Of a stretch of 64,000 bases of DNA, positions 1 through 64,000 are shown in pieces; position 1 is the first letter of the stretch, and the number at the start of each line of letters is the position of its first letter. The translations under genes were made by a program, and so were the position numbers. Below the pieces are notes generated by a model, which had not been told where the DNA came from, searched no databases, and saw only the letters and a program-made list of their open reading frames with translations. The stretch is from Mucilaginibacter sp. PAMC 26640. Lineage in GTDB: Bacteria > Bacteroidota > Bacteroidia > Sphingobacteriales > Sphingobacteriaceae. The stretch covers positions 1,612,001 to 1,676,000 of the forward strand of contig CP014773.1 in assembly GCA_001596135.1 (NCBI GenBank), read 5' to 3'.

Positions 1-86
1 CTGATCCATTTGCGCTTATCTTCTATAATATAGGATACGGGGGCTACAAAATTACCAATGGGGTAACGCATCTGCTCGTCTGTCAT
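1..86 (-). CDS. Partial DinB-superfamily protein, bacillithiol-transferase (BstA/YfiT)-like
   Basis: Only the first 28 codons of a minus-strand gene lie in the window; the rest is beyond base 1. It starts with ATG at 86-84 and reads MTDEQMRYPIGNF, then VAPVSYIIEDKRKWI. The RYPIGNF-like start is what I know from the YfiT/BstA group of DinB-fold metal-dependent S-transferases, which use nickel or zinc held by three histidines. None of those histidines is in the visible part, so the family call rests on the N-terminal motif alone. It is divergent from the FAD oxidoreductase gene, with 87 bases between the starts. Confidence 0.55.
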   Translation of the reverse strand, partial: MTDEQMRYPIGNFVAPVSYIIEDKRKWI

Positions 87-173
87 GGTTTTTAATTTTC
101 TTGAGGGATTAAAATTTAACGGATCCATAAGGATTTGCTCTAAATTAGCGTTTTGTACTTGTTTTATAAACTG

Positions 174-2000
174 ATGATCAAAAAAATTCTCTCCATCCTG
201 CTGCTGCTGATTGCTAATTTTACCTATGCCGATACCATAAAAACCGATGTACTTGTAGTAGGCGGGGGAGCAAGCGGGGTGGCTGCGGCTATCCAGAGTG
301 CACGCAGTAACGTAAAAACCTTGCTGATAGAGCAGGGCCCTTTGCTGGGCGGCAGCATGACGGCCGGCGGTTTCTGTATCCTGGATGCCAACCGCAATTT
401 ACCCACAGGCATTTATGCGGAGTTTAGGGGGAGGGTTGTCAGCTATTATAAAAGCCGGCTGGGGTATGATACTACAAAAAATGCCCCACTCAATTTCGAG
501 CCCGCAATAGGTGCCTCAATCCTGAAGAAACTGACAGACACGGTAAAAAACCTGACCATTAAAATGAATACACCTTTCACCGCCATTAAAAAAGATGGTA
601 CGGGCTGGGAGGTGAGTATTACCGCAAATGGTAAAACCGACGTGATAAAAGCGCAGGCGGTTATTGATGCGACCGAACTGGGGGATGTGGCTGCAAAGGC
701 GGGTGTAGTGTTCAATACTGGTTTTGATAGCCGCAACGATACGGGTGAGGCACTCGCTCCGGCAAATGCCACCAACCAGATCCAGGACATCAGCTGGATA
801 GCTATTTTAAAAGATTACGGCAAGGGCGCCGATAGTACCATCGTTAAACCCGAAGGATATGAAGCCAGCCAGTTTGCCTGCCTTAAAAAGGCCGACATCA
901 AAAAGCTGCTGAAAGCCGGTGCTTTGATGAACGATAAGTATCTGGTTAACTGGAACGATTGCGCCAGTCAGTATTCGGTAACCTCTAACGATCTGCTGCC
1001 CGAGAACCGGGAGGCTACCTTTCGGCAATCGCGGTTGCATACGCTGGGCCTCATCTATTACCTGCAAACCGAACTCGGGTACAAGAACCTTGGCTTAGCC
1101 GATGAGTTCCCCACGAAAGATAAACTTCCGCTGATTCCCTATATCCGCGAAAATAAACGTGCATACGGCGAGTTACGCATGGTTTTGGGGGATATATACA
1201 CCCCATACGAGCGGCAATCCCGGTTGTATCGTACCTGGATTGGGGTGGCAGATGCTTTACCCGGGCAGCACTATGTAGTACCCGGTGCACCGAAGATCAA
1301 CTACCCGCCCTTTCCGGCGTTTGGAATTCCGCTGGGTGCTGTAGTGGTAAAAGATCAAACCAACCTTTTTGTTACCGAAAAGGCGTTGTCGGTTACCCAC
1401 CTGGTGAACGGCAGTATTACCGACCCGGCCGTGCAGATGACGCTGGGGCAGGGGGTAGGTGCCTCCGCTGCCTGGTGCGCATTTTTTAAAAAGACCACCA
1501 AGCAGCTGGATGTCCGCAAGATCCAGGATGAGATCCTGGTATACAGTGGTTCGATCATGCCATTTAACGATATCCCAAAAGCAGACCCGGCCTACCGGGC
1601 GGTACAACAGGTGGGGGCAACCGGAATGCTGCGCGGCTTTATTAAACCAACCGGCAACGCCGCTCAGTTTTTGTTTAAGCCGGATACCATTGTTTATACG
1701 GCGGAGGTAAAGCCGTTTTTGAACGAGATCTACGCACGGTCGTTCCTGTGGTTTAACAAAACAAATCCGGGGGAAACCTTTACTGTGGGCAACCTGCTAT
1801 CGTACATCAGCGAGATGTCGCTCACCGATCCGGAGACTTTACAGAAGATGATGCGGGCAGCCTGGCAAACCAAATACAAGTTTAACACCGCTTTTGATAT
1901 TAAACGCCCGGTAACACGAAGGGAGTTTGCCGTGCTGGCCAACAAATATCTCAATCCATTTTCGCGAAAGGTGGATATCAGCGGGAAGCTGGTGAATTAG
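174..2000 (+). CDS. Secreted FAD-dependent oxidoreductase with SLH-like C-terminal region
   Basis: 608 residues from the ATG at 174. An upstream in-frame TTG at 153 would only add residues before the signal peptide MIKKILSILLLLIANFTYA, so ATG is preferred. After the signal comes a Rossmann dinucleotide motif (VLVVGGGASG, residues 26-35) and LLGGSMTAGGF, both typical of the FAD_oxidored family (PF12831). No substrate can be named. From about residue 466 a new segment begins, DIPKADPAYRAVQ then TGMLRG and later VTRREFAVL (about 580). This looks like an S-layer-homology type repeat and could anchor the protein to the surface. That part is inference from motif shape. The gene stands alone with no clear operon partner. 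Confidence 0.75.
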   Translation: MIKKILSILLLLIANFTYADTIKTDVLVVGGGASGVAAAIQSARSNVKTLLIEQGPLLGGSMTAGGFCILDANRNLPTGIYAEFRGRVVSYYKSRLGYDTTKNAPLNFEPAIGASILKKLTDTVKNLTIKMNTPFTAIKKDGTGWEVSITANGKTDVIKAQAVIDATELGDVAAKAGVVFNTGFDSRNDTGEALAPANATNQIQDISWIAILKDYGKGADSTIVKPEGYEASQFACLKKADIKKLLKAGALMNDKYLVNWNDCASQYSVTSNDLLPENREATFRQSRLHTLGLIYYLQTELGYKNLGLADEFPTKDKLPLIPYIRENKRAYGELRMVLGDIYTPYERQSRLYRTWIGVADALPGQHYVVPGAPKINYPPFPAFGIPLGAVVVKDQTNLFVTEKALSVTHLVNGSITDPAVQMTLGQGVGASAAWCAFFKKTTKQLDVRKIQDEILVYSGSIMPFNDIPKADPAYRAVQQVGATGMLRGFIKPTGNAAQFLFKPDTIVYTAEVKPFLNEIYARSFLWFNKTNPGETFTVGNLLSYISEMSLTDPETLQKMMRAAWQTKYKFNTAFDIKRPVTRREFAVLANKYLNPFSRKVDISGKLVN

Positions 2001-2116
2001 CTGGTTACAGGGAGTGCGTGTGAGCACAGCGAACGGTAGGATTTAAGCGGATGGGGAAATGTTTAATTCGTTTAAATGATTTTTATTGTCGCCTCCTGTT
2101 TTGCTTAATACCTTTA

Positions 2117-2124
2117 TACCTTTG
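2117..2124 (+). promoter_or_regulatory. -7 box of csaA-tadA
   Basis: TACCTTTG matches the Bacteroidota TAnnTTTG -7 element. Only four bases (CCGT) separate it from the csaA ATG at 2129, so transcription should begin at or next to the start codon. No well-spaced TTTG -33 box is visible. Confidence 0.55.
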
Positions 2125-2128
2125 CCGT

Positions 2129-2464
2129 ATGGAAACCATCAGCTGGAACGATTTTGAAAAGGTAGAGTTGCGTGCGGGTACCATCCTGGAAGCGTCAGAT
2201 TTTCCGGAGGCACGGAAGCCTGCTTATAAGCTCCGGGTGGACTTTGGCCCGCTGGGGATTATGCAATCCAGCGCGCAGATCACTAAACACTACACTAAAG
2301 AAGAGCTGCCGGGCAGGCAGATCCTGGGCGTTGTGAATTTCCCAAAAAAGCAGATCGCCAATTTTATGTCGGAGTTTTTGGTAACCGGCCTGGCTGATGA
2401 GAACGGCGACATTGTGCTGACTGCTATTGATAAACCGGTACCAAACGGAAGCAAACTGATTTAA
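2129..2464 (+). CDS. csaA: CsaA-like tRNA-binding protein / export chaperone
   Basis: 111 residues, the normal size of CsaA, a homodimeric OB-fold protein that binds tRNA and has been linked to chaperone activity in protein export. The sequence is the single OB domain seen at the C-terminus of bacterial Met[13 protein letters not shown] near the start, then QSSAQIT and [11 protein letters not shown], and ending in [11 protein letters not shown] chose the ATG at 2129; an in-frame start at 2051 would prepend about 26 residues not found in the family. The stop codon overlaps the tadA ATG by one base (TAATG), so the two genes are translationally coupled. Confidence 0.88.
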
Positions 2465-2931
2465 TGAGATACTATAATTTCGGCGAAGAGCCCGCAATAT
2501 CGCCCGATGAATTCTTTATGAAAGAGGCTTTGAAAGAAGCGCGGCTGGCCCTGCAGGAAGATGAAATTCCTATTGGCGCGGTGGTGGTATGTAAAGGGCA
2601 GATCATCGGCAGGGGCCATAACCTTACCGAGCGGCTGAATGATGTATCGGCGCATGCCGAAATGCAGGCGCTTACTGCTGCAGCCAATTTTATGGGCGGT
2701 AAATACTTGCCGGAGTGTACGCTGTATGTTACGCTGGAACCCTGCGTAATGTGTGCCGGCGCATCCTACTGGTTCCAGGTAGGGAAGATAGTTTTTGGGG
2801 CCTACGATGCCCAGCGCGGTTTCGGCAGGCTCAATCAAAAGATCACCCACCCAAAAACGGTTGTAACGGGTGGCATTTTCGAGAACGAATGTTCGCAGCT
2901 GGTGAAGGATTTTTTTAAATCGAAGAGATAG
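2464..2931 (+). CDS. tadA: tRNA(adenine34) deaminase-type nucleoside deaminase
   Basis: 155 residues with the cytidine/deoxycytidylate-deaminase zinc site: HAE at 64-66 (zinc His and proton-shuttling Glu) and PCVMC at 93-97 (two zinc cysteines). The family converts adenosine to inosine at the wobble position of tRNA-Arg(ACG). The spacing and the flanking LEPCVMCAGA sequence fit TadA better than guanine deaminase, though short Bacteroidota members are not always separable by eye. It directly follows csaA with a one-base overlap, so the pair joins a tRNA-binding protein to a tRNA-editing enzyme in one transcript. Confidence 0.85.
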   Translation: MRYYNFGEEPAISPDEFFMKEALKEARLALQEDEIPIGAVVVCKGQIIGRGHNLTERLNDVSAHAEMQALTAAANFMGGKYLPECTLYVTLEPCVMCAGASYWFQVGKIVFGAYDAQRGFGRLNQKITHPKTVVTGGIFENECSQLVKDFFKSKR

Positions 2932-2943
2932 ATTGTAGTGGGG

Positions 2944-3070
2944 CAGTCGGAAGTCCGAAAGTCGGCAGCTCGAAAGTCCGCAGTGTGGGGTCCGAAAGTC
3001 CGCGGTCCGAAAGTCAGTAAAGACGCTCACTGGTTTGACTTCTTCTTCCGGACTTACCGACTTTCGGACT
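2944..3070. repeat. Word-repeat element built on TCCGAAAGTC, with inverted copy
   Basis: Four near-identical words, TCCGAAAGTC or TCGAAAGTC, lie at 2954-2963, 2970-2978, 2991-3000 and 3006-3015. A reverse-complement copy GACTTTCGGA follows at 3059-3068. The right arm can pair with the left words to form a long hairpin. The element fills the gap between tadA and the superoxide dismutase gene. No reading frame is supported here. Confidence 0.75.
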
Positions 3071-3121
3071 GCAGACTCATATAAATGACAATCCTTTAGA
3101 ACAAAAAGCCGTTTCGTCTCT

Positions 3122-3129
3122 TATATTTG
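3122..3129 (+). promoter_or_regulatory. -7 box of the superoxide dismutase gene
   Basis: TATATTTG fits TAnnTTTG. The expected -33 position carries only a partial match (TTTAG at 3095-3099). A start site about four bases downstream would give a leader of about 40 nucleotides before the ATG at 3174. Confidence 0.5.
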
Positions 3130-3173
3130 CTCAACACGAATTGTTTAACCACAAATACTAAATATTAAACATT

Positions 3174-3785
3174 ATGGCATTTACACTACCGGCGTTATCT
3201 TACGCTACTGATGCATTAGAACCGCATATTGATAAAGCTACTATGGAAATTCACCATGGCAAGCACCACCAGGCTTATGTTACCAACTTAAACAAAGCTT
3301 TGGAAGGTAAACCAGAAGCAGATGCGAAAATCGAAGACATCATTAAAAACATCTCTAAGTTTCCGCCTGCTGTACGTAATAATGGTGGTGGTCACTATAA
3401 CCACACTATGTTCTGGACTTTGTTATCTCCAAGCGGTGGTGGCGAGCCAACAGGCGCATTAGCCGATGCGATCAAAAGCACGTTCGGTTCATTTGCTGAT
3501 TTCAAAACTAAAGTATCTGAAGCTGGTGCAACCCGTTTCGGTTCGGGCTGGGCATGGTTAATTGTTACTGCTGATAAAAAACTGGCTGTAACTTCAACCC
3601 CTAACCAGGATAACCCTCTAATGGATATTGCTGAAGTAAAAGGCACACCGATTTTAGGTATTGATGTTTGGGAACATGCTTACTACTTAAAATACCAAAA
3701 CCGTCGCCCTGATTATTTGGCGGCTATCTGGAATGTAATTAACTGGGCACACGTGTCTGAGTTATACACTAAAGCAATCGCTTAA
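3174..3785 (+). CDS. sodA: Superoxide dismutase, Mn-type by signature
   Basis: 203 residues, the usual size for Fe/Mn superoxide dismutase, which disproportionates superoxide to oxygen and peroxide. Metal ligands are readable: H27 in [12 protein letters not shown]77 in HYNHTMFW, and D164 and H168 in DVWEHAYY. The GG before HYNH together with Q145 in TPNQDNPL is the pattern of manganese enzymes; iron enzymes usually carry Gln in the first place and Ala in the second. Cambialistic use cannot be excluded. No signal peptide, so cytoplasmic. Single-gene unit with its own -7 box and a strong terminator. Confidence 0.93.
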
Positions 3786-3806
3786 TAAGCAAATTGATAT
3801 AAAGGG

Positions 3807-3840
3807 AAGCGGCAGATTGGCAACAATTCTGCCGCTTTTT
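3807..3840 (+). terminator. Rho-independent terminator after sodA
   Basis: AAGCGGCAGA (3807-3816) pairs with TCTGCCGCTT (3828-3837) around an 11-base loop, followed by a T run to 3840. Confidence 0.85.
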
Positions 3841-3857
3841 GGTTAAGTAAAATACCT

Positions 3858-4850
3858 ATGAAAGCTATCGTTCTCGAATCTGCAGAAAACCCGATCGTAT
3901 TTAAAGAAGTTGAAAACCCTGTTGCCGGCCCCGGTGAGGTTTTGGTGAAAATAAAAGCTGCTGCCCTTAACCGCCGCGATTATTGGATCACCATTGGTAG
4001 GTACGCGGGCATTAAATACCCAACCATTTTGGGTGCCGATGGCGCTGGCATTGTAGCCGAAGCCGGCGAGGGTGCCCAGGAATGGCTGAATAAAGAAGTG
4101 ATCATCAATCCATCGCATCACTGGGGTGAGCACCCGGAATATCAGGGGAAGGATTTCAAGATCCTCGGCCTGCCGGATGATGGCACTTTAGCCGAATATG
4201 TGAAAGTAAAGGCGGAGTACTTACTGCCAAAACCCGCTCATTTAAGCTTTGAACAGACTGCTGCTTTACCTTTAGCCGGCCTTACCGCCTACCGCGCCTT
4301 GTTTACCAAGGCCCGGATCAAGAAAGGTGATAAAGTCTTGATCGTCGGCGTGGGTGCGGGAACCGGTACTTTTTTGTTGCAGATGGCTGTAGCGGCAGGT
4401 TGCCAGGTATTTGTAACATCGGGCACCAGTGAGAAGCTGGCGAGGGCCAAACAGCTGGGCGCTGCAGCGGGTGTAAACTATAAAGCGCAGGACTGGGCCG
4501 AAGAACTTAAACACCTGGCCGGTGGTTTTGATGCGGTTATTGACAGTGCCCTTGGTGAGGGCTTTGCCAAAATACCTGACCTGTGCAACCCCGGCGCAAG
4601 GATCGTTTTCTTTGGTGGAACGGCGGGCAATATTCCCGAACTGGGTGGCAGGGTTATCTTCTGGAAGCAATTGCAGATCTTGGGTACCACCATGGGTACG
4701 CAGGAAGAATTTGAGGCCATGCTGGATTTTGTTGCCACGCACGGAATTGTGCCGGTGATAGATGAAGTTTTTCCTATTGCGCAAGCCAAAGACGCTTTTG
4801 AGCGGATGGGTAATTCGGCACAATTTGGCAAGCTGGTTATTACAGTTTAG
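3858..4850 (+). CDS. Zinc-independent MDR-family (quinone oxidoreductase-like) dehydrogenase
   Basis: 330 residues with the medium-chain dehydrogenase/reductase layout: a GroES-like N-terminal domain, then a Rossmann fold with VGVGAGTGTFLLQMA near residue 164-178. The catalytic-zinc cysteine and the four-cysteine lobe of zinc alcohol dehydrogenases are absent: the region after AALNRRDYW has no Cys and residues 80-110 lack the Cys cluster. It is therefore closer to NADPH:quinone oxidoreductase or enoyl reductase members than to alcohol dehydrogenases. No substrate can be assigned. It lies between two terminator/hairpin regions and is probably monocistronic. Confidence 0.82.
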   Translation: MKAIVLESAENPIVFKEVENPVAGPGEVLVKIKAAALNRRDYWITIGRYAGIKYPTILGADGAGIVAEAGEGAQEWLNKEVIINPSHHWGEHPEYQGKDFKILGLPDDGTLAEYVKVKAEYLLPKPAHLSFEQTAALPLAGLTAYRALFTKARIKKGDKVLIVGVGAGTGTFLLQMAVAAGCQVFVTSGTSEKLARAKQLGAAAGVNYKAQDWAEELKHLAGGFDAVIDSALGEGFAKIPDLCNPGARIVFFGGTAGNIPELGGRVIFWKQLQILGTTMGTQEEFEAMLDFVATHGIVPVIDEVFPIAQAKDAFERMGNSAQFGKLVITV

Positions 4851-4860
4851 GTACTGGTTT

Positions 4861-4945
4861 TAGCCACAGCGCCCGCAATAGCGATTGCAGCGGATACCGG
4901 CCATTGTGGCTAAGGCCCGTGCAGTATGAGCGTAAAGCGCGGGCC
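4861..4945. repeat. Two adjacent intergenic inverted repeats
   Basis: TAGCCACA at 4861 is mirrored by TGTGGCTA ending at 4912. It is followed at once by GGCCCG (4914-4919) paired with CGGGCC (4940-4945). No T run follows, so these are not clean terminators. Open frames cross the region but none has a family signature. Confidence 0.5.
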
Positions 4946-5059
4946 GGAGGCATTGCCAAAAAACGCTTGTTTCTCTGCAAAACTTTCCGCAAACTGCAGA
5001 ATTTTGCGGAAAAATAGAGGCGCACTGCAAAAATTTTCGTATCTGCCTGATACTATACT

Positions 5060-5067
5060 TACTTTTG
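5060..5067 (+). promoter_or_regulatory. -7 box of glnS
   Basis: TACTTTTG fits TAnnTTTG and ends seven bases before the glnS ATG at 5075. A start site about 4-6 bases beyond the box leaves almost no leader. Confidence 0.55.
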
Positions 5068-5074
5068 CGCCACC

Positions 5075-6733
5075 ATGAGCGAAGAAAGATCACTGAATTT
5101 TATAGAGGAAATTGTTGAGGGCGATATTGCTGCCGGCAAGAATGATGGCCGGGTTTTAACCCGTTTCCCGCCGGAACCTAACGGTTATCTGCATATCGGG
5201 CACGCTAAGTCGATATGCCTTAATTTTGGTTTGGCGCAGCGCTACGGCGGTAAAACCAACCTGCGCTTTGATGATACCAACCCTGTAAAGGAGGATGTGG
5301 AGTATGTGGACAGTATTAAGGAAGATGTAAAGTGGCTGGGGTTCGATTGGGCCGAAGAACTTTATGCATCTGACTACTTTGATAAACTGTACGACTTAGC
5401 TGTAGAACTGATTAAACAGGACCTGGCTTATGTTGACGATAGCACTGCCGAAGAAATTGCCGTACAGAAAGGTACGCCAACCGAGCCTGGGGTAGCTAAT
5501 GCATTCCGGAGCCGCTCTGTTGAGGAGAATCTGCAGTTGTTTGCCGATATGAAAGCCGGTAAATACCCGGACGGCGCTAAAGTGCTGCGTGCTAAAGTTG
5601 ATTTAGCCGCGGCCAATATGCAGCTGCGCGACCCATTGATGTACCGCATTAAGCATGCTCACCATCACCGCACGGGCGATGCCTGGTGCATTTACCCGAT
5701 GTATGATTTTGCACATGGGCAAAGTGATGCCATTGAGGAAATTACGCACTCTATCTGTACAGTGGAGTTTATACCTCACCGCCCGCTGTATGAGTGGTTT
5801 ATAGAGAAATTAAACTTGTTTCCGAGTAAGCAATATGAGTTTGCCCGCTTAAACCTTAACTATACGGTAATGAGCAAGCGCAAGCTGCTGCAATTGGTTA
5901 CCGATGGCCATGTGGATGGCTGGGATGATCCGCGGATGCCCACCATTAGCGGTTTGCGCCGCCGTGGCTACACACCCGCCAGTATCCGTGAGTTTTGCGA
6001 GCGCATTGGCGTGGCCAAGCGCGAAAATATGATAGATGTTGGCTTGCTGGAATTCTGTATCCGCGAGGATCTGAACAAAACCGCATGGCGCCGTATGGCA
6101 GTGCTTGACCCGGTTAAGCTGGTGATCACTAATTACCCGGAGGGCAAAACGGAGATCTTTCATGGAGAGAATAACCCTGAAGCAGAAGGTGGAGATGGCA
6201 GCCGGGAGTTTGGTTTTGGTCGCGAGATATGGATAGAACGCGACGACTTTATGGAAGTACCTACCAAGAAGTATTTCCGCCTGGGTGTTGGCCTGATGGT
6301 GCGTTTGAAGAGCGCCTATATTGTTAAAGGCGAAAGCGTAGTGAAGGATGCAGACGGTAATATTACGGAAATTCATTGCACGTACATCCCCGAATCGCAA
6401 AGTGGGAACGATACCAGCGGTATCAACGTAAAGGGTACCATCCATTGGGTGAGCGTTGCACATGCCAAAACTGCCGAAGTGCGCCTGTACGACCGCCTTT
6501 TCCAAGTGGAAGACCCTAGTAACGAGGACGGTGATTTTAAGGACTATATTAACCCAAACAGTCTGCACATATTGCCGGCTGCCTTTATAGAAGCCGATTT
6601 GGCTAATGCCAAAGTGGGTACCCCGGTACAGTTTATGCGTAAAGGTTACTTTACATTAGATAAAAATTCAACTGCAGATAAGCCCGTATTTAACCGTACG
6701 GTAACGTTGAAGGACGGTTGGGTGAAGAAATAG
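5075..6733 (+). CDS. glnS: Glutaminyl-tRNA synthetase
   Basis: 552 residues, matching bacterial GlnRS, which charges tRNA-Gln with glutamine directly. Class I signatures are clear: HIGHAKS at 40-46 (HIGH) and VMSKRKL around residue 265 (KMSKS equivalent). The N-terminus (RVLTRFPPEPNGYLHIGH) is GlnRS-like rather than GluRS-like, and an anticodon-binding double barrel follows from about 340. There is no YqeY/GatB-like C-terminal extension. Its presence argues that this organism makes Gln-tRNA directly rather than only through GatCAB. The only start that fits is the ATG just after the -7 box. Confidence 0.95.
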   Translation: MSEERSLNFIEEIVEGDIAAGKNDGRVLTRFPPEPNGYLHIGHAKSICLNFGLAQRYGGKTNLRFDDTNPVKEDVEYVDSIKEDVKWLGFDWAEELYASDYFDKLYDLAVELIKQDLAYVDDSTAEEIAVQKGTPTEPGVANAFRSRSVEENLQLFADMKAGKYPDGAKVLRAKVDLAAANMQLRDPLMYRIKHAHHHRTGDAWCIYPMYDFAHGQSDAIEEITHSICTVEFIPHRPLYEWFIEKLNLFPSKQYEFARLNLNYTVMSKRKLLQLVTDGHVDGWDDPRMPTISGLRRRGYTPASIREFCERIGVAKRENMIDVGLLEFCIREDLNKTAWRRMAVLDPVKLVITNYPEGKTEIFHGENNPEAEGGDGSREFGFGREIWIERDDFMEVPTKKYFRLGVGLMVRLKSAYIVKGESVVKDADGNITEIHCTYIPESQSGNDTSGINVKGTIHWVSVAHAKTAEVRLYDRLFQVEDPSNEDGDFKDYINPNSLHILPAAFIEADLANAKVGTPVQFMRKGYFTLDKNSTADKPVFNRTVTLKDGWVKK

Positions 6734-6763
6734 CAGCCTCCCTTCAAAAGGTGCTTTTAAAAA

Positions 6764-6811
6764 ATAAAATAAGCCGGCCATGTTGTTAGTGATAACTTGG
6801 CCGGTTTTATT
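6764..6811. terminator. Bidirectional terminator between glnS and the copper cluster
   Basis: CCGGCCA (6774-6780) pairs with TGGCCGG (6798-6804), flanked by an A-rich stretch on the left and TTTTATTTTA on the right. It can serve convergent genes on both strands. Confidence 0.75.
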
Positions 6812-8290
6812 TTACATATCCATATCATCCATCATTTTACCATTCATTTTATGTTTGCCGCCCATTTTCATGAGCGCCGGTGTTACCCGCAGGTAAACCT
6901 GGAAACCAACCGGACTGCTGCCATACAACGGCTTTAGTTGATTTGGGGACAGGTTAAGGGTTGCTTGTGCCCCAACGGTAAGGTTGGTTTGCTTAAATGT
7001 AGTAACAATGCGGTTGGTGCCTAAAGTAAAAGCATTGATGTTGAACCGCGGATCGGTTGGGTAAATTTGTTCCAGGTCCAGTTCTTCTGCATCTTTTTGG
7101 ACAAATTCATAACGGCCGTAAATGGCTGTTTTATGCAGCTGCAGTGCATTTTCCAATAATAGGGCAGGCTCATTCCGGCCGGTGCTGTTGTGGTGGTTTT
7201 GCCCGAAAACTAATGTAGTGGCAACATAGCTATCCCCGTTAAGCATTTTAGTGTGGATAGCAGATGCTGAAAACCGCCTGATGTTTTCCAGCGGCTCGGC
7301 CTCTTCCGGGCTTTTTAACCAGCCGTTGGATACCTGCAGCGCCCATTCTTTAGATGGGTTGACCGACAGCCTTACAGAATAAGAATCAAACTTAGCTTTA
7401 TCAAAATCGTAGCGGTGCTCGTCAGGTTCGCGCCCGGTAAATACTGATCCTTCCAGTTTTACATTTTTATACCTGAAACCCAGTGTGGCAGTACCAAAAG
7501 TAATATGGGTAGCATCGGCATAATGATGGCTCAGGGGCGCATCGGGGTTGTTCATGGCCGAGAGCCTGTGCATAAATACCGGTGGGCCTAAAGCAGGTTC
7601 GCCAGGGTAGCCAACAGACAGCGACAGATCTGTATTTTTAGCCACTCGCTGGGTATAAGCAATACTTAATTCGGCAAACAGATCATGCGGATGCTGGCGA
7701 TCTACCAGTTTTCGGCCCTTGTATGATTCGCCCGTTTGATAAAGCAGGGGATAGCCACCTGCACCAACCGTAAAAGGATCGAATGAGAACATGGTATTGA
7801 TAGCGAACAGGCCGTTATGGCCTACTTTACGCTGCGCCATGTACATGAGCCAGTTGGGTGCATCAACCTGGCTGCCGCCACGGCTGCCTTTATTAAAAAG
7901 GTCCTGCTTATTGTATCTGGCGAATACACTCCCATGAATCATCTGCATCCATTTTCTACCATGGATCATATACATATACATGGGTGTTTCGTCCGGCACC
8001 CATGATGTGCCCGAGCCATCACGGTTCATCGGCAGATCCAGCGAGAACTGGCTGCTCATCGTATTCATTTTCTTAACGGTATCCGCCTGCATATGCATCA
8101 TGCCCATATGCCCGGAGTGCTGATCCATTTTGCCGGCGGTATCGCGTTTTATAGGTTTGGTGTCTGCAGATTTGCCCTTTACTGTCTTTTTCAAAACAGT
8201 ATCTTTTTTCATGTGCATATTACGCATATCCTGGGCGTAGGTAAGCTGCGTAACAAGCGCGGCAATCACCAGTATTATATATTTCTTCAT
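6812..8290 (-). CDS. Outer-membrane protein with Met/His-rich N-terminus (copper cluster)
   Basis: 492 residues starting with a signal peptide (MKKYIILVIAALVTQLTYA). Residues 20-95 are packed with Met and His: DMRNMHMKKD, then KMDQHSGHMGMMHMQAD, then KKMNTM. Such clusters bind Cu(I) in known copper proteins. The remainder is rich in aromatic alternating strands (GFRYKNVKLEGSVFTG, YVATTLVFGQNHHN) and reads as a large beta barrel, ending in another Met/His tail (MGGKHKMNGKMMDDMDM). I cannot name a characterised family. It is the last gene of a minus-strand set containing an HMA-domain protein, HYC_CC_PP and DUF3347, so metal (probably copper) sequestration or export at the outer membrane is inferred. 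Four bases separate it from the gene upstream. Confidence 0.75.
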   Translation of the reverse strand: MKKYIILVIAALVTQLTYAQDMRNMHMKKDTVLKKTVKGKSADTKPIKRDTAGKMDQHSGHMGMMHMQADTVKKMNTMSSQFSLDLPMNRDGSGTSWVPDETPMYMYMIHGRKWMQMIHGSVFARYNKQDLFNKGSRGGSQVDAPNWLMYMAQRKVGHNGLFAINTMFSFDPFTVGAGGYPLLYQTGESYKGRKLVDRQHPHDLFAELSIAYTQRVAKNTDLSLSVGYPGEPALGPPVFMHRLSAMNNPDAPLSHHYADATHITFGTATLGFRYKNVKLEGSVFTGREPDEHRYDFDKAKFDSYSVRLSVNPSKEWALQVSNGWLKSPEEAEPLENIRRFSASAIHTKMLNGDSYVATTLVFGQNHHNSTGRNEPALLLENALQLHKTAIYGRYEFVQKDAEELDLEQIYPTDPRFNINAFTLGTNRIVTTFKQTNLTVGAQATLNLSPNQLKPLYGSSPVGFQVYLRVTPALMKMGGKHKMNGKMMDDMDM

Positions 8291-8294
8291 TTGG

Positions 8295-9092
8295 CTAAAG
8301 GTTAAAAAAATTGTACTCCAAACGTACCAGGTACATGTTTTGGCTATTGCGCTTCATGCTGTTATAGATTGGAGTGCGGTACGAAAAATCAACCCGGAAA
8401 ACACTGTTAAAGATCAACTGTACAGCCGGTGCCACATCAAGGTAGCTTTGTGCATAGCCGGGATTGGATTTACCGAGCAATTCTGCATACACATTCAAAT
8501 TGACCTGATTATAGCTGGTGTAGTTTTTAGGCAGCAATAAATATCCGGCCGACAGGGTATAAGCTACCGCGTTTTTAGCCCCTGAAACAGGCATTGCGTT
8601 GCCAGCATTATCAAAGGCATGCAGGTAACTGGCAGAACCTGATACAGCCAGTTTGTGGATCAACTTGGTAAAAACTACCCCGCCCTGCAAGCCACTGTTA
8701 TCGCCCTCCAGTGCTATTTCCTGCAAATTGTACGGATTGCGGCTTATAGATGCTTTTCCAAAAAATGCTCCCCGAAAATGGGATTGTATCGTATCTGCAG
8801 AGTAGAACCTGTACTTGGCATAAAAGCTGCCGCCCTCAAAACTTTGATTTGGCCGGTACATATCAGAAACATAGGCCGAGCCGTGTACCATTAGTTTCCC
8901 TGTTGCACCATACATCATCTCGAGTGTTGTACGGTTTTTAAACGTGGGCGAGTAAAAGCTTTGATTCTCTAAGCGGATCCCAAGCGAACCGGTAGCCATA
9001 TTGCTGGCCGGTTCGGTATTTACATACAATTCTTGCGCACAGGCGGAATAGGCCAATGCCGTAAGGCAAAAAGCCAATAAAATGGTCTTCAT
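8295..9092 (-). CDS. Outer-membrane beta-barrel protein in copper cluster, unknown function
   Basis: 265 residues with a signal peptide (MKTILLAFCLTALAYSACA). After it come repeated amphipathic strands such as GSLGIRLENQSFYSP, GSFYAKYRFYSAD and FRVDFSYRTPIYNS. The C-terminus ends in YLVRLEYNFFNL, an aromatic-rich last strand typical of barrel insertion signals. No enzymatic motif is visible. It sits four bases before the Met/His-rich protein and 22 bases after the HMA-domain gene, so all three are almost certainly co-transcribed. A porin-like or sensor role for metal stress is possible but is only inference from location. Confidence 0.7.
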   Translation of the reverse strand: MKTILLAFCLTALAYSACAQELYVNTEPASNMATGSLGIRLENQSFYSPTFKNRTTLEMMYGATGKLMVHGSAYVSDMYRPNQSFEGGSFYAKYRFYSADTIQSHFRGAFFGKASISRNPYNLQEIALEGDNSGLQGGVVFTKLIHKLAVSGSASYLHAFDNAGNAMPVSGAKNAVAYTLSAGYLLLPKNYTSYNQVNLNVYAELLGKSNPGYAQSYLDVAPAVQLIFNSVFRVDFSYRTPIYNSMKRNSQNMYLVRLEYNFFNL

Positions 9093-9114
9093 AAAAATTT
9101 AATTTAGAAGACGC

Positions 9115-9612
9115 TTAAATTGCTAAATGATAAGTTTTGCCTGCTGCTGCCGGCGTTTCCGGGGTTTTACCCAAGTATTTTTTAGATACTGAGTTTGGCG
9201 CAAAGCCTTTATCCACAATGGTTAATGATACTTCGCCATTTAATGGTTTATCAGCGTTTAAAACCTTAAAGGTATCGCCTCCGGAAGTAAATGCATTGTC
9301 GGCAAGGGTGGTGCCTGTGAAGTTATAGGTGGTTTTAAGATAGTTCACAAAAAAACCGGCACCCAACACTTTTTTGCTGATCTGCGAAAAATCGACAGGA
9401 ACACCGCTTTTGAAGGTGATGTTGTAGATATTGTGGATCAGATCGGGCTTAATTTCGCTTACAAACGGCAAGGCTTTGATCGCTTTTTCGGTTGATTTTG
9501 CGCAAAGAGAACAGGTAAGGCCGCTAACTTGTAGCTCGGCTTTGGTGAATTGTGCTTTTGCAACGGTTACTGTTGCTAATAAAAGAAAGATATATACTTT
9601 AAGCGTTTTCAT
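9115..9612 (-). CDS. Secreted heavy-metal-associated (HMA) domain protein
   Basis: 165 residues. A signal peptide (MKTLKVYIFLLLATVTVAKA) is followed by an HMA fold with GLTCSLCAKSTEKAI; C34 and C37 form the CxxC soft-metal site of copper chaperones and P-type ATPase N-termini. Unlike cytosolic chaperones such as CopZ it is exported, and it carries about 90 extra residues after the HMA domain (ending TPAAAGKTYHLAI) that I do not recognise. It probably binds Cu(I) in the periplasm and passes it to its barrel neighbours; that transfer is inference. Confidence 0.8.
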   Translation of the reverse strand: MKTLKVYIFLLLATVTVAKAQFTKAELQVSGLTCSLCAKSTEKAIKALPFVSEIKPDLIHNIYNITFKSGVPVDFSQISKKVLGAGFFVNYLKTTYNFTGTTLADNAFTSGGDTFKVLNADKPLNGEVSLTIVDKGFAPNSVSKKYLGKTPETPAAAGKTYHLAI

Positions 9613-9668
9613 GTTTTTAAAATTGAATTTGAATTGATAGAATAACTAATGCAGCGATTGGTTATTTA

Positions 9669-10064
9669 TCAGATCCTGAAAACGCAATTTTTTATAAACA
9701 CAGCAATGCTTTCCGAGGGAACATCGGGAGGGCCGCGGCCGAAGACTTTTTCTAAAAAAGCCTGCTGAGCAGCAAATAAAAAGTCTGCTACCTGGAATTT
9801 AGGCAGATCGAAAGCAAACAGACGGGAGAAAAATGATGTCGATTCTTTTTGGTGACCATCTTTAACCTTAACGGTAAGCTTACTATTCTTGCAGCAATTC
9901 ATTTTGCTTTTGGCCATCGCCATAGGTTTGGCACAGCTTTTAGCAGGGGCGTTGATCTGTACATCGGCTACCTTATTGCCGCAATAATGAAGATTCAAAG
10001 CAAAGCCGGCCACTGTAACGGTGTACAGTAACGCCAATAGCAACGCCCCTCCTCTTTTTATCAT
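9669..10064 (-). CDS. HYC_CC_PP family protein
   Basis: 131 residues with an N-terminal hydrophobic segment (GGALLLALLYTVTVAGFALN) and the three marks that give the family its name: LHYCGN at about 25-30, NCCKN at about 56-60 and GPPDVPSE near residue 110. The family is found in Bacteroidota next to metal-resistance genes; its biochemical role is not known to me. The Cys/His content and Met-rich middle (KPMAMAKSKMNCC) suit Cu(I) binding. It has its own consensus promoter, with the ATG four bases after the -7 box, so it can be expressed apart from the upstream DUF3347 and toxin-antitoxin genes. Confidence 0.8.
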   Translation of the reverse strand: MIKRGGALLLALLYTVTVAGFALNLHYCGNKVADVQINAPAKSCAKPMAMAKSKMNCCKNSKLTVKVKDGHQKESTSFFSRLFAFDLPKFQVADFLFAAQQAFLEKVFGRGPPDVPSESIAVFIKNCVFRI

Positions 10065-10068
10065 ATTA

Positions 10069-10099
10069 CAAAAATACTGTTTAACTTATTGATTACAAA
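10069..10099 (-). promoter_or_regulatory. Consensus promoter of the HYC_CC_PP gene
   Basis: Read on the minus strand: TTTG (10099-10096), 19-base spacer, TATTTTTG (10076-10069). This is a full match to the Bacteroidota TTTG-N19-21-TAnnTTTG promoter. Four bases later the ATG begins at 10064, so the transcript is expected to be leaderless or nearly so. Confidence 0.7.
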
Positions 10100-10127
10100 T
10101 ATTATCGGTAGATAAAATTAATGCAGT

Positions 10128-10625
10128 TTATTTTCCGGCAGGTTTTAGCGTTGCCGTAACTTTGCCGCATTCCATCATTCCCTCGCCATAATATGGGTTG
10201 CGGATCTCCTCAGATTCGCTTAGCCAATACGATTTTTTCATCGGGCAGTATTGCTGGTAAACCGTGGTGGTATTCAATTTTAAGCCGGTGAGCAAGGCGT
10301 ACATGTTTTTTGAAAGGCTGGCAAAATGTTCCCGCTGATGATCGATCACGGTTGTTTCGCTAATGTGGCGGCTATCAAACTTTAGTTTTTCCAGGTAGGT
10401 GGTGAGTAGCTTTTGCTGCTGTGCTGTCATTCCTTTGGCCTGCTGTGCAGTTAGCACCGAAAGCAGGTCCTTTGCGCGGCTTTTCGCTAAAGCAGCATTA
10501 CTGCCTACCAAAGCATCTTTTAGGCCAATGTAGGAAGTCGTTATTTTGTCGATACTGTTTGTGTCCGTTGCTTTAGCGCTTACTATACTAAAAGCGAGGA
10601 TGAAACTTAAAATGAGTGTTTTCAT
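10128..10625 (-). CDS. DUF3347 domain protein (copper-associated)
   Basis: 165 residues from the ATG at 10625. Signal peptide MKTLILSFILAFSIVSAKA, then a helical domain (YIGLKDALVGSNAALAKSRAKDLL) and a C-terminal CPMKKSYWLSESEEIRNPYYGEGMMECG. This is the DUF3347 signature, also found at the end of CusB-like membrane-fusion proteins and as free periplasmic proteins in copper clusters. The two cysteines flanking the WLSESEEIRNPYYG stretch are conserved-looking. The start codon overlaps the stop of the PIN toxin gene by four bases (ATGA), so its translation is coupled to the toxin-antitoxin pair, an unusual arrangement. Confidence 0.85.
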   Translation of the reverse strand: MKTLILSFILAFSIVSAKATDTNSIDKITTSYIGLKDALVGSNAALAKSRAKDLLSVLTAQQAKGMTAQQQKLLTTYLEKLKFDSRHISETTVIDHQREHFASLSKNMYALLTGLKLNTTTVYQQYCPMKKSYWLSESEEIRNPYYGEGMMECGKVTATLKPAGK

Positions 10626-11035
10626 GAAAATTGATTTAAAAAACAATTTGCGGTGATGATATCGATGCCATGGAATGGATGTAAGCGTAAAAGATCTTTA
10701 TCTCCCGATACCAATGTAGAACAGCCGCTATCAAATGCCAGGTTTAAAAATTTGTTATCTTTTTCGTCTCTGCAATCGGTAAATTGACTAATGATTTTGT
10801 ATTTGCTTCCCCTTAATTCCCATCGTTGTACAAATTCCAGCCGCTCACTCACCGGGAGATATTTATCAAATTTAGTTCTTACGATAACTAGCTTCAATTC
10901 ATCTAAAGTCTCAGTTGAGAAGGCTAATTTGCCAATATCGTCGGCTCTTCGTAATGCCTGCCTACTAACAGAAGTTGGAATAAGTAGGGCGCTAATTAAT
11001 GCGTTTGTATCAAAAACGAACTCATTAATCTTCAT
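10622..11035 (-). CDS. PIN-domain toxin of a type II toxin-antitoxin pair (COG1569-like)
   Basis: 137 residues with the PIN nuclease fold: the first acidic residue in FVFDTNALISALL (D9), then ETLDEL, DCRDEKDNKFL and VSGDKDLL. Together these supply the acidic cluster that binds Mg or Mn for RNA cleavage. The length and the SGDKDLL ending fit the family usually annotated as PIN-family toxin component. The ATG at 11035 lies inside the antitoxin gene (11-base overlap), as expected for a type II pair. Its stop overlaps the DUF3347 ATG downstream. The target RNA cannot be told from sequence. Confidence 0.85.
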   Translation of the reverse strand: MKINEFVFDTNALISALLIPTSVSRQALRRADDIGKLAFSTETLDELKLVIVRTKFDKYLPVSERLEFVQRWELRGSKYKIISQFTDCRDEKDNKFLNLAFDSGCSTLVSGDKDLLRLHPFHGIDIITANCFLNQFS

Positions 11036-11249
11036 TAAGCATTTTGTTGAGCTCGTCCTCCGTTAAGCCATTCTCGGTGGCCTGCTTTCCTGCTCTTTCC
11101 ATAAAGTCCCAGAAATCATCATCGGATTTTTCAAGACTTTTGCTGAGCATCCTACTAACCACTCCTGTTATTTCCTTTTTCTTATCCGCAGAAGCATATC
11201 TATACTTTTTTGCTAAAGTGTCGTCAATATCGAAAACTACTCTATCCAT
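11025..11249 (-). CDS. Antitoxin partner of the PIN toxin
   Basis: 74 residues from ATG 11249 (MDRVVFDIDD). A TTG at 11276 lies inside the -7 box and is not a credible start. The N-terminal VVFDIDD segment resembles a short beta strand of ribbon-helix-helix antitoxins, and the rest is charged helix, ending NGLTEDELNKMLNED, a common antitoxin tail that neutralises the toxin. No named family is certain. It is small, acidic and placed just upstream of, and overlapping, the PIN gene, which supports the role. Confidence 0.72.
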   Translation of the reverse strand: MDRVVFDIDDTLAKKYRYASADKKKEITGVVSRMLSKSLEKSDDDFWDFMERAGKQATENGLTEDELNKMLNED

Positions 11250-11273
11250 AATTTCAGCGTTTAACGTGTGAAT

Positions 11274-11281
11274 CAAATATA
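11274..11281 (-). promoter_or_regulatory. -7 box of the toxin-antitoxin (and copper) unit
   Basis: TATATTTG on the minus strand, just after the stop codon of the LMW phosphatase gene and 24 bases before the antitoxin ATG. No convincing -33 box is seen. Autoregulation by the antitoxin is typical of such pairs but no operator palindrome could be picked out. Confidence 0.4.
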
Positions 11282-11285
11282 CAAC

Positions 11286-11726
11286 TTACTTGTCTTTATA
11301 CTGCCTGATAATTTCTTTGCACCCGGTCTCTATTAGTTTAAAAACAGGTGCAAATTGCGTATCGTCATAATAAGGATCGGGCACTATTTTATCGCCCAGT
11401 AGCATCTTCACTTTTTGCCTGTCGGAGTCATTACGTGATAACGCTAATATATTGGATAAATTACTTTTATCCATCACCAGGATAAGATCAAATTCATCAA
11501 AATCGCTGGTAGTGAACAATCTGCAAACTTGTTTGCTGATATCCACACCCTGTTCATAAGCGGCGCGGATAGATCGCCTGTCGGGAGGGGAGCCGACATG
11601 CCAGTTGCCCGTTCCGGCAGAATCCACCTCCCAATTTAAACCTTCCTTATCGGCAAGGTGCTGCATAATACCCTCCGCCAGCGGCGAGCGGCAAATATTG
11701 CCGAGGCAAACCATCAGTATCTTCAT
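11286..11726 (-). CDS. Low-molecular-weight protein tyrosine phosphatase
   Basis: 146 residues beginning MKILMVCLGNICRSPLAEG. The CLGNICRS stretch is the CX5R phosphate-binding loop (C7 nucleophile, R13), and VPDPYYDD supplies the general-acid aspartate. Enzymes of this group dephosphorylate phosphotyrosine, often on tyrosine kinases controlling surface polysaccharide, but no kinase gene is nearby. It lies 36 bases upstream of the antitoxin ATG on the same strand, so read-through into the toxin-antitoxin and copper genes is possible. Confidence 0.92.
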   Translation of the reverse strand: MKILMVCLGNICRSPLAEGIMQHLADKEGLNWEVDSAGTGNWHVGSPPDRRSIRAAYEQGVDISKQVCRLFTTSDFDEFDLILVMDKSNLSNILALSRNDSDRQKVKMLLGDKIVPDPYYDDTQFAPVFKLIETGCKEIIRQYKDK

Positions 11727-11731
11727 TTAGT

Positions 11732-11811
11732 TGTGCAAATGTGCAAATAGGCAGATGTGCAAATCAAACTCGTGTGCATTCATTTGCACATTTGAAATCT
11801 GCACATCTGCG
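11732..11811. repeat. Word-repeat element built on TGTGCAAAT, with inverted arm
   Basis: TGTGCAAAT occurs at 11732-11740, 11740-11748 and 11756-11764. After a spacer, the reverse complement ATTTGCACA lies at 11782-11790. GCAGATGTGC (11751-11760) also pairs with GCACATCTGC (11801-11810). The element fills the whole gap between two minus-strand genes and can fold into a long hairpin. Confidence 0.75.
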
Positions 11812-12609
11812 TTATCCAAATATCTGGTTCAAAACACCCGCCAGTCTAACCCCGCCTTTCAAAAGCTGATCATTAAGGATGGCAATAAATTTAAAGTTAT
11901 ACTTATAGGTGTTGATCTTGTCGCCCGGTTTAGCATCCGCATAAATTTTATCGGCTAACTGGTTCGATTCAAATAACCACTGGCTTACCGGGGCCTTTTG
12001 AAGGGTAGCCCTGCCGGCTGGTGTAGTGTGATTGATCCAGGATACGTATTCGGTATAACTTAATTGCTGTGCATCTATCAGCTGCGAATCCCAGATAGAG
12101 TGCAGGTTGCTTTCCTTATCAAACCACATCACTTTCACATCGTTGCCGCCTTTATCGCTCAGGTGCCCGGTATGCAATGGCTGGTGCACATCCTCCACAA
12201 TATGGATCAGCATTCTTAGATAAAGCAATTTGCTTTCCTGAGGCAGGTTTTTGTTTTTTAGCTGGCCGGTTAAAAAGTTTATTTTGGTATAAGCATTTGT
12301 GGTGGTGTCCGCTTTTAAGTAAGTCTCCATCTCAGGATAAGTAAGCGTTTTATCAAAATTTATAAAATGCCAGTTATACAGGTAATTGAAATTTGGATCT
12401 GATTTGATAAAATCAGCCCAGTTACTGGTAATGGCGATGGATTCATTGCCGAGAATGGCTTTAATTGCTGCACGGGCCTTGGGTGTAAGGTAGCTGTCTG
12501 CTATTTGGCCGCAAATCCGGTGTCCGTTGGTACCCCATGCCATACTTTGTATGGGCAGATACATTACGGCTACTGCCAGTATTAATTTTTTTAACAATTT
12601 GATTTTCAT
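11812..12609 (-). CDS. S1/P1-type zinc nuclease, secreted
   Basis: 265 residues. The signal peptide ends at MAWG, so the mature protein begins with W25, whose amino group and carbonyl bind zinc in this family. Further zinc ligands are visible: H30 in NGHRICG, D in NWADF, the H and D residues in LIHIVEDVHQPLHTGH, and H and D in LHSIWDSQL. The family cleaves single-stranded DNA and RNA and releases 5'-nucleotides, useful for scavenging outside the cell. One base separates its ATG from the stop of the lipoprotein gene upstream (TAACATG), so they form an operon. Confidence 0.9.
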   Translation of the reverse strand: MKIKLLKKLILAVAVMYLPIQSMAWGTNGHRICGQIADSYLTPKARAAIKAILGNESIAITSNWADFIKSDPNFNYLYNWHFINFDKTLTYPEMETYLKADTTTNAYTKINFLTGQLKNKNLPQESKLLYLRMLIHIVEDVHQPLHTGHLSDKGGNDVKVMWFDKESNLHSIWDSQLIDAQQLSYTEYVSWINHTTPAGRATLQKAPVSQWLFESNQLADKIYADAKPGDKINTYKYNFKFIAILNDQLLKGGVRLAGVLNQIFG

Positions 12610-12610
12610 G

Positions 12611-13147
12611 TTATAGTGGTTTTGGGATGCAGGTATAATGCTTGATTAAGCGAGCACTGAAGGGTACAACGCTGGATGTTGGTGTAAACTGAAAAACGGA
12701 ATCGCTTTTTTTATCTATCTTAAAAAACTCTTCGTAATTGCCGTACCGGAAGCAGCCGCCTTCGTCTTTATAGCTATAATTGGCGTTACAAAACAAGCCT
12801 TTTAAATGCAGCGTGTCGTTTTGTTGATTGTAATAGCCCTTGGCATATTCGCTCCATTGCCCGTTTTTAACGCAGCTATCCGGATTGCCGCCATTGGCTT
12901 TGCTGAATGATTGCAGGCTTACAAAAAAAGAATCGCAGGTAAACTTAAACCGGTACAGCGAATAATTAAGCAATTTCTTTTGCAAAGCGGATGTGTCCTG
13001 TTTCCATTCACCCTGCAGGTATTTTTCGCCCTTGCCTTGCAGGTTGGGATTAAATTTGCAACCGCAGGCACTCAACGCCATAAGCATTATGCAAAAAACT
13101 ATTGGTTTATTTAGGAGCAAGGGGAGTTTAATGAGGGACTGGTGCAT
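12611..13147 (-). CDS. Putative lipoprotein, unknown function
   Basis: 178 residues. The N-terminus has a hydrophobic stretch ending in LMALSACGC, a plausible lipobox (cleavage before the first Cys), so it is probably a lipid-anchored protein. The mature part has several Cys residues (TCDSFF, DSCVKNG, GLFCNANY, GGCFRYG) and ends HYTCIPKPL. I recognise no characterised domain. It is transcribed with the S1/P1 nuclease, one base away, and lies downstream of the fumC terminator, so it may share extracytoplasmic work with the nuclease; this is only suggested by location. Confidence 0.7.
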   Translation of the reverse strand: MHQSLIKLPLLLNKPIVFCIMLMALSACGCKFNPNLQGKGEKYLQGEWKQDTSALQKKLLNYSLYRFKFTCDSFFVSLQSFSKANGGNPDSCVKNGQWSEYAKGYYNQQNDTLHLKGLFCNANYSYKDEGGCFRYGNYEEFFKIDKKSDSVFQFTPTSSVVPFSARLIKHYTCIPKPL

Positions 13148-13169
13148 AGCATGCTTTGGACAAGTTTCT

Positions 13170-13200
13170 AAAAAACCCTCTCTTAAAGCAGAGAGGGTTT
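13170..13200 (-). terminator. Rho-independent terminator of fumC
   Basis: AAACCCTCTCT (13173-13183) pairs with AGAGAGGGTTT (13190-13200) around a six-base loop. Read on the minus strand it is followed by a T run (complement of 13170-13175). Confidence 0.85.
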
Positions 13201-13238
13201 ATGTAGTGCTTTATTCCCTTTTAGGGGGCTGGAGCGCG

Positions 13239-14636
13239 TTATTTTAAACCGCCGATCATGTCTTCCGGGCGTACCCACTCGTCAAATTGTTCATTGGTGA
13301 GGTAACCTAAACCAACAGCGGCTTCACGAAGTGACTGGTTTTCTTTCAGCGCTGTTTTGGCAATTTTGGCCGCTTTCTCGTACCCGATGTGCGGGTTAAG
13401 TGCAGTAACCAGCATCAGCGAATTTTCAAGATGCTTTTTGATGCCTTCGTAGTTTGGCTCAATGCCTACAGCGCAATGATCATTGAAAGAAACGCAAGCA
13501 TCACCAATCAGGCGGGCCGACTGCAAAAAGTTGGCAGCCATTAATGGCTTAAATACGTTGAGTTCATAATGCCCGTTTGAACCACCGATAGAGATAGCTA
13601 CATCGTTCCCCATCACCTGTGCAGCAACCATAGTTACCGCTTCGTTTTGTGTAGGGTTAACTTTGCCGGGCATAATAGATGATCCCGGCTCGTTATCCGG
13701 AATATGAATTTCGCCTATACCCGAGCGTGGGCCAGATGCCAGCATCCGGATATCGTTGGCAATTTTCATTAGCGATACTGCAATTTGTTTTAATGCACCG
13801 TGGCTCTCCACAATAGCATCATGTGCAGCTAAGGCCTCAAATTTATTTTCGGCAGTAATAAATGGCAAATTGGTGAATTGCGCAATGTATTCGGCCACCT
13901 TTACATCATAACCTTTAGGCGTGTTGATACCGGTGCCTACGGCGGTTCCACCAAGTGCTAATTCGCTTAAATGCTCGAAAGTATTACGCAGGGCCTTTAG
14001 GCCGTGGTTCAGTTGTGATACATAGCCCGAGAACTCCTGTCCCAATGTTAATGGGGTAGCATCCATTAAATGGGTGCGGCCAATCTTCACAACCGATTTA
14101 AAAGCTTCGCTCTTTGCTTTCAGTGTGTCGCGAAGTTTTTCGATCCCGGGTATCGTTACGTCGATCAGGATCTTATAGGCGGCAATGTGCATTGCGGTTG
14201 GGTAGGTATCGTTTGATGACTGGGATTTATTTACATCATCATTTGGGTGGATAAAGGTTTTGCCTTCGCCTAAAGTATTACCCTGCAATACGTGGCTGCG
14301 GTTAGCTACCACTTCGTTTACGTTCATGTTTGATTGCGTGCCCGAACCGGTCTGCCAGATTACCAGAGGGAATTCTGCATCCAGTTTACCAGCCAGGATC
14401 TCATCACATACCTGCGCAATCATATCGCGTTTCTCTGCAGGTAGTACACCCAGGTCTGTGTTGGTATAAGCGGCAGCTTTCTTTAAAAAAGCAAATGCTT
14501 CTATGATCTCCTTCGGCATAGATGCCTCGGGGCCAATTTTGAAGTTGTTGCGGCTGCGTTCGGTTTGTGCGCCCCAGTATTTATCGGCCGGTACCTGTAC
14601 CGCGCCCATGGTATCATATTCGGTTCTGAAACTCAT
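13239..14636 (-). CDS. fumC: Class II fumarate hydratase
   Basis: 465 residues from ATG 14636 ([16 protein letters not shown]); longer in-frame extensions run back through the promoter and are not family-like. The aspartase/fumarase signature [13 protein letters not shown] is present and supplies the catalytic Ser on the flexible loop. Also visible are [13 protein letters not shown], the His-containing [17 protein letters not shown] and the end [11 protein letters not shown]. The enzyme is iron-independent and hydrates fumarate to malate in the TCA cycle. Argininosuccinate lyase and aspartase relatives lack this exact pattern. A single-gene unit with its own promoter and terminator. Confidence 0.95.
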
Positions 14637-14660
14637 AACTATACTATGTTTTTGCGGTGG

Positions 14661-14668
14661 CAAATTTA
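14661..14668 (-). promoter_or_regulatory. -7 box of fumC
   Basis: TAAATTTG on the minus strand, 24 bases upstream of the fumC ATG. No clear TTTG at the -33 position. Confidence 0.45.
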
Positions 14669-14725
14669 TGGTTTTATATGGAGTACGCGGAATGCAATGT
14701 GGTAATCTTTTTGGTACAGAAAAAT

Positions 14726-15730
14726 TTAATAGGCAGGTTGATTTGCAGCTACCCAATTGTTTAGTGCTTTCGCTTTTTCGGGGTTATCCATTAGCCACTT
14801 TGCGTTAGCCGCGTTAGCAGGCTGGCTGATATAACGTACAAAGGCGGGCATGTTTTCGGTTTGAGAAAGCTGATTAAAATAACCCGAAAACAGGAATTGC
14901 CCTATGGATGTATCGTTTACGGAAAATACAGCGCTAAGCTGCCCGGCAAGCAAATCAGCAGAAGAACTGTATCTCCTGGACGCCAGGGGTGAAAGTGCTT
15001 TCTTTAATAACAATTTCTGCCTGTTTGCTTCGGTAAGCGCAGCACTTGATGGCTTGTAACCCGGTTCGGGCTTAAGCTGCCCGCCCTGCAGGATATTTTG
15101 CAGATTATTGAAAGCCTCCGAACTTTGCGGTGAATTGGGTTGTAGGGTTAAAAACCTGCAAAACCCATAAACGGCTTCCAATCTTTTGTTTTGATGGAAA
15201 GCAGCTAACGCATACATGCGGGTGCTGCCGGCGTCATTCGCATCTTTTGTTATTGCCGCAGCAAAGGTGAGGCCGGCCTCGTTGTATTGTTTGTTGCGAA
15301 AGTATGCAATGCCTAAGTTGTAATAAATGCGCTGGTTAGTTGTATCAGCCGCAATGCCCTTTCTATACGCTTCGATGGCGTTAAGCAATTGGTTGCTGCT
15401 GCTATAAATGCTGCCAGACAGGCTGTACGCAGCTGCTGTAAATTTAGCGTTCGTGCTTAACCGGATTGTCCGTTTGATATAAGGGATCGCCTCCATATTT
15501 TTTCCACTTGAAAAAAGAGTAAAGGCCAGCTGATAATTGGCTTGGATATGATTGCTATCGACGCCTAAGGCGGCCCTGAATTTTTCAATAGCATCGGTAT
15601 ATTTTTTTTGGCTGGTCAGCCCGATGCCTTGCTGCACCAGGTCATTAGTATTGTTTTGCGCCTGCCCATAAACCAAACCCGTGCCAGCAACCATCGAGGA
15701 AACAATTAAAACCCTAACCCACACACTCAT
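14726..15730 (-). CDS. Tetratricopeptide repeat protein, exported
   Basis: 334 residues. N-terminal signal ([22 protein letters not shown]), then at least four TPR units: [60 protein letters not shown] and [19 protein letters not shown]. The remaining ~130 residues are helical and end with a segment rich in Ala and Asn. TPR arrays bind proteins; no partner is visible nearby. Its gene is divergent from the serine hydrolase gene, which shares the 109-base region between the starts. Confidence 0.85.
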
Positions 15731-15839
15731 GCCTAAAATTAACCTGTTTTTAATTATGTTGAAACATTAATTGAATTTTAATCTAATACGTGCTATATAA
15801 TTTCCATTTTTGCTTTCGTTTAACGAAGTATTTTTTCCT

Positions 15840-17048
15840 ATGAATTTTGTTCTAAAAGCTACTGCTACCTTTGTAGCTTCTTTGTTTATATTGGCTTCCT
15901 GTTCCAACGGCAAAACTGATAAAAAATCCAATGCCGATCCGCTAAAACCCTTTGATTCTTCGGGATTATTAAAATATGACGCTAAAAAAGGCGACAAAAA
16001 GATAGATGATTTTATGCAACACCTGCACAAGGTGAGCGGGTTTAACGGGAATGTGCTGGTAGCAAAAAAAGGTAAAATCCTGTACGAGGGTACCTTCGGC
16101 TGGGCCAACCACCTCACCCGCGACAGTTTGAAGATCAACTCTCAATTTGAACTGGCATCGGTTACTAAAACCATGACGGGTACTGCCATCATGCAGCTTT
16201 GGGAACGTGGCAAAATAAAACTGGATCAGGATGTACGAGATTTCTTCCCGGATTTTCCATACGAAGGTGTAACGATCAGATTGCTGCTCACCCACCGGTC
16301 TGGCATGATGAACTATGTTTACTTTGTAGATAATATTTACCGTACCCAGCATTTAAATCAAAAAAAGGGTTTAACGAATGCCGAGGCAATGGCCATGATA
16401 GCGAAATACAAACCGGCCCGGTTTAATAAGCCCAACGTTAGGTTTTTATACAACAACAGCAATTTTATGGTGCTGGGTGCTATTATAGAAAAGGTAACCG
16501 GTAAAACCTATGCTGATTATATGATGGAGAATGTGTTTAAACCTGCTGGGATGAAGCACACGGCCGTATATTCCAAAGCGGTTTATGAAAAGATACCCGC
16601 GGATGTTGTAGGACACGACCGTAACAGCTGGAAATATTCGGTAGCGCAAAACTACCTCGATGGCCCTGTGGGCGATAAGGGGATTTACAGTACAGTAGGA
16701 GACCTGTATATTTTTGACCAGGCGTTAAGGGCTGGGCACTTGATCAAACCTGCCACACAAGACTCTGCTTATACCCCGCATAACCCAATGGTTCGCGGGC
16801 ACTTTAACTATGGTTATGGCTGGCGCTTATTTGAAGCACCAGGCCAGAAGGTAGTTTATCATACCGGTTGGTGGCACGGCTTTCGCCACATATTTTTGCG
16901 CGATATGAAAAACGATGTTACGATTGTTTTGTTAGGTAATATGGTTAACGGGAGCCTTTTACACTTGGATGATCTGTTTAAAATTACAGGAATGCCAGTG
17001 GTACGTAAAGGAGCCTACAACGGGGCAGGTGATACGGCGGAAGATTAG
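15840..17048 (+). CDS. Serine hydrolase, class C beta-lactamase-like lipoprotein
   Basis: 402 residues from ATG 15840. The N-terminus has a lipobox (LFILASCSNG), so it is probably a periplasm- or surface-facing lipoprotein. The penicillin-binding fold motifs are in order: SVTK at 107-110 (nucleophile Ser and Lys), YNN in RFLYNNSNF (Tyr general base region), and HTGW in VVYHTGWWHG near the C-terminus (the KTG-equivalent). Family members include D-Ala-D-Ala peptidases, esterases and AmpC lactamases; the HTG variant is common in esterase/peptidase members and a lactamase role is not implied. Upstream start codons would lengthen the signal unnaturally. Confidence 0.88.
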   Translation: MNFVLKATATFVASLFILASCSNGKTDKKSNADPLKPFDSSGLLKYDAKKGDKKIDDFMQHLHKVSGFNGNVLVAKKGKILYEGTFGWANHLTRDSLKINSQFELASVTKTMTGTAIMQLWERGKIKLDQDVRDFFPDFPYEGVTIRLLLTHRSGMMNYVYFVDNIYRTQHLNQKKGLTNAEAMAMIAKYKPARFNKPNVRFLYNNSNFMVLGAIIEKVTGKTYADYMMENVFKPAGMKHTAVYSKAVYEKIPADVVGHDRNSWKYSVAQNYLDGPVGDKGIYSTVGDLYIFDQALRAGHLIKPATQDSAYTPHNPMVRGHFNYGYGWRLFEAPGQKVVYHTGWWHGFRHIFLRDMKNDVTIVLLGNMVNGSLLHLDDLFKITGMPVVRKGAYNGAGDTAED

Positions 17049-17059
17049 CGTGCCCCCCG

Positions 17060-17125
17060 CCCCCCTGAAGGGGGAGTTAATATTTGAGATGTTTATAATA
17101 AATCCCTACTCCCCCTTCAGGGGGC
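17060..17125. repeat. Inverted repeat of CCCCCTGAAGGGGGAG
   Basis: CCCCCTGAAGGGGGAGT (17061-17077) is repeated in reverse complement at 17108-17125, and each arm is itself palindromic. The right arm leads into the Shine-Dalgarno of ybaB. It looks like a dispersed extragenic palindrome. As a terminator for the serine hydrolase it lacks a proper T run. Confidence 0.7.
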
Positions 17126-17136
17126 TAGGGGGCTTT

Positions 17137-17142
17137 AGGAGG
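17137..17142 (+). promoter_or_regulatory. Strong Shine-Dalgarno before ybaB
   Basis: AGGAGG lies five bases from the ATG at 17147 (AGGAGGtaatATG). Most genes in this window have no such site, as expected for Bacteroidota, so this is an exception. Confidence 0.6.
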
Positions 17143-17146
17143 TAAT

Positions 17147-17452
17147 ATGTTTGATAAATTAATGGAAGCTCAGCAAAAAGCTGGCGAAGTAAAGCAAAGG
17201 TTAGATGCCATTACCGTTACCGGTACGGCAGAGGGTGGTAAAATTACGGTTCAGGCCAACGCCAACAAAGTGGTGAAATCGATCGCTATCGACGAGTCGT
17301 TTTTAAAAGAAGCGGATAAAGAGGAATTGGAAGAATTGCTGGTTGTTGCCATAAATAAAGCAATGGCGGAGGCTGATAACGTAAGCCAAAGTGAAATGGC
17401 GGCCATGACCAGTGCCATGTTTGGCGGTATGGGTGGTTTGTTTGGTAAATAA
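17147..17452 (+). CDS. YbaB/EbfC-family nucleoid-associated protein
   Basis: 101 residues with the family layout: an N-terminal helix (MEAQQKAGEVKQRLDAITVTG), a beta-sheet core (GKITVQANANKVVKSIAIDES), a long helix (DKEELEELLVVAINKAMAEAD) and a Gly/Met-rich tail (MTSAMFGGMGGLFGK). Family members form tweezer-like dimers that bind DNA without strong sequence preference. In other phyla the gene pairs with dnaX and recR, but neither is nearby here. Its translation start is set by an unusually good Shine-Dalgarno. Confidence 0.92.
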   Translation: MFDKLMEAQQKAGEVKQRLDAITVTGTAEGGKITVQANANKVVKSIAIDESFLKEADKEELEELLVVAINKAMAEADNVSQSEMAAMTSAMFGGMGGLFGK

Positions 17453-17545
17453 ATGTTGCAACATTGTAATATTGATGATATAGCAAACAGGGTATAGTTT
17501 TTACCGTTGTGTACTTGATAGTTTACCAAATTTAAAAAATTAGCT

Positions 17546-18226
17546 ATGAAAGTTACCTATTATGGCCAGTCGACAATAGAACTCGAGGCCGACGGCAAAA
17601 AATTATTGTTCGATCCATTTATCACCTACAACGAATTAGCAAAAGGTATTGTTGAGGTTTCGGCTTTAAAGCCGGATTATATCCTGGTATCCCACGGCCA
17701 CGGCGATCATGTTGCCGATTTGGTGGAGGTGCAAAAACAAAGTGGCGCAAAAGTTATCTGTATTGCCGAAATAGCCGATTGGCTGGGCAAGCAAGGCATT
17801 GACAATGTGCACGGGATGAATATCGGCGGCGGCTTTAATTTCGATTTTGGACGTGTGAAAATGGTGAATGCCATACACTCCAGTGCACTGCCCGATGGTT
17901 CTAACGGTGGCAACCCTGCCGGTTTTGTGATTTATAGCGAAGGTAAAGTAATTTACTTTGCAGGTGATACAGCACTTACCTATGATATGAAGCTATTGGA
18001 GGGTGAAAACCTCGATTGGGCTTTTTTACCATTAGGCGATAATTACACGATGGGCGCGGATGACGCTATTAAAGCAGCAGGTTTTATCAACTGTAAAGAC
18101 ATTATTGGTATCCATTACGATTCCTTCCCGGTGATCAAGATAGATAAGGAAGAGGTGAAAGGAAAATTCATTAAGGCCGGGCTAAATTTAAAATTGCCGG
18201 CTATAGGCGAAAGCTTAGATCTGTAA
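17546..18226 (+). CDS. UPF0173 metallo-beta-lactamase-fold hydrolase
   Basis: 226 residues, close to the usual ~227. Metal-binding residues are visible: SHGHGDH at 49-55, AIHSSALPDG (further His), FAGDTAL (bridging Asp) and GIHYDSFP (last His). This is the UPF0173/YtkL group of the metallo-beta-lactamase superfamily; its substrate is unknown, though related enzymes act on phosphodiesters or thioesters. It is cytoplasmic with no signal. It follows ybaB by 93 bases and ends at a bidirectional terminator. Confidence 0.9.
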   Translation: MKVTYYGQSTIELEADGKKLLFDPFITYNELAKGIVEVSALKPDYILVSHGHGDHVADLVEVQKQSGAKVICIAEIADWLGKQGIDNVHGMNIGGGFNFDFGRVKMVNAIHSSALPDGSNGGNPAGFVIYSEGKVIYFAGDTALTYDMKLLEGENLDWAFLPLGDNYTMGADDAIKAAGFINCKDIIGIHYDSFPVIKIDKEEVKGKFIKAGLNLKLPAIGESLDL

Positions 18227-18227
18227 T

Positions 18228-18268
18228 AAAACAATAAAGGCTCCGGGTTACGGAGCCTTTATTGTTTT
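18228..18268. terminator. Bidirectional terminator
   Basis: AATAAAGGCTCCG (to 18245) pairs with CGGAGCCTTTATT (from 18251) around a five-base loop, with a T run on each strand. It separates convergent genes. Confidence 0.9.
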
Positions 18269-18275
18269 GGATGAA

Positions 18276-18464
18276 TTACATCTTCATGGTGTCTTTCTTC
18301 ATTGTTGAATCTTTCATCATTTTGTGTTTCTTCATCATTTTTTTCTTCACTGGCTTCTTCTTCATCGTAGTGTCTTGCTGAGTTTGCACTGGCGTTGCCG
18401 CGAATGCATTAATGCTGCCAAACGAGATCGTAGCGACAGCAACCATACAGATAGCTTTTTTCAT
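18276..18464 (-). CDS. Small exported Lys/Met-rich MXKDX-type repeat peptide
   Basis: 62 residues. A clear signal peptide (MKKAICMVAVATISFGSINAFA) is followed by a 38-residue tail made almost only of Lys, Met, Thr, Asp and Val, with repeats such as TTMKKK, MMKDS and TMKKDT. These fit the pentapeptide MxKDx pattern known for short exported bacterial proteins of unknown role. The mature peptide would be strongly basic and could bind anionic surface polymer or, through Met, soft metals; both are guesses. It ends at the shared terminator and has about 70 bases upstream before glgC ends. Confidence 0.75.
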   Translation of the reverse strand: MKKAICMVAVATISFGSINAFAATPVQTQQDTTMKKKPVKKKMMKKHKMMKDSTMKKDTMKM

Positions 18465-18532
18465 GATTAGTAAGTTTATTTAGTTGTTGTTATATAACAA
18501 ATTAACCTGGGAATGTTCAATGCTATTGCAGA

Positions 18533-19795
18533 TTAAATCACCGTCCCGCTCGGTATAACTGCACGTTTTTTAACAATAACAATACCATCAACTACTGTGT
18601 AGGTTGGGAAGTCTCCATCCGGTAACCTGCCGCCACAATTAATTTTCACATCGTCTCCAATATAGGTGTTCTTATCTATAATGGCATTTCGCAATGTACA
18701 CCGGTCGCCTATCCCCATAATAGCTTCCCCTTTTGCTTTTGCTGCAGCAATTTCATCAAGGGTTTGATAATTATCGCTGCCCATTATATAACAGCTGTCG
18801 ATGGTGGTGTACAAGCCTATCCGGGTACGGATCCCAACGATTGACCGGGTTATTAAACTGGCGTTGATAATACAGCCATCTGCAATGATTGATCTGTCCA
18901 GATGCGTGCCAGAGATCTTTGTTGGCGGCAGCATACGCGCCCGTGTGTAGATGTGGTTTTTATCAAACAGATTAAACTGCGGGATATCATCTGTAAGGCC
19001 GAGATTCGCGTCAAAGAAAGAAGGGATAGTACCAATATCTGTCCAGTAACCTTCATATTGATAACTAACTACTTTATGCCCTTCTATAGATTGCGGGATG
19101 ATCTCTTTGCCGAAATCGGTATGGTCGTTACCTTCCAACAATTCATATAAAAGTTGACGGTTAAATATATAAATACCCATCGAAGCCAGGTAAATACGCC
19201 CCTGCGCCTTCATTTCCGGACTAACTTCTGACACCCAATTTTCAAAACCGCTTTTTGGTTTTTCGATAAAAGAAGTGATCAGATTGTCGCTATCGGTTTT
19301 TAAAATCCCGAAACCAGGAACATCGCTTACATCAACGGGTATAGTAGCTATAGAAATGTCAGCCTTCTTTTCGATATGCTGGTTGATCATTTCTTCAAAA
19401 TCCATCTGGTATAGCTGATCGCCGGATAGAATCAGCACATAATCAAATTCGTGCACGGCCAGGTGGTGCAAACTTTGCCTTACTGCATCGGCAGTGCCCT
19501 GGAACCAGCCTGCACTGGTAGGGGTTTGTTCTGCAGCCAATATATCAACGAAAGCAGTGCTGAACGTGCTGAAGTGATAAGTGTTTTTGATGTGTTTATT
19601 TAACGATGCTGAGTTAAACTGCGTTAACACGAAGATCCTGTCGATACCTGAGTGTAAACAATTAGAGATAGGGATATCAACCAAACGATATTTACCAGCA
19701 ATTGGCACTGCAGGTTTTGAGCGTGTTTGTGTTAGCGGTGCTAAACGGCTGCCCTGGCCGCCGCCAAGTACAATGCTGATTACTTTTGATGTCAT
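18533..19795 (-). CDS. glgC: Glucose-1-phosphate adenylyltransferase
   Basis: 420 residues. The pyrophosphorylase motif GGGQGSRLAPLTQTRSKPAVP (about 11-31) is present, followed by the dimer/regulatory segment SIIADGCIINASLI and left-handed beta-helix repeats at the C-terminus (SIVGIRTRIGLYT, IIDKNTYIGDDVKI). It makes ADP-glucose from ATP and glucose-1-phosphate, the committed step of bacterial glycogen synthesis. Its ATG overlaps the stop of glgA by four bases, so the two are one operon with glgA first. Confidence 0.95.
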   Translation of the reverse strand: MTSKVISIVLGGGQGSRLAPLTQTRSKPAVPIAGKYRLVDIPISNCLHSGIDRIFVLTQFNSASLNKHIKNTYHFSTFSTAFVDILAAEQTPTSAGWFQGTADAVRQSLHHLAVHEFDYVLILSGDQLYQMDFEEMINQHIEKKADISIATIPVDVSDVPGFGILKTDSDNLITSFIEKPKSGFENWVSEVSPEMKAQGRIYLASMGIYIFNRQLLYELLEGNDHTDFGKEIIPQSIEGHKVVSYQYEGYWTDIGTIPSFFDANLGLTDDIPQFNLFDKNHIYTRARMLPPTKISGTHLDRSIIADGCIINASLITRSIVGIRTRIGLYTTIDSCYIMGSDNYQTLDEIAAAKAKGEAIMGIGDRCTLRNAIIDKNTYIGDDVKINCGGRLPDGDFPTYTVVDGIVIVKKRAVIPSGTVI

Positions 19796-21216
19796 ATTTT
19801 CGGGATTAAGCTTTCATAGAGGTCAATATATTCTTTTGCCGACCGGTACCAGGAAAAATCGAGGCCCATCATGCGCTTGCGCAATAGTTGCATTTTTTTA
19901 GTGTCGCGGTACAATTCAACCGCCCGCGTAACTGATGTACTGATGTCATCAACACTCGTATTATTAAAACGGATGCCGTAACCACCCTCGTCGGCGAAAT
20001 CGATAACGGTATCAGCCAGCCCCCCGGTGGTGCGTACCATCGGCACCGTACCGTATTTGATGGCGTAAAGCTGGTTGAGTCCGCATGGTTCCACACGTGA
20101 TGGCATCAATAAAAAATCGGCCCCGGCATAGATCAAATGTGCAAGCGATTCATCGTAGCCTATAAATACATTGCAATTATCCGGGTACAAATCTTTTAGT
20201 TTTTGAAGTGCCATTTCGGTTTCGGCATCGCCGGCACCTAATATCAGGAAGTTAACTTCATCACCATGTTGCTGGATGCTTTTTTCGATAGCAGCCGGCA
20301 GCATATCGGCTCCTTTTTCAACCACCAGCCGGCCTATAAATACAATCAGGGGTTTGTCCGGTGAAAGATGAAAACGTGTGCATAACTCTTCTTTATTCTT
20401 TTGTTTGCCCTTACTAACCGTAGCCGCGCTGAATTTGTTTGGCACCATCGGGTCTGTTTCTGCATTCCAAACATCGGTATCAATACCATTGATGATTCCG
20501 TGCCCCTTAAAGCGTTCTACATAAAATAGATATTCCAGTCCGTTTGAGCTAACGGATAGTTCTTTTAAATAATTGGGCGATACCGTAGTAAACTTCCAGC
20601 AGCATTTAACCGCACAGGCAAGGGGATTTATGCCGCCGTTCCAATCCAACAGGCCGGTTTTATAAAAATCAACTTCGGGTAACAGGTGGAAGTGTTCCCA
20701 GCCAAAAGCCCCGTGGTATTGGCCGTTATGGATGGTAAATATGGTTGGGATATGTGCCAGCCTGCGATACAATGCGGAGTGATACATCAGGAAAGGAACC
20801 AGCCCGGAATGGTGGTCGTGGCAGTGCACCAGGTCAGGGGTTTGGCCGCTCCAATTGATCCAATCCAGGAAACAGATCTGAAAGGCCAGGAATTGCTCGC
20901 GCTCATCAGGGTAGCTGTAGATATTTTCACGATCCAGTAAACCCGGGATTTTGATCATATACAGCTCAAACCCTAGTTCGTCGGTGCTTTCCTTTATTAC
21001 TTCGAAATAAATTCTCCGTGTGCCCAATAATGTAGCTCCCTGGAAAACTATATCAAAAGTATGCTCATGTACAAATTTGCGGTTATAAAAAGGCATAACC
21101 ACTGCCGCGTTTTGCCCGGCCTGGTTTTGGTATTTTGGCAGTGCGCCAACAACATCTGCAAGCCCGCCAACTTTGGCAATTGGGTAGCATTCGGCACTGA
21201 GGTGGAATATTCTCAT
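19792..21216 (-). CDS. glgA: Glycogen synthase
   Basis: 474 residues, usual for GT5 enzymes. The N-terminus has SAECYPIAKVGGLADVVGALPKY, including the KVGGL ADP-glucose site. HNGQYHGAFGWEHF and the C-terminal GT-B donor motif PSRVEPCGLNQLYAIKYGTVP are also visible. It extends alpha-1,4-glucan from ADP-glucose made by the co-encoded GlgC. Translation coupling by ATGA overlap keeps the two in step. No branching enzyme or phosphorylase lies within the window. Confidence 0.93.
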   Translation of the reverse strand: MRIFHLSAECYPIAKVGGLADVVGALPKYQNQAGQNAAVVMPFYNRKFVHEHTFDIVFQGATLLGTRRIYFEVIKESTDELGFELYMIKIPGLLDRENIYSYPDEREQFLAFQICFLDWINWSGQTPDLVHCHDHHSGLVPFLMYHSALYRRLAHIPTIFTIHNGQYHGAFGWEHFHLLPEVDFYKTGLLDWNGGINPLACAVKCCWKFTTVSPNYLKELSVSSNGLEYLFYVERFKGHGIINGIDTDVWNAETDPMVPNKFSAATVSKGKQKNKEELCTRFHLSPDKPLIVFIGRLVVEKGADMLPAAIEKSIQQHGDEVNFLILGAGDAETEMALQKLKDLYPDNCNVFIGYDESLAHLIYAGADFLLMPSRVEPCGLNQLYAIKYGTVPMVRTTGGLADTVIDFADEGGYGIRFNNTSVDDISTSVTRAVELYRDTKKMQLLRKRMMGLDFSWYRSAKEYIDLYESLIPKI

Positions 21217-21421
21217 TTGGGTTTATATAGAGGTTAAGGTACTAAACATTTCCCCAAATGAACAAACACATTATTTGAAAAATGTGTTTGAATTGCTGTT
21301 ATTATTTAATTAAAAAGGTTCAATAGTTGTCATTTCAATATTTTTTGAAAATAGGCAGATACCCCAATTGCCAATTTCGAAATCTGCTGTAAAGCGGTAG
21401 GATAGAAAAAGAATCTGGAAT

Positions 21422-21973
21422 TTAAAACGTTAGATCACAAGCCAACACGGCAGACCTTAAGACGCCCGTTTCTTCATAAGTTTGCTGGTAAACGCCGGTA
21501 GTAGCTAACGTAAGCAAAGTTGTTTTTTTGTTTTCAGGATCAATTAAGAAATATTCTTTGATACCTGCTTTTTCGTAAAGTGAGCGTTTACGCTGGGGAT
21601 CATAAGTGCGGTTTCGTGACAATATTTCTAAGGCAATATCTGGTGAGCCGTATATACCGTCGTTTTTAATTTTATTTAGGTTGTGATTTAAAAGCACAAT
21701 TAAATCCGGCTGTACCACAGAATCCATAGTTACCAGATAAACATCAATAGGCGAGGGGATCACTTTGCCTAAATTCGAATCTTTTAAAAAGAAATAAAGT
21801 AAAGCATGCAAATCCGACAGTAAAAGCTGATGCAAGGGTGTAGGCGATGGCGACATAGTTAGCTCGTTAAATATAACTTCACAGCGCGTACCCTCGGGGA
21901 GCACGCGGTAAATATCCACTGCTGTAGCAGGTATTTCTGTTATTACTTGTTGATATTTATGCTTGTCGTCCAT
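21422..21973 (-). CDS. Uma2-family (DUF820) PD-(D/E)XK protein
   Basis: 183 residues. The fold signature is readable: VQPDLIVLLN (Asp of the nuclease core) followed by GSPDIALEILSRN (D and E of the PD-ExK motif) and then KRSLYEKAGIKEYFLIDPENK. These are typical of the restriction-endonuclease-like Uma2 family, common in cyanobacteria and Bacteroidota and still of unknown biological role. It stands alone between glgA and polA with over 200 bases on each side, in which I see no gene and only AT-rich sequence. Confidence 0.85.
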   Translation of the reverse strand: MDDKHKYQQVITEIPATAVDIYRVLPEGTRCEVIFNELTMSPSPTPLHQLLLSDLHALLYFFLKDSNLGKVIPSPIDVYLVTMDSVVQPDLIVLLNHNLNKIKNDGIYGSPDIALEILSRNRTYDPQRKRSLYEKAGIKEYFLIDPENKKTTLLTLATTGVYQQTYEETGVLRSAVLACDLTF

Positions 21974-22209
21974 ACAACTCCTAAAGCGCCTTAAACAAAT
22001 ATAACCATTGTAATAAATAAACCTTAAGTGGATAAATTATTTGAACACTCATTTTTCGAACATCGATACAGTGGGCGTGCGTTGGAGTCGGTCGGTCTGA
22101 ATTATTTTAAGTTCGCCATAGTGGATATCATTAAAGCTTTGAAATGAGTAAACTTTTAGAAATATAGCCTATCATCGCCGGCAGGCAAATATTAAATTTC
22201 TGAAATTTA

Positions 22210-25020
22210 TCAATGTGCCTCCAGCCAGTTCTTTCCCGTGCCTATTTCCACCATGATCGGTACTTCGGTTTTAATGGCGTTCTTCATGTTTTCCAGTATG
22301 ATCGGCTTTACAATCTCAATCTCATGATTCGGCACATCAAACACCAGCTCATCATGCACCTGCATCGTCATACGGGCATCCAATTTTAAGGTTTTAAATT
22401 CACGGTGAATATTGATCATGGCTATTTTGATCATATCTGCAGCCGATCCCTGGATAGGGGCGTTTATAGCGTTTCGTTCGGCAAAGCCGCGTACAGTTTG
22501 ATTGGCTGAGTTGATATCGCGCAAATACCTGCGACGGCCCATCAACGTGGTTACATATCCGTTCTCACGGGCAAAGTTCATGGTATCGGCCATGTATTGT
22601 TTTATGCCGGGGTACTGGGCAAAATAGTTTTCGATGATATCGGCCGCTTCTTTCCTCGGGATACCAAGGTTTTGCGATAAGCCAAAGGCAGATTGCCCGT
22701 AAATGATTCCGAAGTTTACCGCTTTGGCGTTTCGGCGCTGGGTGCTATCCACATCTTCAATACCCACACCATATACTTTAGCTGCAGTAGCCGTATGGAT
22801 GTCGATGTTATCGATAAAAGCCTGGCGCATGTTAGGGTCTTTGCTGATCTCAGCAATAATGCGTAACTCTATCTGCGAATAATCCGCAGATACGATGCTG
22901 TGATTTGCGTCGCGGGGGATAAAAGCTTTCCGCACTTCGCGCCCCCGTTCTGTACGGATCGGGATATTCTGCAGATTGGGATTGTTGGAGCTTAAACGCC
23001 CGGTAGCCGCAACCGCCTGGTTATAGCTGGTATGAATGCGGCCGGTTTTGGTATTTACCATTGTTGGCAATGCATCCACATAGGTAGATTTAAGCTTTTG
23101 CAGCTGCCTGAAATCAAGGATGTCTCTCACGATATCGCTTTTAGCCGCCAGGGCCAGCAGCACATCCTCCCCGGTTTGGTACTGGCCTGTTTTAGTTTTT
23201 TTAGCTTTAGGGTCAAGCATTAGCTTCTCAAACAGCACTTCGCCCAATTGCTTTGGAGAGGCAATATTGAATCTGACGCCCGCCTTTTCAAAAACGGTTT
23301 TTTCCAGTTTGGCTATATCAGTTTCTAGTTCTTTACTAAATTCCTTCAAAGTTTCATGGTCTATTTTTACACCTTCGTGCTCCACATCAGCCAGTACATA
23401 TATCAGTGGGTTCTCAATCTCATGCAGTAGTTTTTCGGCACCAACTTCTTTAATCTTAGGTTCGAAAATGGTTTTCAGCTGCAGGGTAACATCTGCATCT
23501 TCTGCGGCGTAATCTTTAATTTTTTCAATTTCCACATCCCGCATGTTACCCTGATTTTTTCCTTTAGGTCCAATTAGTTCGGTGATGGAAACCGGTTTAT
23601 AATTCAGGTAATTCTCTGATAATACGTCCATGCCGTGGCGGGTATCCGGATCGATCACATAGTGCGCCATCATGGTGTCAAACAAATCACCTTTCATTTC
23701 AACATCGTACCACTTCAGCATCAGGATGTCGAATTTTAAATTCTGGCCTGTTTTGCCGATCGTTTCATCTTCAAACAGCGATTTAAATTCTGCAACAATG
23801 GCTTTAGATTGCATTTCATCAATGGGTACCGGTACATACCAGCCCTGGTTATGTTTTACAGCGAAGGAAAGGCCCACCAATTCACATTGATTGGCATCTG
23901 TGCCGGTAGTTTCGGTATCAAAACAAAAAGTTTTCTGCTGTTTTAAAATGTTGATGAGTTCGGCCCGTTTTTCAATTGTATCTGCTAAGATATAGTCATG
24001 CGGTACGGTGTTTATGTTTTTAATTTCAACCGGCGTAGGGGCTTCATAAATATCTTCTACATCCACCGTGAGCGTAGTGCGCCCGCCTGCTACCGCATTG
24101 CCGAACAAGTCGGTTTGTACCGATACGGCCCGGGTTTCGGTAATGCTAAAATCGTCACCAAACACGCGGCGGCCCAGTGTTCTAAATTCCAGATCAGCAA
24201 ATAAGGGCTCCAAAAGATCCTTACTTGGCGCACACATTTCCAGCCCTTCTTCATCCAGCTCCACCGGGGAATTCAAATTGATAGTAGCCAGCCTTTTAGA
24301 CATCAGTCCCTGCTCGGCAAAGTTCTCTACGTTCTCGCGTAGCTTCCCTTTTAATTCATGACTATGCGCTATGATCTCTTCAACAGAGCCATATTGTTTA
24401 ATCAACAGCTTTGCGGTCTTTTCGCCCACACCGGGGATGCCCGGGATACCATCAACGGCATCGCCCCACAAACCCAATATATCTATCACCTGTTCCGGGC
24501 GTTCAATTTCCCACTTGGCCAATACTTCCTTTACACCAAGGATCTCCATATCGTTACCCATGCGGGCCGGTTTGTATATGCGGATGTTCTCGGAAACCAG
24601 CTGTGCAAAGTCTTTGTCAGGGGTCATACAATAAACCTGGTAGCCTTTTAGCTCAGCTTTTTTGGCGAGGGTGCCAATGATATCATCTGCTTCGTAGCCA
24701 TCACTGGTAATGAGCGGAATGTTGAAGCCCAGCACCACTTTAAATATGTAAGGCAATGCTTTGCTCAAATCTTCGGGCATCGCTTCGCGGTGAGCTTTGT
24801 ACTTTTCGTATTCGGTATGGCGTTCTGTTGGCACATCTGTATCAAATACCACGGCCATATGCGTAGGTTTTTCTTTTTTCAATACATCCAGCAAGGTATT
24901 GGTAAAGCCCATAACTGCCGATGTATTGAGCCCGCCGGATGTAAAGCGGGGAGATTTACTTAATGCAAAATGCGCCCGGTAAATTAGGGCCATACCATCA
25001 AGGAGAAAAAGCTTCTTCAT
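22210..25020 (-). CDS. polA: DNA polymerase I
   Basis: 936 residues, full length. Three domains are visible: an N-terminal 5'-3' exonuclease (LLDGMALIYRAHFAL, DADDIIG-like YEADDIIGTLA, GIPGIPGVGEKTA); a 3'-5' proofreading domain that appears active (FCFDTETTGTDA, NLKFDILML, YAAEDADVTLQL carry the DEDD acids); and the polymerase domain (VSADYSQIELRI, QRRNAKAVNFGIIYGQ, MQVHDELVFDV). It fills gaps and removes RNA primers. No operon partner; 189 bases upstream of its start the next gene runs the same way. Confidence 0.96.
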   Translation of the reverse strand: MKKLFLLDGMALIYRAHFALSKSPRFTSGGLNTSAVMGFTNTLLDVLKKEKPTHMAVVFDTDVPTERHTEYEKYKAHREAMPEDLSKALPYIFKVVLGFNIPLITSDGYEADDIIGTLAKKAELKGYQVYCMTPDKDFAQLVSENIRIYKPARMGNDMEILGVKEVLAKWEIERPEQVIDILGLWGDAVDGIPGIPGVGEKTAKLLIKQYGSVEEIIAHSHELKGKLRENVENFAEQGLMSKRLATINLNSPVELDEEGLEMCAPSKDLLEPLFADLEFRTLGRRVFGDDFSITETRAVSVQTDLFGNAVAGGRTTLTVDVEDIYEAPTPVEIKNINTVPHDYILADTIEKRAELINILKQQKTFCFDTETTGTDANQCELVGLSFAVKHNQGWYVPVPIDEMQSKAIVAEFKSLFEDETIGKTGQNLKFDILMLKWYDVEMKGDLFDTMMAHYVIDPDTRHGMDVLSENYLNYKPVSITELIGPKGKNQGNMRDVEIEKIKDYAAEDADVTLQLKTIFEPKIKEVGAEKLLHEIENPLIYVLADVEHEGVKIDHETLKEFSKELETDIAKLEKTVFEKAGVRFNIASPKQLGEVLFEKLMLDPKAKKTKTGQYQTGEDVLLALAAKSDIVRDILDFRQLQKLKSTYVDALPTMVNTKTGRIHTSYNQAVAATGRLSSNNPNLQNIPIRTERGREVRKAFIPRDANHSIVSADYSQIELRIIAEISKDPNMRQAFIDNIDIHTATAAKVYGVGIEDVDSTQRRNAKAVNFGIIYGQSAFGLSQNLGIPRKEAADIIENYFAQYPGIKQYMADTMNFARENGYVTTLMGRRRYLRDINSANQTVRGFAERNAINAPIQGSAADMIKIAMINIHREFKTLKLDARMTMQVHDELVFDVPNHEIEIVKPIILENMKNAIKTEVPIMVEIGTGKNWLEAH

Positions 25021-25167
25021 ATATAGAGTGAATTACACTGATTGTAAAAATGATTACACCGATTGGCGTTTGTTTTCAAAAGTACGATTATTGTTGCCGA
25101 CGGCCCAAAATCTAACGCATCATTTTTACAGTTATGTTATCGGTGCAATTGTGAGAAACCAATGCAA

Positions 25168-25719
25168 TTATCTGAAATCGCACTGCGGTACATGGTCGTT
25201 AACCATACCGGTAGCCTGCATAAAAGCGTAGCAAATGGTAGTGCCAAAAAATTTAAAACCTCGTTTTTTCATGTCTTTCGCAATCGCGTCAGACTCGGCT
25301 GTGCTAACCTGCGGGCCATTATAAACCGTTACAGGCTTCCCATGCGGCATAAAGCCGTATAGATAGTTATCGAAGGAGCCAAATTCTTTTTGCACCTCCA
25401 TAAACAATTGCGCGTTCCGGATGGCCGACGATACTTTTAACCGGTTGCGAATAATGCCTGCATCCTGTAATAAACGCTGTTGGTCCTCATCAGTGAAGGC
25501 CGAAACCTTTTCTACATCAAACCCGGCAAATGCATTTCGGTAGCCATCGCGCCGGCGCAAAATGGTAATCCAGCTTAACCCGGCCTGGGCAGATTCCAGC
25601 GTCAAAAATTCAAAGAAGATCTTATCATCATGCACAGTTTTGCCCCATTCTTTATCATGGTACTCCATATAAAGCGGATCGGTGCCGCACCAGGTGCAGC
25701 GGGTTAATTGTTTAGCCAT
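25168..25719 (-). CDS. tag: 3-methyladenine DNA glycosylase I
   Basis: 183 residues. It removes 3-methyladenine from alkylated DNA. The Tag-specific zinc site is present at both ends: C8 in TRCTWCG, H21 in YHDKEWG, and H and C in NDHVPQCDF near residues 176-180. The catalytic Glu region TLESAQAGLSWITIL matches the family. It overlaps a short upstream frame by eight bases (ATGGCTAA). Together with the alkyltransferase-like gene at 28784 it suggests local interest in alkylation repair, though the two are not co-transcribed. Confidence 0.93.
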   Translation of the reverse strand: MAKQLTRCTWCGTDPLYMEYHDKEWGKTVHDDKIFFEFLTLESAQAGLSWITILRRRDGYRNAFAGFDVEKVSAFTDEDQQRLLQDAGIIRNRLKVSSAIRNAQLFMEVQKEFGSFDNYLYGFMPHGKPVTVYNGPQVSTAESDAIAKDMKKRGFKFFGTTICYAFMQATGMVNDHVPQCDFR

Positions 25720-25930
25720 TTGCGAATAAATTTACTAATTTTTGTCTAGCCATTACAACCGCATTCAGTTGATCCAAGTATTCCACTGCTGTAAAGTAGT
25801 GCGGGGTAAAAATAAAGCCGCCCGCCAGGTTGGCAATCATTAATACATTGTTGAATTCATTATTTTTTATACCTGTTTCGTGGTATTTGATTAGGTGGTA
25901 TTTAATACAATCGTCGAGGGGTAATACCAT
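25712..25930 (-). CDS. Short hypothetical protein overlapping tag
   Basis: 72 residues if translated from ATG 25930 (MVLPLDDCIKYHLIKYHE); an alternative start at 25954 or 25951 adds eight residues. No domain is recognised. The composition is protein-like, with a helical C-terminus (AVEYLDQLNAVVMARQKLVNLF), and its stop overlaps the tag ATG by eight bases, which would be usual for a coupled pair. Against it: no -7 box or ribosome site is visible and it could be the remnant of a longer gene. I treat it as possible, not established. Confidence 0.35.
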   Translation of the reverse strand: MVLPLDDCIKYHLIKYHETGIKNNEFNNVLMIANLAGGFIFTPHYFTAVEYLDQLNAVVMARQKLVNLFANG

Positions 25931-26074
25931 AGAGGCAACAAGGCCAGGCATCACTTTAGTTTTAGTATCCTATAAGCCATCAGCGTAGATGATATTCGTA
26001 TTGGCAATATATTATGCTGTAGTTCATTGTAGTACGACAGGCTTCAAAATCATATATTTAATCGCCATTTGTTG

Positions 26075-26082
26075 TTATATTT
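26075..26082 (+). promoter_or_regulatory. -7 box of the 26109 barrel gene
   Basis: TATATTTG, 26 bases upstream of the ATG at 26109. No matching -33 box at the right distance. Confidence 0.4.
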
Positions 26083-26108
26083 GATGTTTTACAAACCTAA
26101 ATATATAC

Positions 26109-27338
26109 ATGAAGTATTTTTACCTTACCTTATTATTAATCATTTCTGCGCCTGCACTAATTAAAGCGCAGAGCAATTTTAAACCAGGCTACCTAATAGA
26201 TTTAAAAGGTGATACGATTAGGGGCCTTGTTGATATAAAGGAATGGAACCAAAACCCTGATAGAGTTGACTTTAAGCTAAATGACAATTCTCCGGTAAAT
26301 CACTATTTGCTTGATAACATGCTTGGCTTCGGCGTGCCTGGTAATTCTGATTTTGAAAAATTTGAATTGCCGGTTAGTTTAGATTATGCGGATGCCAACA
26401 ATACTACTTTTAGGACCATTGATTCAACTGTAAACAGGAAAATGTTTTTAAAAGTTGTTTCAACAGGTAAACTTGCAAATCTTTACAGCTATACAGATTT
26501 AATTAAAACAAGATTTTTTATACGAGATAATGATGATAAGCATATTGAAGAACTGATCTATCATTTTTACTATTCTGGTGGGTTGTTAAAAACCGTAACC
26601 CGTTACAAAACGCAGTTGCAATTTGTTGCTCAAAATACCCATATGGCTGGTAATACACTCGCCAGGAGGATACAAACGGCAAATTATCTGGAGAGTGATT
26701 TAACAAAAATTGTGCAAATGATTAACCAAAATAAAAGTGGTAGTTTTTCAGCAGAGAAGCTTTTCGCCTCAAGGTTTTTTATTGGTGCCAGTTACGTTAA
26801 TACATCTTTATCCTACAACCACTCCAATCCTAATGCATCAGGCACATTACATCACTCTTCGCCCAAGCTCAATGCGGGTATCGATTTAATATTTAACAAA
26901 AAAACACAACAGGTATTTTTTAGGGTAGAGACTGGCTATAGCGAGAATAAGTTTAGTTTCCCCCTTTTAGTTAACTCTTTTGCCCGGTATGATAATTATG
27001 TTAATCAAAAAGTACTGTCACTAGCACCTGTTGTAGTATATAATGCCTATGCTAGTGACAATTTCAAGATTTTTGTGGCGGGTGGTTTTTTGTATAATTA
27101 TTATAATTACGACAATTATGACATTTATTCATACTCAACGGACGCGCCAAAAAGGGAAGTTAGTCCCGATTTGAAGTTTCAACGGTCTTCTGTACATATA
27201 CTTTTAAAAACTGGAGTAATGATTTACAGACACTTGGAATTAAACTTTGGGTATGCAACAACCACAGAAGTATCAGTAACTAATTCAGCCATTTTTAAAA
27301 TGGGATCTTACCAGGCAGGATTTAATTTTTTATTCTAA
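26109..27338 (+). CDS. Outer-membrane beta-barrel protein of unknown function
   Basis: 409 residues. Signal peptide MKYFYLTLLLIISAPALIKA, then an N-terminal segment GYLIDLKGDTIRGLVDIKEWNQNP that recurs in many uncharacterised Bacteroidota surface proteins. The second half (from about 220) is a run of amphipathic strands (RFFIGASYVNTSLSYN, QVFFRVETGYSENKFSF) ending in SYQAGFNFLF, a typical final barrel strand with terminal Phe. The gene is more AT-rich by eye than its neighbours. Its role is unknown. It is followed after 12 bases by a VOC gene, so they may share a transcript. Confidence 0.72.
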   Translation: MKYFYLTLLLIISAPALIKAQSNFKPGYLIDLKGDTIRGLVDIKEWNQNPDRVDFKLNDNSPVNHYLLDNMLGFGVPGNSDFEKFELPVSLDYADANNTTFRTIDSTVNRKMFLKVVSTGKLANLYSYTDLIKTRFFIRDNDDKHIEELIYHFYYSGGLLKTVTRYKTQLQFVAQNTHMAGNTLARRIQTANYLESDLTKIVQMINQNKSGSFSAEKLFASRFFIGASYVNTSLSYNHSNPNASGTLHHSSPKLNAGIDLIFNKKTQQVFFRVETGYSENKFSFPLLVNSFARYDNYVNQKVLSLAPVVVYNAYASDNFKIFVAGGFLYNYYNYDNYDIYSYSTDAPKREVSPDLKFQRSSVHILLKTGVMIYRHLELNFGYATTTEVSVTNSAIFKMGSYQAGFNFLF

Positions 27339-27350
27339 TAATTGAACCTT

Positions 27351-27737
27351 ATGCAAAGTCTTTCTCCCAACTTTTTCGTTAACGACATTGATAAAACTAT
27401 CGAATTTTATACCATTTTAGGTTTTGATTTGGCAATGAGCGTCCCTGAGGGCGGCCCTGATTTGGTTTGGGCCATGATGGTAAAAGGCAGTGTAACGGTG
27501 ATGTTCCAAACTTTTGAAAGTTTGGCTCAAGACTTGCCGGAAATTAGCCGGAGCAACGGGGGCTCGCTATTATTCTATATCAAATTAGAGGATATCAGAG
27601 CTTTTTTTGAGGATATAAAAGACAAGGTAACCGTATTAAAGGGCCTTGAAAAAACCTTTTATGGCGCAACAGAGTTTTCTATCCTTGATAATAACAACTA
27701 CGTTTTAACTTTTGCTGAAGACGAAAAGGCTCACTAA
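27351..27737 (+). CDS. VOC-superfamily (glyoxalase/bleomycin-resistance fold) protein
   Basis: 128 residues from ATG 27351; the in-frame TTG at 27342 is less likely. One vicinal-oxygen-chelate module pair is visible: NFFVNDIDKTIEFYTILGFDL at the start, WAMMVKGSVTVMFQTFESL in the middle and GATEFSILDNNNYVLTFAED at the end. The strands are family-like, but the standard metal ligands of glyoxalase I are not clearly present, so it may be a binding protein rather than an enzyme. No substrate can be named. Confidence 0.75.
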   Translation: MQSLSPNFFVNDIDKTIEFYTILGFDLAMSVPEGGPDLVWAMMVKGSVTVMFQTFESLAQDLPEISRSNGGSLLFYIKLEDIRAFFEDIKDKVTVLKGLEKTFYGATEFSILDNNNYVLTFAEDEKAH

Positions 27738-27766
27738 TTGACCGCTTTTGTTTAATCAGGCCATCC

Positions 27767-27898
27767 CCGAAAAATGATCATCAAACTTATTTTTACGTTG
27801 GCTATTCGCCGCCTGCAAAAATAGCTGGTTACCTTGGTTTGGCGGCAACCGTGTCGTCTTACCGGGCGGGGGTGACTTATATATTTAAGAAATTTTAA
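27767..27898 (+). pseudogene. C-terminal remnant of an outer-membrane barrel gene
   Basis: An open frame without a start codon reads HQTYFYVGYSPPAKIAGYL, then GLAATVSSYRAGVTYIFKKF and stops at 27896-27898. Alternating aromatic/small residues and the terminal Phe are the last two strands of an outer-membrane barrel. Nothing upstream in this frame is barrel-like before the preceding VOC gene, so the body appears to have been deleted. The frame differs from that of the VOC gene before it, so this is not a simple read-through extension. Confidence 0.45.
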
Positions 27899-27901
27899 AT
27901 C

Positions 27902-28267
27902 ATGATAACGTTTAAAAGAGTTGATCATTTCCACGTTTGTGTGTCACCAGAGTTATTAGAGGAGGCGCGGGCTTTTTATGGCGGTATACTTGGTCTTGAA
28001 CAAATCTCCCGCCCGGATCATCTTTTTTCATCTCGTGGGTATTGGTTTAATATTGGGGATTCGCAGTTACATATTGGGGTGGAACCTGTATCACCACAAT
28101 CCATCAGGCATACCGCCCTGGAGGTGCTTGACATAAGCGCCGCAGAATTGCATCTAAAAAACAATGGTATCCAAATACTGGAAGAGCCGGTTATACCCGG
28201 TAGAATCCGTTTTGCGTTTATAGATCCGTTTGGAAACAGAATGGAATTACTGCAAATAACTGCTTAA
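27902..28267 (+). CDS. VOC-superfamily protein
   Basis: 121 residues. The fold is clear: VDHFHVCVSPELLEEARAFYGGILGLEQ, then GYWFNIGDSQLHIGVEP and RIRFAFIDPFGNRMELLQ. H in DHFHV, H in LHIGVE and E in MELLQ sit where metal ligands occur in dioxygenase- and glyoxalase-type members, so an active metal site is plausible. It starts three bases after the barrel remnant and is unlike the VOC protein at 27351 in sequence, so the two are not a recent duplication. Confidence 0.82.
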   Translation: MITFKRVDHFHVCVSPELLEEARAFYGGILGLEQISRPDHLFSSRGYWFNIGDSQLHIGVEPVSPQSIRHTALEVLDISAAELHLKNNGIQILEEPVIPGRIRFAFIDPFGNRMELLQITA

Positions 28268-28425
28268 GTACTGGCTGAGGGGTGTGATTAAACCGCTCAC
28301 TCTCGATAGATTTGCGTTGGTCGGGTTTTTGTGAAGATTTAATTTTAAGTGTTTATTCTGATGGAAATTCATCAGGCCCAAAACCAACTGACTGTTATTG
28401 CACGTGTTAAGTACTGATTTTGTTT

Positions 28426-28827
28426 ATGAAGATACTTACTCCTTCCATGCATGGCCTCGCCGATTACCTGATCGTGCTGTTTCTTTGGTCGTCTCCTACA
28501 CTTTTTGTATTGCCCGATGGCATATCCCGGTGCGTTTATATGCTGGGCTTTGCATTTTTGTTCTTTACGGTTTGTACCGATTCTACTTCAGGCATATTCC
28601 GGTTCTTTTCCATGCCGCTTCACGGATTGATAGAATTTGGAATAAGTATTATCCTGCTCATAATAAGCTATACTTTCTTTAACTACGATGAACGCTCCAA
28701 AAACTTTTTTATAACGCTGGCCGTGATACAGCTGGTACTATATATCGTTACCGATTATACATGGGTAGCCCACCCAAAACGAACTAGACGCCTAATTCAA
28801 CTGCAGGATTCCAATACAGCTCTTTAA
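28426..28827 (+). CDS. Small multi-pass membrane protein, unknown function
   Basis: 133 residues from ATG 28426 (an in-frame TTG two codons earlier is less likely). Four hydrophobic segments: ADYLIVLFLWSSPTLFVL, VYMLGFAFLFFTVC, LIEFGISIILLIISYTFF and FFITLAVIQLVLYIV. Short charged loops lie between them, with a motif MHGLADY near the start and MPLHGLIEF before the third helix. No family is recognised. Its 3' end overlaps the convergent alkyltransferase-like gene by 44 bases, so transcripts from both strands collide here. Confidence 0.65.
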   Translation: MKILTPSMHGLADYLIVLFLWSSPTLFVLPDGISRCVYMLGFAFLFFTVCTDSTSGIFRFFSMPLHGLIEFGISIILLIISYTFFNYDERSKNFFITLAVIQLVLYIVTDYTWVAHPKRTRRLIQLQDSNTAL

Positions 28828-29116
28828 AGTTCTGTACCTGGTTATCTAAAACTGTAATTCCCTCACTAGTCAAAAGCTCTTCCATTGTATTGCCACCAAA
28901 GTGAAACTTCCCGGTAAGCAGCCCATGCCTGTTGACCACCCGGTGAGCAGGAACAGGCGGTTTAGCATTGCCGCAGGCCATCATGGCATATCCAACCATC
29001 CTGGATGATTGTTTAGAACCGAGGTATGCAGCTATGGCTCCGTAAGAGGTTACTCTGCCTTTTGGTATCAGCCTTACTACATCATATACATTATCGTAAA
29101 AAGTGTAGTCGGGCAT
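28784..29116 (-). CDS. Alkyltransferase-like protein (ATL; MGMT family without catalytic Cys)
   Basis: 110 residues, only the DNA-binding domain of O6-alkylguanine-DNA alkyltransferases. The active-site motif PCHR(V) of true enzymes is here PAHRV (56-60): Ala replaces the alkyl-acceptor Cys. The helix-turn-helix with the arginine finger (SSRMVGYAM, R39) is kept, so it should still flip and bind alkylated guanine. ATL proteins flag such lesions for nucleotide-excision repair instead of reversing them. It lies five bases downstream of trmB on the same strand. Confidence 0.88.
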   Translation of the reverse strand: MPDYTFYDNVYDVVRLIPKGRVTSYGAIAAYLGSKQSSRMVGYAMMACGNAKPPVPAHRVVNRHGLLTGKFHFGGNTMEELLTSEGITVLDNQVQNFKELYWNPAVELGV

Positions 29117-29121
29117 GATCG

Positions 29122-29769
29122 TTAAAATGAGAATTTAAGATAGTTAATGTTTTTGTTATGTTGGAGGTATTTTTTCTCGTAATAGGTTTTAATGCAAAGT
29201 ACTTCGTCTGCAAATTCGGATTTGTAAAGGTCCTCAGTTCTGGCAAAAAGCGCCAATTTATGCTCTTCGATCTTTTCTACAGTGTAAGCATGCAAATCGT
29301 CATTATCTGTTTTAAGATTCACAAAGCCACCGGGTCTCAAAAGTTCGCGGTATTTTACCAGGAAGCGGGGAGAGGTAAGGCGCTTTTTTTCGCGACTGAG
29401 CTGTGGCTGCGGATCCGGGAAGGTTATCCAGATCTCATCCACTTCTCCGGGGGCAAAATAATCAGTTAGGTTCTCTATCTGGATCCTTAAAAATGCTACG
29501 TTGGTTACGCTTTCTTCTACCGCAGTTTTTGCTCCGCGCCAAATACGGTTACCCTTATAATCAATACCAATAAAGTTTTTTTCAGGAAACATACGGGCAA
29601 GGTTCACGGTGTATTCACCTTTACCACAAGCTAGTTCCAGTATTACAGGATTGTCGTTTTTAAAGAAATCTTTTGCCCAAACACCTTTGTGAGGTTTTCC
29701 CTCATCAAGCTGCAACACATTTTCAAAAGTATCTATTTCCGCAAAGCGTTTTAATTTGTCTTTTCCCAT
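29122..29769 (-). CDS. trmB: tRNA (guanine-N7-)-methyltransferase
   Basis: 215 residues. SAM-binding motif VILELACGKGEYTVNLARMFPEKNFIGID is clear, and the TrmB-specific DEIWITFPDPQPQ with following KKRLTSPRFL identifies the family that methylates G46 in the tRNA variable loop. The first codons, preceded by a -7 box seven bases upstream, give no room for a longer start. The alkyltransferase-like gene follows immediately and is probably co-transcribed. Confidence 0.93.
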   Translation of the reverse strand: MGKDKLKRFAEIDTFENVLQLDEGKPHKGVWAKDFFKNDNPVILELACGKGEYTVNLARMFPEKNFIGIDYKGNRIWRGAKTAVEESVTNVAFLRIQIENLTDYFAPGEVDEIWITFPDPQPQLSREKKRLTSPRFLVKYRELLRPGGFVNLKTDNDDLHAYTVEKIEEHKLALFARTEDLYKSEFADEVLCIKTYYEKKYLQHNKNINYLKFSF

Positions 29770-29776
29770 TAATGGG

Positions 29777-29784
29777 CAAAATTA
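29777..29784 (-). promoter_or_regulatory. -7 box of trmB
   Basis: TAATTTTG on the minus strand ends seven bases before the trmB ATG (29769), again leaving almost no leader. Confidence 0.5.
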
Positions 29785-29829
29785 AAAAATTAATTGTGTA
29801 ATTGCTTTTTTGGCCGATGGCTAGGAGAT

Positions 29830-29868
29830 GAAAACAAAAAGGGACAGACCATTACGGCCCATCCCTTT
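29830..29868 (-). terminator. Terminator after the YtxH/holin-like unit
   Basis: AAAGGGA (29838-29844) pairs with TCCCTTT (29862-29868). On the minus strand a T-rich stretch follows. It ends the three-gene unit that begins at 31043. Confidence 0.7.
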
Positions 29869-29905
29869 GCAATCGTGTTTCACAACAGGATTAAGTTTTT
29901 ATGTA

Positions 29906-30388
29906 TTAGCCAGCGTAAGCTGGTGGTTCACCTTCGTGGTTTTCTGATGCGCCTTCTTTATAATATTTAGCGTATGCAGGAATGATTTCTTTATGCACAT
30001 CTTTCTTTTTGGTAAACTTACCAAAGAGGGCCTTCGCCTTATCCCAAACACCCGTTACTGCATCTTCGCTAACATAATGCGATGCCTTTTGAGAAAGTAT
30101 ACCTACCAATGTTTTAACTAAAAAATTGGAGTTTCTGAAAAGTGTCTTGTTAAGTGTCATTGGCAATGCAATCCGTGATATCAACCCTAAAAAATCCTGG
30201 CTAAAAAAGCTGCCATGCTTTATGCCGTCAATTGTTGGAGATTTTGGGAATAAAGACATCGCAGTGGACATTACGGCCGACGGACTCGCAAAGCGCGCTT
30301 TTAGCGCTATCGACTGATGCGATTCCAGATTTTTCAACCGAGCTATTTCAACCTTCAGGTCGTCTATATTATGTACGATGATTTCCAT
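29906..30388 (-). CDS. Hypothetical protein of the YtxH/holin-like unit
   Basis: 160 residues with no recognised domain. An N-terminal coiled-coil-like stretch (IVHNIDDLKVEIARLKNLES) is followed by a moderately hydrophobic middle (DFLGLISRIALPMTLNKTLF, FLVKTLVGILSQK) that could lie on or in a membrane, and a basic/charged tail (GKFTKKKDVHKEIIP). It starts two bases after the stop of the holin-like gene, so it belongs to that operon. The set is typical of membrane-associated stress proteins in Bacteroidota, but no function is known to me. Confidence 0.65.
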   Translation of the reverse strand: MEIIVHNIDDLKVEIARLKNLESHQSIALKARFASPSAVMSTAMSLFPKSPTIDGIKHGSFFSQDFLGLISRIALPMTLNKTLFRNSNFLVKTLVGILSQKASHYVSEDAVTGVWDKAKALFGKFTKKKDVHKEIIPAYAKYYKEGASENHEGEPPAYAG

Positions 30389-30390
30389 GT

Positions 30391-30729
30391 TTATTTAAAT
30401 AGCTTTCTTACTAATATGTTAACAATAGGCCGCTCAATGGGTTTTTTTGCAACAATTAAAATTACCGCAATTAAAAGGTACAGCAGGGCAACCGAGCCAA
30501 AACCTTTCCAATAGGAATGAAAAACATCTCCCAGGAATAAGGCCAACGTAAAGCTGGCGAATAGGAATGTTAATATCAGGGATATTACCACCACTAATTC
30601 AACCACTATATTGGCTATTATTGAGGTGCTGCGCTCAATGGCTTCCAGCTTTAAAAGCTTAAGGCGCGTTTCTACGTACTCTTTCGCTTGATCAATTATT
30701 GGGCGTGCTGCCTCTTTGTGTTGTTCCAT
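30391..30729 (-). CDS. Holin-X-like (phage holin superfamily III/DUF1469) membrane protein
   Basis: 112 residues. Two transmembrane helices (IIANIVVELVVVISLILTFLF and GSVALLYLLIAVILIVAKKPI) are preceded by a charged amphipathic helix (IDQAKEYVETRLKLLKLEAIE). This layout fits the actinobacterial Holin-X / DUF1469 family, which, despite its name, is found in many non-phage settings. No lysis gene is near, so a phage role is unlikely. It is flanked by a YtxH gene 47 bases upstream and a hypothetical gene two bases downstream. Confidence 0.78.
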   Translation of the reverse strand: MEQHKEAARPIIDQAKEYVETRLKLLKLEAIERSTSIIANIVVELVVVISLILTFLFASFTLALFLGDVFHSYWKGFGSVALLYLLIAVILIVAKKPIERPIVNILVRKLFK

Positions 30730-30776
30730 ATAAGTAGCTATGGCCGGGGGTGTTGATCACCCGCAACCGGTAAAAT

Positions 30777-31043
30777 TTAAGCGTGCTCCAGGTCGTCCTG
30801 ATATTCTTCTTCGGTAGACTTTACTTTACTTTTAATGTTATCTACTACCGTATCTTTCAGGCTTACTAATCTGTCAATTTCAGATGCTGCCGTTTCTTTA
30901 ATCGTATCGCTCAAATTTTTTAACGAATCTGATAACTTGTCGCGGGTTTCTGTTCCTCTTTCCGGTGCGAATAAAATTCCAAGTGCCGCTCCTGCTGCTA
31001 GCCCTGCCAGCAACGCGACAACTACTTTAGTGTTATCGTTCAT
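30777..31043 (-). CDS. YtxH-domain protein
   Basis: 88 residues. The N-terminal helix VVVALLAGLAAGAALGILFAPERGTETR with the GxxxG-rich stretch and the APxxG(T)ETR junction is the YtxH (gas-vesicle-GvpP-like) signature. The rest is a long amphipathic helix (LSDSLKNLSDTIKETAASEIDRL). Members are induced by general stress in Bacillus; the function is unknown. It is the first gene of a three-gene unit ending at the terminator near 29850. Confidence 0.85.
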   Translation of the reverse strand: MNDNTKVVVALLAGLAAGAALGILFAPERGTETRDKLSDSLKNLSDTIKETAASEIDRLVSLKDTVVDNIKSKVKSTEEEYQDDLEHA

Positions 31044-31159
31044 ATTGTATTAATTTATAAGTTGAATATTTGTTTTATTAATTATTAAAATTATTCGTTT
31101 TATTGGTTTATATGGCGCTTTTTCTGGCTTGCTAATGTAACGCCCGAGTCCGTTAAATG

Positions 31160-32203
31160 TTACAGCTCGGGCCCCACTCTTATTCGCTCCAGCCTTTCCG
31201 CAGCTAATCGGTTAGTTTCATATATTTCCAGCAATAATAAGAAATAAGACAACAACACCGGACCAAAAACCAAGCCAAGTATTCCGAAAAGAGGTAACCC
31301 TATAAATACTCCTATTACGGAGATGATAGGGTGGGTGTTGCCAATGCGCTTGTTGATGATCACCCGCAATACATTATCCACATTTCCAATAAACAGTAAG
31401 CCGTAAGCCAGCAATAGCACCCCTTTGAAATTTTGCCCCGATGCAAAAAAGATAATACTTGCCGGGATACACATTGTTGGCGCACCAACAACGGGCAAAA
31501 ACGACAGGAAAACACCGATCACTCCCCAGAAGATTGCGTCGGGTATCTGGAAGGCATAAAAGCCCATGGCTAGTAAAACGCCTTGGGTTATAGCAATGAT
31601 GCCCTGGCCCAAAACATTTGAGTAAGTGGAATCGCGGAGGGCCTGTGCAAATTTTAAAGCGTGCTGTTCTCTAAACGGGGCGTATTTTAGTAGCCCGGTT
31701 TCAAACTCCCGCATTTGGGTAAACATAAAATACATCAAAAAGTACATCACCAATAGGGTGAGTATGATGCTTGCTGCACTGCCAAGCAGTGACGGAAACA
31801 AATCGGCCACATATGCACCCAGTTTCTGTAAGGTATCTTCAGCAAAATGTGGCTGGTTTAAATTTGACCCGGTAAAGGCATCTATCTTGGCCGTCCATTG
31901 GTCTATATGGATGGATTCTTTATTAATGCTTCCTATTTTACCGATCACCATAATGCTGAGCGAAAGGAACGGAATAACGATTACGATAAGGGATATGAAG
32001 ATAATGATGAGCGCTGCGAAAGCTGTATTAAGCTTTTTACGCTCCACCATGTATAAATAAAAGGGCCTAAAGATGGTGAACAGTACTATTGCACCAAGTA
32101 TGGAGCTGAAGAGTTCGCTAAGGGCGTACAACAAAAAACAGCCAAGCACAATAATGCTTACCAATACGATATTGTTGCGCTGTTTATAGTTGAAGATAGA
32201 CAT
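31160..32203 (-). CDS. AI-2E family transporter / permease
   Basis: 347 residues with about eight transmembrane helices, starting IVLVSIIVLGCFLLYALSELF and ending GLVFGPVLLSYFLLLLEIYE. The VFLSFLPVVGAPTMCIPASIIFF and GLPLFGILGLVFGP motifs are those of the AI-2E/PerM family. Members have been assigned roles from autoinducer-2 export to Na+/H+ exchange, so the substrate is open. A GC-rich inverted repeat (GCCCGAG at 31141, CTCGGGC at 31167) spans the stop codon but lacks a good T run. 76 bases separate it from the lone HisKA-like gene upstream. Confidence 0.88.
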   Translation of the reverse strand: MSIFNYKQRNNIVLVSIIVLGCFLLYALSELFSSILGAIVLFTIFRPFYLYMVERKKLNTAFAALIIIFISLIVIVIPFLSLSIMVIGKIGSINKESIHIDQWTAKIDAFTGSNLNQPHFAEDTLQKLGAYVADLFPSLLGSAASIILTLLVMYFLMYFMFTQMREFETGLLKYAPFREQHALKFAQALRDSTYSNVLGQGIIAITQGVLLAMGFYAFQIPDAIFWGVIGVFLSFLPVVGAPTMCIPASIIFFASGQNFKGVLLLAYGLLFIGNVDNVLRVIINKRIGNTHPIISVIGVFIGLPLFGILGLVFGPVLLSYFLLLLEIYETNRLAAERLERIRVGPEL

Positions 32204-32279
32204 GCCCGTGAAAAGCCTTAGTTGTATAATATAAACAAATAAGTGAGAAATAGTTTTGGCAGTATGGCCGCTTTTGGGG

Positions 32280-32495
32280 TTATTTATCTTCCCGTATCAC
32301 ATTCAGCAGTTCGTCGATTTTTTGTGCCGACCGCAGCATGGTATCGATATATAGACCTATATCGCCGCCAATGTCGTCAACCTCATACCGCAAGCCTTCC
32401 AGAGCAAGGTGGATATTGGAAAGTTGATTCTTAATATCATGCTTCAGCATCTGTAGCGCCGGGGCATCAGGCATGCCTGAATTTAAATTTGCCAT
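32280..32495 (-). CDS. Stand-alone histidine-kinase dimerisation (HisKA-like) domain
   Basis: 71 residues. The centre reads MLKHDIKNQLSNIHLALEGL, an H-box with the phospho-acceptor candidate H19 followed by D20 and N23 in the HDxKNxL pattern of NtrB-like kinases. A second helix (YIDTMLRSAQKIDELLNVIRE) completes a two-helix DHp hairpin. No ATP-binding (HATPase) domain, sensor domain or membrane segment is present. The ATG lies three bases after the stop of the sigma-54 activator gene, so the two are made together. It may act as a phosphotransfer or dimerising partner for that regulator. It could also be the remnant of a kinase, but no kinase remains follow it. Confidence 0.7.
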   Translation of the reverse strand: MANLNSGMPDAPALQMLKHDIKNQLSNIHLALEGLRYEVDDIGGDIGLYIDTMLRSAQKIDELLNVIREDK

Positions 32496-32498
32496 AAC

Positions 32499-33929
32499 TT
32501 ATTTAAGGTTGATCGCTTTCATTTTATTATAGAGCGTCTTCCTGTCGATATTAAGGATCTCGGCAGCCTTTGTTTTATTGAAGTTAACTTCGCGCAGCAC
32601 CCGTAAGATCGTGTCATGCTCAGCACCCAAGGCCGCATTTTTTAGATCATGCTTCGCTGTTTCGCGCGTTTCGAAAACTGCAGGGGTAGCCTGCGCACTT
32701 TGGTAACTTGTAGCAGGTTCGTATCCGGTAACCTTAAAGTTAGAGATTTCCAGGGGCAGCGTCTTCATGGTTACTTCTGTACCCTCAGTTAACAACGTTG
32801 CGCGGCGTACTACATTTTTCAGCTCGCGAATGTTTCCCTGCCAGCGATAGTTCATAAAGCATTCAATCACTTCCGGCGCAAAGGTGGATACATTGCGGTC
32901 CAGTTCCTGGTTGGCAATTTTCAGGAAATGCTCGGCAAGCATCATTATGTCATTCCCCCTGTCGCGCAGCGGCGGCATATAAATACTAAACTCGTTAAAA
33001 CGATGGTACAGGTCCTCGCGGAAACGGCCTTTAAGTATGCCATCCTGCAAGTTTTCGTTAGTAGCAATGATAATGCGTACGTCCAGATCGATCTCCCTGG
33101 TGCTGCCGATGCGTTTTACCTTACGTTCCTGAACGGTACGCAGTAAAGCCGCTTGTATGTCGTAAGATAAATTGCCTACTTCATCCAAAAAAAGGGTGCC
33201 GCCATTCGCCATTTCAAAGTGGCCGATCTTGGTGTACAGTGCTCCGGTAAACGAGCCTTTTTCGTGGCCGAAAAATTCGCTAGCCGCCAGTTCTTTAGTT
33301 AAAGAACCGCAATCCATTGCTATAAAAGGCTGGTTTGCACGTAAGCTGTTTAAATGGATGCTTTTAGCAACGGATTCCTTTCCGGTACCACTCTCTCCCA
33401 GGATTATAACGCTGTAGTTGGTAGGGGCAACAAGTTCTATTTGTTTAAGCAAATCTTTAGATGCACGGCTGGTGCCCGCAACAAACTCGCCTGAAAGAAT
33501 CTGTTTTTTTACTTCTTTTTGAGGTTTTTCTGTGTTGAATTCGTTTTGAGCGATTTCCTCTAACGCATATTGGGTCTCGATGGCTTTGTTAATGGTAGTT
33601 AAGATCTCATCGGGATAAAGCGGTTTTGTGATGTAATCGAATGCGCCCATTTTGATCAGTTCCACGGCCATTTTTATGTCCGAGTAACCCGTAATGATAA
33701 TTACCCCCGTTTTTGGATAAAGGGCTTTGATATTTTTAAGCATTTCCCGGCCATCGGTGTCTTCCAGCCTGAAATCACAAAGAACAAGATTATACGCTTT
33801 ATTTTTAAGGTGCTCCATGCCATTGCTCCCGTTTGCAGCGGTATCCACTTCAAACCCATTGCGGGTTAAGAACTTGGATAGTAACAACCCAACATTCACT
33901 TCGTCATCAATGATGAGAATTTTCTTCAT
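32499..33929 (-). CDS. Sigma-54-dependent response regulator, NtrC family
   Basis: 476 residues in three domains. The receiver (about 1-120) has D52 in LVLCDFRLED as phospho-acceptor and K102 in YITKPL. The AAA+ domain has Walker A GESGTGKE (178-185), the sigma-54 contact loop as GSFTGA (225-230; Ser for Ala of GAFTGA) and Walker B GGTLFLDE (243-250). A Fis-type helix-turn-helix closes the protein (TKAAEILNIDRKTLYNKM). It activates RpoN promoters when phosphorylated. No full sensor kinase is adjacent; the only neighbour is a lone HisKA-like domain three bases downstream. Targets are unknown. Confidence 0.93.
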   Translation of the reverse strand: MKKILIIDDEVNVGLLLSKFLTRNGFEVDTAANGSNGMEHLKNKAYNLVLCDFRLEDTDGREMLKNIKALYPKTGVIIITGYSDIKMAVELIKMGAFDYITKPLYPDEILTTINKAIETQYALEEIAQNEFNTEKPQKEVKKQILSGEFVAGTSRASKDLLKQIELVAPTNYSVIILGESGTGKESVAKSIHLNSLRANQPFIAMDCGSLTKELAASEFFGHEKGSFTGALYTKIGHFEMANGGTLFLDEVGNLSYDIQAALLRTVQERKVKRIGSTREIDLDVRIIIATNENLQDGILKGRFREDLYHRFNEFSIYMPPLRDRGNDIMMLAEHFLKIANQELDRNVSTFAPEVIECFMNYRWQGNIRELKNVVRRATLLTEGTEVTMKTLPLEISNFKVTGYEPATSYQSAQATPAVFETRETAKHDLKNAALGAEHDTILRVLREVNFNKTKAAEILNIDRKTLYNKMKAINLK

Positions 33930-34122
33930 AGCAAAAATTACAGATTACAGGTAGCGTCTTGAGAATGTCAAGGTACAAATATTTGACAATTTTTAAGAAT
34001 TATTTAAAATTGCCTAAAGAAATTTCTATTTCCTTAAGGGGTAAAACTTAGGCAGAAAGCCGGATCTTTTGATTCGGAAACTAAACGATACGTTTAAGGC
34101 TTTACTAACCTGTTTGCTTATA

Positions 34123-34905
34123 TTACTTACCCTTAAAATCCGGCTTGCGTTTTTCCATAAAAGCAGCCACCCCCTCGGTAAAATCTTCCGTTGAAAAGCA
34201 TTTACCAAATTCGGCTATCTCTACATCAAATCCGTTGATACCCTCAGTTGCGGAGGCATTCACCGCCCTTATGGCGGCAGCTAGCGCAAGTGGCGCACGG
34301 GTTAAAATTTTGGTAAGGATCTCTTCGGCTTTTAGTAATAGATCGGTTGGTGGTACAACATGGTTGACCAACCCCCATTGCTGCGCCTGCTGGGCGGTAA
34401 TCATATCTGCAGTCATGATCAATTCCAGCGCTTTGCCGCGGCCCACTAATTGGGTTAACCGTTGCGTGCCACCATAACCTGGAATAAGACCAAGCGTAAC
34501 CTCGGGCAAGCCCATTTTTGCATTATCACTTGCAATACGCAGGTGGCAGGCCATAGCAAGTTCCAAGCCCCCGCCAAGTGCAAACCCGTTAACAGCTGCT
34601 ATAACAGGTTTGGTGCCATTGGCAATTACATCAAAAACCTGCTTTTGGCCGTTATTGGCTATTTTAGCTCCCCCGGCTGCATCTACACCAACAAATTCGG
34701 CAATGTCTGCTCCGGCAACAAAGGCTTTAGTGCCGGCGCCGGTGATGATCACTCCGCCAATGCTTTCATCGGTAAAGGCAGCAGTAAAAGCCTGGTGCAA
34801 TTCATCAAGTGTTTGTTTGTTTAGGGCATTCAGCTTGCTTTCGCGGTTAATAATAATGTAGCGAATGCGGCTTTTGGTTTCTATAAGCAGGTTTTGGAAA
34901 TCCAT
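34123..34905 (-). CDS. Enoyl-CoA hydratase/isomerase family protein
   Basis: 260 residues of crotonase fold. The oxyanion-hole segments ITGAGTKAFVAGADIAEF and NGFALGGGLELAMACHLRIAS are present. Two catalytic glutamates are retained (GGGLELA and GLPEVTLGLIPGYGGTQRL), which is the pattern of true 2-enoyl-CoA hydratases. It probably hydrates short-chain enoyl-CoA in fatty-acid or amino-acid breakdown. It follows the B12-binding gene by nine bases, so it is co-transcribed with a mutase-type subunit. Confidence 0.9.
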   Translation of the reverse strand: MDFQNLLIETKSRIRYIIINRESKLNALNKQTLDELHQAFTAAFTDESIGGVIITGAGTKAFVAGADIAEFVGVDAAGGAKIANNGQKQVFDVIANGTKPVIAAVNGFALGGGLELAMACHLRIASDNAKMGLPEVTLGLIPGYGGTQRLTQLVGRGKALELIMTADMITAQQAQQWGLVNHVVPPTDLLLKAEEILTKILTRAPLALAAAIRAVNASATEGINGFDVEIAEFGKCFSTEDFTEGVAAFMEKRKPDFKGK

Positions 34906-34914
34906 AGTAGAGAT

Positions 34915-35337
34915 TTAAAAATTGCGGTTGGTGTGTACCCAGTTGGTTATGTATTTCACAATATCCTGCGTGCTGGTACCAGGGGGGAATAGCTCGCCAA
35001 CACCAATCTTTTTCAATTCGGCCATGTCATCTGCCGGGATGATACCGCCACCCGTGAGTAATACATCGCTGATGCCTTTTTCTTTTATCAATGCCATTAC
35101 CTTGGGGAAAACCGTCATGTGAGCGCCGGACAAGATGCTGATACCAATAGCATCCACATCTTCCTGCAGTGCGGTATTGACGACCATTTCGGGGGTTTGG
35201 CGTAGCCCGGTATAAATTACTTCCATACCGGCGTCGCGCAGTGTGGTGGCAATGATCCGGGCGCCGCGGTCATGCCCATCCAGGCCTACCTTAGCTACTA
35301 AAACACGAATGGGGCGGTTAAATTGGTTCTCGCTCAT
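34915..35337 (-). CDS. Stand-alone cobalamin-binding domain, methylmalonyl-CoA mutase small-subunit type
   Basis: 140 residues. The B12 signature DxHxxG is in [14 protein letters not shown] (H is the lower cobalt ligand), with [11 protein letters not shown] and [21 protein letters not shown] following. This is the C-terminal domain of acyl-CoA mutases as a separate chain. The catalytic TIM-barrel partner is not in the window, so it presumably lies elsewhere. It is co-transcribed with an enoyl-CoA hydratase, which suggests a role in propionate or branched-chain acyl-CoA metabolism. Confidence 0.9.
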
Positions 35338-35482
35338 TTACAAACCGGGTTGGTTGGATGTAAAAGTAAGCAATTTGTTTTGTTTGCTTTCAAGGCTTAA
35401 ATAACGGCTGTGGCCATTATTTTTCGATAACAATCAGCACCGTGCTTTGCCAATTAAAAGGGCGCAATAATGGCTAGAAAGC

Positions 35483-35524
35483 AAGAAACTGTGCCAAATA
35501 TTTCAAAATGACACAGTTTCTTTT
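35483..35524. terminator. Hairpin between the siderophore and B12 units
   Basis: AAGAAACTGTG (35483-35493) pairs with CACAGTTTCTT (35512-35522) across an 18-base loop. A short T run follows on the plus strand only. It may end transcription of the PepSY unit, but the T run on that strand is poor. The rest of 35338-35631 holds no gene. Confidence 0.45.
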
Positions 35525-35631
35525 CATGTATTGTCTTAGGGTAAGTTTACGTTTTTATAGTTTCTTACTTCCGCCGCTTTACACCCGTATGTTAAGTTTT
35601 GGTTCTCCGCGGGTGACTCCACTATTTAAGA

Positions 35632-36798
35632 TTAAGTAGTTCTCAATTGCCTCGTATGCGTTTTTCGGTGCGCAACTGTGCGCACTTTTTTGGTTTTACT
35701 TTTCTTGCGTTTACCCAGCCAGATAATAAATCCGGTTATTGGCAAACTGGCACAAATCAGGCTTACCAAAAAAGCAATGATCTTGCCCGGCAGGCCAATG
35801 ATCTGGCCTACGTGGATATCGTAATTCATCTCATTCAATTTTAGTCCGGCGCTCTTTTTTTCGTACAGGTACGATTTTAGCAGTTTGCCATTGTACTTAT
35901 CAAATTCAAAGCCGGTGGCGAAAGCATACCGCATAGATTTTGGGTAGGCTCCTACACCTATAGCGCCGGATGGCGCAGGATCGTTATGGATTAAAAACAT
36001 CTCGGCATTTGGTGCCTGTTTGCGTGCGTAAGCAAAAGCCAGGTTTATTACCGGCTGTTTGGCAATACCTGCCCGTTGCAGCGAATCTGACTTTACTTCT
36101 TCAACTTCATTTTTAATATTCTTACCCAGGTTAGCGGCCAGGTAAATAGCTTTATTAACCGGCTCAAATGCGATAGCCAGGCCGGTTATGGCCAAAATAA
36201 TAGCGATAGCGGTTGCATAAAAACCCAGCACGTTGTGCAAATCATAATTAACGCGGCGCCAGCGGCTTCCCCACTTAATGGTAAAGCTCCTTTTTCTGTC
36301 GGTTTTGCGTTTTGGCCACCATAGTATAATACCCGTAATCATCAGAACAATAAAGATAACAACAGATATGCCGACAATCCATTTACCGATAGCAGGGGGC
36401 AGCAACAGGTATAGGTGCAGGTATTCTACAACGATAAAAAAGTTAGTTTGCGGTTTTTCATGATAGGTTATTTTAGCAGTGTATGGGTCCAGAAATACAT
36501 ATTCGAATCCTTCTTTGCCTGTATTGGCCAATACGCTTGCTGGCCTTTCGGGGCCGTAATAGTAAATATAATCCGGGCTTGCTTTGGGGTATGCCGTTTT
36601 AACAGCAGCTACCAGTTCTGATGGCTGTACATAGGGTGTTCCGGGGTTATGCACGGTGCGATACTCATACAAGGCATCCTGGATCTCATCCTGAAAACAA
36701 AAGATGCAACCGGTAATACTCACTATAAACACCACTAGCCCGGAGATGAGTCCGAGCCAGCGGTGGCAAAAAAGCATTACACTTTTAAATTTGGTCAT
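35632..36798 (-). CDS. PepSY-domain membrane protein, iron-uptake partner
   Basis: 388 residues with four long transmembrane helices: LGLISGLVVFIVSITGCIFCF, WIVGISVVIFIVLMITGIILWW, GFYATAIAIILAITGLAIAF and IIAFLVSLICASLPITGFIIWL. PepSY-type periplasmic domains lie between them (LVAAVKTAYPKASPDYIYYYG, FLDPYTAKITYHEK). Proteins like this follow TonB-dependent siderophore receptors and are thought to reduce or release iron after import. Here the start is two bases after the receptor stop codon, so they form an operon. The C-terminus is strongly basic (GKRKKSKTKKVRTVAHRK). Confidence 0.88.
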   Translation of the reverse strand: MTKFKSVMLFCHRWLGLISGLVVFIVSITGCIFCFQDEIQDALYEYRTVHNPGTPYVQPSELVAAVKTAYPKASPDYIYYYGPERPASVLANTGKEGFEYVFLDPYTAKITYHEKPQTNFFIVVEYLHLYLLLPPAIGKWIVGISVVIFIVLMITGIILWWPKRKTDRKRSFTIKWGSRWRRVNYDLHNVLGFYATAIAIILAITGLAIAFEPVNKAIYLAANLGKNIKNEVEEVKSDSLQRAGIAKQPVINLAFAYARKQAPNAEMFLIHNDPAPSGAIGVGAYPKSMRYAFATGFEFDKYNGKLLKSYLYEKKSAGLKLNEMNYDIHVGQIIGLPGKIIAFLVSLICASLPITGFIIWLGKRKKSKTKKVRTVAHRKTHTRQLRTT

Positions 36799-36800
36799 AC

Positions 36801-39287
36801 TTATAACTTGTAAGTTGCACTCAGCACAAACTGGCGTAACCGCTGCGGGTTTATGGTGGTGTAACCTGTGTAGTAATGTTTGTCGGTTAGGTTATTTACC
36901 GCTAAGCCAAATCGGTATTTAGCTCTGTCGAAAAATAAATTGCTGTTTAACACAGTGTAAGATGGTAATTCAAAAGTACCCTGGCTTACGCTGTTGATGA
37001 TTTTGTTTTTGCTGGCGTAGTTACCACCAAAACCAATACCTAAACCTTTAACCGCAGTTTCGGGCAAACGGTAGCTAACGTAGAAGTTGCCAAGGTATGG
37101 TGAGCCCGCCGTATTAGGGCGAAGTCCTAAAACATCTGGTGCGCCGGCAATAAATTTTGAATTGTTATAGGCAAAACCAGCTACTATGTTAACGGAAGAT
37201 ACAGGGTTGGCGATAAGTTCTGCTTCAAAACCTTTACTGAGTTGCGTACCGTCCTGGATTTGACCAAATACCGCGGAGTTTGGATCTGCGCGTAATACGT
37301 TGGTTACCCTAATTCGATAATAGCTTAGCGTACCGTTCAGTTTTCCATTGAATAAGCCCATTTTAACACCACCTTCTATCTGGTTAGCATTTTGCAGGTT
37401 GGCAACTAAGGGGTTTCCCTGGCCGTCATTATAAACCCCAGGGTTTAGGAATCCGTTTTGATAGTTGGCAAATAACGATAGCTTATCTTTCAAAGGTTGG
37501 TATATCAGTCCGAATTTTGGCGAAAACGCAGTTTGATTAAAAGGCTGGGTGGTTTGCTGCCCGGAATAACTGTAATTGCCTTTGTTCTCGTAACGGTCTA
37601 CACGTGCGCCAACTGAGGCAATGAGTGTTTCAGTAAGGTTAATTACATCAGAAGCGTAAGCGCTGTAGGTATTGGTTTTATAGATATATGGATAAATATT
37701 AGCTGCAGAGACCGGGTTTGCCGCCACGGTAGCATCAACCAATTGTTTGTTAAATGAGCCATAATCATAAGTAGGATCGTTTATCGGCACAACGCCATAA
37801 GCATTTCCGTAAAATATTTGGTTGGAATTTTGGCGCTGAAAATCCAGGCCCACAACAAAACGGTGGCGGATTGTACCCGTGTTAAAATCGCCGTTAAAGT
37901 TTTCCTGAATCTCTATAGCACCCAATTTGCTGTTGGCGGTTGATTGATCATTACGGTAAATGTAGTTGTTCTCACCCGGAAGATCCGCTAATGTTTTATT
38001 TTCTGCGGCCGCTATGCTAATTGCTGTTGCATCATTTACCAGGTAATAATAGGGGCTTGCACCGTTGGAAAAGCTATTGGATGATGAAAATACAGTTTGT
38101 GAGGTAAATTTATCAGAGAATTTATACTTCGCCTCTGCAAAATAATTCAAGCTACGGCTGTAGGCTGTAACGTTATCATTTGAATACGCGTTTTTGTAGT
38201 CGATATTTAACTGGCTAACTGCTGTAACCCCCATCTGTTTTGGGCTGTTGTAAAAGAAAAAGAAAGGTTTAGCTGAATTACGGCCGTAGAACATTTCAGC
38301 TTCTAACAGGAACGACAGCTTGTCATTTGCTTTTATAGCCAGACTTGGTGCTGCTGTAAAATTGCGGCTTTTCCCATAATTCTGGAAACTGCCTTCATAA
38401 TTGTATGCCGAGTTTAAACGGAACGCAACATTAGCGCTTAGTGGCGTATTTAAATCAATGCTGGTACGGTTGAGGTCGTAATTGCCAACGGTATGGCCAA
38501 TTTCCAGGCCGAATGCGTCATAGGGCTTCTTGGTGACCCGGTTTATTAAGCCGCCAAATGATGTTAAAGTACTACCAAATAGGGTAGCCGACGGGCCCTT
38601 GATCACTTCCACTTTTTCGATGTTAACCGCATCTATACCGGCTGTAACCAAGCCTGCAATACCATTGCGCACACGGGTTTGTGTTACAAAACCACGCAGG
38701 GTAAAATAACCACCGCCGTCGCCGGCACGGCCGGTAGCGTCCCACATTTTTTGGATACCGGGCGCATTTCTTAATGCATCATCTACACTAAATACCTGTT
38801 GTTCTTTCAATAGCTCGCCGGTAACCGTTGTGTAGCTTTGAGCATTCTCCAGTTGAGTTAGCGGTATTTTGCCTGCGTCATTACTTATTTTGCTGGTAAA
38901 GCGGTTTGTGCGGCTTGCAATAACGTTTACTTCAACTAATTGAGATTGGCTTGCATTTACAGTTATGGTTGGGATGGTTATTGTTTCACCGGCAGTAACC
39001 ATTACCGGTACTTCAACCCGCTGAACACCAACATAAGAGATAATTATTTTATAGGAGCCTGCAGGAGCGCGAAAAGAAAAATCGCCATTGTCTGTTGTAG
39101 TAGTACCATAAGTGGTGCCTTCCAGGCCGATTGATACGTTAGATGCCGGTTCGTTTTTTGAAGCTATTACACGGCCTTTGATAGTGCCGCGTGTTTGTTG
39201 AGCAAATATGGTTGAAGGGGCTATAAGAATAAGCAGCGTTAATGCCGCAGGTAATAATTGTGTAAGGAGGAGTTGAAATTTCTTCAT
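36801..39287 (-). CDS. TonB-dependent siderophore receptor
   Basis: 828 residues. Signal peptide, then a carboxypeptidase-regulatory-like domain (GTIKGRVIASKNEPASNVSI, about 33-115), a plug (LKEQQVFSVDDALRNAPGI, VEVIKGPSATLFGSTLTSFGG), and a 22-strand barrel ending in RQFVLSATYKL. The plug carries the ferrichrome/FhuA-type subclass pattern (DALRNAPGIQ). It imports ferric siderophores driven by TonB. The next gene encodes its PepSY partner. A full -33/-7 promoter precedes it. No Fur operator could be picked with confidence. Confidence 0.92.
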   Translation of the reverse strand: MKKFQLLLTQLLPAALTLLILIAPSTIFAQQTRGTIKGRVIASKNEPASNVSIGLEGTTYGTTTTDNGDFSFRAPAGSYKIIISYVGVQRVEVPVMVTAGETITIPTITVNASQSQLVEVNVIASRTNRFTSKISNDAGKIPLTQLENAQSYTTVTGELLKEQQVFSVDDALRNAPGIQKMWDATGRAGDGGGYFTLRGFVTQTRVRNGIAGLVTAGIDAVNIEKVEVIKGPSATLFGSTLTSFGGLINRVTKKPYDAFGLEIGHTVGNYDLNRTSIDLNTPLSANVAFRLNSAYNYEGSFQNYGKSRNFTAAPSLAIKANDKLSFLLEAEMFYGRNSAKPFFFFYNSPKQMGVTAVSQLNIDYKNAYSNDNVTAYSRSLNYFAEAKYKFSDKFTSQTVFSSSNSFSNGASPYYYLVNDATAISIAAAENKTLADLPGENNYIYRNDQSTANSKLGAIEIQENFNGDFNTGTIRHRFVVGLDFQRQNSNQIFYGNAYGVVPINDPTYDYGSFNKQLVDATVAANPVSAANIYPYIYKTNTYSAYASDVINLTETLIASVGARVDRYENKGNYSYSGQQTTQPFNQTAFSPKFGLIYQPLKDKLSLFANYQNGFLNPGVYNDGQGNPLVANLQNANQIEGGVKMGLFNGKLNGTLSYYRIRVTNVLRADPNSAVFGQIQDGTQLSKGFEAELIANPVSSVNIVAGFAYNNSKFIAGAPDVLGLRPNTAGSPYLGNFYVSYRLPETAVKGLGIGFGGNYASKNKIINSVSQGTFELPSYTVLNSNLFFDRAKYRFGLAVNNLTDKHYYTGYTTINPQRLRQFVLSATYKL

Positions 39288-39317
39288 GTTTATTAAGACT
39301 TATTATAAATAATGCGT

Positions 39318-39349
39318 CAAAAGTACACGAAGATGACTGTTTATCCAAA
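39318..39349 (-). promoter_or_regulatory. Consensus promoter of the TonB receptor operon
   Basis: On the minus strand: TTTG (39349-39346), 20-base spacer, TACTTTTG (39325-39318). This fits TTTG-N19-21-TAnnTTTG. The expected leader is about 27 bases. Confidence 0.65.
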
Positions 39350-39380
39350 TTATTTAGAAAGATTATAAATAAATAGTCAT

Positions 39381-39968
39381 TTATTTTGCAGAACCCTTTA
39401 CCCGCGAGCCGTTATCCTTTACAAAAGTCTCCCATCCCGAATAAGATTTTTTGCTTTTTCCTGATGACGTTGTCGGTATACGCTGAAAGGAATGGCAAAC
39501 TGCAACAGCAAGCCCATCGGTGGCATCTAAAAAATCGGGTGTCTCGGTAAATTTTAACAGCGTTTGCAGCATAGCAGCAACTTGTTCCTTTGTGGCATTA
39601 CCGTTGCCGGTGATAGATTGCTTTATTTTACGGGGCGCATACTCAGTTATGACAATATTGCGTGAGAGCGCTGCGGCGATGGCCATCCCCTGGGCACGCC
39701 CCAGTTTCAGCATTACCTGGATGTTTTTACCATAAAAAGGGGCTTCGATGGCAAGGCAATCCGGTTTGTAATTATCAATCAGAGCAACGGTTTTTTCGAA
39801 GATGCGCTGGAGCTTCAGCATATGATCATCTATCTTCTCCATTTTCACTACGCCCAGGCTGATCAACTCTATTTTCGGTCCTTTTTCCAGCACAAGTCCG
39901 TAACCCATCACGGCTGTACCAGGGTCAATCCCTAAAATTATACGCTCTTTATTGTTTAGCTGCTCCAT
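39381..39968 (-). CDS. ruvC: Holliday junction resolvase RuvC
   Basis: 195 residues from ATG 39968; the codon before is TTG and less likely. The four catalytic acids can be placed: D in GIDPGTAVMGYG, E in LAIEAPFYGKN and D residues in FLDATDGLAVAVCH. It cuts Holliday junctions with RuvAB. The tail is extended and basic (GKSKKSYSGWETFVKDNGSRVKG), longer than in E. coli (173 residues). It does not sit next to ruvA/ruvB here; its upstream neighbour on the same strand is aat. Confidence 0.95.
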   Translation of the reverse strand: MEQLNNKERIILGIDPGTAVMGYGLVLEKGPKIELISLGVVKMEKIDDHMLKLQRIFEKTVALIDNYKPDCLAIEAPFYGKNIQVMLKLGRAQGMAIAAALSRNIVITEYAPRKIKQSITGNGNATKEQVAAMLQTLLKFTETPDFLDATDGLAVAVCHSFQRIPTTSSGKSKKSYSGWETFVKDNGSRVKGSAK

Positions 39969-39978
39969 CAATTGCCAG

Positions 39979-39986
39979 CAAAACTA
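39979..39986 (-). promoter_or_regulatory. -7 box of ruvC
   Basis: TAGTTTTG on the minus strand, ten bases before the ruvC ATG and immediately upstream of the aat stop codon. Confidence 0.45.
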
Positions 39987-39990
39987 AGGT

Positions 39991-40629
39991 TTACGCAATG
40001 GTTTTGTGCAGGATGCCGATATATTGTTGACGCGAAATCATTTCGGCACCCATACTAGCCAGGTGTTCCGTGTAAACCTGACAATCTATCAGGTCATACA
40101 ACCCGGTGTTGCACAGCCAAATGAGTGCTGTTTTTGAGGCGTTGCTTACCTTGCTAAACATACTTTCCCCACAAAATACCCGGCCGACTTTTACACCATA
40201 TAAGCCTCCGACTAACCTATCTCCTTGCCACACCTCAACCGAATGTGCATAACCCTGTTTCTGCAATTCAATGTAAGCCGCCTTCATTTCGGCTGTAATC
40301 CAGGTGCCATCCTGGCCTTCTCGCGGCGCTGTAGAACAGGCAGTAATTACGTCGCCAAAACGCTGGTTTGTGGTGATCCTGAATGTATCTCCCCGCAAAA
40401 CTTTGCGCATGGATTTTGAGATTTGCAATTTACCGGGGAAGAGTACAAACCGTTCGTGCGGGGAAAACCATAGGATGGGGTCGTCATCGCTATACCACGG
40501 AAAGATCCCGCTGGCGTAGGCCAGCAGCAGGCGATCGGTACAAAGGTCGCCCCCTATTGCCAGCAGGCCATCCTCCTCGGCGAGGGCAGGTTCCGGAAAC
40601 AGTATACGTTCATCAAGCTGGAAGATCAT
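39991..40629 (-). CDS. aat: Leucyl/phenylalanyl-tRNA--protein transferase
   Basis: 212 residues. FPEPALAEEDGLLAIGGDL, LLLAYASGIFPWY and LWFSPHERFVLFP are the Aat signatures. It transfers Leu or Phe from tRNA to N-terminal Lys/Arg of proteins, marking them for ClpAP under the N-degron rule. A -7 box lies five bases before its ATG and overlaps the stop region of the DUF3857 gene upstream, so it can be transcribed alone. Confidence 0.95.
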   Translation of the reverse strand: MIFQLDERILFPEPALAEEDGLLAIGGDLCTDRLLLAYASGIFPWYSDDDPILWFSPHERFVLFPGKLQISKSMRKVLRGDTFRITTNQRFGDVITACSTAPREGQDGTWITAEMKAAYIELQKQGYAHSVEVWQGDRLVGGLYGVKVGRVFCGESMFSKVSNASKTALIWLCNTGLYDLIDCQVYTEHLASMGAEMISRQQYIGILHKTIA

Positions 40630-40634
40630 CGGGG

Positions 40635-40642
40635 CAAATTTA
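40635..40642 (-). promoter_or_regulatory. -7 box of aat
   Basis: TAAATTTG on the minus strand, overlapping the stop codon of the upstream gene (40640-40642). It ends five bases before the aat ATG (40629). Confidence 0.5.
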
Positions 40643-42571
40643 TGCCTTCTTACGAATCACCAGTTTTTTATTTTGTGCTTTTGCAATATTATCCATGTAT
40701 TGCTGCATTTCGGTGTATTTACCAGCAGGCACCTTTTGGGTGGTTAAATTGAATTTGGCAGTACTGATAATTTGATTTTTAGCAGCATCAAACACATAAT
40801 TGACCTCGTAGTTTCCGTAACTGAATTTCAAGCTTTGGTTTACCGGGAGCGTTTCAACCTCAAAGCCGGCAGGAAGATCGATGGTAGTTGTGCAGGATTT
40901 CTGCATAGGCTGGTCAAAGTAAAAATCGGTTTTTCTGTTCTCTAAAGTCGGCAGTGTTAATTTCCAAAGATCAAAAAGCCGTGGCCGGTAGAATTGCTTG
41001 CTCCCCGACGCCACTTCACAAAACTTATCATATTCCACATTTAGATCCAGTTCTCTAATCCCGTCTTTATCCTGGCCGGGTACTAATTCAAGGGTAGAGG
41101 GTTGTTTCATATTGAGCGTTTTTATCAGCATTTCTTTTTGCTGATCCGTTTTCAATGACGCCATACTTACATAATCGCCCCTATACTCACCGGTGCTTAA
41201 TATTTTTACAAGTGCTTTAGCACTTCCGTCAGTATTTAAAATTAAATGTACTTCGCTATTAAATTGATTATCACTGTAATTGCTTCTTGGCGTATTAATC
41301 AATTTGCCGCCAGTTTCAGTCACCAACAACGCATTACGGTTCTCCGTAAAGCTTCCTAATTTACCAAATGGTTTATTGTTATTAGTGCACTCCAGCCAGG
41401 TTGTATCTCCTTTAAAGGGTATGCACAATATAACATGGTTAAAAGGATCGGTTGGGAAGGCTGCATCGGCCGGTTCTTCATTTACACCAGCCCTAACCAT
41501 AGCATAATACGACGGAATGTTCACCGCTTTTAAAAGTGCATACATATAATTGGATAGCGCCTTACAATCACCATATTTTTTTTCATCTACGAAAGTCGCA
41601 GGGAAAGGTTTCAATCCCCCAATGCCCAGCTGGATGCTTACGTACCGCACGTTTTGTTGCATGTACTCATACAAAAACTTAGCTTTCTCCTTATCGGTAC
41701 TTATAGCCGCAGTCATCCGTTGAATTTCCGCAACCCGCGCCGGGCTTAACGTGCATACATCATTATTTAAAATTTGCTGCCACTTGCCATAATTTTCCCA
41801 GGTACTGAAGTCGCCTGGGATGCCATCAAATTTGAATTGATTGGTTGCAAACATAACCTTCGGGAAGACCTGCCAGTTCAATGCATCGTCTTCCGGCTTA
41901 AGCGCCTTTAAGTTGGCTACTTTCCAGCTATACTTTTCCAAATTGCCCTCGGTTGTTTTCTCGGGTTTAATATTGGTGTTTTTGTTTTTATATCTAAAGC
42001 CAACTAACGGGTCTGCAATTACAGTATATTCAGCATTTTGTACAGAACGTTCGGGGTGAAGAATGTTCCATTCGCCTAAATCGAGATAACTATTTAGGCC
42101 GGTTTCATAAGTAACTTCGATAGTTGCCGGGTACGATGCCACGGTGTGGTTTAATATAAGCAAGCGATAGTCCATAATGGTCGACATACCATCGGCAGCA
42201 GCCCGATCATACATATCGCCCTTTTTGTACTTTTTTATTTGTAACCCCGCCGCGTTATAAACAATCATTTCTGCACTGTTTACCGTATTAAAGTTTTTAT
42301 CATAAGATAATATTAGCTCTGCTTCGTCATCCCCTTTCTCGTTCAAAATGGTGACGATGCTATGGTGTTTTTTAATGGCTTTTCCCGGTCCTTTTACAAT
42401 GATTTCATCAAAAGAATAACGCACCACTGCGTTTGCTTCCTCCTTTAGTGAGTCGGGTATATTAGATGCCAGGTAAATTTCCTTTGCTATTTTTTTATCT
42501 TGCGCTAAAACAGTACTTAAAAATGATGTTGTAAGGAACACCAGGTATAGCAGCTCTTTTTTAAATTTCAT
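40640..42571 (-). CDS. DUF3857 / transglutaminase-like exported protein
   Basis: 643 residues. Signal peptide MKFKKELLYLVFLTTSFLSTVLA, an N-terminal DUF3857 beta-rich domain (about 50-250), then a transglutaminase-fold core with the Cys-His-Asp triad: KKYGDCKALSNYMYALLKA (Cys), FNHVILCIPF (His) and following Asp. The remainder is a beta-rich C-terminal domain. Such proteins are periplasmic and their substrates unknown. The upstream neighbour, seven bases away, has the same architecture, so the two probably form a functional pair. Confidence 0.85.
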   Translation of the reverse strand: MKFKKELLYLVFLTTSFLSTVLAQDKKIAKEIYLASNIPDSLKEEANAVVRYSFDEIIVKGPGKAIKKHHSIVTILNEKGDDEAELILSYDKNFNTVNSAEMIVYNAAGLQIKKYKKGDMYDRAAADGMSTIMDYRLLILNHTVASYPATIEVTYETGLNSYLDLGEWNILHPERSVQNAEYTVIADPLVGFRYKNKNTNIKPEKTTEGNLEKYSWKVANLKALKPEDDALNWQVFPKVMFATNQFKFDGIPGDFSTWENYGKWQQILNNDVCTLSPARVAEIQRMTAAISTDKEKAKFLYEYMQQNVRYVSIQLGIGGLKPFPATFVDEKKYGDCKALSNYMYALLKAVNIPSYYAMVRAGVNEEPADAAFPTDPFNHVILCIPFKGDTTWLECTNNNKPFGKLGSFTENRNALLVTETGGKLINTPRSNYSDNQFNSEVHLILNTDGSAKALVKILSTGEYRGDYVSMASLKTDQQKEMLIKTLNMKQPSTLELVPGQDKDGIRELDLNVEYDKFCEVASGSKQFYRPRLFDLWKLTLPTLENRKTDFYFDQPMQKSCTTTIDLPAGFEVETLPVNQSLKFSYGNYEVNYVFDAAKNQIISTAKFNLTTQKVPAGKYTEMQQYMDNIAKAQNKKLVIRKKA

Positions 42572-42578
42572 GGTGTGA

Positions 42579-44507
42579 CTACGATTTTTTAAGAACTACC
42601 GGTTCATTTAACATTTCATACATCTTCTTAAAAAATTCATGAAATTCGGCGTAATCTTCTTTGAAAAATATCGATTTTTTCCGCTCAATAATGTACCTCA
42701 CTGATAGACTACCATCTTGTTCACCCAGAATTCGTTTGAAGGAAATACTGGCATCGGGCATTGTCATAGAGATGCTTTTTGGGAGCGACTCTACCTTAAA
42801 ACCAGCCGGTAGTTTATAAATCCCTATCAGCGAATAATTGTTGCTGTAGCCAAAGTCGATATCACTGGAGCGGCTGGTTTTTAAAAACGGACTAGTTTTT
42901 GAAACGCCCAAGACGTTTGGATTAAAATAGATGTAATTGTCGTCTGATCCGGTAAGTTCAAGGTTGAAATCAACTATTTCTTTAAGAGGCAGCGTATCAA
43001 TATCCATGTTTTCAAATTTGATAGACGAGATTTTAAGATTGCTGTTATCATCCTTCAGGTAGTCTATATATTTTTTTTCTCCATCAGTTTTATATCTCTC
43101 TACTGCATTCATCCTTTTGTAGGCAAAATCAACAACATTAGCAATACCTGTAACTTTGCTATCCGGCTTTATTTCGGCATTTACCATGATTACCTGTCTT
43201 ACAGGTGTTGTATTTTGCAGGAATAACATGTCATAAGCTTTATCATCCTTATTAAGGCAAAGGCCGAAAGTATTAAGCAGGTTGGTAGGCACCTGGTTGT
43301 ACAGATTGTATTTGTTGCTTGCATCAAGCACGTACGAGCGGGTACTATCCACCGGTACATAAGCTACGAGGCTGTTAAATTTATAAGAGTTGGGATAGGC
43401 TGGGTTTACCTTTCCATTGCCCCGGGTGCTTACGATCATAGGATAAACTTTAACTCCAGATTTTTTTAGCAAGTGGCAAACAATCATATTCAGTTCACCA
43501 GAATTTCCCGTCTTCTTTTCCCAAGCCCGGTACACGCCATCATAGGAAGATTTGCGGTAAGCGTTGTTCCATTTCATTGCGTTTTTCACCTCGCCGAATA
43601 CAAATGCAATTTTTTCATCATTACTGGCAAGCGTTTTAGCTTTAGCGATTATAGCTTCTTCGCCGTTAAGCTTTTTACCCAATTGAGTGCCCAGGTATTC
43701 GCTCTCCATTAGGCCTTCTCCAACCTTTAACCAGGTTGCAGAAAAATTCTGCGAATAGACAGCTGAACTGCCGGTATAGCTAAGTAGTTGAAAAAGAATG
43801 CGTTCGCAATTATCCTCACGGGAGGTCATAAACGGCTCATCCGGTATGGAAGGTATATTTTCCATTGCCCTTGTATGCGTACCGGAGTTATCCTCTTTAT
43901 CGATAGTGTAGGGCTGAAAACGGCTTTCGAGGTTTTTATAATATAGTTCATTTGGAACAGTTGTTTTTAAAATACTGTACCGATTGGGTAAATTGCTTTG
44001 GAAATACCAATCCGGGAAATCAAAAGGGCTATTGGCCGTTATCGTGTATTTAAATTCTAATACTGATCCTGGCTGCACATTAGGAAAAGAAAAAACGAGG
44101 GCAGATCGGTCATCATCTACCACTTCAGTGAATATCTGTTTTTTGTCAACCTTTATTATTTCAATATTACCATTGTTTAAGTTTATAGTTTGAGCCTGCA
44201 AACCTGTAATAGATTGGGCCCGCCCGCCGCTGAAATACTCCAGACGGATATCTCCCTCCTCTTTGGCGTTGACGTTGAATATTTTAATACGTTTGTGTAT
44301 TTCTGTAATAACCTGATAAGAAGTAGTTAAGAAAACATTGGCTTTATCAAATAATACCATCGCGTTCGCGTCCTTTTCAAAATCGCATGATTTTAATTCT
44401 AGGTCAGCTTTATCGATTTTACCAAATGGTTGTACGAGCAATGGCGTCTGCGCTTTCAGTATAATTGAAAACAGGCAGGCGAGGGCGAGGCAAAAAAACT
44501 TGTGCAT
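42579..44507 (-). CDS. DUF3857-domain exported protein with degenerate transglutaminase core
   Basis: 642 residues from ATG 44507 (MHKFFCLALACLFSIILKAQ signal); the longer frame start at 44552 precedes it by 15 residues without signal-like character. It has the same order as the downstream gene: DUF3857, transglutaminase-like core, C-terminal beta domain. In the core the place of the catalytic Cys reads GNSGELNMIVCHLLKKSG, with Ser-Gly-Glu where the partner has GDCKAL, so catalysis may be lost. It is more AT-rich than genes around it. Confidence 0.78.
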   Translation of the reverse strand: MHKFFCLALACLFSIILKAQTPLLVQPFGKIDKADLELKSCDFEKDANAMVLFDKANVFLTTSYQVITEIHKRIKIFNVNAKEEGDIRLEYFSGGRAQSITGLQAQTINLNNGNIEIIKVDKKQIFTEVVDDDRSALVFSFPNVQPGSVLEFKYTITANSPFDFPDWYFQSNLPNRYSILKTTVPNELYYKNLESRFQPYTIDKEDNSGTHTRAMENIPSIPDEPFMTSREDNCERILFQLLSYTGSSAVYSQNFSATWLKVGEGLMESEYLGTQLGKKLNGEEAIIAKAKTLASNDEKIAFVFGEVKNAMKWNNAYRKSSYDGVYRAWEKKTGNSGELNMIVCHLLKKSGVKVYPMIVSTRGNGKVNPAYPNSYKFNSLVAYVPVDSTRSYVLDASNKYNLYNQVPTNLLNTFGLCLNKDDKAYDMLFLQNTTPVRQVIMVNAEIKPDSKVTGIANVVDFAYKRMNAVERYKTDGEKKYIDYLKDDNSNLKISSIKFENMDIDTLPLKEIVDFNLELTGSDDNYIYFNPNVLGVSKTSPFLKTSRSSDIDFGYSNNYSLIGIYKLPAGFKVESLPKSISMTMPDASISFKRILGEQDGSLSVRYIIERKKSIFFKEDYAEFHEFFKKMYEMLNEPVVLKKS

Positions 44508-44633
44508 AATGCAATTGAATAAGGTTTCACGAATATAATTGCCGGAATTCAAATTGTTGCCTTTTTGGTTAAATATTTTAAATTAAAACCTTAGTTAATT
44601 AAACCCAACAACTCACATCCAGTCAAACCCGGT

Positions 44634-46016
44634 ATGGGGAGCAACTTGAAACATATCAGGCATTTGTATGCAAGGGCGGGGTTTGGGCTCCGCTTTGAAG
44701 ATCTTAGGCAGGTAGAGGGGCTTTCTGTCAAACAAGCGGTGGATCTGCTATTGGCCCAAGCTGACCGGGTTGACGATGCCTCTATTATTGCGGGCAACAT
44801 TAATTACAAAGATTTTCTGATGGCCAATGAGGGCACAAAGAAGATGTTTTTGCAGGAACAGCGCCAGCAGGAAAAGGCATTGAATATTGATTGGGTTAAT
44901 AAAATGAGTACCAGTAATGCGCAGCTGCGCGAGCGGATGACCCTTTTTTGGCACAATCACTTTGCCTGCCGTACCCAAAATGCCTGGTATGCCCAGCAAC
45001 TTAATAATATTCAGCGCAAACATGCTTTAGGGAACTTTAAAACACTTCTGCTGGAGGTATCTAAATCGCCGGCAATGTTGCAGTTTCTCAATAATCAACA
45101 GAACCAAAAGAATCATCCGAATGAGAATTTTGCGCGGGAGCTGATGGAGCTTTTTACCATTGGTCGGGAAAATTACACCGAAAGTGATGTAAAGGAATCT
45201 GCCCGGGCTTTTACAGGCTGGGGATTTACCAAAGATGGCGAGTTTAAAGCGCGGCCTGCGCTGCATGATGCCGGAAACAAAACATTCCTTAGCCAAACCG
45301 GCAATTTTGCGGGGGAGGATATCATTAATATACTGCTGGATAAAAAGGAAACTGCCCGTTTTATTTGCAATAAACTTTACAAAAACTTTGTAAATGAAAC
45401 GCCCAGCGCCGTTCATGTTAATGCGATGGCTGATGTATTTTATAGCAGCAAATACGAGATAAAGCCACTGCTTACCTACCTGTTTAATGCAGATTGGTTT
45501 TATGAGGAGAAAAATATCGGCAACCTCATTAAGTCGCCGGTGGAATTTATTGTTGGGCTAAACCGGCAATTTTATATCACCTATCAAAACCCTGATGTAG
45601 TATTGCAGTTTGAGCGCGCACTGGGACAGGTACTTTTTTATCCACCCAATGTTGCAGGCTGGCCGGGTGGCCGCAATTGGATAGACAGCTCATCGCTGAT
45701 GTATCGCTTAAAAATCCCGTCTACGGTATTGAACGGAGGGGTGATTGATTTTAGCGGGAAGGTAGACCCGGAAGACGAGGCCTTTATTGCCACCACCCGC
45801 AAGCAGAAAGAAGCTGTAACAACTAAAGTGCAGGCAACGGTAGACTGGGATAGGTTTACTGCCAATATCCCGGCAAAGGCCAGCCCGCTAGCTATTGCGC
45901 AAACTATTTTAAACACCGGACTAAGTGCCGGTTTAACAAACCTGATTAACAAAAGTACGGATACAAAAGCAATGGTGATAGAACTGGTCTCCACGCCTGA
46001 ATATCAGCTTTGCTAG
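44634..46016 (+). CDS. DUF1800 family protein
   Basis: 460 residues. HLYARAGFGLRFEDLRQ near the start, LWHNHFACRTQN-like FWHNHFACRTQN, NFARELMELFTIGRENYTESDVKE and VLFYPPNVAGWPGGRNWID are the DUF1800 hallmarks. Its function is unknown; it almost always precedes a DUF1501 gene, as here (88 bases downstream). The pair is common in Bacteroidota and Planctomycetes. No signal peptide is evident, while the DUF1501 partner carries one. Confidence 0.9.
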   Translation: MGSNLKHIRHLYARAGFGLRFEDLRQVEGLSVKQAVDLLLAQADRVDDASIIAGNINYKDFLMANEGTKKMFLQEQRQQEKALNIDWVNKMSTSNAQLRERMTLFWHNHFACRTQNAWYAQQLNNIQRKHALGNFKTLLLEVSKSPAMLQFLNNQQNQKNHPNENFARELMELFTIGRENYTESDVKESARAFTGWGFTKDGEFKARPALHDAGNKTFLSQTGNFAGEDIINILLDKKETARFICNKLYKNFVNETPSAVHVNAMADVFYSSKYEIKPLLTYLFNADWFYEEKNIGNLIKSPVEFIVGLNRQFYITYQNPDVVLQFERALGQVLFYPPNVAGWPGGRNWIDSSSLMYRLKIPSTVLNGGVIDFSGKVDPEDEAFIATTRKQKEAVTTKVQATVDWDRFTANIPAKASPLAIAQTILNTGLSAGLTNLINKSTDTKAMVIELVSTPEYQLC

Positions 46017-46020
46017 ATAG

Positions 46021-46104
46021 TTAGTGAAGGACTGGATGAGTGATTTACTGAATTAGTAGTCACCCGAAGCCACAAATTGTCAATCACTAAATCAATAATT
46101 AACT
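46021..46104. repeat. Word-repeat intergenic element (GTGATTTA / TCACTAAAT type)
   Basis: The gap between the DUF1800 and DUF1501 genes reads TTAGTGAAGGACTG, then GAGTGATTTACTGAATTAGT, a non-repeated middle and CAATCACTAAATCAATAATT. AGTGATT (46039-46045) is mirrored by AATCACT (46082-46088). It has the same layout as the elements at 2944 and 11732, but with weaker words. Confidence 0.4.
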
Positions 46105-47304
46105 ATGAAAAGGCGAGATTTTTTAAGAAATTCAGCATTGGCCTCGGGGGCATTCTTGATCCCATCGTTCCTGAAACCGTTGGAGGCAATGGCTATAAAT
46201 AATCTGTCGGGCCACAAAAACCTGGTGATCATACAGCTATCCGGTGGTAACGACGGATTGAATACTATTGTACCTTATGCCAATGATATCTATTATCAAA
46301 AACGGCAAACCATTGCTATTAAACAGCCTGATATTATAAAGCTGACGGATTTGCAGGGCCTTAACCCCAACCTTGGCGCATTAAAAGAAATTTATGACCA
46401 GGGTTGGATGAGCGTGATCAATTCAGTAGGGTACCCTAACCCGGATCGCTCTCATTTTCGCTCCATGGATATCTGGCAAACCGGCAGCGACGCCAACCAA
46501 TTTTTAACCACCGGCTGGATAGGCCGATACCTCGATTCTAACTGCAGCACCTGCCAGCATCCCTATACCGCAATCGAAGTGGACGATACCCTATCGCTGG
46601 CCATGAAAGGGGGTAAAATGAAGGGTATAGCTGTAGAAGACCCCGGCAAGCTATACCAGGCAACCCGCAACCCTTATTTTAAGCAGTTGATCAACGAACA
46701 CGCCCATTCGAATTTTAATGAAGATAACCTGGGTTACCTGTATAAAACCATGATTGAGACCAATGCATCGGCAGAGTATATCCAGCAGACCTCTAAAACA
46801 TATACCACTAACTCGCAGTACCCGCAAACGCCTTTTGCCAACCAGCTAAAAACGGTTGCCAAATTCATCAATTCGGGGTTAAAAACAAGGGTGTATTATG
46901 TATCGTTAAGTGGTTTTGATACGCACACCACGCAGCAAAACCAACAGGGCCGCCAGTTGAAGATTTACGGTGATGCGGTGGCTGCTTTTGTAAAAGACCT
47001 TAAGCAAGCCGGCAAACTGGATGATACGCTGGTGATGACATTCTCTGAATTTGGCCGCAGGGTAGAGCAAAATGCCAGCAACGGCACAGATCACGGTACG
47101 GCAAACAACGTAATGATATTTGGGGGCAAATTGAAAAAACAGGGGATTTACAACAATGCGCCAAACCTTTCGCAATTGGATAACGGCGATTTGAAATACG
47201 AAATTGACTTTAGGGATGTGTATGCCACCCTGCTTGATAAATGGCTGGATGTTAATAACAGCCAGGTGCTTAATAAAAATTTTTCGGGCCTGGGTTTTGT
47301 GTAA
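46105..47304 (+). CDS. DUF1501 family exported protein
   Basis: 399 residues. It begins MKRRDFLRNSALASGAFLIPSF, a twin-arginine-like export signal (RRDFL). IQLSGGNDGLNTIVPYAND, NPDRSHFRSMDIWQTGS and the C-terminal TFSEFGRRVEQNASNGTDHGTANN are family marks; the last places His and Asp as in sulfatase/alkaline phosphatase folds. The substrate is unknown. It is the constant partner of DUF1800, which is directly upstream. Confidence 0.9.
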   Translation: MKRRDFLRNSALASGAFLIPSFLKPLEAMAINNLSGHKNLVIIQLSGGNDGLNTIVPYANDIYYQKRQTIAIKQPDIIKLTDLQGLNPNLGALKEIYDQGWMSVINSVGYPNPDRSHFRSMDIWQTGSDANQFLTTGWIGRYLDSNCSTCQHPYTAIEVDDTLSLAMKGGKMKGIAVEDPGKLYQATRNPYFKQLINEHAHSNFNEDNLGYLYKTMIETNASAEYIQQTSKTYTTNSQYPQTPFANQLKTVAKFINSGLKTRVYYVSLSGFDTHTTQQNQQGRQLKIYGDAVAAFVKDLKQAGKLDDTLVMTFSEFGRRVEQNASNGTDHGTANNVMIFGGKLKKQGIYNNAPNLSQLDNGDLKYEIDFRDVYATLLDKWLDVNNSQVLNKNFSGLGFV

Positions 47305-47316
47305 TCAGGCATTAAA

Positions 47317-48687
47317 TTAAATCATTCTGCTGACGATATCTGCGGCCGATAATTTTTCTTGTTCACCGCTTTCCATGTTTTTAAAAGAAAGCAGGCCGGT
47401 TTGCATTTCGTCACTGCCTATCAATACTGCGTAAGGGATGTGTTTGCTGTTAGCATAATCCATTTGTTTTTTAACCTTGGCTCCGGCGGGATATAATTCT
47501 GCATTTATATCATGATCACGTAGCTGTTGCAGTAAAGGCAACGCATAGGTTTCGGCCGGGGTATCAAAGCAAATGAGCAATACTTGCGTGCTTTGCTCTG
47601 CCGATGCAGGGAACAAGTTCAATTCTTCCAATACATCATAAATACGGTCCGCGCCAAAGGAGATGCCTGCACCGGTTAATCCGTTTAACCCAAACATGCC
47701 GGTTAGGTCGTCATAACGGCCTCCTCCGCCGATGCTACCCATAGCTACCTCGTTGGTCTTCACCTCGAATATTGCACCTGTATAATAATTTAAGCCGCGG
47801 GCCAGGGTTATATCCAGCTCTATGGTTGCTTTTTTTAGCGGTGTGTAGCTGAGGTAATTAAATACAGTTTCCAGTTCATTACAACCCTGCAGGCCAATTT
47901 CTGAAGATTGTAATGCCAGGCGCAATTTTTCTAGTTTCTCTGAATTACTACCTTCCAGCAAAATAACAGGCTTTAGTTTATCGATATCGGCATCGGTGAA
48001 ACCACGCTCCAATAGTTCTTTGGTAACACCATCCAGTCCTATTTTATCCAGCTTATCAATAGCAACGGTCAGGTCAATTATGCTATCGTATTTATCTATA
48101 ACCTGGGCTATACCAGATAGTATTTTTCTATTATTAATTTTTATTGTAAAGTCTTTTAAGCCGAGCAGACTCAGGGCTTCATCATAGATCATTATAAATT
48201 CTGCCTCGTTTAATAATGAGGCTGACCCTACCACATCGGCATCGCACTGATAAAATTCGCGGTACCTGCCTTTCTGCGGGCGATCCGCACGCCATACCGG
48301 CTGCACCTGGAATCGTTTGAACGGGAAAGTTATTTCGTTTTGATGTTGTACCACGTAGCGTGCGAAAGGCACCGTAAGATCGTACCGGAGGGCCTTTTCG
48401 GAAATGGAACTCGTAAGCAGGTTGGAATTACGTTCAGTTAATTGTTGTTCGTTCGCTTTCGCTAAATAATCGCCGCTATTTAATACTTTAAAAATAAGCT
48501 TATCGCCCTCATCACCGTATTTGCCTGTTAAAGTGCTCAGGTTCTCCATGGTAGGCGTTTCTATTTGCTGATACCCATATTTGCGGAACACGCCTTTAAT
48601 GGTATCGAAGATAAAATTACGTTTAGCCATTTCGGCCGGGGAGAAGTCACGGGTGCCCTTAGGTACAGATGGTTTGATGGATGCCAT
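47317..48687 (-). CDS. hisS: Histidyl-tRNA synthetase
   Basis: 456 residues from ATG 48687 (MASIKPSVPKGTRDFSP). A start five codons further up would put the -7 box inside the coding region. Class II motifs are visible: motif 2 as RYDLTVPFARYV and FQVQPVWRADRPQKGRYREFYQCDAD, histidine-A GLNYYTGAIFEV, and motif 3 FGADRIYD. It charges tRNA-His. It is convergent with the DUF1501 gene, 12 bases away, with no clear terminator between. Confidence 0.96.
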   Translation of the reverse strand: MASIKPSVPKGTRDFSPAEMAKRNFIFDTIKGVFRKYGYQQIETPTMENLSTLTGKYGDEGDKLIFKVLNSGDYLAKANEQQLTERNSNLLTSSISEKALRYDLTVPFARYVVQHQNEITFPFKRFQVQPVWRADRPQKGRYREFYQCDADVVGSASLLNEAEFIMIYDEALSLLGLKDFTIKINNRKILSGIAQVIDKYDSIIDLTVAIDKLDKIGLDGVTKELLERGFTDADIDKLKPVILLEGSNSEKLEKLRLALQSSEIGLQGCNELETVFNYLSYTPLKKATIELDITLARGLNYYTGAIFEVKTNEVAMGSIGGGGRYDDLTGMFGLNGLTGAGISFGADRIYDVLEELNLFPASAEQSTQVLLICFDTPAETYALPLLQQLRDHDINAELYPAGAKVKKQMDYANSKHIPYAVLIGSDEMQTGLLSFKNMESGEQEKLSAADIVSRMI

Positions 48688-48691
48688 GCCG

Positions 48692-48699
48692 CAAATGTA
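48692..48699 (-). promoter_or_regulatory. -7 box of hisS
   Basis: TACATTTG on the minus strand ends four bases (CGGC) before the hisS ATG. At the -33 position only a partial TTAG is seen (48718-48721). Confidence 0.5.
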
Positions 48700-48818
48700 C
48701 AAAAAATCAGGCCTTCGCTAATCTTCTCCGGAATTGAGGCCTTTAAAAAAACATCACTTATAGCTGGCTATGCCTAGCGGTATTGTACTTACATTTTTTT
48801 AGAGAGCGGGAGGTTTAT

Positions 48819-48851
48819 AAAAAACAAACCCTCTTGCTTTTGGCAAGAGGG
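48819..48851 (-). terminator. Terminator of the OmpA-like gene
   Basis: CCCTCTTGC (48829-48837) pairs with GCAAGAGGG (48843-48851). On the minus strand a T-rich run follows (complement of 48819-48828). Confidence 0.88.
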
Positions 48852-48883
48852 CTGCTGAAACTATTAATCGATCTTATTAAAGA

Positions 48884-49561
48884 CTATTGAGTAGAACGTG
48901 CCTGATTTTTCATTTGCTCGTTTGCTACAATTACAATTTCCACCCGGCGGTTTTGTGCACGGCCTGTTTCGGTTGTGTTGTCACCTATTGGCTCAGACTC
49001 ACCTTTGCCTGAAGTTGTCAAACGTGAATTGGCAACATTTCCGGCGGCAATGAATGCTTTTACTGATTCAGCTCTACGCAAAGAAAGCGTCATGTTGCTG
49101 GCATCAGTACCAACGTTATCGGTGTGGCCAACGATCAAAATATTCGTCTGTGGGTTATTTACCAAAGATGTTGAAAGATTTTGCAGGTTGGTACGGGCTT
49201 CACCTTTAAGGTCTGACTTACCGGTATCGAACAAGATGCCTGAATCGAACTTTACAAGGATACCTTCGCCTTCGCGGATAACAGTTGCACCCGGTACAGT
49301 TTGTTTTATTTCGGCAGCTTGCCTGTCCATATTACGGCCAATGAATGCTCCGGCTGTACCACCAACTGCTCCACCAATTATTGCACCTAATGCAGTATTA
49401 CCGGCTGCTTTTCCTATAAGCGCACCAACTGTACCACCGGCACCTGCACCTATAGCTGCACCTTTTTGAGTTTTCGTTAACGAATTACAGCTGGTTGCGA
49501 ATAAACCTACTGTCGCAATTGCAATACTGAATGTTGCTATTTTTAGTTTTAGAGTCTTCAT
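48884..49561 (-). CDS. OmpA-family lipoprotein with glycine-zipper domain
   Basis: 225 residues from ATG 49561. A lipobox LFATSCNS gives a lipidated Cys. A glycine-zipper segment follows (GAAIGAGAGGTVGALIGKAAG, AIIGGAVGGTAGAFIGRNMD), then a C-terminal OmpA domain (NILIVGHTDNVGTD, SLRRAESVKAFI, GRAQNRRVEIVI) that binds peptidoglycan. Proteins of this build tie the outer membrane to the wall. The longer in-frame start at 49609 would put 16 residues before the signal and is unlikely. Confidence 0.92.
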   Translation of the reverse strand: MKTLKLKIATFSIAIATVGLFATSCNSLTKTQKGAAIGAGAGGTVGALIGKAAGNTALGAIIGGAVGGTAGAFIGRNMDRQAAEIKQTVPGATVIREGEGILVKFDSGILFDTGKSDLKGEARTNLQNLSTSLVNNPQTNILIVGHTDNVGTDASNMTLSLRRAESVKAFIAAGNVANSRLTTSGKGESEPIGDNTTETGRAQNRRVEIVIVANEQMKNQARSTQ

Positions 49562-49769
49562 GATTTTACCTTGATATATATAACGGACTATTTGCAAAGT
49601 GAGTGCCAAAGGTGTAAACTAAATTATATGTGAAATAGTTGGCCGATTATCGAGTGAAATACAACTTTGGCAACAATTTTTTAATGATTACGAAAAGCGG
49701 CCAATAATGGCCAGGTATGGTATATTCAAATGCATTTTGTGTGACCGTTATTTAGGACAAAGATTGTTG

Positions 49770-51098
49770 CTAAGATCTTATGAGTCGGGCTGGAATGATG
49801 ATAGAGAAGGTGCTCCCTTTATCTTTTTCAGAACGTACGTTAATTTCGATATTGTGAAAAACGGCGATGGATTTAACTATTGGAAGCCCAAGTCCGAAAC
49901 TATCCTGCGTAAGTGATTGCTTAATTTTTTTAAACCGGCGAAAGATGTACGGCAGTTCTTCTTCTGATATTCCGATTCCGGTGTCGTTGATATTGATCTG
50001 GTAGTAGTCTTTCACTAATTCACCAGTGATCATGATGCGGCCATTAGCTTTATTGTACTTAATAGCATTGTTTACCAAGTTAAACAAGAGGTTGAAAAGC
50101 AGGAATTTGTTTACGTTGATGAGCGTTATATCTTGCGCTAGTGCCAGTTCATAACTGATGTTTTTATCCTGTAACCTGATGGAGATTTCCTCATACAGAT
50201 CCTGGAGTAAATAGTTCAACGAAATTTCGTCTTCTTTTAAAAACTGCTCATTTTCTATCTGTGAGATCAATAGCAATGTTTTGGTGATGCTTTTTAAGCG
50301 GTTGAGGATCCTTTGCATCTCCAGCATTCTTACCTTCAACTCGTCGGCTATGTCTTCCTGCTCAAACAAGTTTTCAATTTTAGATTGCAGAATGGAGATG
50401 GGCGTCATCAATTCATGTGATGCGTTGGAAATAAACTCGCGTTCTTTTTGAAAGGCCAGTTCTATCTGCGCAATCATCCGGTGGATACTTAGATCCAGAT
50501 GCCGAAAATCTGATGTGCTTGTTTTTACCTGGTTGTATGTAGTAAAACTCGGGAATTTGGTACCGACCAGTTTGGTTTTAATAATCCGGCTCAGTGGCGC
50601 AAGTATATAGTTAGAGTATACGAGGTCGGCCAGGATGGTGAGCAAGATCATCCCTAAGAGGATAAGAAAGGCGATAGTTTGCAGCGGGCCTGTGGTGTCA
50701 TTTATTGTTTCGGTGCTTTTCCCTATCTCCAATAGGTAGTTTCGCTTGCCGGCTTTAAAAGTATGGCTGAGGATGCGGTAATCAATGGTGTCGCGCTCAA
50801 CCGAACGGCGGTCATTATAAATTGTATCGGCAAAGTAGTCTGGTTCTACTTCGTCCAGGCTAATGTATTCCTCTTTAAGCGGTAAATAGCTACCATAGCT
50901 TTCACCATCTGCTATATAGTTTTTTATGCCCTTTTCTTTTACTATTTGTAAAAGTTTGTCACGTTGTTTAATGAGGCGGCTATCTGTGTAACTTTTATTG
51001 ATGCTTTCTATTACCGATGGCAGCAGCAGTACGAAAAGGGTTACGATAACCAGTTTCGACAGGGCATTAAACAGCGTAAGTTTGGTTTTAAGTTTCAA
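49770..51098 (-). CDS. Sensor histidine kinase
   Basis: 442 residues. Two transmembrane helices (about 12-30 and 141-163) enclose a periplasmic sensor of about 110 residues of unknown fold. A HisKA domain has H228 in FISNASHELMTPISI, and the HATPase domain has NLVNNAIKYNKAN (N box), INDTGIGISEEELPYIF and FGLGLPIVKSI. It pairs with the OmpR-type regulator whose stop lies four bases upstream, as the last gene of a four-gene minus-strand operon starting at 53073. Confidence 0.92.
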   Translation of the reverse strand: MKLKTKLTLFNALSKLVIVTLFVLLLPSVIESINKSYTDSRLIKQRDKLLQIVKEKGIKNYIADGESYGSYLPLKEEYISLDEVEPDYFADTIYNDRRSVERDTIDYRILSHTFKAGKRNYLLEIGKSTETINDTTGPLQTIAFLILLGMILLTILADLVYSNYILAPLSRIIKTKLVGTKFPSFTTYNQVKTSTSDFRHLDLSIHRMIAQIELAFQKEREFISNASHELMTPISILQSKIENLFEQEDIADELKVRMLEMQRILNRLKSITKTLLLISQIENEQFLKEDEISLNYLLQDLYEEISIRLQDKNISYELALAQDITLINVNKFLLFNLLFNLVNNAIKYNKANGRIMITGELVKDYYQININDTGIGISEEELPYIFRRFKKIKQSLTQDSFGLGLPIVKSIAVFHNIEINVRSEKDKGSTFSIIIPARLIRS

Positions 51099-51102
51099 AT
51101 AC

Positions 51103-51786
51103 TTAAACGTTTGTTTTTATACGGTAGCCTAAGCCACGCACGGTTTCCAGCCAGTCGGCAGGGGCAAAGGCGCTCAATTTTTTGCGGATGTTTTTGATGT
51201 GAGCATCAATAAAGTTCGAGTCGTAATCATCGTTCACTACGCTTCCCCATATATGTTCGCTTAGCTGCGCACGCGTTAGCGTTCGGTTTTTATGGAGAAT
51301 CATATAAGCGATCAGGTCGAATTCTTTCTTAGTGATATTAGTAACAGAAGTGGTTAGATAGGTAATTGTCCGGTCTGTTAAATTTACCAAAAAACCGTCG
51401 AGGTTGACAGTTTGGTTTACCAGTCCGAATTTTCTGCGGGTAATGGCCTGCATGCGGCTTTGCAGTTCTAAGAGTGAGAATGGTTTTGGCAGGTAATCGT
51501 CGGCACCCAGGTCTAGCCCCATTATACGATCATATACTTCTGCGCGGGCAGTTAAAATAATACAGGCAGCTTCCGGGCGATTTTTTTTGGCTTCCTTCAG
51601 CAGGTCCAGGCCATCGTAATCCGGCAGGCCAAGATCGATCAGGATAAAATCATACAGATTTACGGCAATTTTTTCTGATGCGGATGTGCCATTAAAACAT
51701 ACCTCGCAAATATAGTTGTGCTTCGAAAGGAATAATTCCAATTCGTAGGCAAGCGCTTTTTCGTCTTCTATAATTAAAACATTCAT
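51103..51786 (-). CDS. OmpR/PhoB-family response regulator
   Basis: 227 residues from ATG 51786. The receiver has the acidic pair in LIIEDEK, D51 in LIDLGLPD as phospho-acceptor and K in LPKPFSLLEL. The C-terminal winged helix (NITKKEFDLIAYMILHKNRTLTR, then FIDAHIKNIRKKL) binds DNA. Next in the same operon is its histidine kinase. Upstream lie a barrel protein and a short basic exported protein that may be its inputs or targets. Confidence 0.93.
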   Translation of the reverse strand: MNVLIIEDEKALAYELELFLSKHNYICEVCFNGTSASEKIAVNLYDFILIDLGLPDYDGLDLLKEAKKNRPEAACIILTARAEVYDRIMGLDLGADDYLPKPFSLLELQSRMQAITRRKFGLVNQTVNLDGFLVNLTDRTITYLTTSVTNITKKEFDLIAYMILHKNRTLTRAQLSEHIWGSVVNDDYDSNFIDAHIKNIRKKLSAFAPADWLETVRGLGYRIKTNV

Positions 51787-51795
51787 TTGGCACAA

Positions 51796-52704
51796 TTAAT
51801 AAAAAACGTAATAAAATGTTAAATTATAAAAAGATTCACGGCGGTTAAGTAATGCACCCTCCACATTAACAGGAATAGAGTATTTGTATGAAAACTCGAG
51901 TGTATAATGAGGGCGGTTGTATGATATTGGAATCTTAAAGCTGTAATTAAGCATAGTAAACTTGGCATTATCGCGCGCGCCCAGGCCGTTCTCGTTTTTA
52001 ATATAAATATTGTTCGCCTCCAGGCGGTATTTATGATCTATCGAATATCGCTGCACAAAGTTTTGTGTGCCCAAAATGAAATTAAATGATGGGTTGATAG
52101 ATAAGTAATCCTGATCGTCGAAAATGCTCCAGCTGCTTTCCCAGTATCTTGAATTACTAACAGTTGCAAAAATATCATAAGATTTGCCAAAAAGATAATC
52201 TCCTATCAGGCTGGTTTTCAGCAGACCCCAGTCGTACGAGTTTTTTAAATTGATATCGTTCGATGATGCCGATTTGATGATCTGCGAGTCGTCATTGAAA
52301 AAGAAGCGGGTGTAACTGATCGTCCCGGTGAACTTTTTCGAGAAACGGTAATAATACCCGCCACCAACGTCAATTTCATCAACAACGGGTTTGTAGCCCA
52401 GTACCTTCAATGCCGACCCATATACAAAGAAACCGGATTTATAATTGATCACCATGTCACCAGAAACAAATGGATATCTATACGGGCCTGTGCGGCCAAA
52501 GAACAAGGCATCGCTGCCATAATTAACACCTGCTGATAGAGAATTTTTGCGGACTAATACCGCTGTGGTATCGGCAAGTTTTGTTACCACAGTATCGCTA
52601 TCAGCAACTAGTGCCTTTTGCGGAAAAGCAAAAAGCAATGCGCTTGGCGATGCACTTAATGCACTGCTTGTGATAAAAAAAAGTAATATGCCGAAGTATC
52701 TCAT
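51796..52704 (-). CDS. Outer-membrane beta-barrel protein in the two-component operon
   Basis: 302 residues from ATG 52704 (the TTG at 52710 is less likely). Signal peptide MRYFGILLFFITSSALSA. The body alternates aromatic strands (GGGYYYRFSKKFTGTISYTR, YTLEFSYKYSIPV) and ends ESFYNLTFYYVFY, a classical last barrel strand. No known family. It lies nine bases before the response regulator and 24 bases after the basic exported protein. A surface role under control of, or sensed by, this two-component pair is inferred from gene order. Confidence 0.72.
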   Translation of the reverse strand: MRYFGILLFFITSSALSASPSALLFAFPQKALVADSDTVVTKLADTTAVLVRKNSLSAGVNYGSDALFFGRTGPYRYPFVSGDMVINYKSGFFVYGSALKVLGYKPVVDEIDVGGGYYYRFSKKFTGTISYTRFFFNDDSQIIKSASSNDINLKNSYDWGLLKTSLIGDYLFGKSYDIFATVSNSRYWESSWSIFDDQDYLSINPSFNFILGTQNFVQRYSIDHKYRLEANNIYIKNENGLGARDNAKFTMLNYSFKIPISYNRPHYTLEFSYKYSIPVNVEGALLNRRESFYNLTFYYVFY

Positions 52705-52728
52705 TAACAAAGTGCTGTAAACTTAATA

Positions 52729-53073
52729 TTAATTATCATTTCTTCTTGGTATCTCAGGTGGCCTTTCTAAACCATCAGGCCTGCGCTGCCTTTTAGGTTT
52801 AGGTTTTGGCTTTCCGGTCGCCGGGTCTATTTCTTCTAACTTCTCTGGTTTCGGCTGCTTTTTGGCTTTCGCCACTTCTTTAATTTTCTTTTTATCTTCT
52901 TCAAGCTGGCGTTGCCTGGCTTTTGTGGTAGTATCGCGCTGCAAAGCTGCAGGCATAGCAAAGTGTATAGCCGGGCTGGTAAATTCGGGGCTTTTAATAG
53001 CATTATTTTTTGCAGATAGAAGGCGTGGCGCGGATATCATCAGGAGTACAATATACAAAAACCACTTTATCAT
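52729..53073 (-). CDS. Short exported basic protein, unknown function
   Basis: 114 residues. Signal peptide MIKWFLYIVLLMISAPRLLSA. The mature part is rich in Lys, Pro, Arg and Glu: RQLEEDKKKIKEVAKAKKQ, GKPKPKPKRQRRPDG, LERPPEIPRRNDN. It is probably unstructured and may bind wall or polyanionic polymer. It is the first gene of the operon leading to the barrel protein, regulator and kinase. It has no homologue that I recognise. Confidence 0.6.
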   Translation of the reverse strand: MIKWFLYIVLLMISAPRLLSAKNNAIKSPEFTSPAIHFAMPAALQRDTTTKARQRQLEEDKKKIKEVAKAKKQPKPEKLEEIDPATGKPKPKPKRQRRPDGLERPPEIPRRNDN

Positions 53074-53226
53074 TTCAGACGCATGAACAAATGCTTAACT
53101 ATTAAACGCAAAAACGGCCATTACGCCGTAGTGCATATTCAATAATTAGCGGGGGTAAAAATTAAGCCAAATAGGTTTGGTTGTATTTAATGTAAATATA
53201 TAAATAGAACGGATAGCGTAATACGC

Positions 53227-54147
53227 TTACCCTGCTAAATTAATTCCTTTTGACGTATAGATACGTGCATGGTCATCAACGATAATACAAGCCATTTGGT
53301 TAAGCTTATTAATGAGATATAAACCCGCATTTATGCCCATGGCAATAATTGGCGATGCCATTGCATCGGCAAGTTCTGCACCGGGGGTGATCATGCTAAC
53401 GCTTTTAATTTTGCTTACAGGGAAGCCGTTCTCCGCGTTGATCTTGCCAATAACGGTATTGCTGGTAATAGGGGTGAGTTTTTCTGAATTGAAAGAGGTG
53501 GCGAAAGCCATATTACTGATGTTGATGCCCGCAAATGGCTGCCCGGCCTTTGATGGGTCCGCTGAACCGATGGTCCACGGGGTGTTATCAGGCTGGAGGC
53601 CCCAGCTGAGCAGGTCGCCGCCGGCGTTAATCACACCGCTGTTTACCCCATTCATCTGTAAAATATATTTTGCCCTGTCGGCAGCATACCCACGACTGAT
53701 GGCGCCAAAACCAATCCGCATCCCTTTATTTTTAAGGAAAACCGTTTGCTTCTCAGCATTCAATACTACATTCTTATAGTTGGTTAGGCTAATTTTACGT
53801 TTTGCCGCTTTTGTATCAGCATTGCTAATAGCAGGGTAGGTGATATCAAAAGTACCGTAAGTAAGTTCGGAGATTTGAATTGAGCGGTCAACAAGTCTGT
53901 ATATTTCAGCATCTACATGCACCGGGCGGATACCGGCGTTGCGGTTGATCTCGTTTAAGGTGCTGTCGTCTGTAAAAGTGCTGAGTAATTTTTCTACCCT
54001 ATTAATTTCGGCAATAGCATTGTCGATCCGATCATCTGCCCAGGCAATATTATCAGCTAGGAGGCTAATTTCAAATCTGTTTCCCATTAACCTAATTTCG
54101 CGAGCGAAAATGCTATTGTTACCTGTTAAGTTTTTTACTGCCAGCAT
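53227..54147 (-). CDS. ApbE-like FAD:protein FMN transferase
   Basis: 306 residues. The fold follows ApbE: LMGNRFEISLLADN near the start, DISYP-like FDITYPAISN, IGFGAISRGYAADRAKYIL, VINAGGDLLSWGLQPD and a C-terminal AELADAMASPIIAMG where the metal-binding Asp and Thr/Ser sit. Such enzymes attach FMN to Thr of Rnf/Nqr or other flavoproteins in the periplasm. No signal peptide or lipobox is visible at this start, which is odd for the family; a truncated N-terminus or cytoplasmic action is possible. No FMN-acceptor gene is adjacent. Confidence 0.85.
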   Translation of the reverse strand: MLAVKNLTGNNSIFAREIRLMGNRFEISLLADNIAWADDRIDNAIAEINRVEKLLSTFTDDSTLNEINRNAGIRPVHVDAEIYRLVDRSIQISELTYGTFDITYPAISNADTKAAKRKISLTNYKNVVLNAEKQTVFLKNKGMRIGFGAISRGYAADRAKYILQMNGVNSGVINAGGDLLSWGLQPDNTPWTIGSADPSKAGQPFAGINISNMAFATSFNSEKLTPITSNTVIGKINAENGFPVSKIKSVSMITPGAELADAMASPIIAMGINAGLYLINKLNQMACIIVDDHARIYTSKGINLAG

Positions 54148-54269
54148 ACATCTTAAAATTAAATACAGTTAAATAAGCTACAGCCCAAAACATTAAAATT
54201 CAGTTAGGGGCTAACTTATTGATACTAAAGTACAGGGGCAATATGAAATTGAGATGAAAAGAAACCCGG

Positions 54270-54305
54270 CTAAACAAATAAAGCACCTTAAATTAAGGTG
54301 CTTTA
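54270..54305 (-). terminator. Terminator of prfA
   Basis: TAAAGCACCTTAA (54279-54291) pairs with TTAAGGTGCTTTA (54293-54305), forming a near-perfect hairpin. On the minus strand T-rich sequence follows. Confidence 0.85.
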
Positions 54306-54330
54306 CTTACAAGTATCATGATGTTACGTT

Positions 54331-55404
54331 TTATGCCGCGGTACCTTCTTTTAAACGCTCGGCATTTTCAGCAAATTGCAATGCTTCCATTATCTCTTGC
54401 AGATCGCCGTTCATAACGCCTACCAGATTATAAATAGTTAAGCCTATGCGGTGCTCGGTTAAACGGCCCTGAGGATAGTTGTACGTTCGCACTTTGGCAC
54501 TCCTGTCGCCCGTTGCCACCATGGTTTTACGCCTTTTCGAAGTTTCTTCCAGATGCTTCTGCAGTTCCATTTCGTACACACGTGAGCGTAATACACCAAG
54601 GGCTTTATCGTAATTTTTCAATTGCGATTTTTGGTCCTGGCATTGCGCAACAATACCGGTAGGTAAGTGGGTTAAACGCACGGCAGAGTAGGTAGTATTT
54701 ACCGACTGGCCGCCCGGGCCCGAAGCACAGAAAAGATCCTTACGGATGTCACTCACCTGCAGGTCAATATCAAACTCATCAACTTCAGGCAAAACTACCA
54801 CCGATGCAGCTGAAGTATGTACACGGCCCTGAGTTTCGGTATCCGGCACGCGCTGTACGCGATGTACGCCAGATTCGTATTTAAAGTTACCGTAAGCATC
54901 TTCCGCATTTACGTTAAATACAATTTCTTTATAACCGCCCGATGTGCCCTCGGTGTAATCGATCAGCTCGGTTCTCCAACCCCTCTTTTCACAGTACCGC
55001 ATATACATGCGGTAAAGGTCTCCTGCAAACAAAGCAGCTTCATCTCCGCCTGTGCCGCCACGGATTTCGATAACCGCATTTTTAGAATCTTCCGGATCTT
55101 TCGGGATCAGCATTAAACGAATAGCTTCTTCCATCTCTTCCTGCTTGGTTAGCAGCTCGTCCAACTCCATCTTGGCCATTTCGCGAAACTCGTCATCCTT
55201 TTCGGTAGCCAGGATCTCTTTATTGGTATCTATGTTGCTCATGATGTTACGGTATATGTTATACTCGTCAACAATCTTGGCAAGGTCTTTATATTCCTTG
55301 TTCAGCTGGGCAAAGCGTTTCATGTCGCTCATGGCATCCGGGCTGCTTAGTTCAACTTCTACTGCTTTCCAGCGTTGAAATATTAATTCTAATTTCTCTA
55401 ACAT
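54331..55404 (-). CDS. prfA: Peptide chain release factor 1
   Basis: 357 residues. GGQ in SGPGGQSVNTTYSAVRL (peptidyl-tRNA hydrolysis) is present, together with the anticodon-like VQRVPDTETQGRVHTS region containing the PxT-type stop-codon reader of RF1 (PDTET) rather than the SPF of RF2. It terminates at UAA and UAG. It has a -7 box far upstream (55544) and a terminator downstream; single-gene unit. Confidence 0.95.
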   Translation of the reverse strand: MLEKLELIFQRWKAVEVELSSPDAMSDMKRFAQLNKEYKDLAKIVDEYNIYRNIMSNIDTNKEILATEKDDEFREMAKMELDELLTKQEEMEEAIRLMLIPKDPEDSKNAVIEIRGGTGGDEAALFAGDLYRMYMRYCEKRGWRTELIDYTEGTSGGYKEIVFNVNAEDAYGNFKYESGVHRVQRVPDTETQGRVHTSAASVVVLPEVDEFDIDLQVSDIRKDLFCASGPGGQSVNTTYSAVRLTHLPTGIVAQCQDQKSQLKNYDKALGVLRSRVYEMELQKHLEETSKRRKTMVATGDRSAKVRTYNYPQGRLTEHRIGLTIYNLVGVMNGDLQEIMEALQFAENAERLKEGTAA

Positions 55405-55706
55405 CTTATTTTGAAAATCAATGCAGTGCTAATTGGTTACTATAGCCCCGCTTTTTATTACAAGCTTTTGCCCCGGTAATTGCTAACCCAAAGTTTTCCA
55501 TTTCAATCGGGTTTATTTTAGGTAATGCGGTGCAACAAACATGCAAAAATACGTAATTTAAAGCAGATTATATATTCAGGGTATTGTAAAGAGAAATCAA
55601 CTTCTTCTTTAATTTTTAGTAGGCCTATGTTAGGAAGAATGTTAGTGAGATTACCGCAGCGATCATCTCCGTAACCCTGATTGTTTAAATATTGCAATAC
55701 GCTTAA
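55405..55706. other. 302-base region without a gene between lpxH and prfA
   Basis: It holds the likely prfA -7 box (TATTTTTG on the minus strand at 55544-55551), which would give a leader of about 135 bases for prfA. Otherwise the sequence is AT-rich. I see no tRNA, conserved ORF or strong hairpin. A structured leader cannot be ruled out by eye. Confidence 0.5.
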
Positions 55707-56462
55707 CTACCTGGCAGGCTCAAAATGCTTTAACTCCAGCGTAGTGCCGTCAAATACAGTATAAGTGCTAAAGTTTACCCACTCCCCTAAGTTAATATAG
55801 CGGCTGGTTGGCGATAGTATTCTATCCAGCGGGAAATGACGGTGACCGAAAATTAAATAATCGTAATGTGTTTTTGATAAAAGCTGCCTGGAGTAAGTAA
55901 CCAGCCATTCGTTTTCGTGCTTGCGTAAATGTTGGGTTCGCCCGCCTTCCATTCTGCTGGCTCTTGACCACCTGTTGGCAATCCCAACCCCAAGGTTTGG
56001 ATGGATCCTTGCAAAAAGCCATTGGCAGAGCTTGCTGCGAAATATGTTTTTTAGCAATTTGTACTTTTTATCGCCAGGGCCAAGGCCATCGCCGTGGTGC
56101 AGAAAAAACTTTTTGCCCCCACGTTCCATAACCATTTCGTCAGATATGATACGCGCATTTAATTCTGTAACCAGGTAATCAAACATCCACATGTCATGGT
56201 TGCCCTTAAAGAAGTAAATTTTGGTACCATTATCGGCCATTTGCGCCAATCGACCTAAAAAGCGGATATAACCTTTGGGAACAACTGTGGCATATTCGAA
56301 CCAAAAGTCGAAAATATCACCAACCAGGAAAAGTTCGGCGGCATCGGGCATGATCATGTCTAGCCAGCGCACAATCCGGTCTTCGCGTTCACGGCTGGAG
56401 GTATGGGATACGGCACCTAAATGAAAGTCTGAAGCAAAATAAATATTTTTACCCGTTGGCAT
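55707..56462 (-). CDS. lpxH: UDP-2,3-diacylglucosamine pyrophosphatase-type metallophosphatase
   Basis: 251 residues from ATG 56462 (the TTG at 56471 lies in the -7 box). Calcineurin-fold motifs: SDFHLG (11-16), LVGDIFDFW, FKGNHDMW and FLHHGDGLG, FGHRH. These bind two Mn ions. In Gram-negative lipid A synthesis the enzyme makes lipid X from UDP-2,3-diacylglucosamine. Other calcineurin-like hydrolases share these motifs, but the length and HHGDGLGPGD context fit LpxH best. Confidence 0.87.
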   Translation of the reverse strand: MPTGKNIYFASDFHLGAVSHTSSREREDRIVRWLDMIMPDAAELFLVGDIFDFWFEYATVVPKGYIRFLGRLAQMADNGTKIYFFKGNHDMWMFDYLVTELNARIISDEMVMERGGKKFFLHHGDGLGPGDKKYKLLKNIFRSKLCQWLFARIHPNLGVGIANRWSRASRMEGGRTQHLRKHENEWLVTYSRQLLSKTHYDYLIFGHRHFPLDRILSPTSRYINLGEWVNFSTYTVFDGTTLELKHFEPAR

Positions 56463-56468
56463 AGCTGT

Positions 56469-56476
56469 CAAAAATA
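56469..56476 (-). promoter_or_regulatory. -7 box of lpxH
   Basis: TATTTTTG on the minus strand ends six bases before the lpxH ATG. Confidence 0.5.
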
Positions 56477-56521
56477 CAGGATTAATTTACAGTGCACAAA
56501 TTTGATTTTAAAAGAAATAGC

Positions 56522-57079
56522 TTACCTTGAGGCTGCTACAGGCGGTAAAAATTCCATACGCTTGGCGAAATATACATCCCAGCTATGCTGCTGTTGTTTG
56601 TTGGTGCTATGTTCCGTATCATCGTCATAATCAAGATTAAGCTGCTTGTATTTGGCATCAACCCGGTTAAATATAGCCATCGCTTCATTTTGATAATTTG
56701 CAGTGAAACGAGTGCGGTTAACTATACGCAGTACCTCCTGCTGCTCCAGGTAGGCAATGTTGTAATGGCCTTGCTCATGCTTCAGAATCTCGGCAAGCTG
56801 AATTTGCGATGAGATGCGCGACCTGTCTATCCATGATTTGTAATTGTTCATGTTTAGCGTCACATTAAAATGCAAAATGTACTCTCCATCTGTATGCGAT
56901 GCCTGGAATCGAAAATCAATAGTACAATTGGTATAAGCAACCACTCCGCGGCTGTTAGCACGGGGCGATCCTCTGAAATCGTCGGCGGTTAATTGCCTGA
57001 AAGATTGGGCAAACAGCGTAGCAGAAACCAGCATCAAACCTAAACACAGGATGCCGCCTTTCAAAAGTTTAAATGTCAT
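56522..57079 (-). CDS. DUF922 secreted zinc-protease-like protein
   Basis: 185 residues. Signal peptide MTFKLLKGGILCLGLMLVSATLFA; then the family core with HEQGH at 101-105 (HExxH zinc-ligand motif) preceded by LAEILK, and the second half YLEQQEVLRIVNRT. DUF922 members are predicted zincin peptidases of the periplasm. No peptidase activity has been shown for this one. It starts 19 bases after the SPFH gene and is probably co-transcribed with it. Confidence 0.82.
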   Translation of the reverse strand: MTFKLLKGGILCLGLMLVSATLFAQSFRQLTADDFRGSPRANSRGVVAYTNCTIDFRFQASHTDGEYILHFNVTLNMNNYKSWIDRSRISSQIQLAEILKHEQGHYNIAYLEQQEVLRIVNRTRFTANYQNEAMAIFNRVDAKYKQLNLDYDDDTEHSTNKQQQHSWDVYFAKRMEFLPPVAASR

Positions 57080-57098
57080 CGAAGCCGTTAAGTAAATT

Positions 57099-58040
57099 TT
57101 ACTTTTGGACTTTATCGGTATGCAAAAGGTTTAAGGCCATCATTTCTTTCATGGTACGCTCCATTCCTTCGGTAGATCCGTCAAGGAAAATGACATTGCC
57201 CCTGGAGTTTTCGGCAAAGTGCTTGATGGATTCCGTCCACATGGTAAACAGAATCACCGAGGTATCCATGTTGGCCTCCTGCATCTCTTTGGCTGCAGTC
57301 GTCATACCCTTGGCTACTTCCTCACGGAACAAGGCAATACCCTGTCCGCGTAATTGCGCGGCCTGGCGTTCTGCCTCCGCAGAGATCTTGATAGCGTTAC
57401 CTTCAGCCTCCGCCGCTTTGGTCTTGGTGATCAGCAGGGCCTGGCCTTCATTCTCGGCAGCGGCTTTTAAATTGTTCGATGCTACCACCTGGCTCATCGA
57501 TTTCATGATCACCTCATCAAAGGTGATATCATTCAGCTGCAGGTCCTGCAGGTGATAGCCCCAGCCCTCCAGTATCGTATCCAGTTGGTCTTTTACATGC
57601 TCCACAATATCGCGGCGTAATATCAACACTTCGCTTTGTCGTTTGGTGGCCACAAATGCGCGTATGGAGCCTTCTACCGTACGAATGAGCGCCTGCATAA
57701 GGTTACGGTCGTCTACAAACTTAAACGCTACATTTTTGATAGCTTCTTCCGACTGATCCAGTACGGAGTAGAGCAACATAGCTTTGAAATATACATTCGC
57801 CTGATCGAACGTAACGGCCTGGAACTCCAATTCTACCGACCGGTTCTGGATGGAGATCTTGGAATGAATATTTTCGATGAAAGGGATCTTGAAATTCAAT
57901 CCCGGCGTTAAAATCCGGCGATATTTACCAAAAATGGTGATCACTACGATAGTGCCCTGCTTAACAGTTACAAAGCAGGATATCAGAATAATAAAAATAA
58001 AAAAAGCGATAAGTAAGAGAGCGATTGATGAGGTTCCCAT
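57099..58040 (-). CDS. SPFH (band 7)/slipin-like membrane protein
   Basis: 313 residues. One N-terminal transmembrane helix (SIALLLIAFFIFIILISCFV), then an SPFH domain (TVKQGTIVVITIFGKYRRILTPGLNFKIPF, about 25-200) and a coiled-coil region rich in Ala/Glu (KAAAENEGQALLITKTKAAEAEG, AEAERQAAQL). Members form membrane-associated cages that hold proteases or lipids. Here the gene is followed by a DUF922 protease-like gene, which parallels the stomatin-protease pairs known in other bacteria (there NfeD or FtsH). Confidence 0.9.
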   Translation of the reverse strand: MGTSSIALLLIAFFIFIILISCFVTVKQGTIVVITIFGKYRRILTPGLNFKIPFIENIHSKISIQNRSVELEFQAVTFDQANVYFKAMLLYSVLDQSEEAIKNVAFKFVDDRNLMQALIRTVEGSIRAFVATKRQSEVLILRRDIVEHVKDQLDTILEGWGYHLQDLQLNDITFDEVIMKSMSQVVASNNLKAAAENEGQALLITKTKAAEAEGNAIKISAEAERQAAQLRGQGIALFREEVAKGMTTAAKEMQEANMDTSVILFTMWTESIKHFAENSRGNVIFLDGSTEGMERTMKEMMALNLLHTDKVQK

Positions 58041-58197
58041 TGATTGTGATATATTGATTAAATATAGCTTTATTAGTTGATGTTACAATACCCCAAATGA
58101 ATCTGCTATCTTGGTTAATGAATATGAGCTTTAGCACAACTAACAATTTCACGGATTATTGTGAACGTCCATGAGTAACAGAATTAATTAAAATACA

Positions 58198-58719
58198 TTG
58201 AATAGAGAACAAAAAAGCAGACGGGTACTGCAATCAGCATTTATTAGCTATTTAATTGGCTGCGTTTTATGGTACTTTATTTCTTACAAAAACGCTGAGA
58301 TTATTCAAATAGCAATTGTTGCGTTTATATTAGCAAGCGCTGTTTTATTTATTTCCGAATTTAAATCACGCAATGTGATATCAAAAAATGTAAACGGATA
58401 TAAAACGGTTTTCGTCGTGATTTTTTTGATTGTATTTATAACCGTTTTTGGGGTAATAGATAACTTGGCTAAAGTAAGGGTTGATAATATTTTATCTAAT
58501 GGACCAATAAAATCCACTACTGCAACGGTTGTAAAAGTTGATATGAGGAGTACAAGATCTGGTAAACAGGCTTGGTCAATTATTAATTATAAAACGGCAG
58601 GAACAATAATTGAACAATCTTTCGCTGATACAAGTGACCCTCAAACAGGGAAGAAATATTTAATTGAATATTCAGTACAATACCCTGATATGTTTAGGGT
58701 ATTAAAAACAGTAAAGTGA
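58198..58719 (+). CDS. Small membrane protein with soluble C-terminal domain, TTG start
   Basis: 173 residues. The only available start is TTG at 58198: the preceding frame is stopped by TAA three codons earlier and the next ATG is deep in the gene. Three hydrophobic helices (SAFISYLIGCVLWYFISYK, IQIAIVAFILASAVLFISE, VFVVIFLIVFITVFGVI) are followed by a beta-rich domain (STTATVVKVDMRSTRSGKQAW, TIIEQSFADTSDPQTGKKYL). No known family. Sequence is more AT-rich than neighbours. Confidence 0.65.
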   Translation: MNREQKSRRVLQSAFISYLIGCVLWYFISYKNAEIIQIAIVAFILASAVLFISEFKSRNVISKNVNGYKTVFVVIFLIVFITVFGVIDNLAKVRVDNILSNGPIKSTTATVVKVDMRSTRSGKQAWSIINYKTAGTIIEQSFADTSDPQTGKKYLIEYSVQYPDMFRVLKTVK

Positions 58720-58998
58720 AGTGTAAAACCTAGCTTATATATTAAGCTTTAAACGCATTTTTGCTGCCCACACGGTGTCCTACAAAAAGCGCCAACGGGA
58801 CGTTCTGCCGTATGGCAGCGAAAACACTTGGACGAAGATTTAAAGTTTATCTGTTGTGTGTAATGGCATCCAGCGATTGTTAAAATGTTTCTTGTAATCC
58901 GTTTTTTACTCAAATAGCTTGATTTCAAGTTTGCATTAATGGCATTAGAGAGCCAAAGCCTTAAACAGCTTAGTTATTAAGGTCAATTGTGCTCCTAA

Positions 58999-59994
58999 CT
59001 ACTCCGCCATCCAAACCGCATCAACAAACCAGCCTTTACTATCCAGTAATTGATTAAGCGGCTTAAACCCGGTTGCCTTAGCCATCTTACTTACCTGGTC
59101 CAACGTATACTTCTGCGAGATCTCCATGTAAATGTATTCGTCTTTAGCAAAGCTGATATTGTCGGCACCATTTATTTTAACCTGCTGATCTTGCAGGCTT
59201 ACCAAATAGCTTCGGCAAGCGCCGCTTTCCGGGTCATACATTGCATAATGGTCAAATTGCTCAGTATCGAAATCTGCATTGAGCTCCCGGTTAATGCGCT
59301 CCAATAAGTTAAGGTTGAAGCGTTTGGTAATGCCTTCTTTATCGTTATAAGCTGCCAGTACCGTTTTCGGGTTCTTTTTCAAGTCGACACCAATCAGCAC
59401 CATATCACCGGGGGAGAGGTGGTCGCGCAGTATTTTACAGAAATCTTCGGCCTCTGCCACAGGCATATTGCCAATATTAGAGCCAAGGAACATCACCACT
59501 TTGCGCTTATCAGAAATAGCAGCGGCTTTTTTCAGCATATCAAAGTATTCGCCCTGCAAGCCGGTTATTTTGATACCCGGCAAAGTAACCGGCAACGTGA
59601 TGTTAAGATAAGAGATCACATTGCCCGAAATATCTATCGGAAGGTAGGTAAAATCAGCTTTTTGATCTATCAGGTTTTTAAGCAAATGAGAAGATTTTGT
59701 GGCATCACCTGCACCAAGTTCTATCAAATCAAAACCATCACCAGCGGCAATCAAAGCATTGGCCAATTCCGCGGTTTTTTGAGTGAAAATCTCCATCTCG
59801 CAGTTTGTAGGGTAATACTCGTCACAGTTCATCAGGTCCTGGAAAAGTTTATCACCCTGTGCATCGTAAAAATATTTCGATTCCAGGCGCTTTGGTACAG
59901 ACAGCAGGCCCGCCAAAATATCATTGTGAAATTGCTTGTCTATTACTTCATTTTGTTTAGCGGCCGATTGTTGGCAGGTGGTAGTGTTTTCCAT
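58999..59994 (-). CDS. egtD: L-histidine N-alpha-methyltransferase (ergothioneine)
   Basis: 331 residues. It transfers three methyl groups from SAM to histidine to give hercynine, the first step of ergothioneine synthesis. Family marks: VPKRLESKYFYDAQGDKLF, CDEYYPTNCE, the SAM loop ELGAGDATKS (92-101), FLGSNIGNM and DMVLIGVDLKK. The C-terminal domain keeps the histidine-binding region (ISFAKDEYIYMEISQKYT). It is the last gene of the run and starts 21 bases after egtB stops. Downstream, 58720-58998 holds nothing that I can assign. Confidence 0.93.
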   Translation of the reverse strand: MENTTTCQQSAAKQNEVIDKQFHNDILAGLLSVPKRLESKYFYDAQGDKLFQDLMNCDEYYPTNCEMEIFTQKTAELANALIAAGDGFDLIELGAGDATKSSHLLKNLIDQKADFTYLPIDISGNVISYLNITLPVTLPGIKITGLQGEYFDMLKKAAAISDKRKVVMFLGSNIGNMPVAEAEDFCKILRDHLSPGDMVLIGVDLKKNPKTVLAAYNDKEGITKRFNLNLLERINRELNADFDTEQFDHYAMYDPESGACRSYLVSLQDQQVKINGADNISFAKDEYIYMEISQKYTLDQVSKMAKATGFKPLNQLLDSKGWFVDAVWMAE

Positions 59995-60015
59995 ATGGAT
60001 TAAATAGTGATCGTC

Positions 60016-61170
60016 TTATTTAGCAAGACGTATGCCAGTAAATTGCCAGCGTAACTCCGGCTGAAAAAAGTTTCGGTAAGTAATTCGGCTATGGTCCGGA
60101 GAGGTCACTTCAGAAGCTCCCCGGAGCACCTTTTGCCCCACCATGAATTTGCCGTTATATTCGCCAATAGCACCCGGTGCTTTGGCAAAACCAGGGTAAG
60201 GTAGGTAGCTGCTTTCTGTCCATTCCCAGCGATTGCCCCAGGCAAATTGTGTTGCCGCTACTTCCCATTCAAATTCGGTTGGCAATCTCATACCTTTCCA
60301 AGAGGCATAAGCATAGGCTTCATAATAGTTAATGTGGCACAATTCTTCATGCATTACCAGTGGCTCCAGGCCATGGTAATTGTAGTACTGCCATGCGCCA
60401 TCTATCTGGTGCCAGTACATAGGGGCCTCTATTTTATTGGTATTTACCCAATCCCATCCGGCGGCGTGCCAATGGCGGAAATCGTGATAACCACCTGCGT
60501 TAATAAATTCCAAATATTCGGCATTGGTAACCAGTGCCGAGCTGATCTCAAAGGCGTTCAAATATACCTTATGACGATTCAGCTCGTTATCAAAGGCGAA
60601 GCCTTGCCCTTCAAAACCGACCTCGTAAACACCTTCTTCAATTTTAACAAACGCTTTGTCCGCAGGAACTATGGCCCTGGGTTTAACATAATTTTTTGAA
60701 TAGGCAGGAAACAGCGGGTTGTTGCCAAGGATGTATTTGATATCTGTCAGCAGTAGTTCCTGGTGTTGCTCTTCGTGGTGAAAGCCCAAAATAAGGAGTT
60801 CTTCCACGTCGTTACTTATGTTGCCACAAGCGATAAAACTCTGCATCGCATCGTCCACGTATTTGCGATACAGCTGAATGTCGATCACCGTAGGGCGGCT
60901 TAAATTACCCCTGTCCGTACGGATAACCCGGTTGCCTACCGTTTCATAATAACTATTGAACACATAATTGTAGTTGGCATCATATTCCTGATACCCCATA
61001 AAATAGGGTTTCAAAATAAAAGTTTCGAAGAACCAGGTAGTATGGCCGATATGCCACTTAGGCGGACTTACATCGCCCACAGGCTGCACTACATAATCTT
61101 CGGTTTGTAAGGGGGCGCAGATCGCTTCGGTGCGTCGGCGTACTTTTAAATAACAGTCAGCTAAATCCAT
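60016..61170 (-). CDS. egtB: Ergothioneine sulfoxide synthase
   Basis: 384 residues with the two-part build of EgtB. A DinB-like N-terminal domain carries the iron site: H43 in WHIGHTTWFFE plus H132 and H136 in HHEEQHQE (HX3HXE, E138). The C-terminal sulfatase-modifying-factor-type C-lectin domain follows (EVGFEGQGFAFDNELNRHKV, EWEWAATQ-like FEWEVAATQFAWGN). It joins a sulfur donor to hercynine through an O2-dependent reaction. FNSYYETVG and RGNLSRPT resemble the substrate-arginine region of known enzymes. No EgtA, EgtC or EgtE gene is nearby, so the sulfur donor and C-S lyase are unknown. The ATG lies five bases after the transporter gene. Confidence 0.92.
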   Translation of the reverse strand: MDLADCYLKVRRRTEAICAPLQTEDYVVQPVGDVSPPKWHIGHTTWFFETFILKPYFMGYQEYDANYNYVFNSYYETVGNRVIRTDRGNLSRPTVIDIQLYRKYVDDAMQSFIACGNISNDVEELLILGFHHEEQHQELLLTDIKYILGNNPLFPAYSKNYVKPRAIVPADKAFVKIEEGVYEVGFEGQGFAFDNELNRHKVYLNAFEISSALVTNAEYLEFINAGGYHDFRHWHAAGWDWVNTNKIEAPMYWHQIDGAWQYYNYHGLEPLVMHEELCHINYYEAYAYASWKGMRLPTEFEWEVAATQFAWGNRWEWTESSYLPYPGFAKAPGAIGEYNGKFMVGQKVLRGASEVTSPDHSRITYRNFFQPELRWQFTGIRLAK

Positions 61171-61175
61171 TGGTA

Positions 61176-62747
61176 TTATTTGCTATCCAAATATCGTTTG
61201 AGGTTAGAAATTGTTTTAACATTCAAATCTTTTGCCTGTTGCTGCCGCATCATTAAAGCGTAGGCGTTGTTGAAACCGATTGGCTTGAGCCATTTAAGCT
61301 GATAGCGCTTTTCAAATTCGCGGGCTACATAATTGTAGGTGCTATCTTTACTTACCTGTAGCTGGCTCACCGTTTTTGAGGATGCCTGCAGAATAGCAAG
61401 CAGGCCTGTGCCGGTGTACTCCGGGTAAAAATCTACCTGGTCGTTGGTTAAGGCATCAAAAACTATCTTGGTGCCCCCTAGGCCGGTTTTGGTAGCTACA
61501 TCATAGTTGGTGTAGCCTTTTATCAGCATGCTGTATATGCTGGCCAAAATGTATTGTTCGCCAAAAATTTTTGAACCGATGCGCACCACGCCGCCGCTTG
61601 CCGTTTTTGCAGGGCGAAAAAGATTTTTTGAAACCAGAAAGTCTTTAGCAACCCGTTCCGGGGATTGGTGCAGGTAGTCGGTTCTGTAATTCAACTCCGT
61701 CATAATGGAGTCGTTGATATGGCCGGCTAACAGATTGAGTGTTTTTTCAAGTTCAGGGAATTTTCTTAAAGCATCATCGCGAACAACGGGTGCGGCATAA
61801 TATGGCGGGAAGATCTTTTTATCATCCTCCAGCACCACCAAATTGTAAGCCTTTAAACGCCCGTCGGTAGAGTAGCCGCTGATCACGTCCAGTTCCTTTT
61901 CTTGCGCTGCTTTGTACATCACTGCGTCGCTAATCACAATGGTATGGATCTTTAAGCCATATTCGTTTTGCAGGCCCAAATTGCCATCTTGCCTACCCAT
62001 AAACTCGGGCGTGAAGCCTGCCGTTAATTTACTGCCATAAGCGGAAGGGATAAAGTAGAGGCAGGAGAGTATGACCAACATCACCGGCGCTACCTTTACC
62101 GCCCCTTTTATCTTTTTAAAATTCAGCTTTTGCACCAGTGAGAGCAGAAAATCGAAAATTATAGCCAGCAATGCTGCCGGGATGGCCCCCGCAAGGATCA
62201 TATTGGTGTTATTAAGCGAGATGCCGCCGAAAATGAATTCCCCTAAGCCGCCAGCTGCAATATAAGAGGCTAAAGTGGCCACACCAACATTGATCACCGT
62301 TGCCGTGCGGATACCTGCCAGAATCACCGGCATGGCTAAAGGTAGTTCCACTTTAAACAGTATCTGCCATTTGCTCATCCCCATAGCCATTGCCGCCTCT
62401 TTTACGGTGCCGTCCACGCCGGTTATACCGGTATAGGTATTGCGGATAATGGGCAATAGCGCATAAAGCAGCAATGCCACAATAGCGGGTTTGGCGCCAA
62501 TGCCTAACAGCGGAATCATAAAGCCGAGCAATGCAATACTTGGGATGGTTTGTAATATTCCTGCAATACCCAGCACCAGCCCCGAGATGCTTTTTTTCCG
62601 GGTAATATAAATGCCTAATGGCAGGCCTATGAGCACCGCGATAAATAGCGAAATAAAGGTAAGCCCAATGTGTTGCAGGGTTTGTATGCCCAGTTTATCG
62701 GCCTGCTGACTCATAAAACTCCATAAGGTTTGCTGTTGCTCATTCAT
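61176..62747 (-). CDS. ABC transporter permease fused to a circularly permuted substrate-binding domain (EgtU/OpuC-like)
   Basis: 523 residues from ATG 62747, overlapping the ATPase stop by eight bases. Residues 25-210 are a MetI-type permease (LGIAGILQTIPSIALLGFMI; EAAMAMGMSKWQILFKVELP is the coupling EAA loop; VATLASYIAAGGLGEFIF). A further helix (220-236) leads into the binding domain. There the order is unusual: the piece LTAGFTPEFMGRQDGNLGLQ, GYSTDGRLKAY and FPPYYAAPVV (241-375), which in OpuCC and pneumococcal EgtU comes last, is here first. The piece VRIGSKIFGEQYI, TGLGGTKIVFDAL, FYPEYTGTGLL and GFNNAYALMM (388-520), normally first, ends the protein. The fold should be intact but permuted. 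Ergothioneine is the likely substrate from gene context; betaine-type osmolytes remain possible. Confidence 0.88.
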   Translation of the reverse strand: MNEQQQTLWSFMSQQADKLGIQTLQHIGLTFISLFIAVLIGLPLGIYITRKKSISGLVLGIAGILQTIPSIALLGFMIPLLGIGAKPAIVALLLYALLPIIRNTYTGITGVDGTVKEAAMAMGMSKWQILFKVELPLAMPVILAGIRTATVINVGVATLASYIAAGGLGEFIFGGISLNNTNMILAGAIPAALLAIIFDFLLSLVQKLNFKKIKGAVKVAPVMLVILSCLYFIPSAYGSKLTAGFTPEFMGRQDGNLGLQNEYGLKIHTIVISDAVMYKAAQEKELDVISGYSTDGRLKAYNLVVLEDDKKIFPPYYAAPVVRDDALRKFPELEKTLNLLAGHINDSIMTELNYRTDYLHQSPERVAKDFLVSKNLFRPAKTASGGVVRIGSKIFGEQYILASIYSMLIKGYTNYDVATKTGLGGTKIVFDALTNDQVDFYPEYTGTGLLAILQASSKTVSQLQVSKDSTYNYVAREFEKRYQLKWLKPIGFNNAYALMMRQQQAKDLNVKTISNLKRYLDSK

Positions 62748-63705
62748 GGGGTTGCAGAGTTTTATATTTGGAATATGCCGCCATAACCTGCTCAAAAGTT
62801 ACGGTTTTAAAGGCTTTGGTTTGTTGATTGAAGATATTGAGATTTTCGCCCTGAATAAACTTGAACTGCTCAAAGGCCGACCAGATATCCGCATCGGCAG
62901 ATAATGAAGACGGGTTTGTTTTGCGATCTACTTGCGGCAGGTATTCCCACAGGTCATACACCCTGATCGCTTTCAGCTCCAGTTGAAGGCGCTGCTCTTT
63001 TAAAAAGCTGCTGACAAAATCATTTGCGGGTTTGAACAACAGATCGGCAGGCGTGCCTATCTGTACAATTTTACCCTTATCCATCAGCGCAACCCGGTCG
63101 GCCAGTTCAAACGCTTCCTGCACATCGTGCGTAACCATGATGATGGTTTTTCGCTTCAATTCGTCCAACGCCTTAAATTCCTTATGAATACTGGTACGGG
63201 TAACGTTATCTAAGGCGCCAAAGGGCTCGTCCATCAACAGTACCGGCGGGTCTGCTACCAGCGCGCGGGCCAGGCCAATTCGTTGCTGCTGGCCGCCGCT
63301 TAGTTCGTTTGGGTAAACATCTAAATATTGTTTATCCAAATGGAGTTTTTGTAATAGTTCTAAACTCCGCTTTTGTGTTTTCCCTTTATCCCATTTAAGC
63401 AACCCCGGCACTATAGCAATGTTTTCTGCAACGGTATAGTGGGGGAAGAGGCCGTTATTTTGCAAAACATAGCCAATGCCCCGGCGTAATGTCTCGGGCG
63501 ACTGCTCTAAAATGTTTTGCCCACCAATGGCAATCGTTCCACTGTCAGGCTCTATGAGCCGGTTCAGCATTTTAAGGGTGGTGGTTTTTCCGCATCCGCT
63601 GGTACCCAGCAAAACCAGGGTTTCGCCTTCGGCTACTTCAAAAGAAATGTCATCTACCGCTTTTGTTGTATTGAATATTTTTACGAGATGCTCAACTTTG
63701 ATCAT
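62740..63705 (-). CDS. ABC transporter ATP-binding protein (EgtV/OpuCA-like)
   Basis: 321 residues from ATG 63705. Walker A LLGTSGCGKTT (32-42), Q loop YVLQNNGLFPHYT, signature LSGGQQQR (135-142), Walker B VLLMDEPFGALD (155-166) and the switch His in VTHDVQEA. It is most similar to the quaternary-amine/osmoprotectant importer ATPases. The ~80 C-terminal residues (ELKAIRVYDLWEYLPQ, FKTVTFEQVMAAYSKYK) do not look like the tandem CBS domains of osmosensing OpuA/OpuCA. It overlaps the permease gene by eight bases and lies eight bases after the disulfide oxidoreductase gene. Confidence 0.9.
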   Translation of the reverse strand: MIKVEHLVKIFNTTKAVDDISFEVAEGETLVLLGTSGCGKTTTLKMLNRLIEPDSGTIAIGGQNILEQSPETLRRGIGYVLQNNGLFPHYTVAENIAIVPGLLKWDKGKTQKRSLELLQKLHLDKQYLDVYPNELSGGQQQRIGLARALVADPPVLLMDEPFGALDNVTRTSIHKEFKALDELKRKTIIMVTHDVQEAFELADRVALMDKGKIVQIGTPADLLFKPANDFVSSFLKEQRLQLELKAIRVYDLWEYLPQVDRKTNPSSLSADADIWSAFEQFKFIQGENLNIFNQQTKAFKTVTFEQVMAAYSKYKTLQPHE

Positions 63706-63713
63706 ACATTTGC

Positions 63714-64000
63714 TTATGCCTCCAGCGCCATAAATAGGTTGTTTAATGATTCTGAATAAGTAGGATGGGCAAAAACACAATAACGTATGCGATCATAAGT
63801 AATGCCACCCTCCATAGCCATTTGCAGCACCGACATGATCTCGCCGCCTTCGGTCCCCACAATAGCTACACCCAATATTTCTTTGGTATCGGCATTAACT
63901 ATCGCTTTCATTAAGCCTCGGGTATCGCCGGTTTCCAGCGCCCTCGCCACATGCGACATTTCTAAACGTGCTACTTTTATGTTTAGCCCCTGCTTTATTG
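63714..64000 (-). CDS. Partial NAD(P)/FAD disulfide oxidoreductase (dimerisation domain)
   Basis: The last ~95 residues of a gene that begins beyond the window. The frame is open to base 64000 and reads IKQGLNIKVARLEMSHVARA, then LETGDTRGLMKAIVN, EILGVAIVGTEGGEIM and VFAHPTYSESLN. This is the Pyr_redox dimerisation domain of the glutathione-reductase/lipoamide-dehydrogenase/mercuric-reductase family; HPTYSE is the active-site His-Glu pair. The redox Cys pair and the substrate lie outside the window. The stop is eight bases before the ABC ATPase ATG, so it heads the ergothioneine-transport unit. Confidence 0.88.
   Translation of the reverse strand, partial: IKQGLNIKVARLEMSHVARALETGDTRGLMKAIVNADTKEILGVAIVGTEGGEIMSVLQMAMEGGITYDRIRYCVFAHPTYSESLNNLFMALEA

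Follow-up and report, generated by a model that had tools for sequence, protein, structure and literature searches.

The window, that is, the whole stretch of DNA analysed here, comprises 64,000 nucleotides of the genome of Mucilaginibacter sp. PAMC 26640 (contig CP014773.1, positions 1,612,001 to 1,676,000). Four genes follow one another on its minus strand, in the order ABC ATPase, permease/substrate-binding fusion, EgtB and EgtD. The open reading frames and Pfam matches place a permease domain and an OpuAC-type substrate-binding domain (SBD) in one chain, with the gene of the partner ABC ATPase adjoining. Hereafter, half A designates the N-terminal half of the pneumococcal SBD EgtUC, half B its C-terminal half and TM the permease piece, so that the fusion reads TM-B-A. 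The features are as follows, in coordinates of the window.

62740..63780, minus strand: ABC ATPase, nearest to the ProV type (346 aa from the listed TTG), overlapping the start of the fusion ORF by 8 bases
61176..62747, minus strand: permuted permease/substrate-binding fusion, TM-B-A (523 aa; ATG at 62747, stop at 61176-61178; ORF and Pfam)
62109..62708, minus strand: permease core, residues 14-213 (own piece limits; Pfam BPD_transp_1 at 41-213)
62037..62120, minus strand: extra helix, presumed membrane anchor, residues 210-237, immediately N-terminal of the binding domain (AlphaFold2 helix, strand from 241)
61617..62036, minus strand: half B, the counterpart of the C-terminal half of EgtUC, which comes first, residues 238-377 (Pfam, phmmer, HMM piece)
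61587..61616, minus strand: linker from the native C-terminus to the native N-terminus, residues 378-387, fast evolving
61185..61586, minus strand: half A, the counterpart of the N-terminal half of EgtUC, which comes last, residues 388-521 (genome search, phmmer, HMM piece)
60016..61170, minus strand: EgtB, ergothioneine biosynthesis (TIGR03440, 520 bits, cut-off 360)
58999..59994, minus strand: EgtD, L-histidine N-alpha-methyltransferase (TIGR03438, 293 bits, cut-off 290.9)

Against the Pfam OpuAC model (257 positions), the SBD aligns in two pieces whose order is swapped, residues 237-371 corresponding to model positions 111-255 and residues 388-521 to positions 3-113; when the protein itself is searched, the first piece is 238-371, on positions 112-255. 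The best match of the SBD in the PDB is EgtUC (E 1.1e-54 with phmmer, 3.4e-69 with the profile described next), and here too two pieces are found: phmmer places query residues 240-377 on EgtUC chain positions 138-275 (E 1e-34) and residues 390-518 on positions 10-134 (E 7.6e-17). A profile derived from 70 permuted domains (alignment A2, in which 69 of the 80 scan loci presented below accompany the window) was searched against the PDB at E<=10. It matched 27 distinct sequences, every one in two or three stretches, and in all 27 the best stretch joins opposite halves, the first half of the query with the second half of the chain in 26 cases and the reverse in one (4wep). As a control, an unpermuted domain from Bacteroidota (L134) aligned with EgtUC as a single collinear stretch, 10-251 of 252. 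The circular permutation of the binding domain is thus real. The sequence-only reading of this DNA had claimed such a permutation for an EgtU-type SBD fused to a permease, and the swapped two-piece matches and the collinear control, together with the conservation described below, bear it out.

The spread of the permutation in Bacteroidota was mapped by homologue searches. In a draw of 395 genomes across the phylum, full-length permuted proteins occur in 22, including the window's own; the other 21 are 50-87% identical to the query. A genome scan returned at least 574 stretches encoding some relative, of which the best 80 loci, selected for likeness to the permuted query, were retained; their record titles all name Bacteroidota, and the piece order is TM, B, A in all 80. 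For alignment A1, 14 of these 21 full-length loci were added to the window, and for alignment A3, 63 of the 80 scan loci. Among 295 genomes of the same class, 13 gave one match extending along the permuted domain, of which G571 was new and the other 12 had appeared in the 395-genome draw; the unpermuted order was met in one genome of this set (G146). Conservation of the permuted fusion in several Bacteroidota families is supported by these searches. The whole protein matched 1189 plasmid records, each in three or four pieces among the 40 listed, and the SBD alone matched 397, each in two pieces among the 30 listed. The permuted order outside Bacteroidota was found in none of the 16 plasmid loci in which the order was read (L165-L180). 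Phage records gave 16 matches, each in two pieces among the five listed.

Selection on the fusion was examined in seven pairs of Mucilaginibacter relatives, picked among those of equal length and compared ungapped. In TM, B and A, pN is 0.03-0.10 and pS 0.65-0.81, the latter near saturation. For the ten residues that link B to A, the same pairs give a pN of 0.42-0.61. Selection is purifying, and far weaker in the linker, which looks like a spacer, whereas the remainder looks like a working protein. The sequence-only reading had considered a frameshift or an assembly join as a possible source of the order, to which a pseudogene may be added. Such an origin can be rejected, its probability being negligible, since the same order is shared by 22 of the 395 genomes, by the 80 best scan loci and by 13 of the 295 class genomes (12 of them overlapping), and since the seven pairs show purifying selection. 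An argument on its side comes from one relative (G080, with loci L009 / L118), which carries an in-frame TAA close to the start of the permease part, owing either to a sequencing error or to decay.

The SBD was modelled by AlphaFold2 with a mean pLDDT of 87.4 and a pTM of 0.84. The model of the whole protein has a pLDDT of 80.0 and a pTM of 0.67, some of the permease lying below 50; within it, the block means across the extra helix (211-240) are 62-79. In the linker region (SBD residues 141-150, i.e. protein residues 376-385) the block mean is 94. Compared in sequence order with VIA-align, the SBD model superposes on B. subtilis OpuAC (2b4l, 2b4m, 3chg and 5nxx) with Z of 20.6-21.2, over 240-247 residues at 3.0-3.4 Å, and the next entry follows at Z 10.6. 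The ends of these alignments nearly coincide with those of the chains, model residues 2-283 corresponding to 12-272 of 2b4m and residues 4-283 to 12-272 of 2b4l. Foldseek also lists the OpuAC entries first, with moderate TM-scores of 0.61-0.72 and 4.2-4.9 Å. With EgtUC 7txl_A, Foldseek aligns one half only (140 columns, 1.7 Å, 45% identity), and the EgtUC chains 7txk_B and 9o5f are forced into long alignments at 7-8 Å and 13% identity. It should be noted that the aligners used keep the chain order: the joint fit of both halves on EgtUC rests on sequence, and the absence of EgtUC among the 50 VIA-align entries listed carries no weight. On the predicted model, the chain order of the SBD is that of B. 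subtilis OpuAC and is therefore not new in itself. For the whole model, the first two Foldseek entries are the OpuA chains 7ahd_A and 7ahh_A (531 and 506 columns), although the fit is weak (TM about 0.5, 7.8-8.3 Å); VIA-align superposes model residues 16-516 on 7ahh_A with Z 19.4, over 372 residues at 4.6 Å. On this model, the fused whole is predicted to be collinear with L. lactis OpuA, so that tethering in the B-A order would have a solved precedent. The OpuAC domains of L. lactis and B. subtilis are described as superposing at 0.98 Å (PMC2861598).

The position of the cut can be located on the two lobes of EgtUC, given in PMC9732360 as D1 (233-331 and 445-506) and D2 (341-432). This numbering equals the chain index plus 229 on the phmmer alignment, on which the 14 ligand residues named in that source fall correctly. 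The cut maps to about 363/367 and thus lies within D2. It had been read from the sequence as a hinge crossing; this was wrong, the published lobes being separated at about 331-341 and 432-445. The accompanying claim that the permutation changes which lobe is tethered to the membrane fares better: both ends of the unpermuted EgtU domain lie in D1 and both ends of the permuted one in D2, from which we infer that the tether shifts from D1 to D2. In the full model, the helix ends at residue 237 and the first strand starts at 241, so that the tether looks very short. For OpuA, PMC11065425 describes an 11-residue linker behind the anchoring helix, and contacts of V149 of each permease copy with a different lobe of a single docked SBD. 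In view of these contacts, a homodimer could accommodate a lobe swap by docking of the domain over the other copy.

The origin of the permutation was approached with a quick, unrooted tree of 76 rows, computed with long-branch warnings. The window and the 21 other permuted genomes were joined by seven of the 80 scan loci, by 31 loci of the A-B-TM type and by 16 loci from plasmid records, the last being the only rows from outside Bacteroidota; L118 is represented by the part after its in-frame stop. Typed by three profile pieces, the rows comprise 29 TM-B-A, 32 A-B-TM, 9 TM-A-B and 6 separate-gene sets. A branch with SH-aLRT 95 sets the TM-B-A rows apart from all others, and another (87) does so for the A-B-TM rows. 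In a midpoint-rooted drawing, TM-B-A stands beside the Bacillota and Fusobacteriota rows (83). One origin suffices for the permuted rows of this tree, and a single permutation from an A-B ancestor is the simplest reading. Descent from the Bacteroidota A-B-TM fusions is not supported, these forming a separate clade, and TM-B-A is not a whole-gene circular permutation of A-B-TM. Duplication intermediates were absent from the 76 loci parsed, which are a small sample.

Two other histories have to be weighed. It could be proposed that this branch preserves an ancestral B-A order, and that the A-B order found in the other groups arose later, since in an unrooted tree TM-B-A simply occupies one side of a branch. 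This is very improbable: the remaining sampled groups all have the A-B order, archaeal ProX (1sw1) and OsmF (4wep) are also A-B, being swapped with respect to the permuted profile, and a single change is enough if A-B is ancestral. Alternatively, OpuAC and the present domain may both descend from one permuted ancestor, so that a single ancient permutation would account for both. The equal chain order and the nearly equal ends of the SBD model and of OpuAC speak for such an ancestor. However, half B is 45% identical to unpermuted EgtUC, whereas the domain as a whole is only 14-16% identical to OpuAC. Moreover, the OpuAC entries 2b4l, 2b4m, 3chg and 5nxx are not among the 27 PDB sequences matched by the profile at E<=10 (5nxy, titled OpuAC with its molecule named OpuCC, is among them). 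Finally, the domain contains a single Trp and hence no three-Trp prism; its cage is built of Tyr/Asn, as in the ProX/EgtU class. A shared permuted ancestor is thus improbable, if less so than an ancestral B-A order. From the identity of only 14-16% and the absence of 2b4l and its kin from the profile matches, the permutation in the EgtU branch appears to be separate from that of OpuAC, and the single permutation from an A-B ancestor is retained.

The permuted importer usually lies in an operon of the type ATPase-permease-EgtB-EgtD. Both EgtB and EgtD are found within 6 kb in 75 of the 80 best scan loci, and the order ATPase-TM-B-A-EgtB-EgtD is kept in 72 of the 80. The five loci without both genes are L037 and L079 (contig edge), L112 (EgtD only), and L099 and L104 (neither). 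The last two, from Flavobacterium, retain the permuted transporter and the ATPase and show no EgtB or EgtD match within 6 kb. One of the 75 loci with both genes, L054, stands apart from the remaining 74 in that EgtB and EgtD, close to the end of a contig, are encoded on the strand opposite the transporter. Within the same distance, both genes occur in 13 of the 22 permuted genomes (window counted), EgtD alone in three (L130-L132, where it stands close to the edge of the stretch read) and neither in six (L124-L129). At the A-B-TM loci, EgtB and EgtD accompany the fusion in 6 of 31 cases and neither is seen in 25, some flanks being clipped.

The ligand pocket was compared using residue numbers from PMC9732360, mapped via the phmmer alignment to EgtUC. 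The equivalents of K242, T275, T296, N339, Y341, E375, R379, Y419 and Y443 are identical in all 29 TM-B-A rows. The cage and carboxylate residues Y341, Y419, Y443, N339, K242, T296 and R379 are thereby kept, as is E375, which contacts the imidazole in EgtUC. The ergothioneine markers of EgtU are replaced in the same 29 rows: G244 gives way to F (25 rows) or Q (4 rows), F293, the fifth cage residue of EgtUC, is invariably Y, and Y337 invariably F; in the window, these positions are F395, Y444 and F492. Judged by its sequence, the protein is of EgtU type, and in this respect the earlier label stands, but the G244 and F293/Y337 markers of ergothioneine binding that the label might suggest are missing. 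Both types of Bacteroidota fusion have mostly ProX-like residues at the three markers, though both can adjoin egtB and egtD. According to PMC9732360, these markers are absent from relatives beyond the EgtU subcluster, for which a different betaine is a possible ligand.

The most likely substrate would be ergothioneine or a related histidine betaine (hercynine) in the first place, and a general osmoprotectant in the second. The latter possibility corresponds to an importer of glycine betaine or choline that merely adjoins egtB and egtD. Such an importer would agree with the F/Y/F combination at G244, F293 and Y337, which PMC9732360 gives for the glycine-betaine-specific AfProX, and with the six of the 22 permuted genomes devoid of an EgtB or EgtD match within 6 kb. 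On the other hand, egtB and egtD cluster with the transporter in 75 of the 80 best scan loci, the imidazole contact E375 is retained in all 29 rows, and a search of the window's genome at E<=0.001 yielded no OpuAC-family protein other than the fusion. In addition, some relatives outside the subcluster, such as that of Helicobacter pylori, are described in PMC9732360 as aiding ergothioneine uptake at lower affinity. A general osmoprotectant importer is therefore rather unlikely, and uptake of ergothioneine or hercynine is preferred.

Taken together, it is quite probable that the fusion belongs to an ABC importer as its membrane subunit, that its EgtU-type SBD was permuted once in Bacteroidota, and that the importer serves the uptake of ergothioneine, hercynine or a similar betaine. 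This subunit would presumably form an OpuA-like homodimer, the SBD being joined via a sixth helix. In one lineage of Bacteroidota, the EgtU-type domain would have undergone circular permutation, probably by tandem duplication of the domain behind the permease followed by loss of the first half A and of the last half B. A short linker would then have bridged the old termini, the new ones arising in a loop of D2. The domain is predicted to fold into the same two-lobed trap, in the chain order of OpuA, and would be tethered by D2 rather than D1. In the homodimer, one docked domain would put a lobe on each permease copy, so that the move of the tether may be tolerable. Finally, in a cell that makes the antioxidant ergothioneine by means of the adjacent EgtB and EgtD, the importer would most likely take up or recapture this compound, its precursor hercynine or a similar betaine. 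A more far-reaching version can be formulated, in which a recurrent permutation at the loop of OpuAC turned a D1-tethered importer into a D2-tethered one that recaptures lost hercynine or ergothioneine, and in which it depends on the tethered lobe from which protomer the domain that loads the pore is supplied. The operon and the altered pocket are what point to recapture here; as a whole, this version is speculative and rather unlikely.

The permutation looks like a second, independent instance of one domain permutation within a superfamily of binding proteins, now inside a permease fusion. Because unpermuted fused relatives exist, the importance of the tethered lobe in an ABC importer becomes directly testable. 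Moreover, an EgtU-like importer is placed in a Bacteroidota ergothioneine-making cluster, whereas, according to PMC9732360, homologues of EgtU are almost confined to Firmicutes.

That glycine-betaine-binding proteins (2B4L, 1R9L and 1SW1) are related by circular permutation was reported in 2008 with CPSARST (PMC2395249). The mention in the sequence-only reading of permutations between betaine-binding subclasses is thus matched in print, by OpuAC versus ProX. The proteins compared in that report are OpuAC and the ProX proteins of E. coli and A. fulgidus; the EgtU branch is not among them, and no permease fusion is involved. Among the titles and abstract openings listed from a mostly open-access literature on permutation and domain dislocation, EgtU, OpuA and ergothioneine genes in Bacteroidetes, none mentions a permuted EgtU.

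Among known and related systems, the Bacteroidota A-B-TM fusions (at least 31 genomes; also Gemmatirosa, L168) are built from the same two modules and have the same F/Y/F pocket residues as the window, and 6 of the 31 likewise adjoin egtB and egtD. Their SBD is, however, unpermuted and N-terminal to the permease, and they form their own clade. No genome containing both TM-B-A and A-B-TM was seen among the matches listed of the 395-genome search. EgtUBC of S. pneumoniae and BilE of Listeria (TM-A-B) likewise carry permease and SBD in a single chain, and pneumococcal EgtUC is the nearest solved sequence to the SBD of the fusion, with a common Tyr/Asn cage and common carboxylate-binding residues. 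In contrast to these systems, the fusion described here has the halves of its SBD swapped (TM-B-A), would have its tether on D2 instead of D1, lacks the G244/F293/Y337 markers and is usually clustered with egtB and egtD.

B. subtilis OpuAC and L. lactis OpuA share the chain order of the SBD with the model of the fusion, and in L. lactis OpuA the permease, the anchor helix and the SBD are fused in the same order. However, the identity of the SBDs is 14-16%, and the present domain has no three-Trp prism: residues 236-523 contain one Trp (W486), and the cage positions are Tyr/Asn. The ATPase of OpuA carries CBS domains, and a CBS domain was not found in the partner ATPase, in which Pfam at E<=0.001 recognizes ABC_tran, AAA_21 and Rad17 only. 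Thus, the chain order and the OpuAC/ProX permutation were known, and what is new is an apparently independent permutation in the EgtU branch, within a permease fusion.
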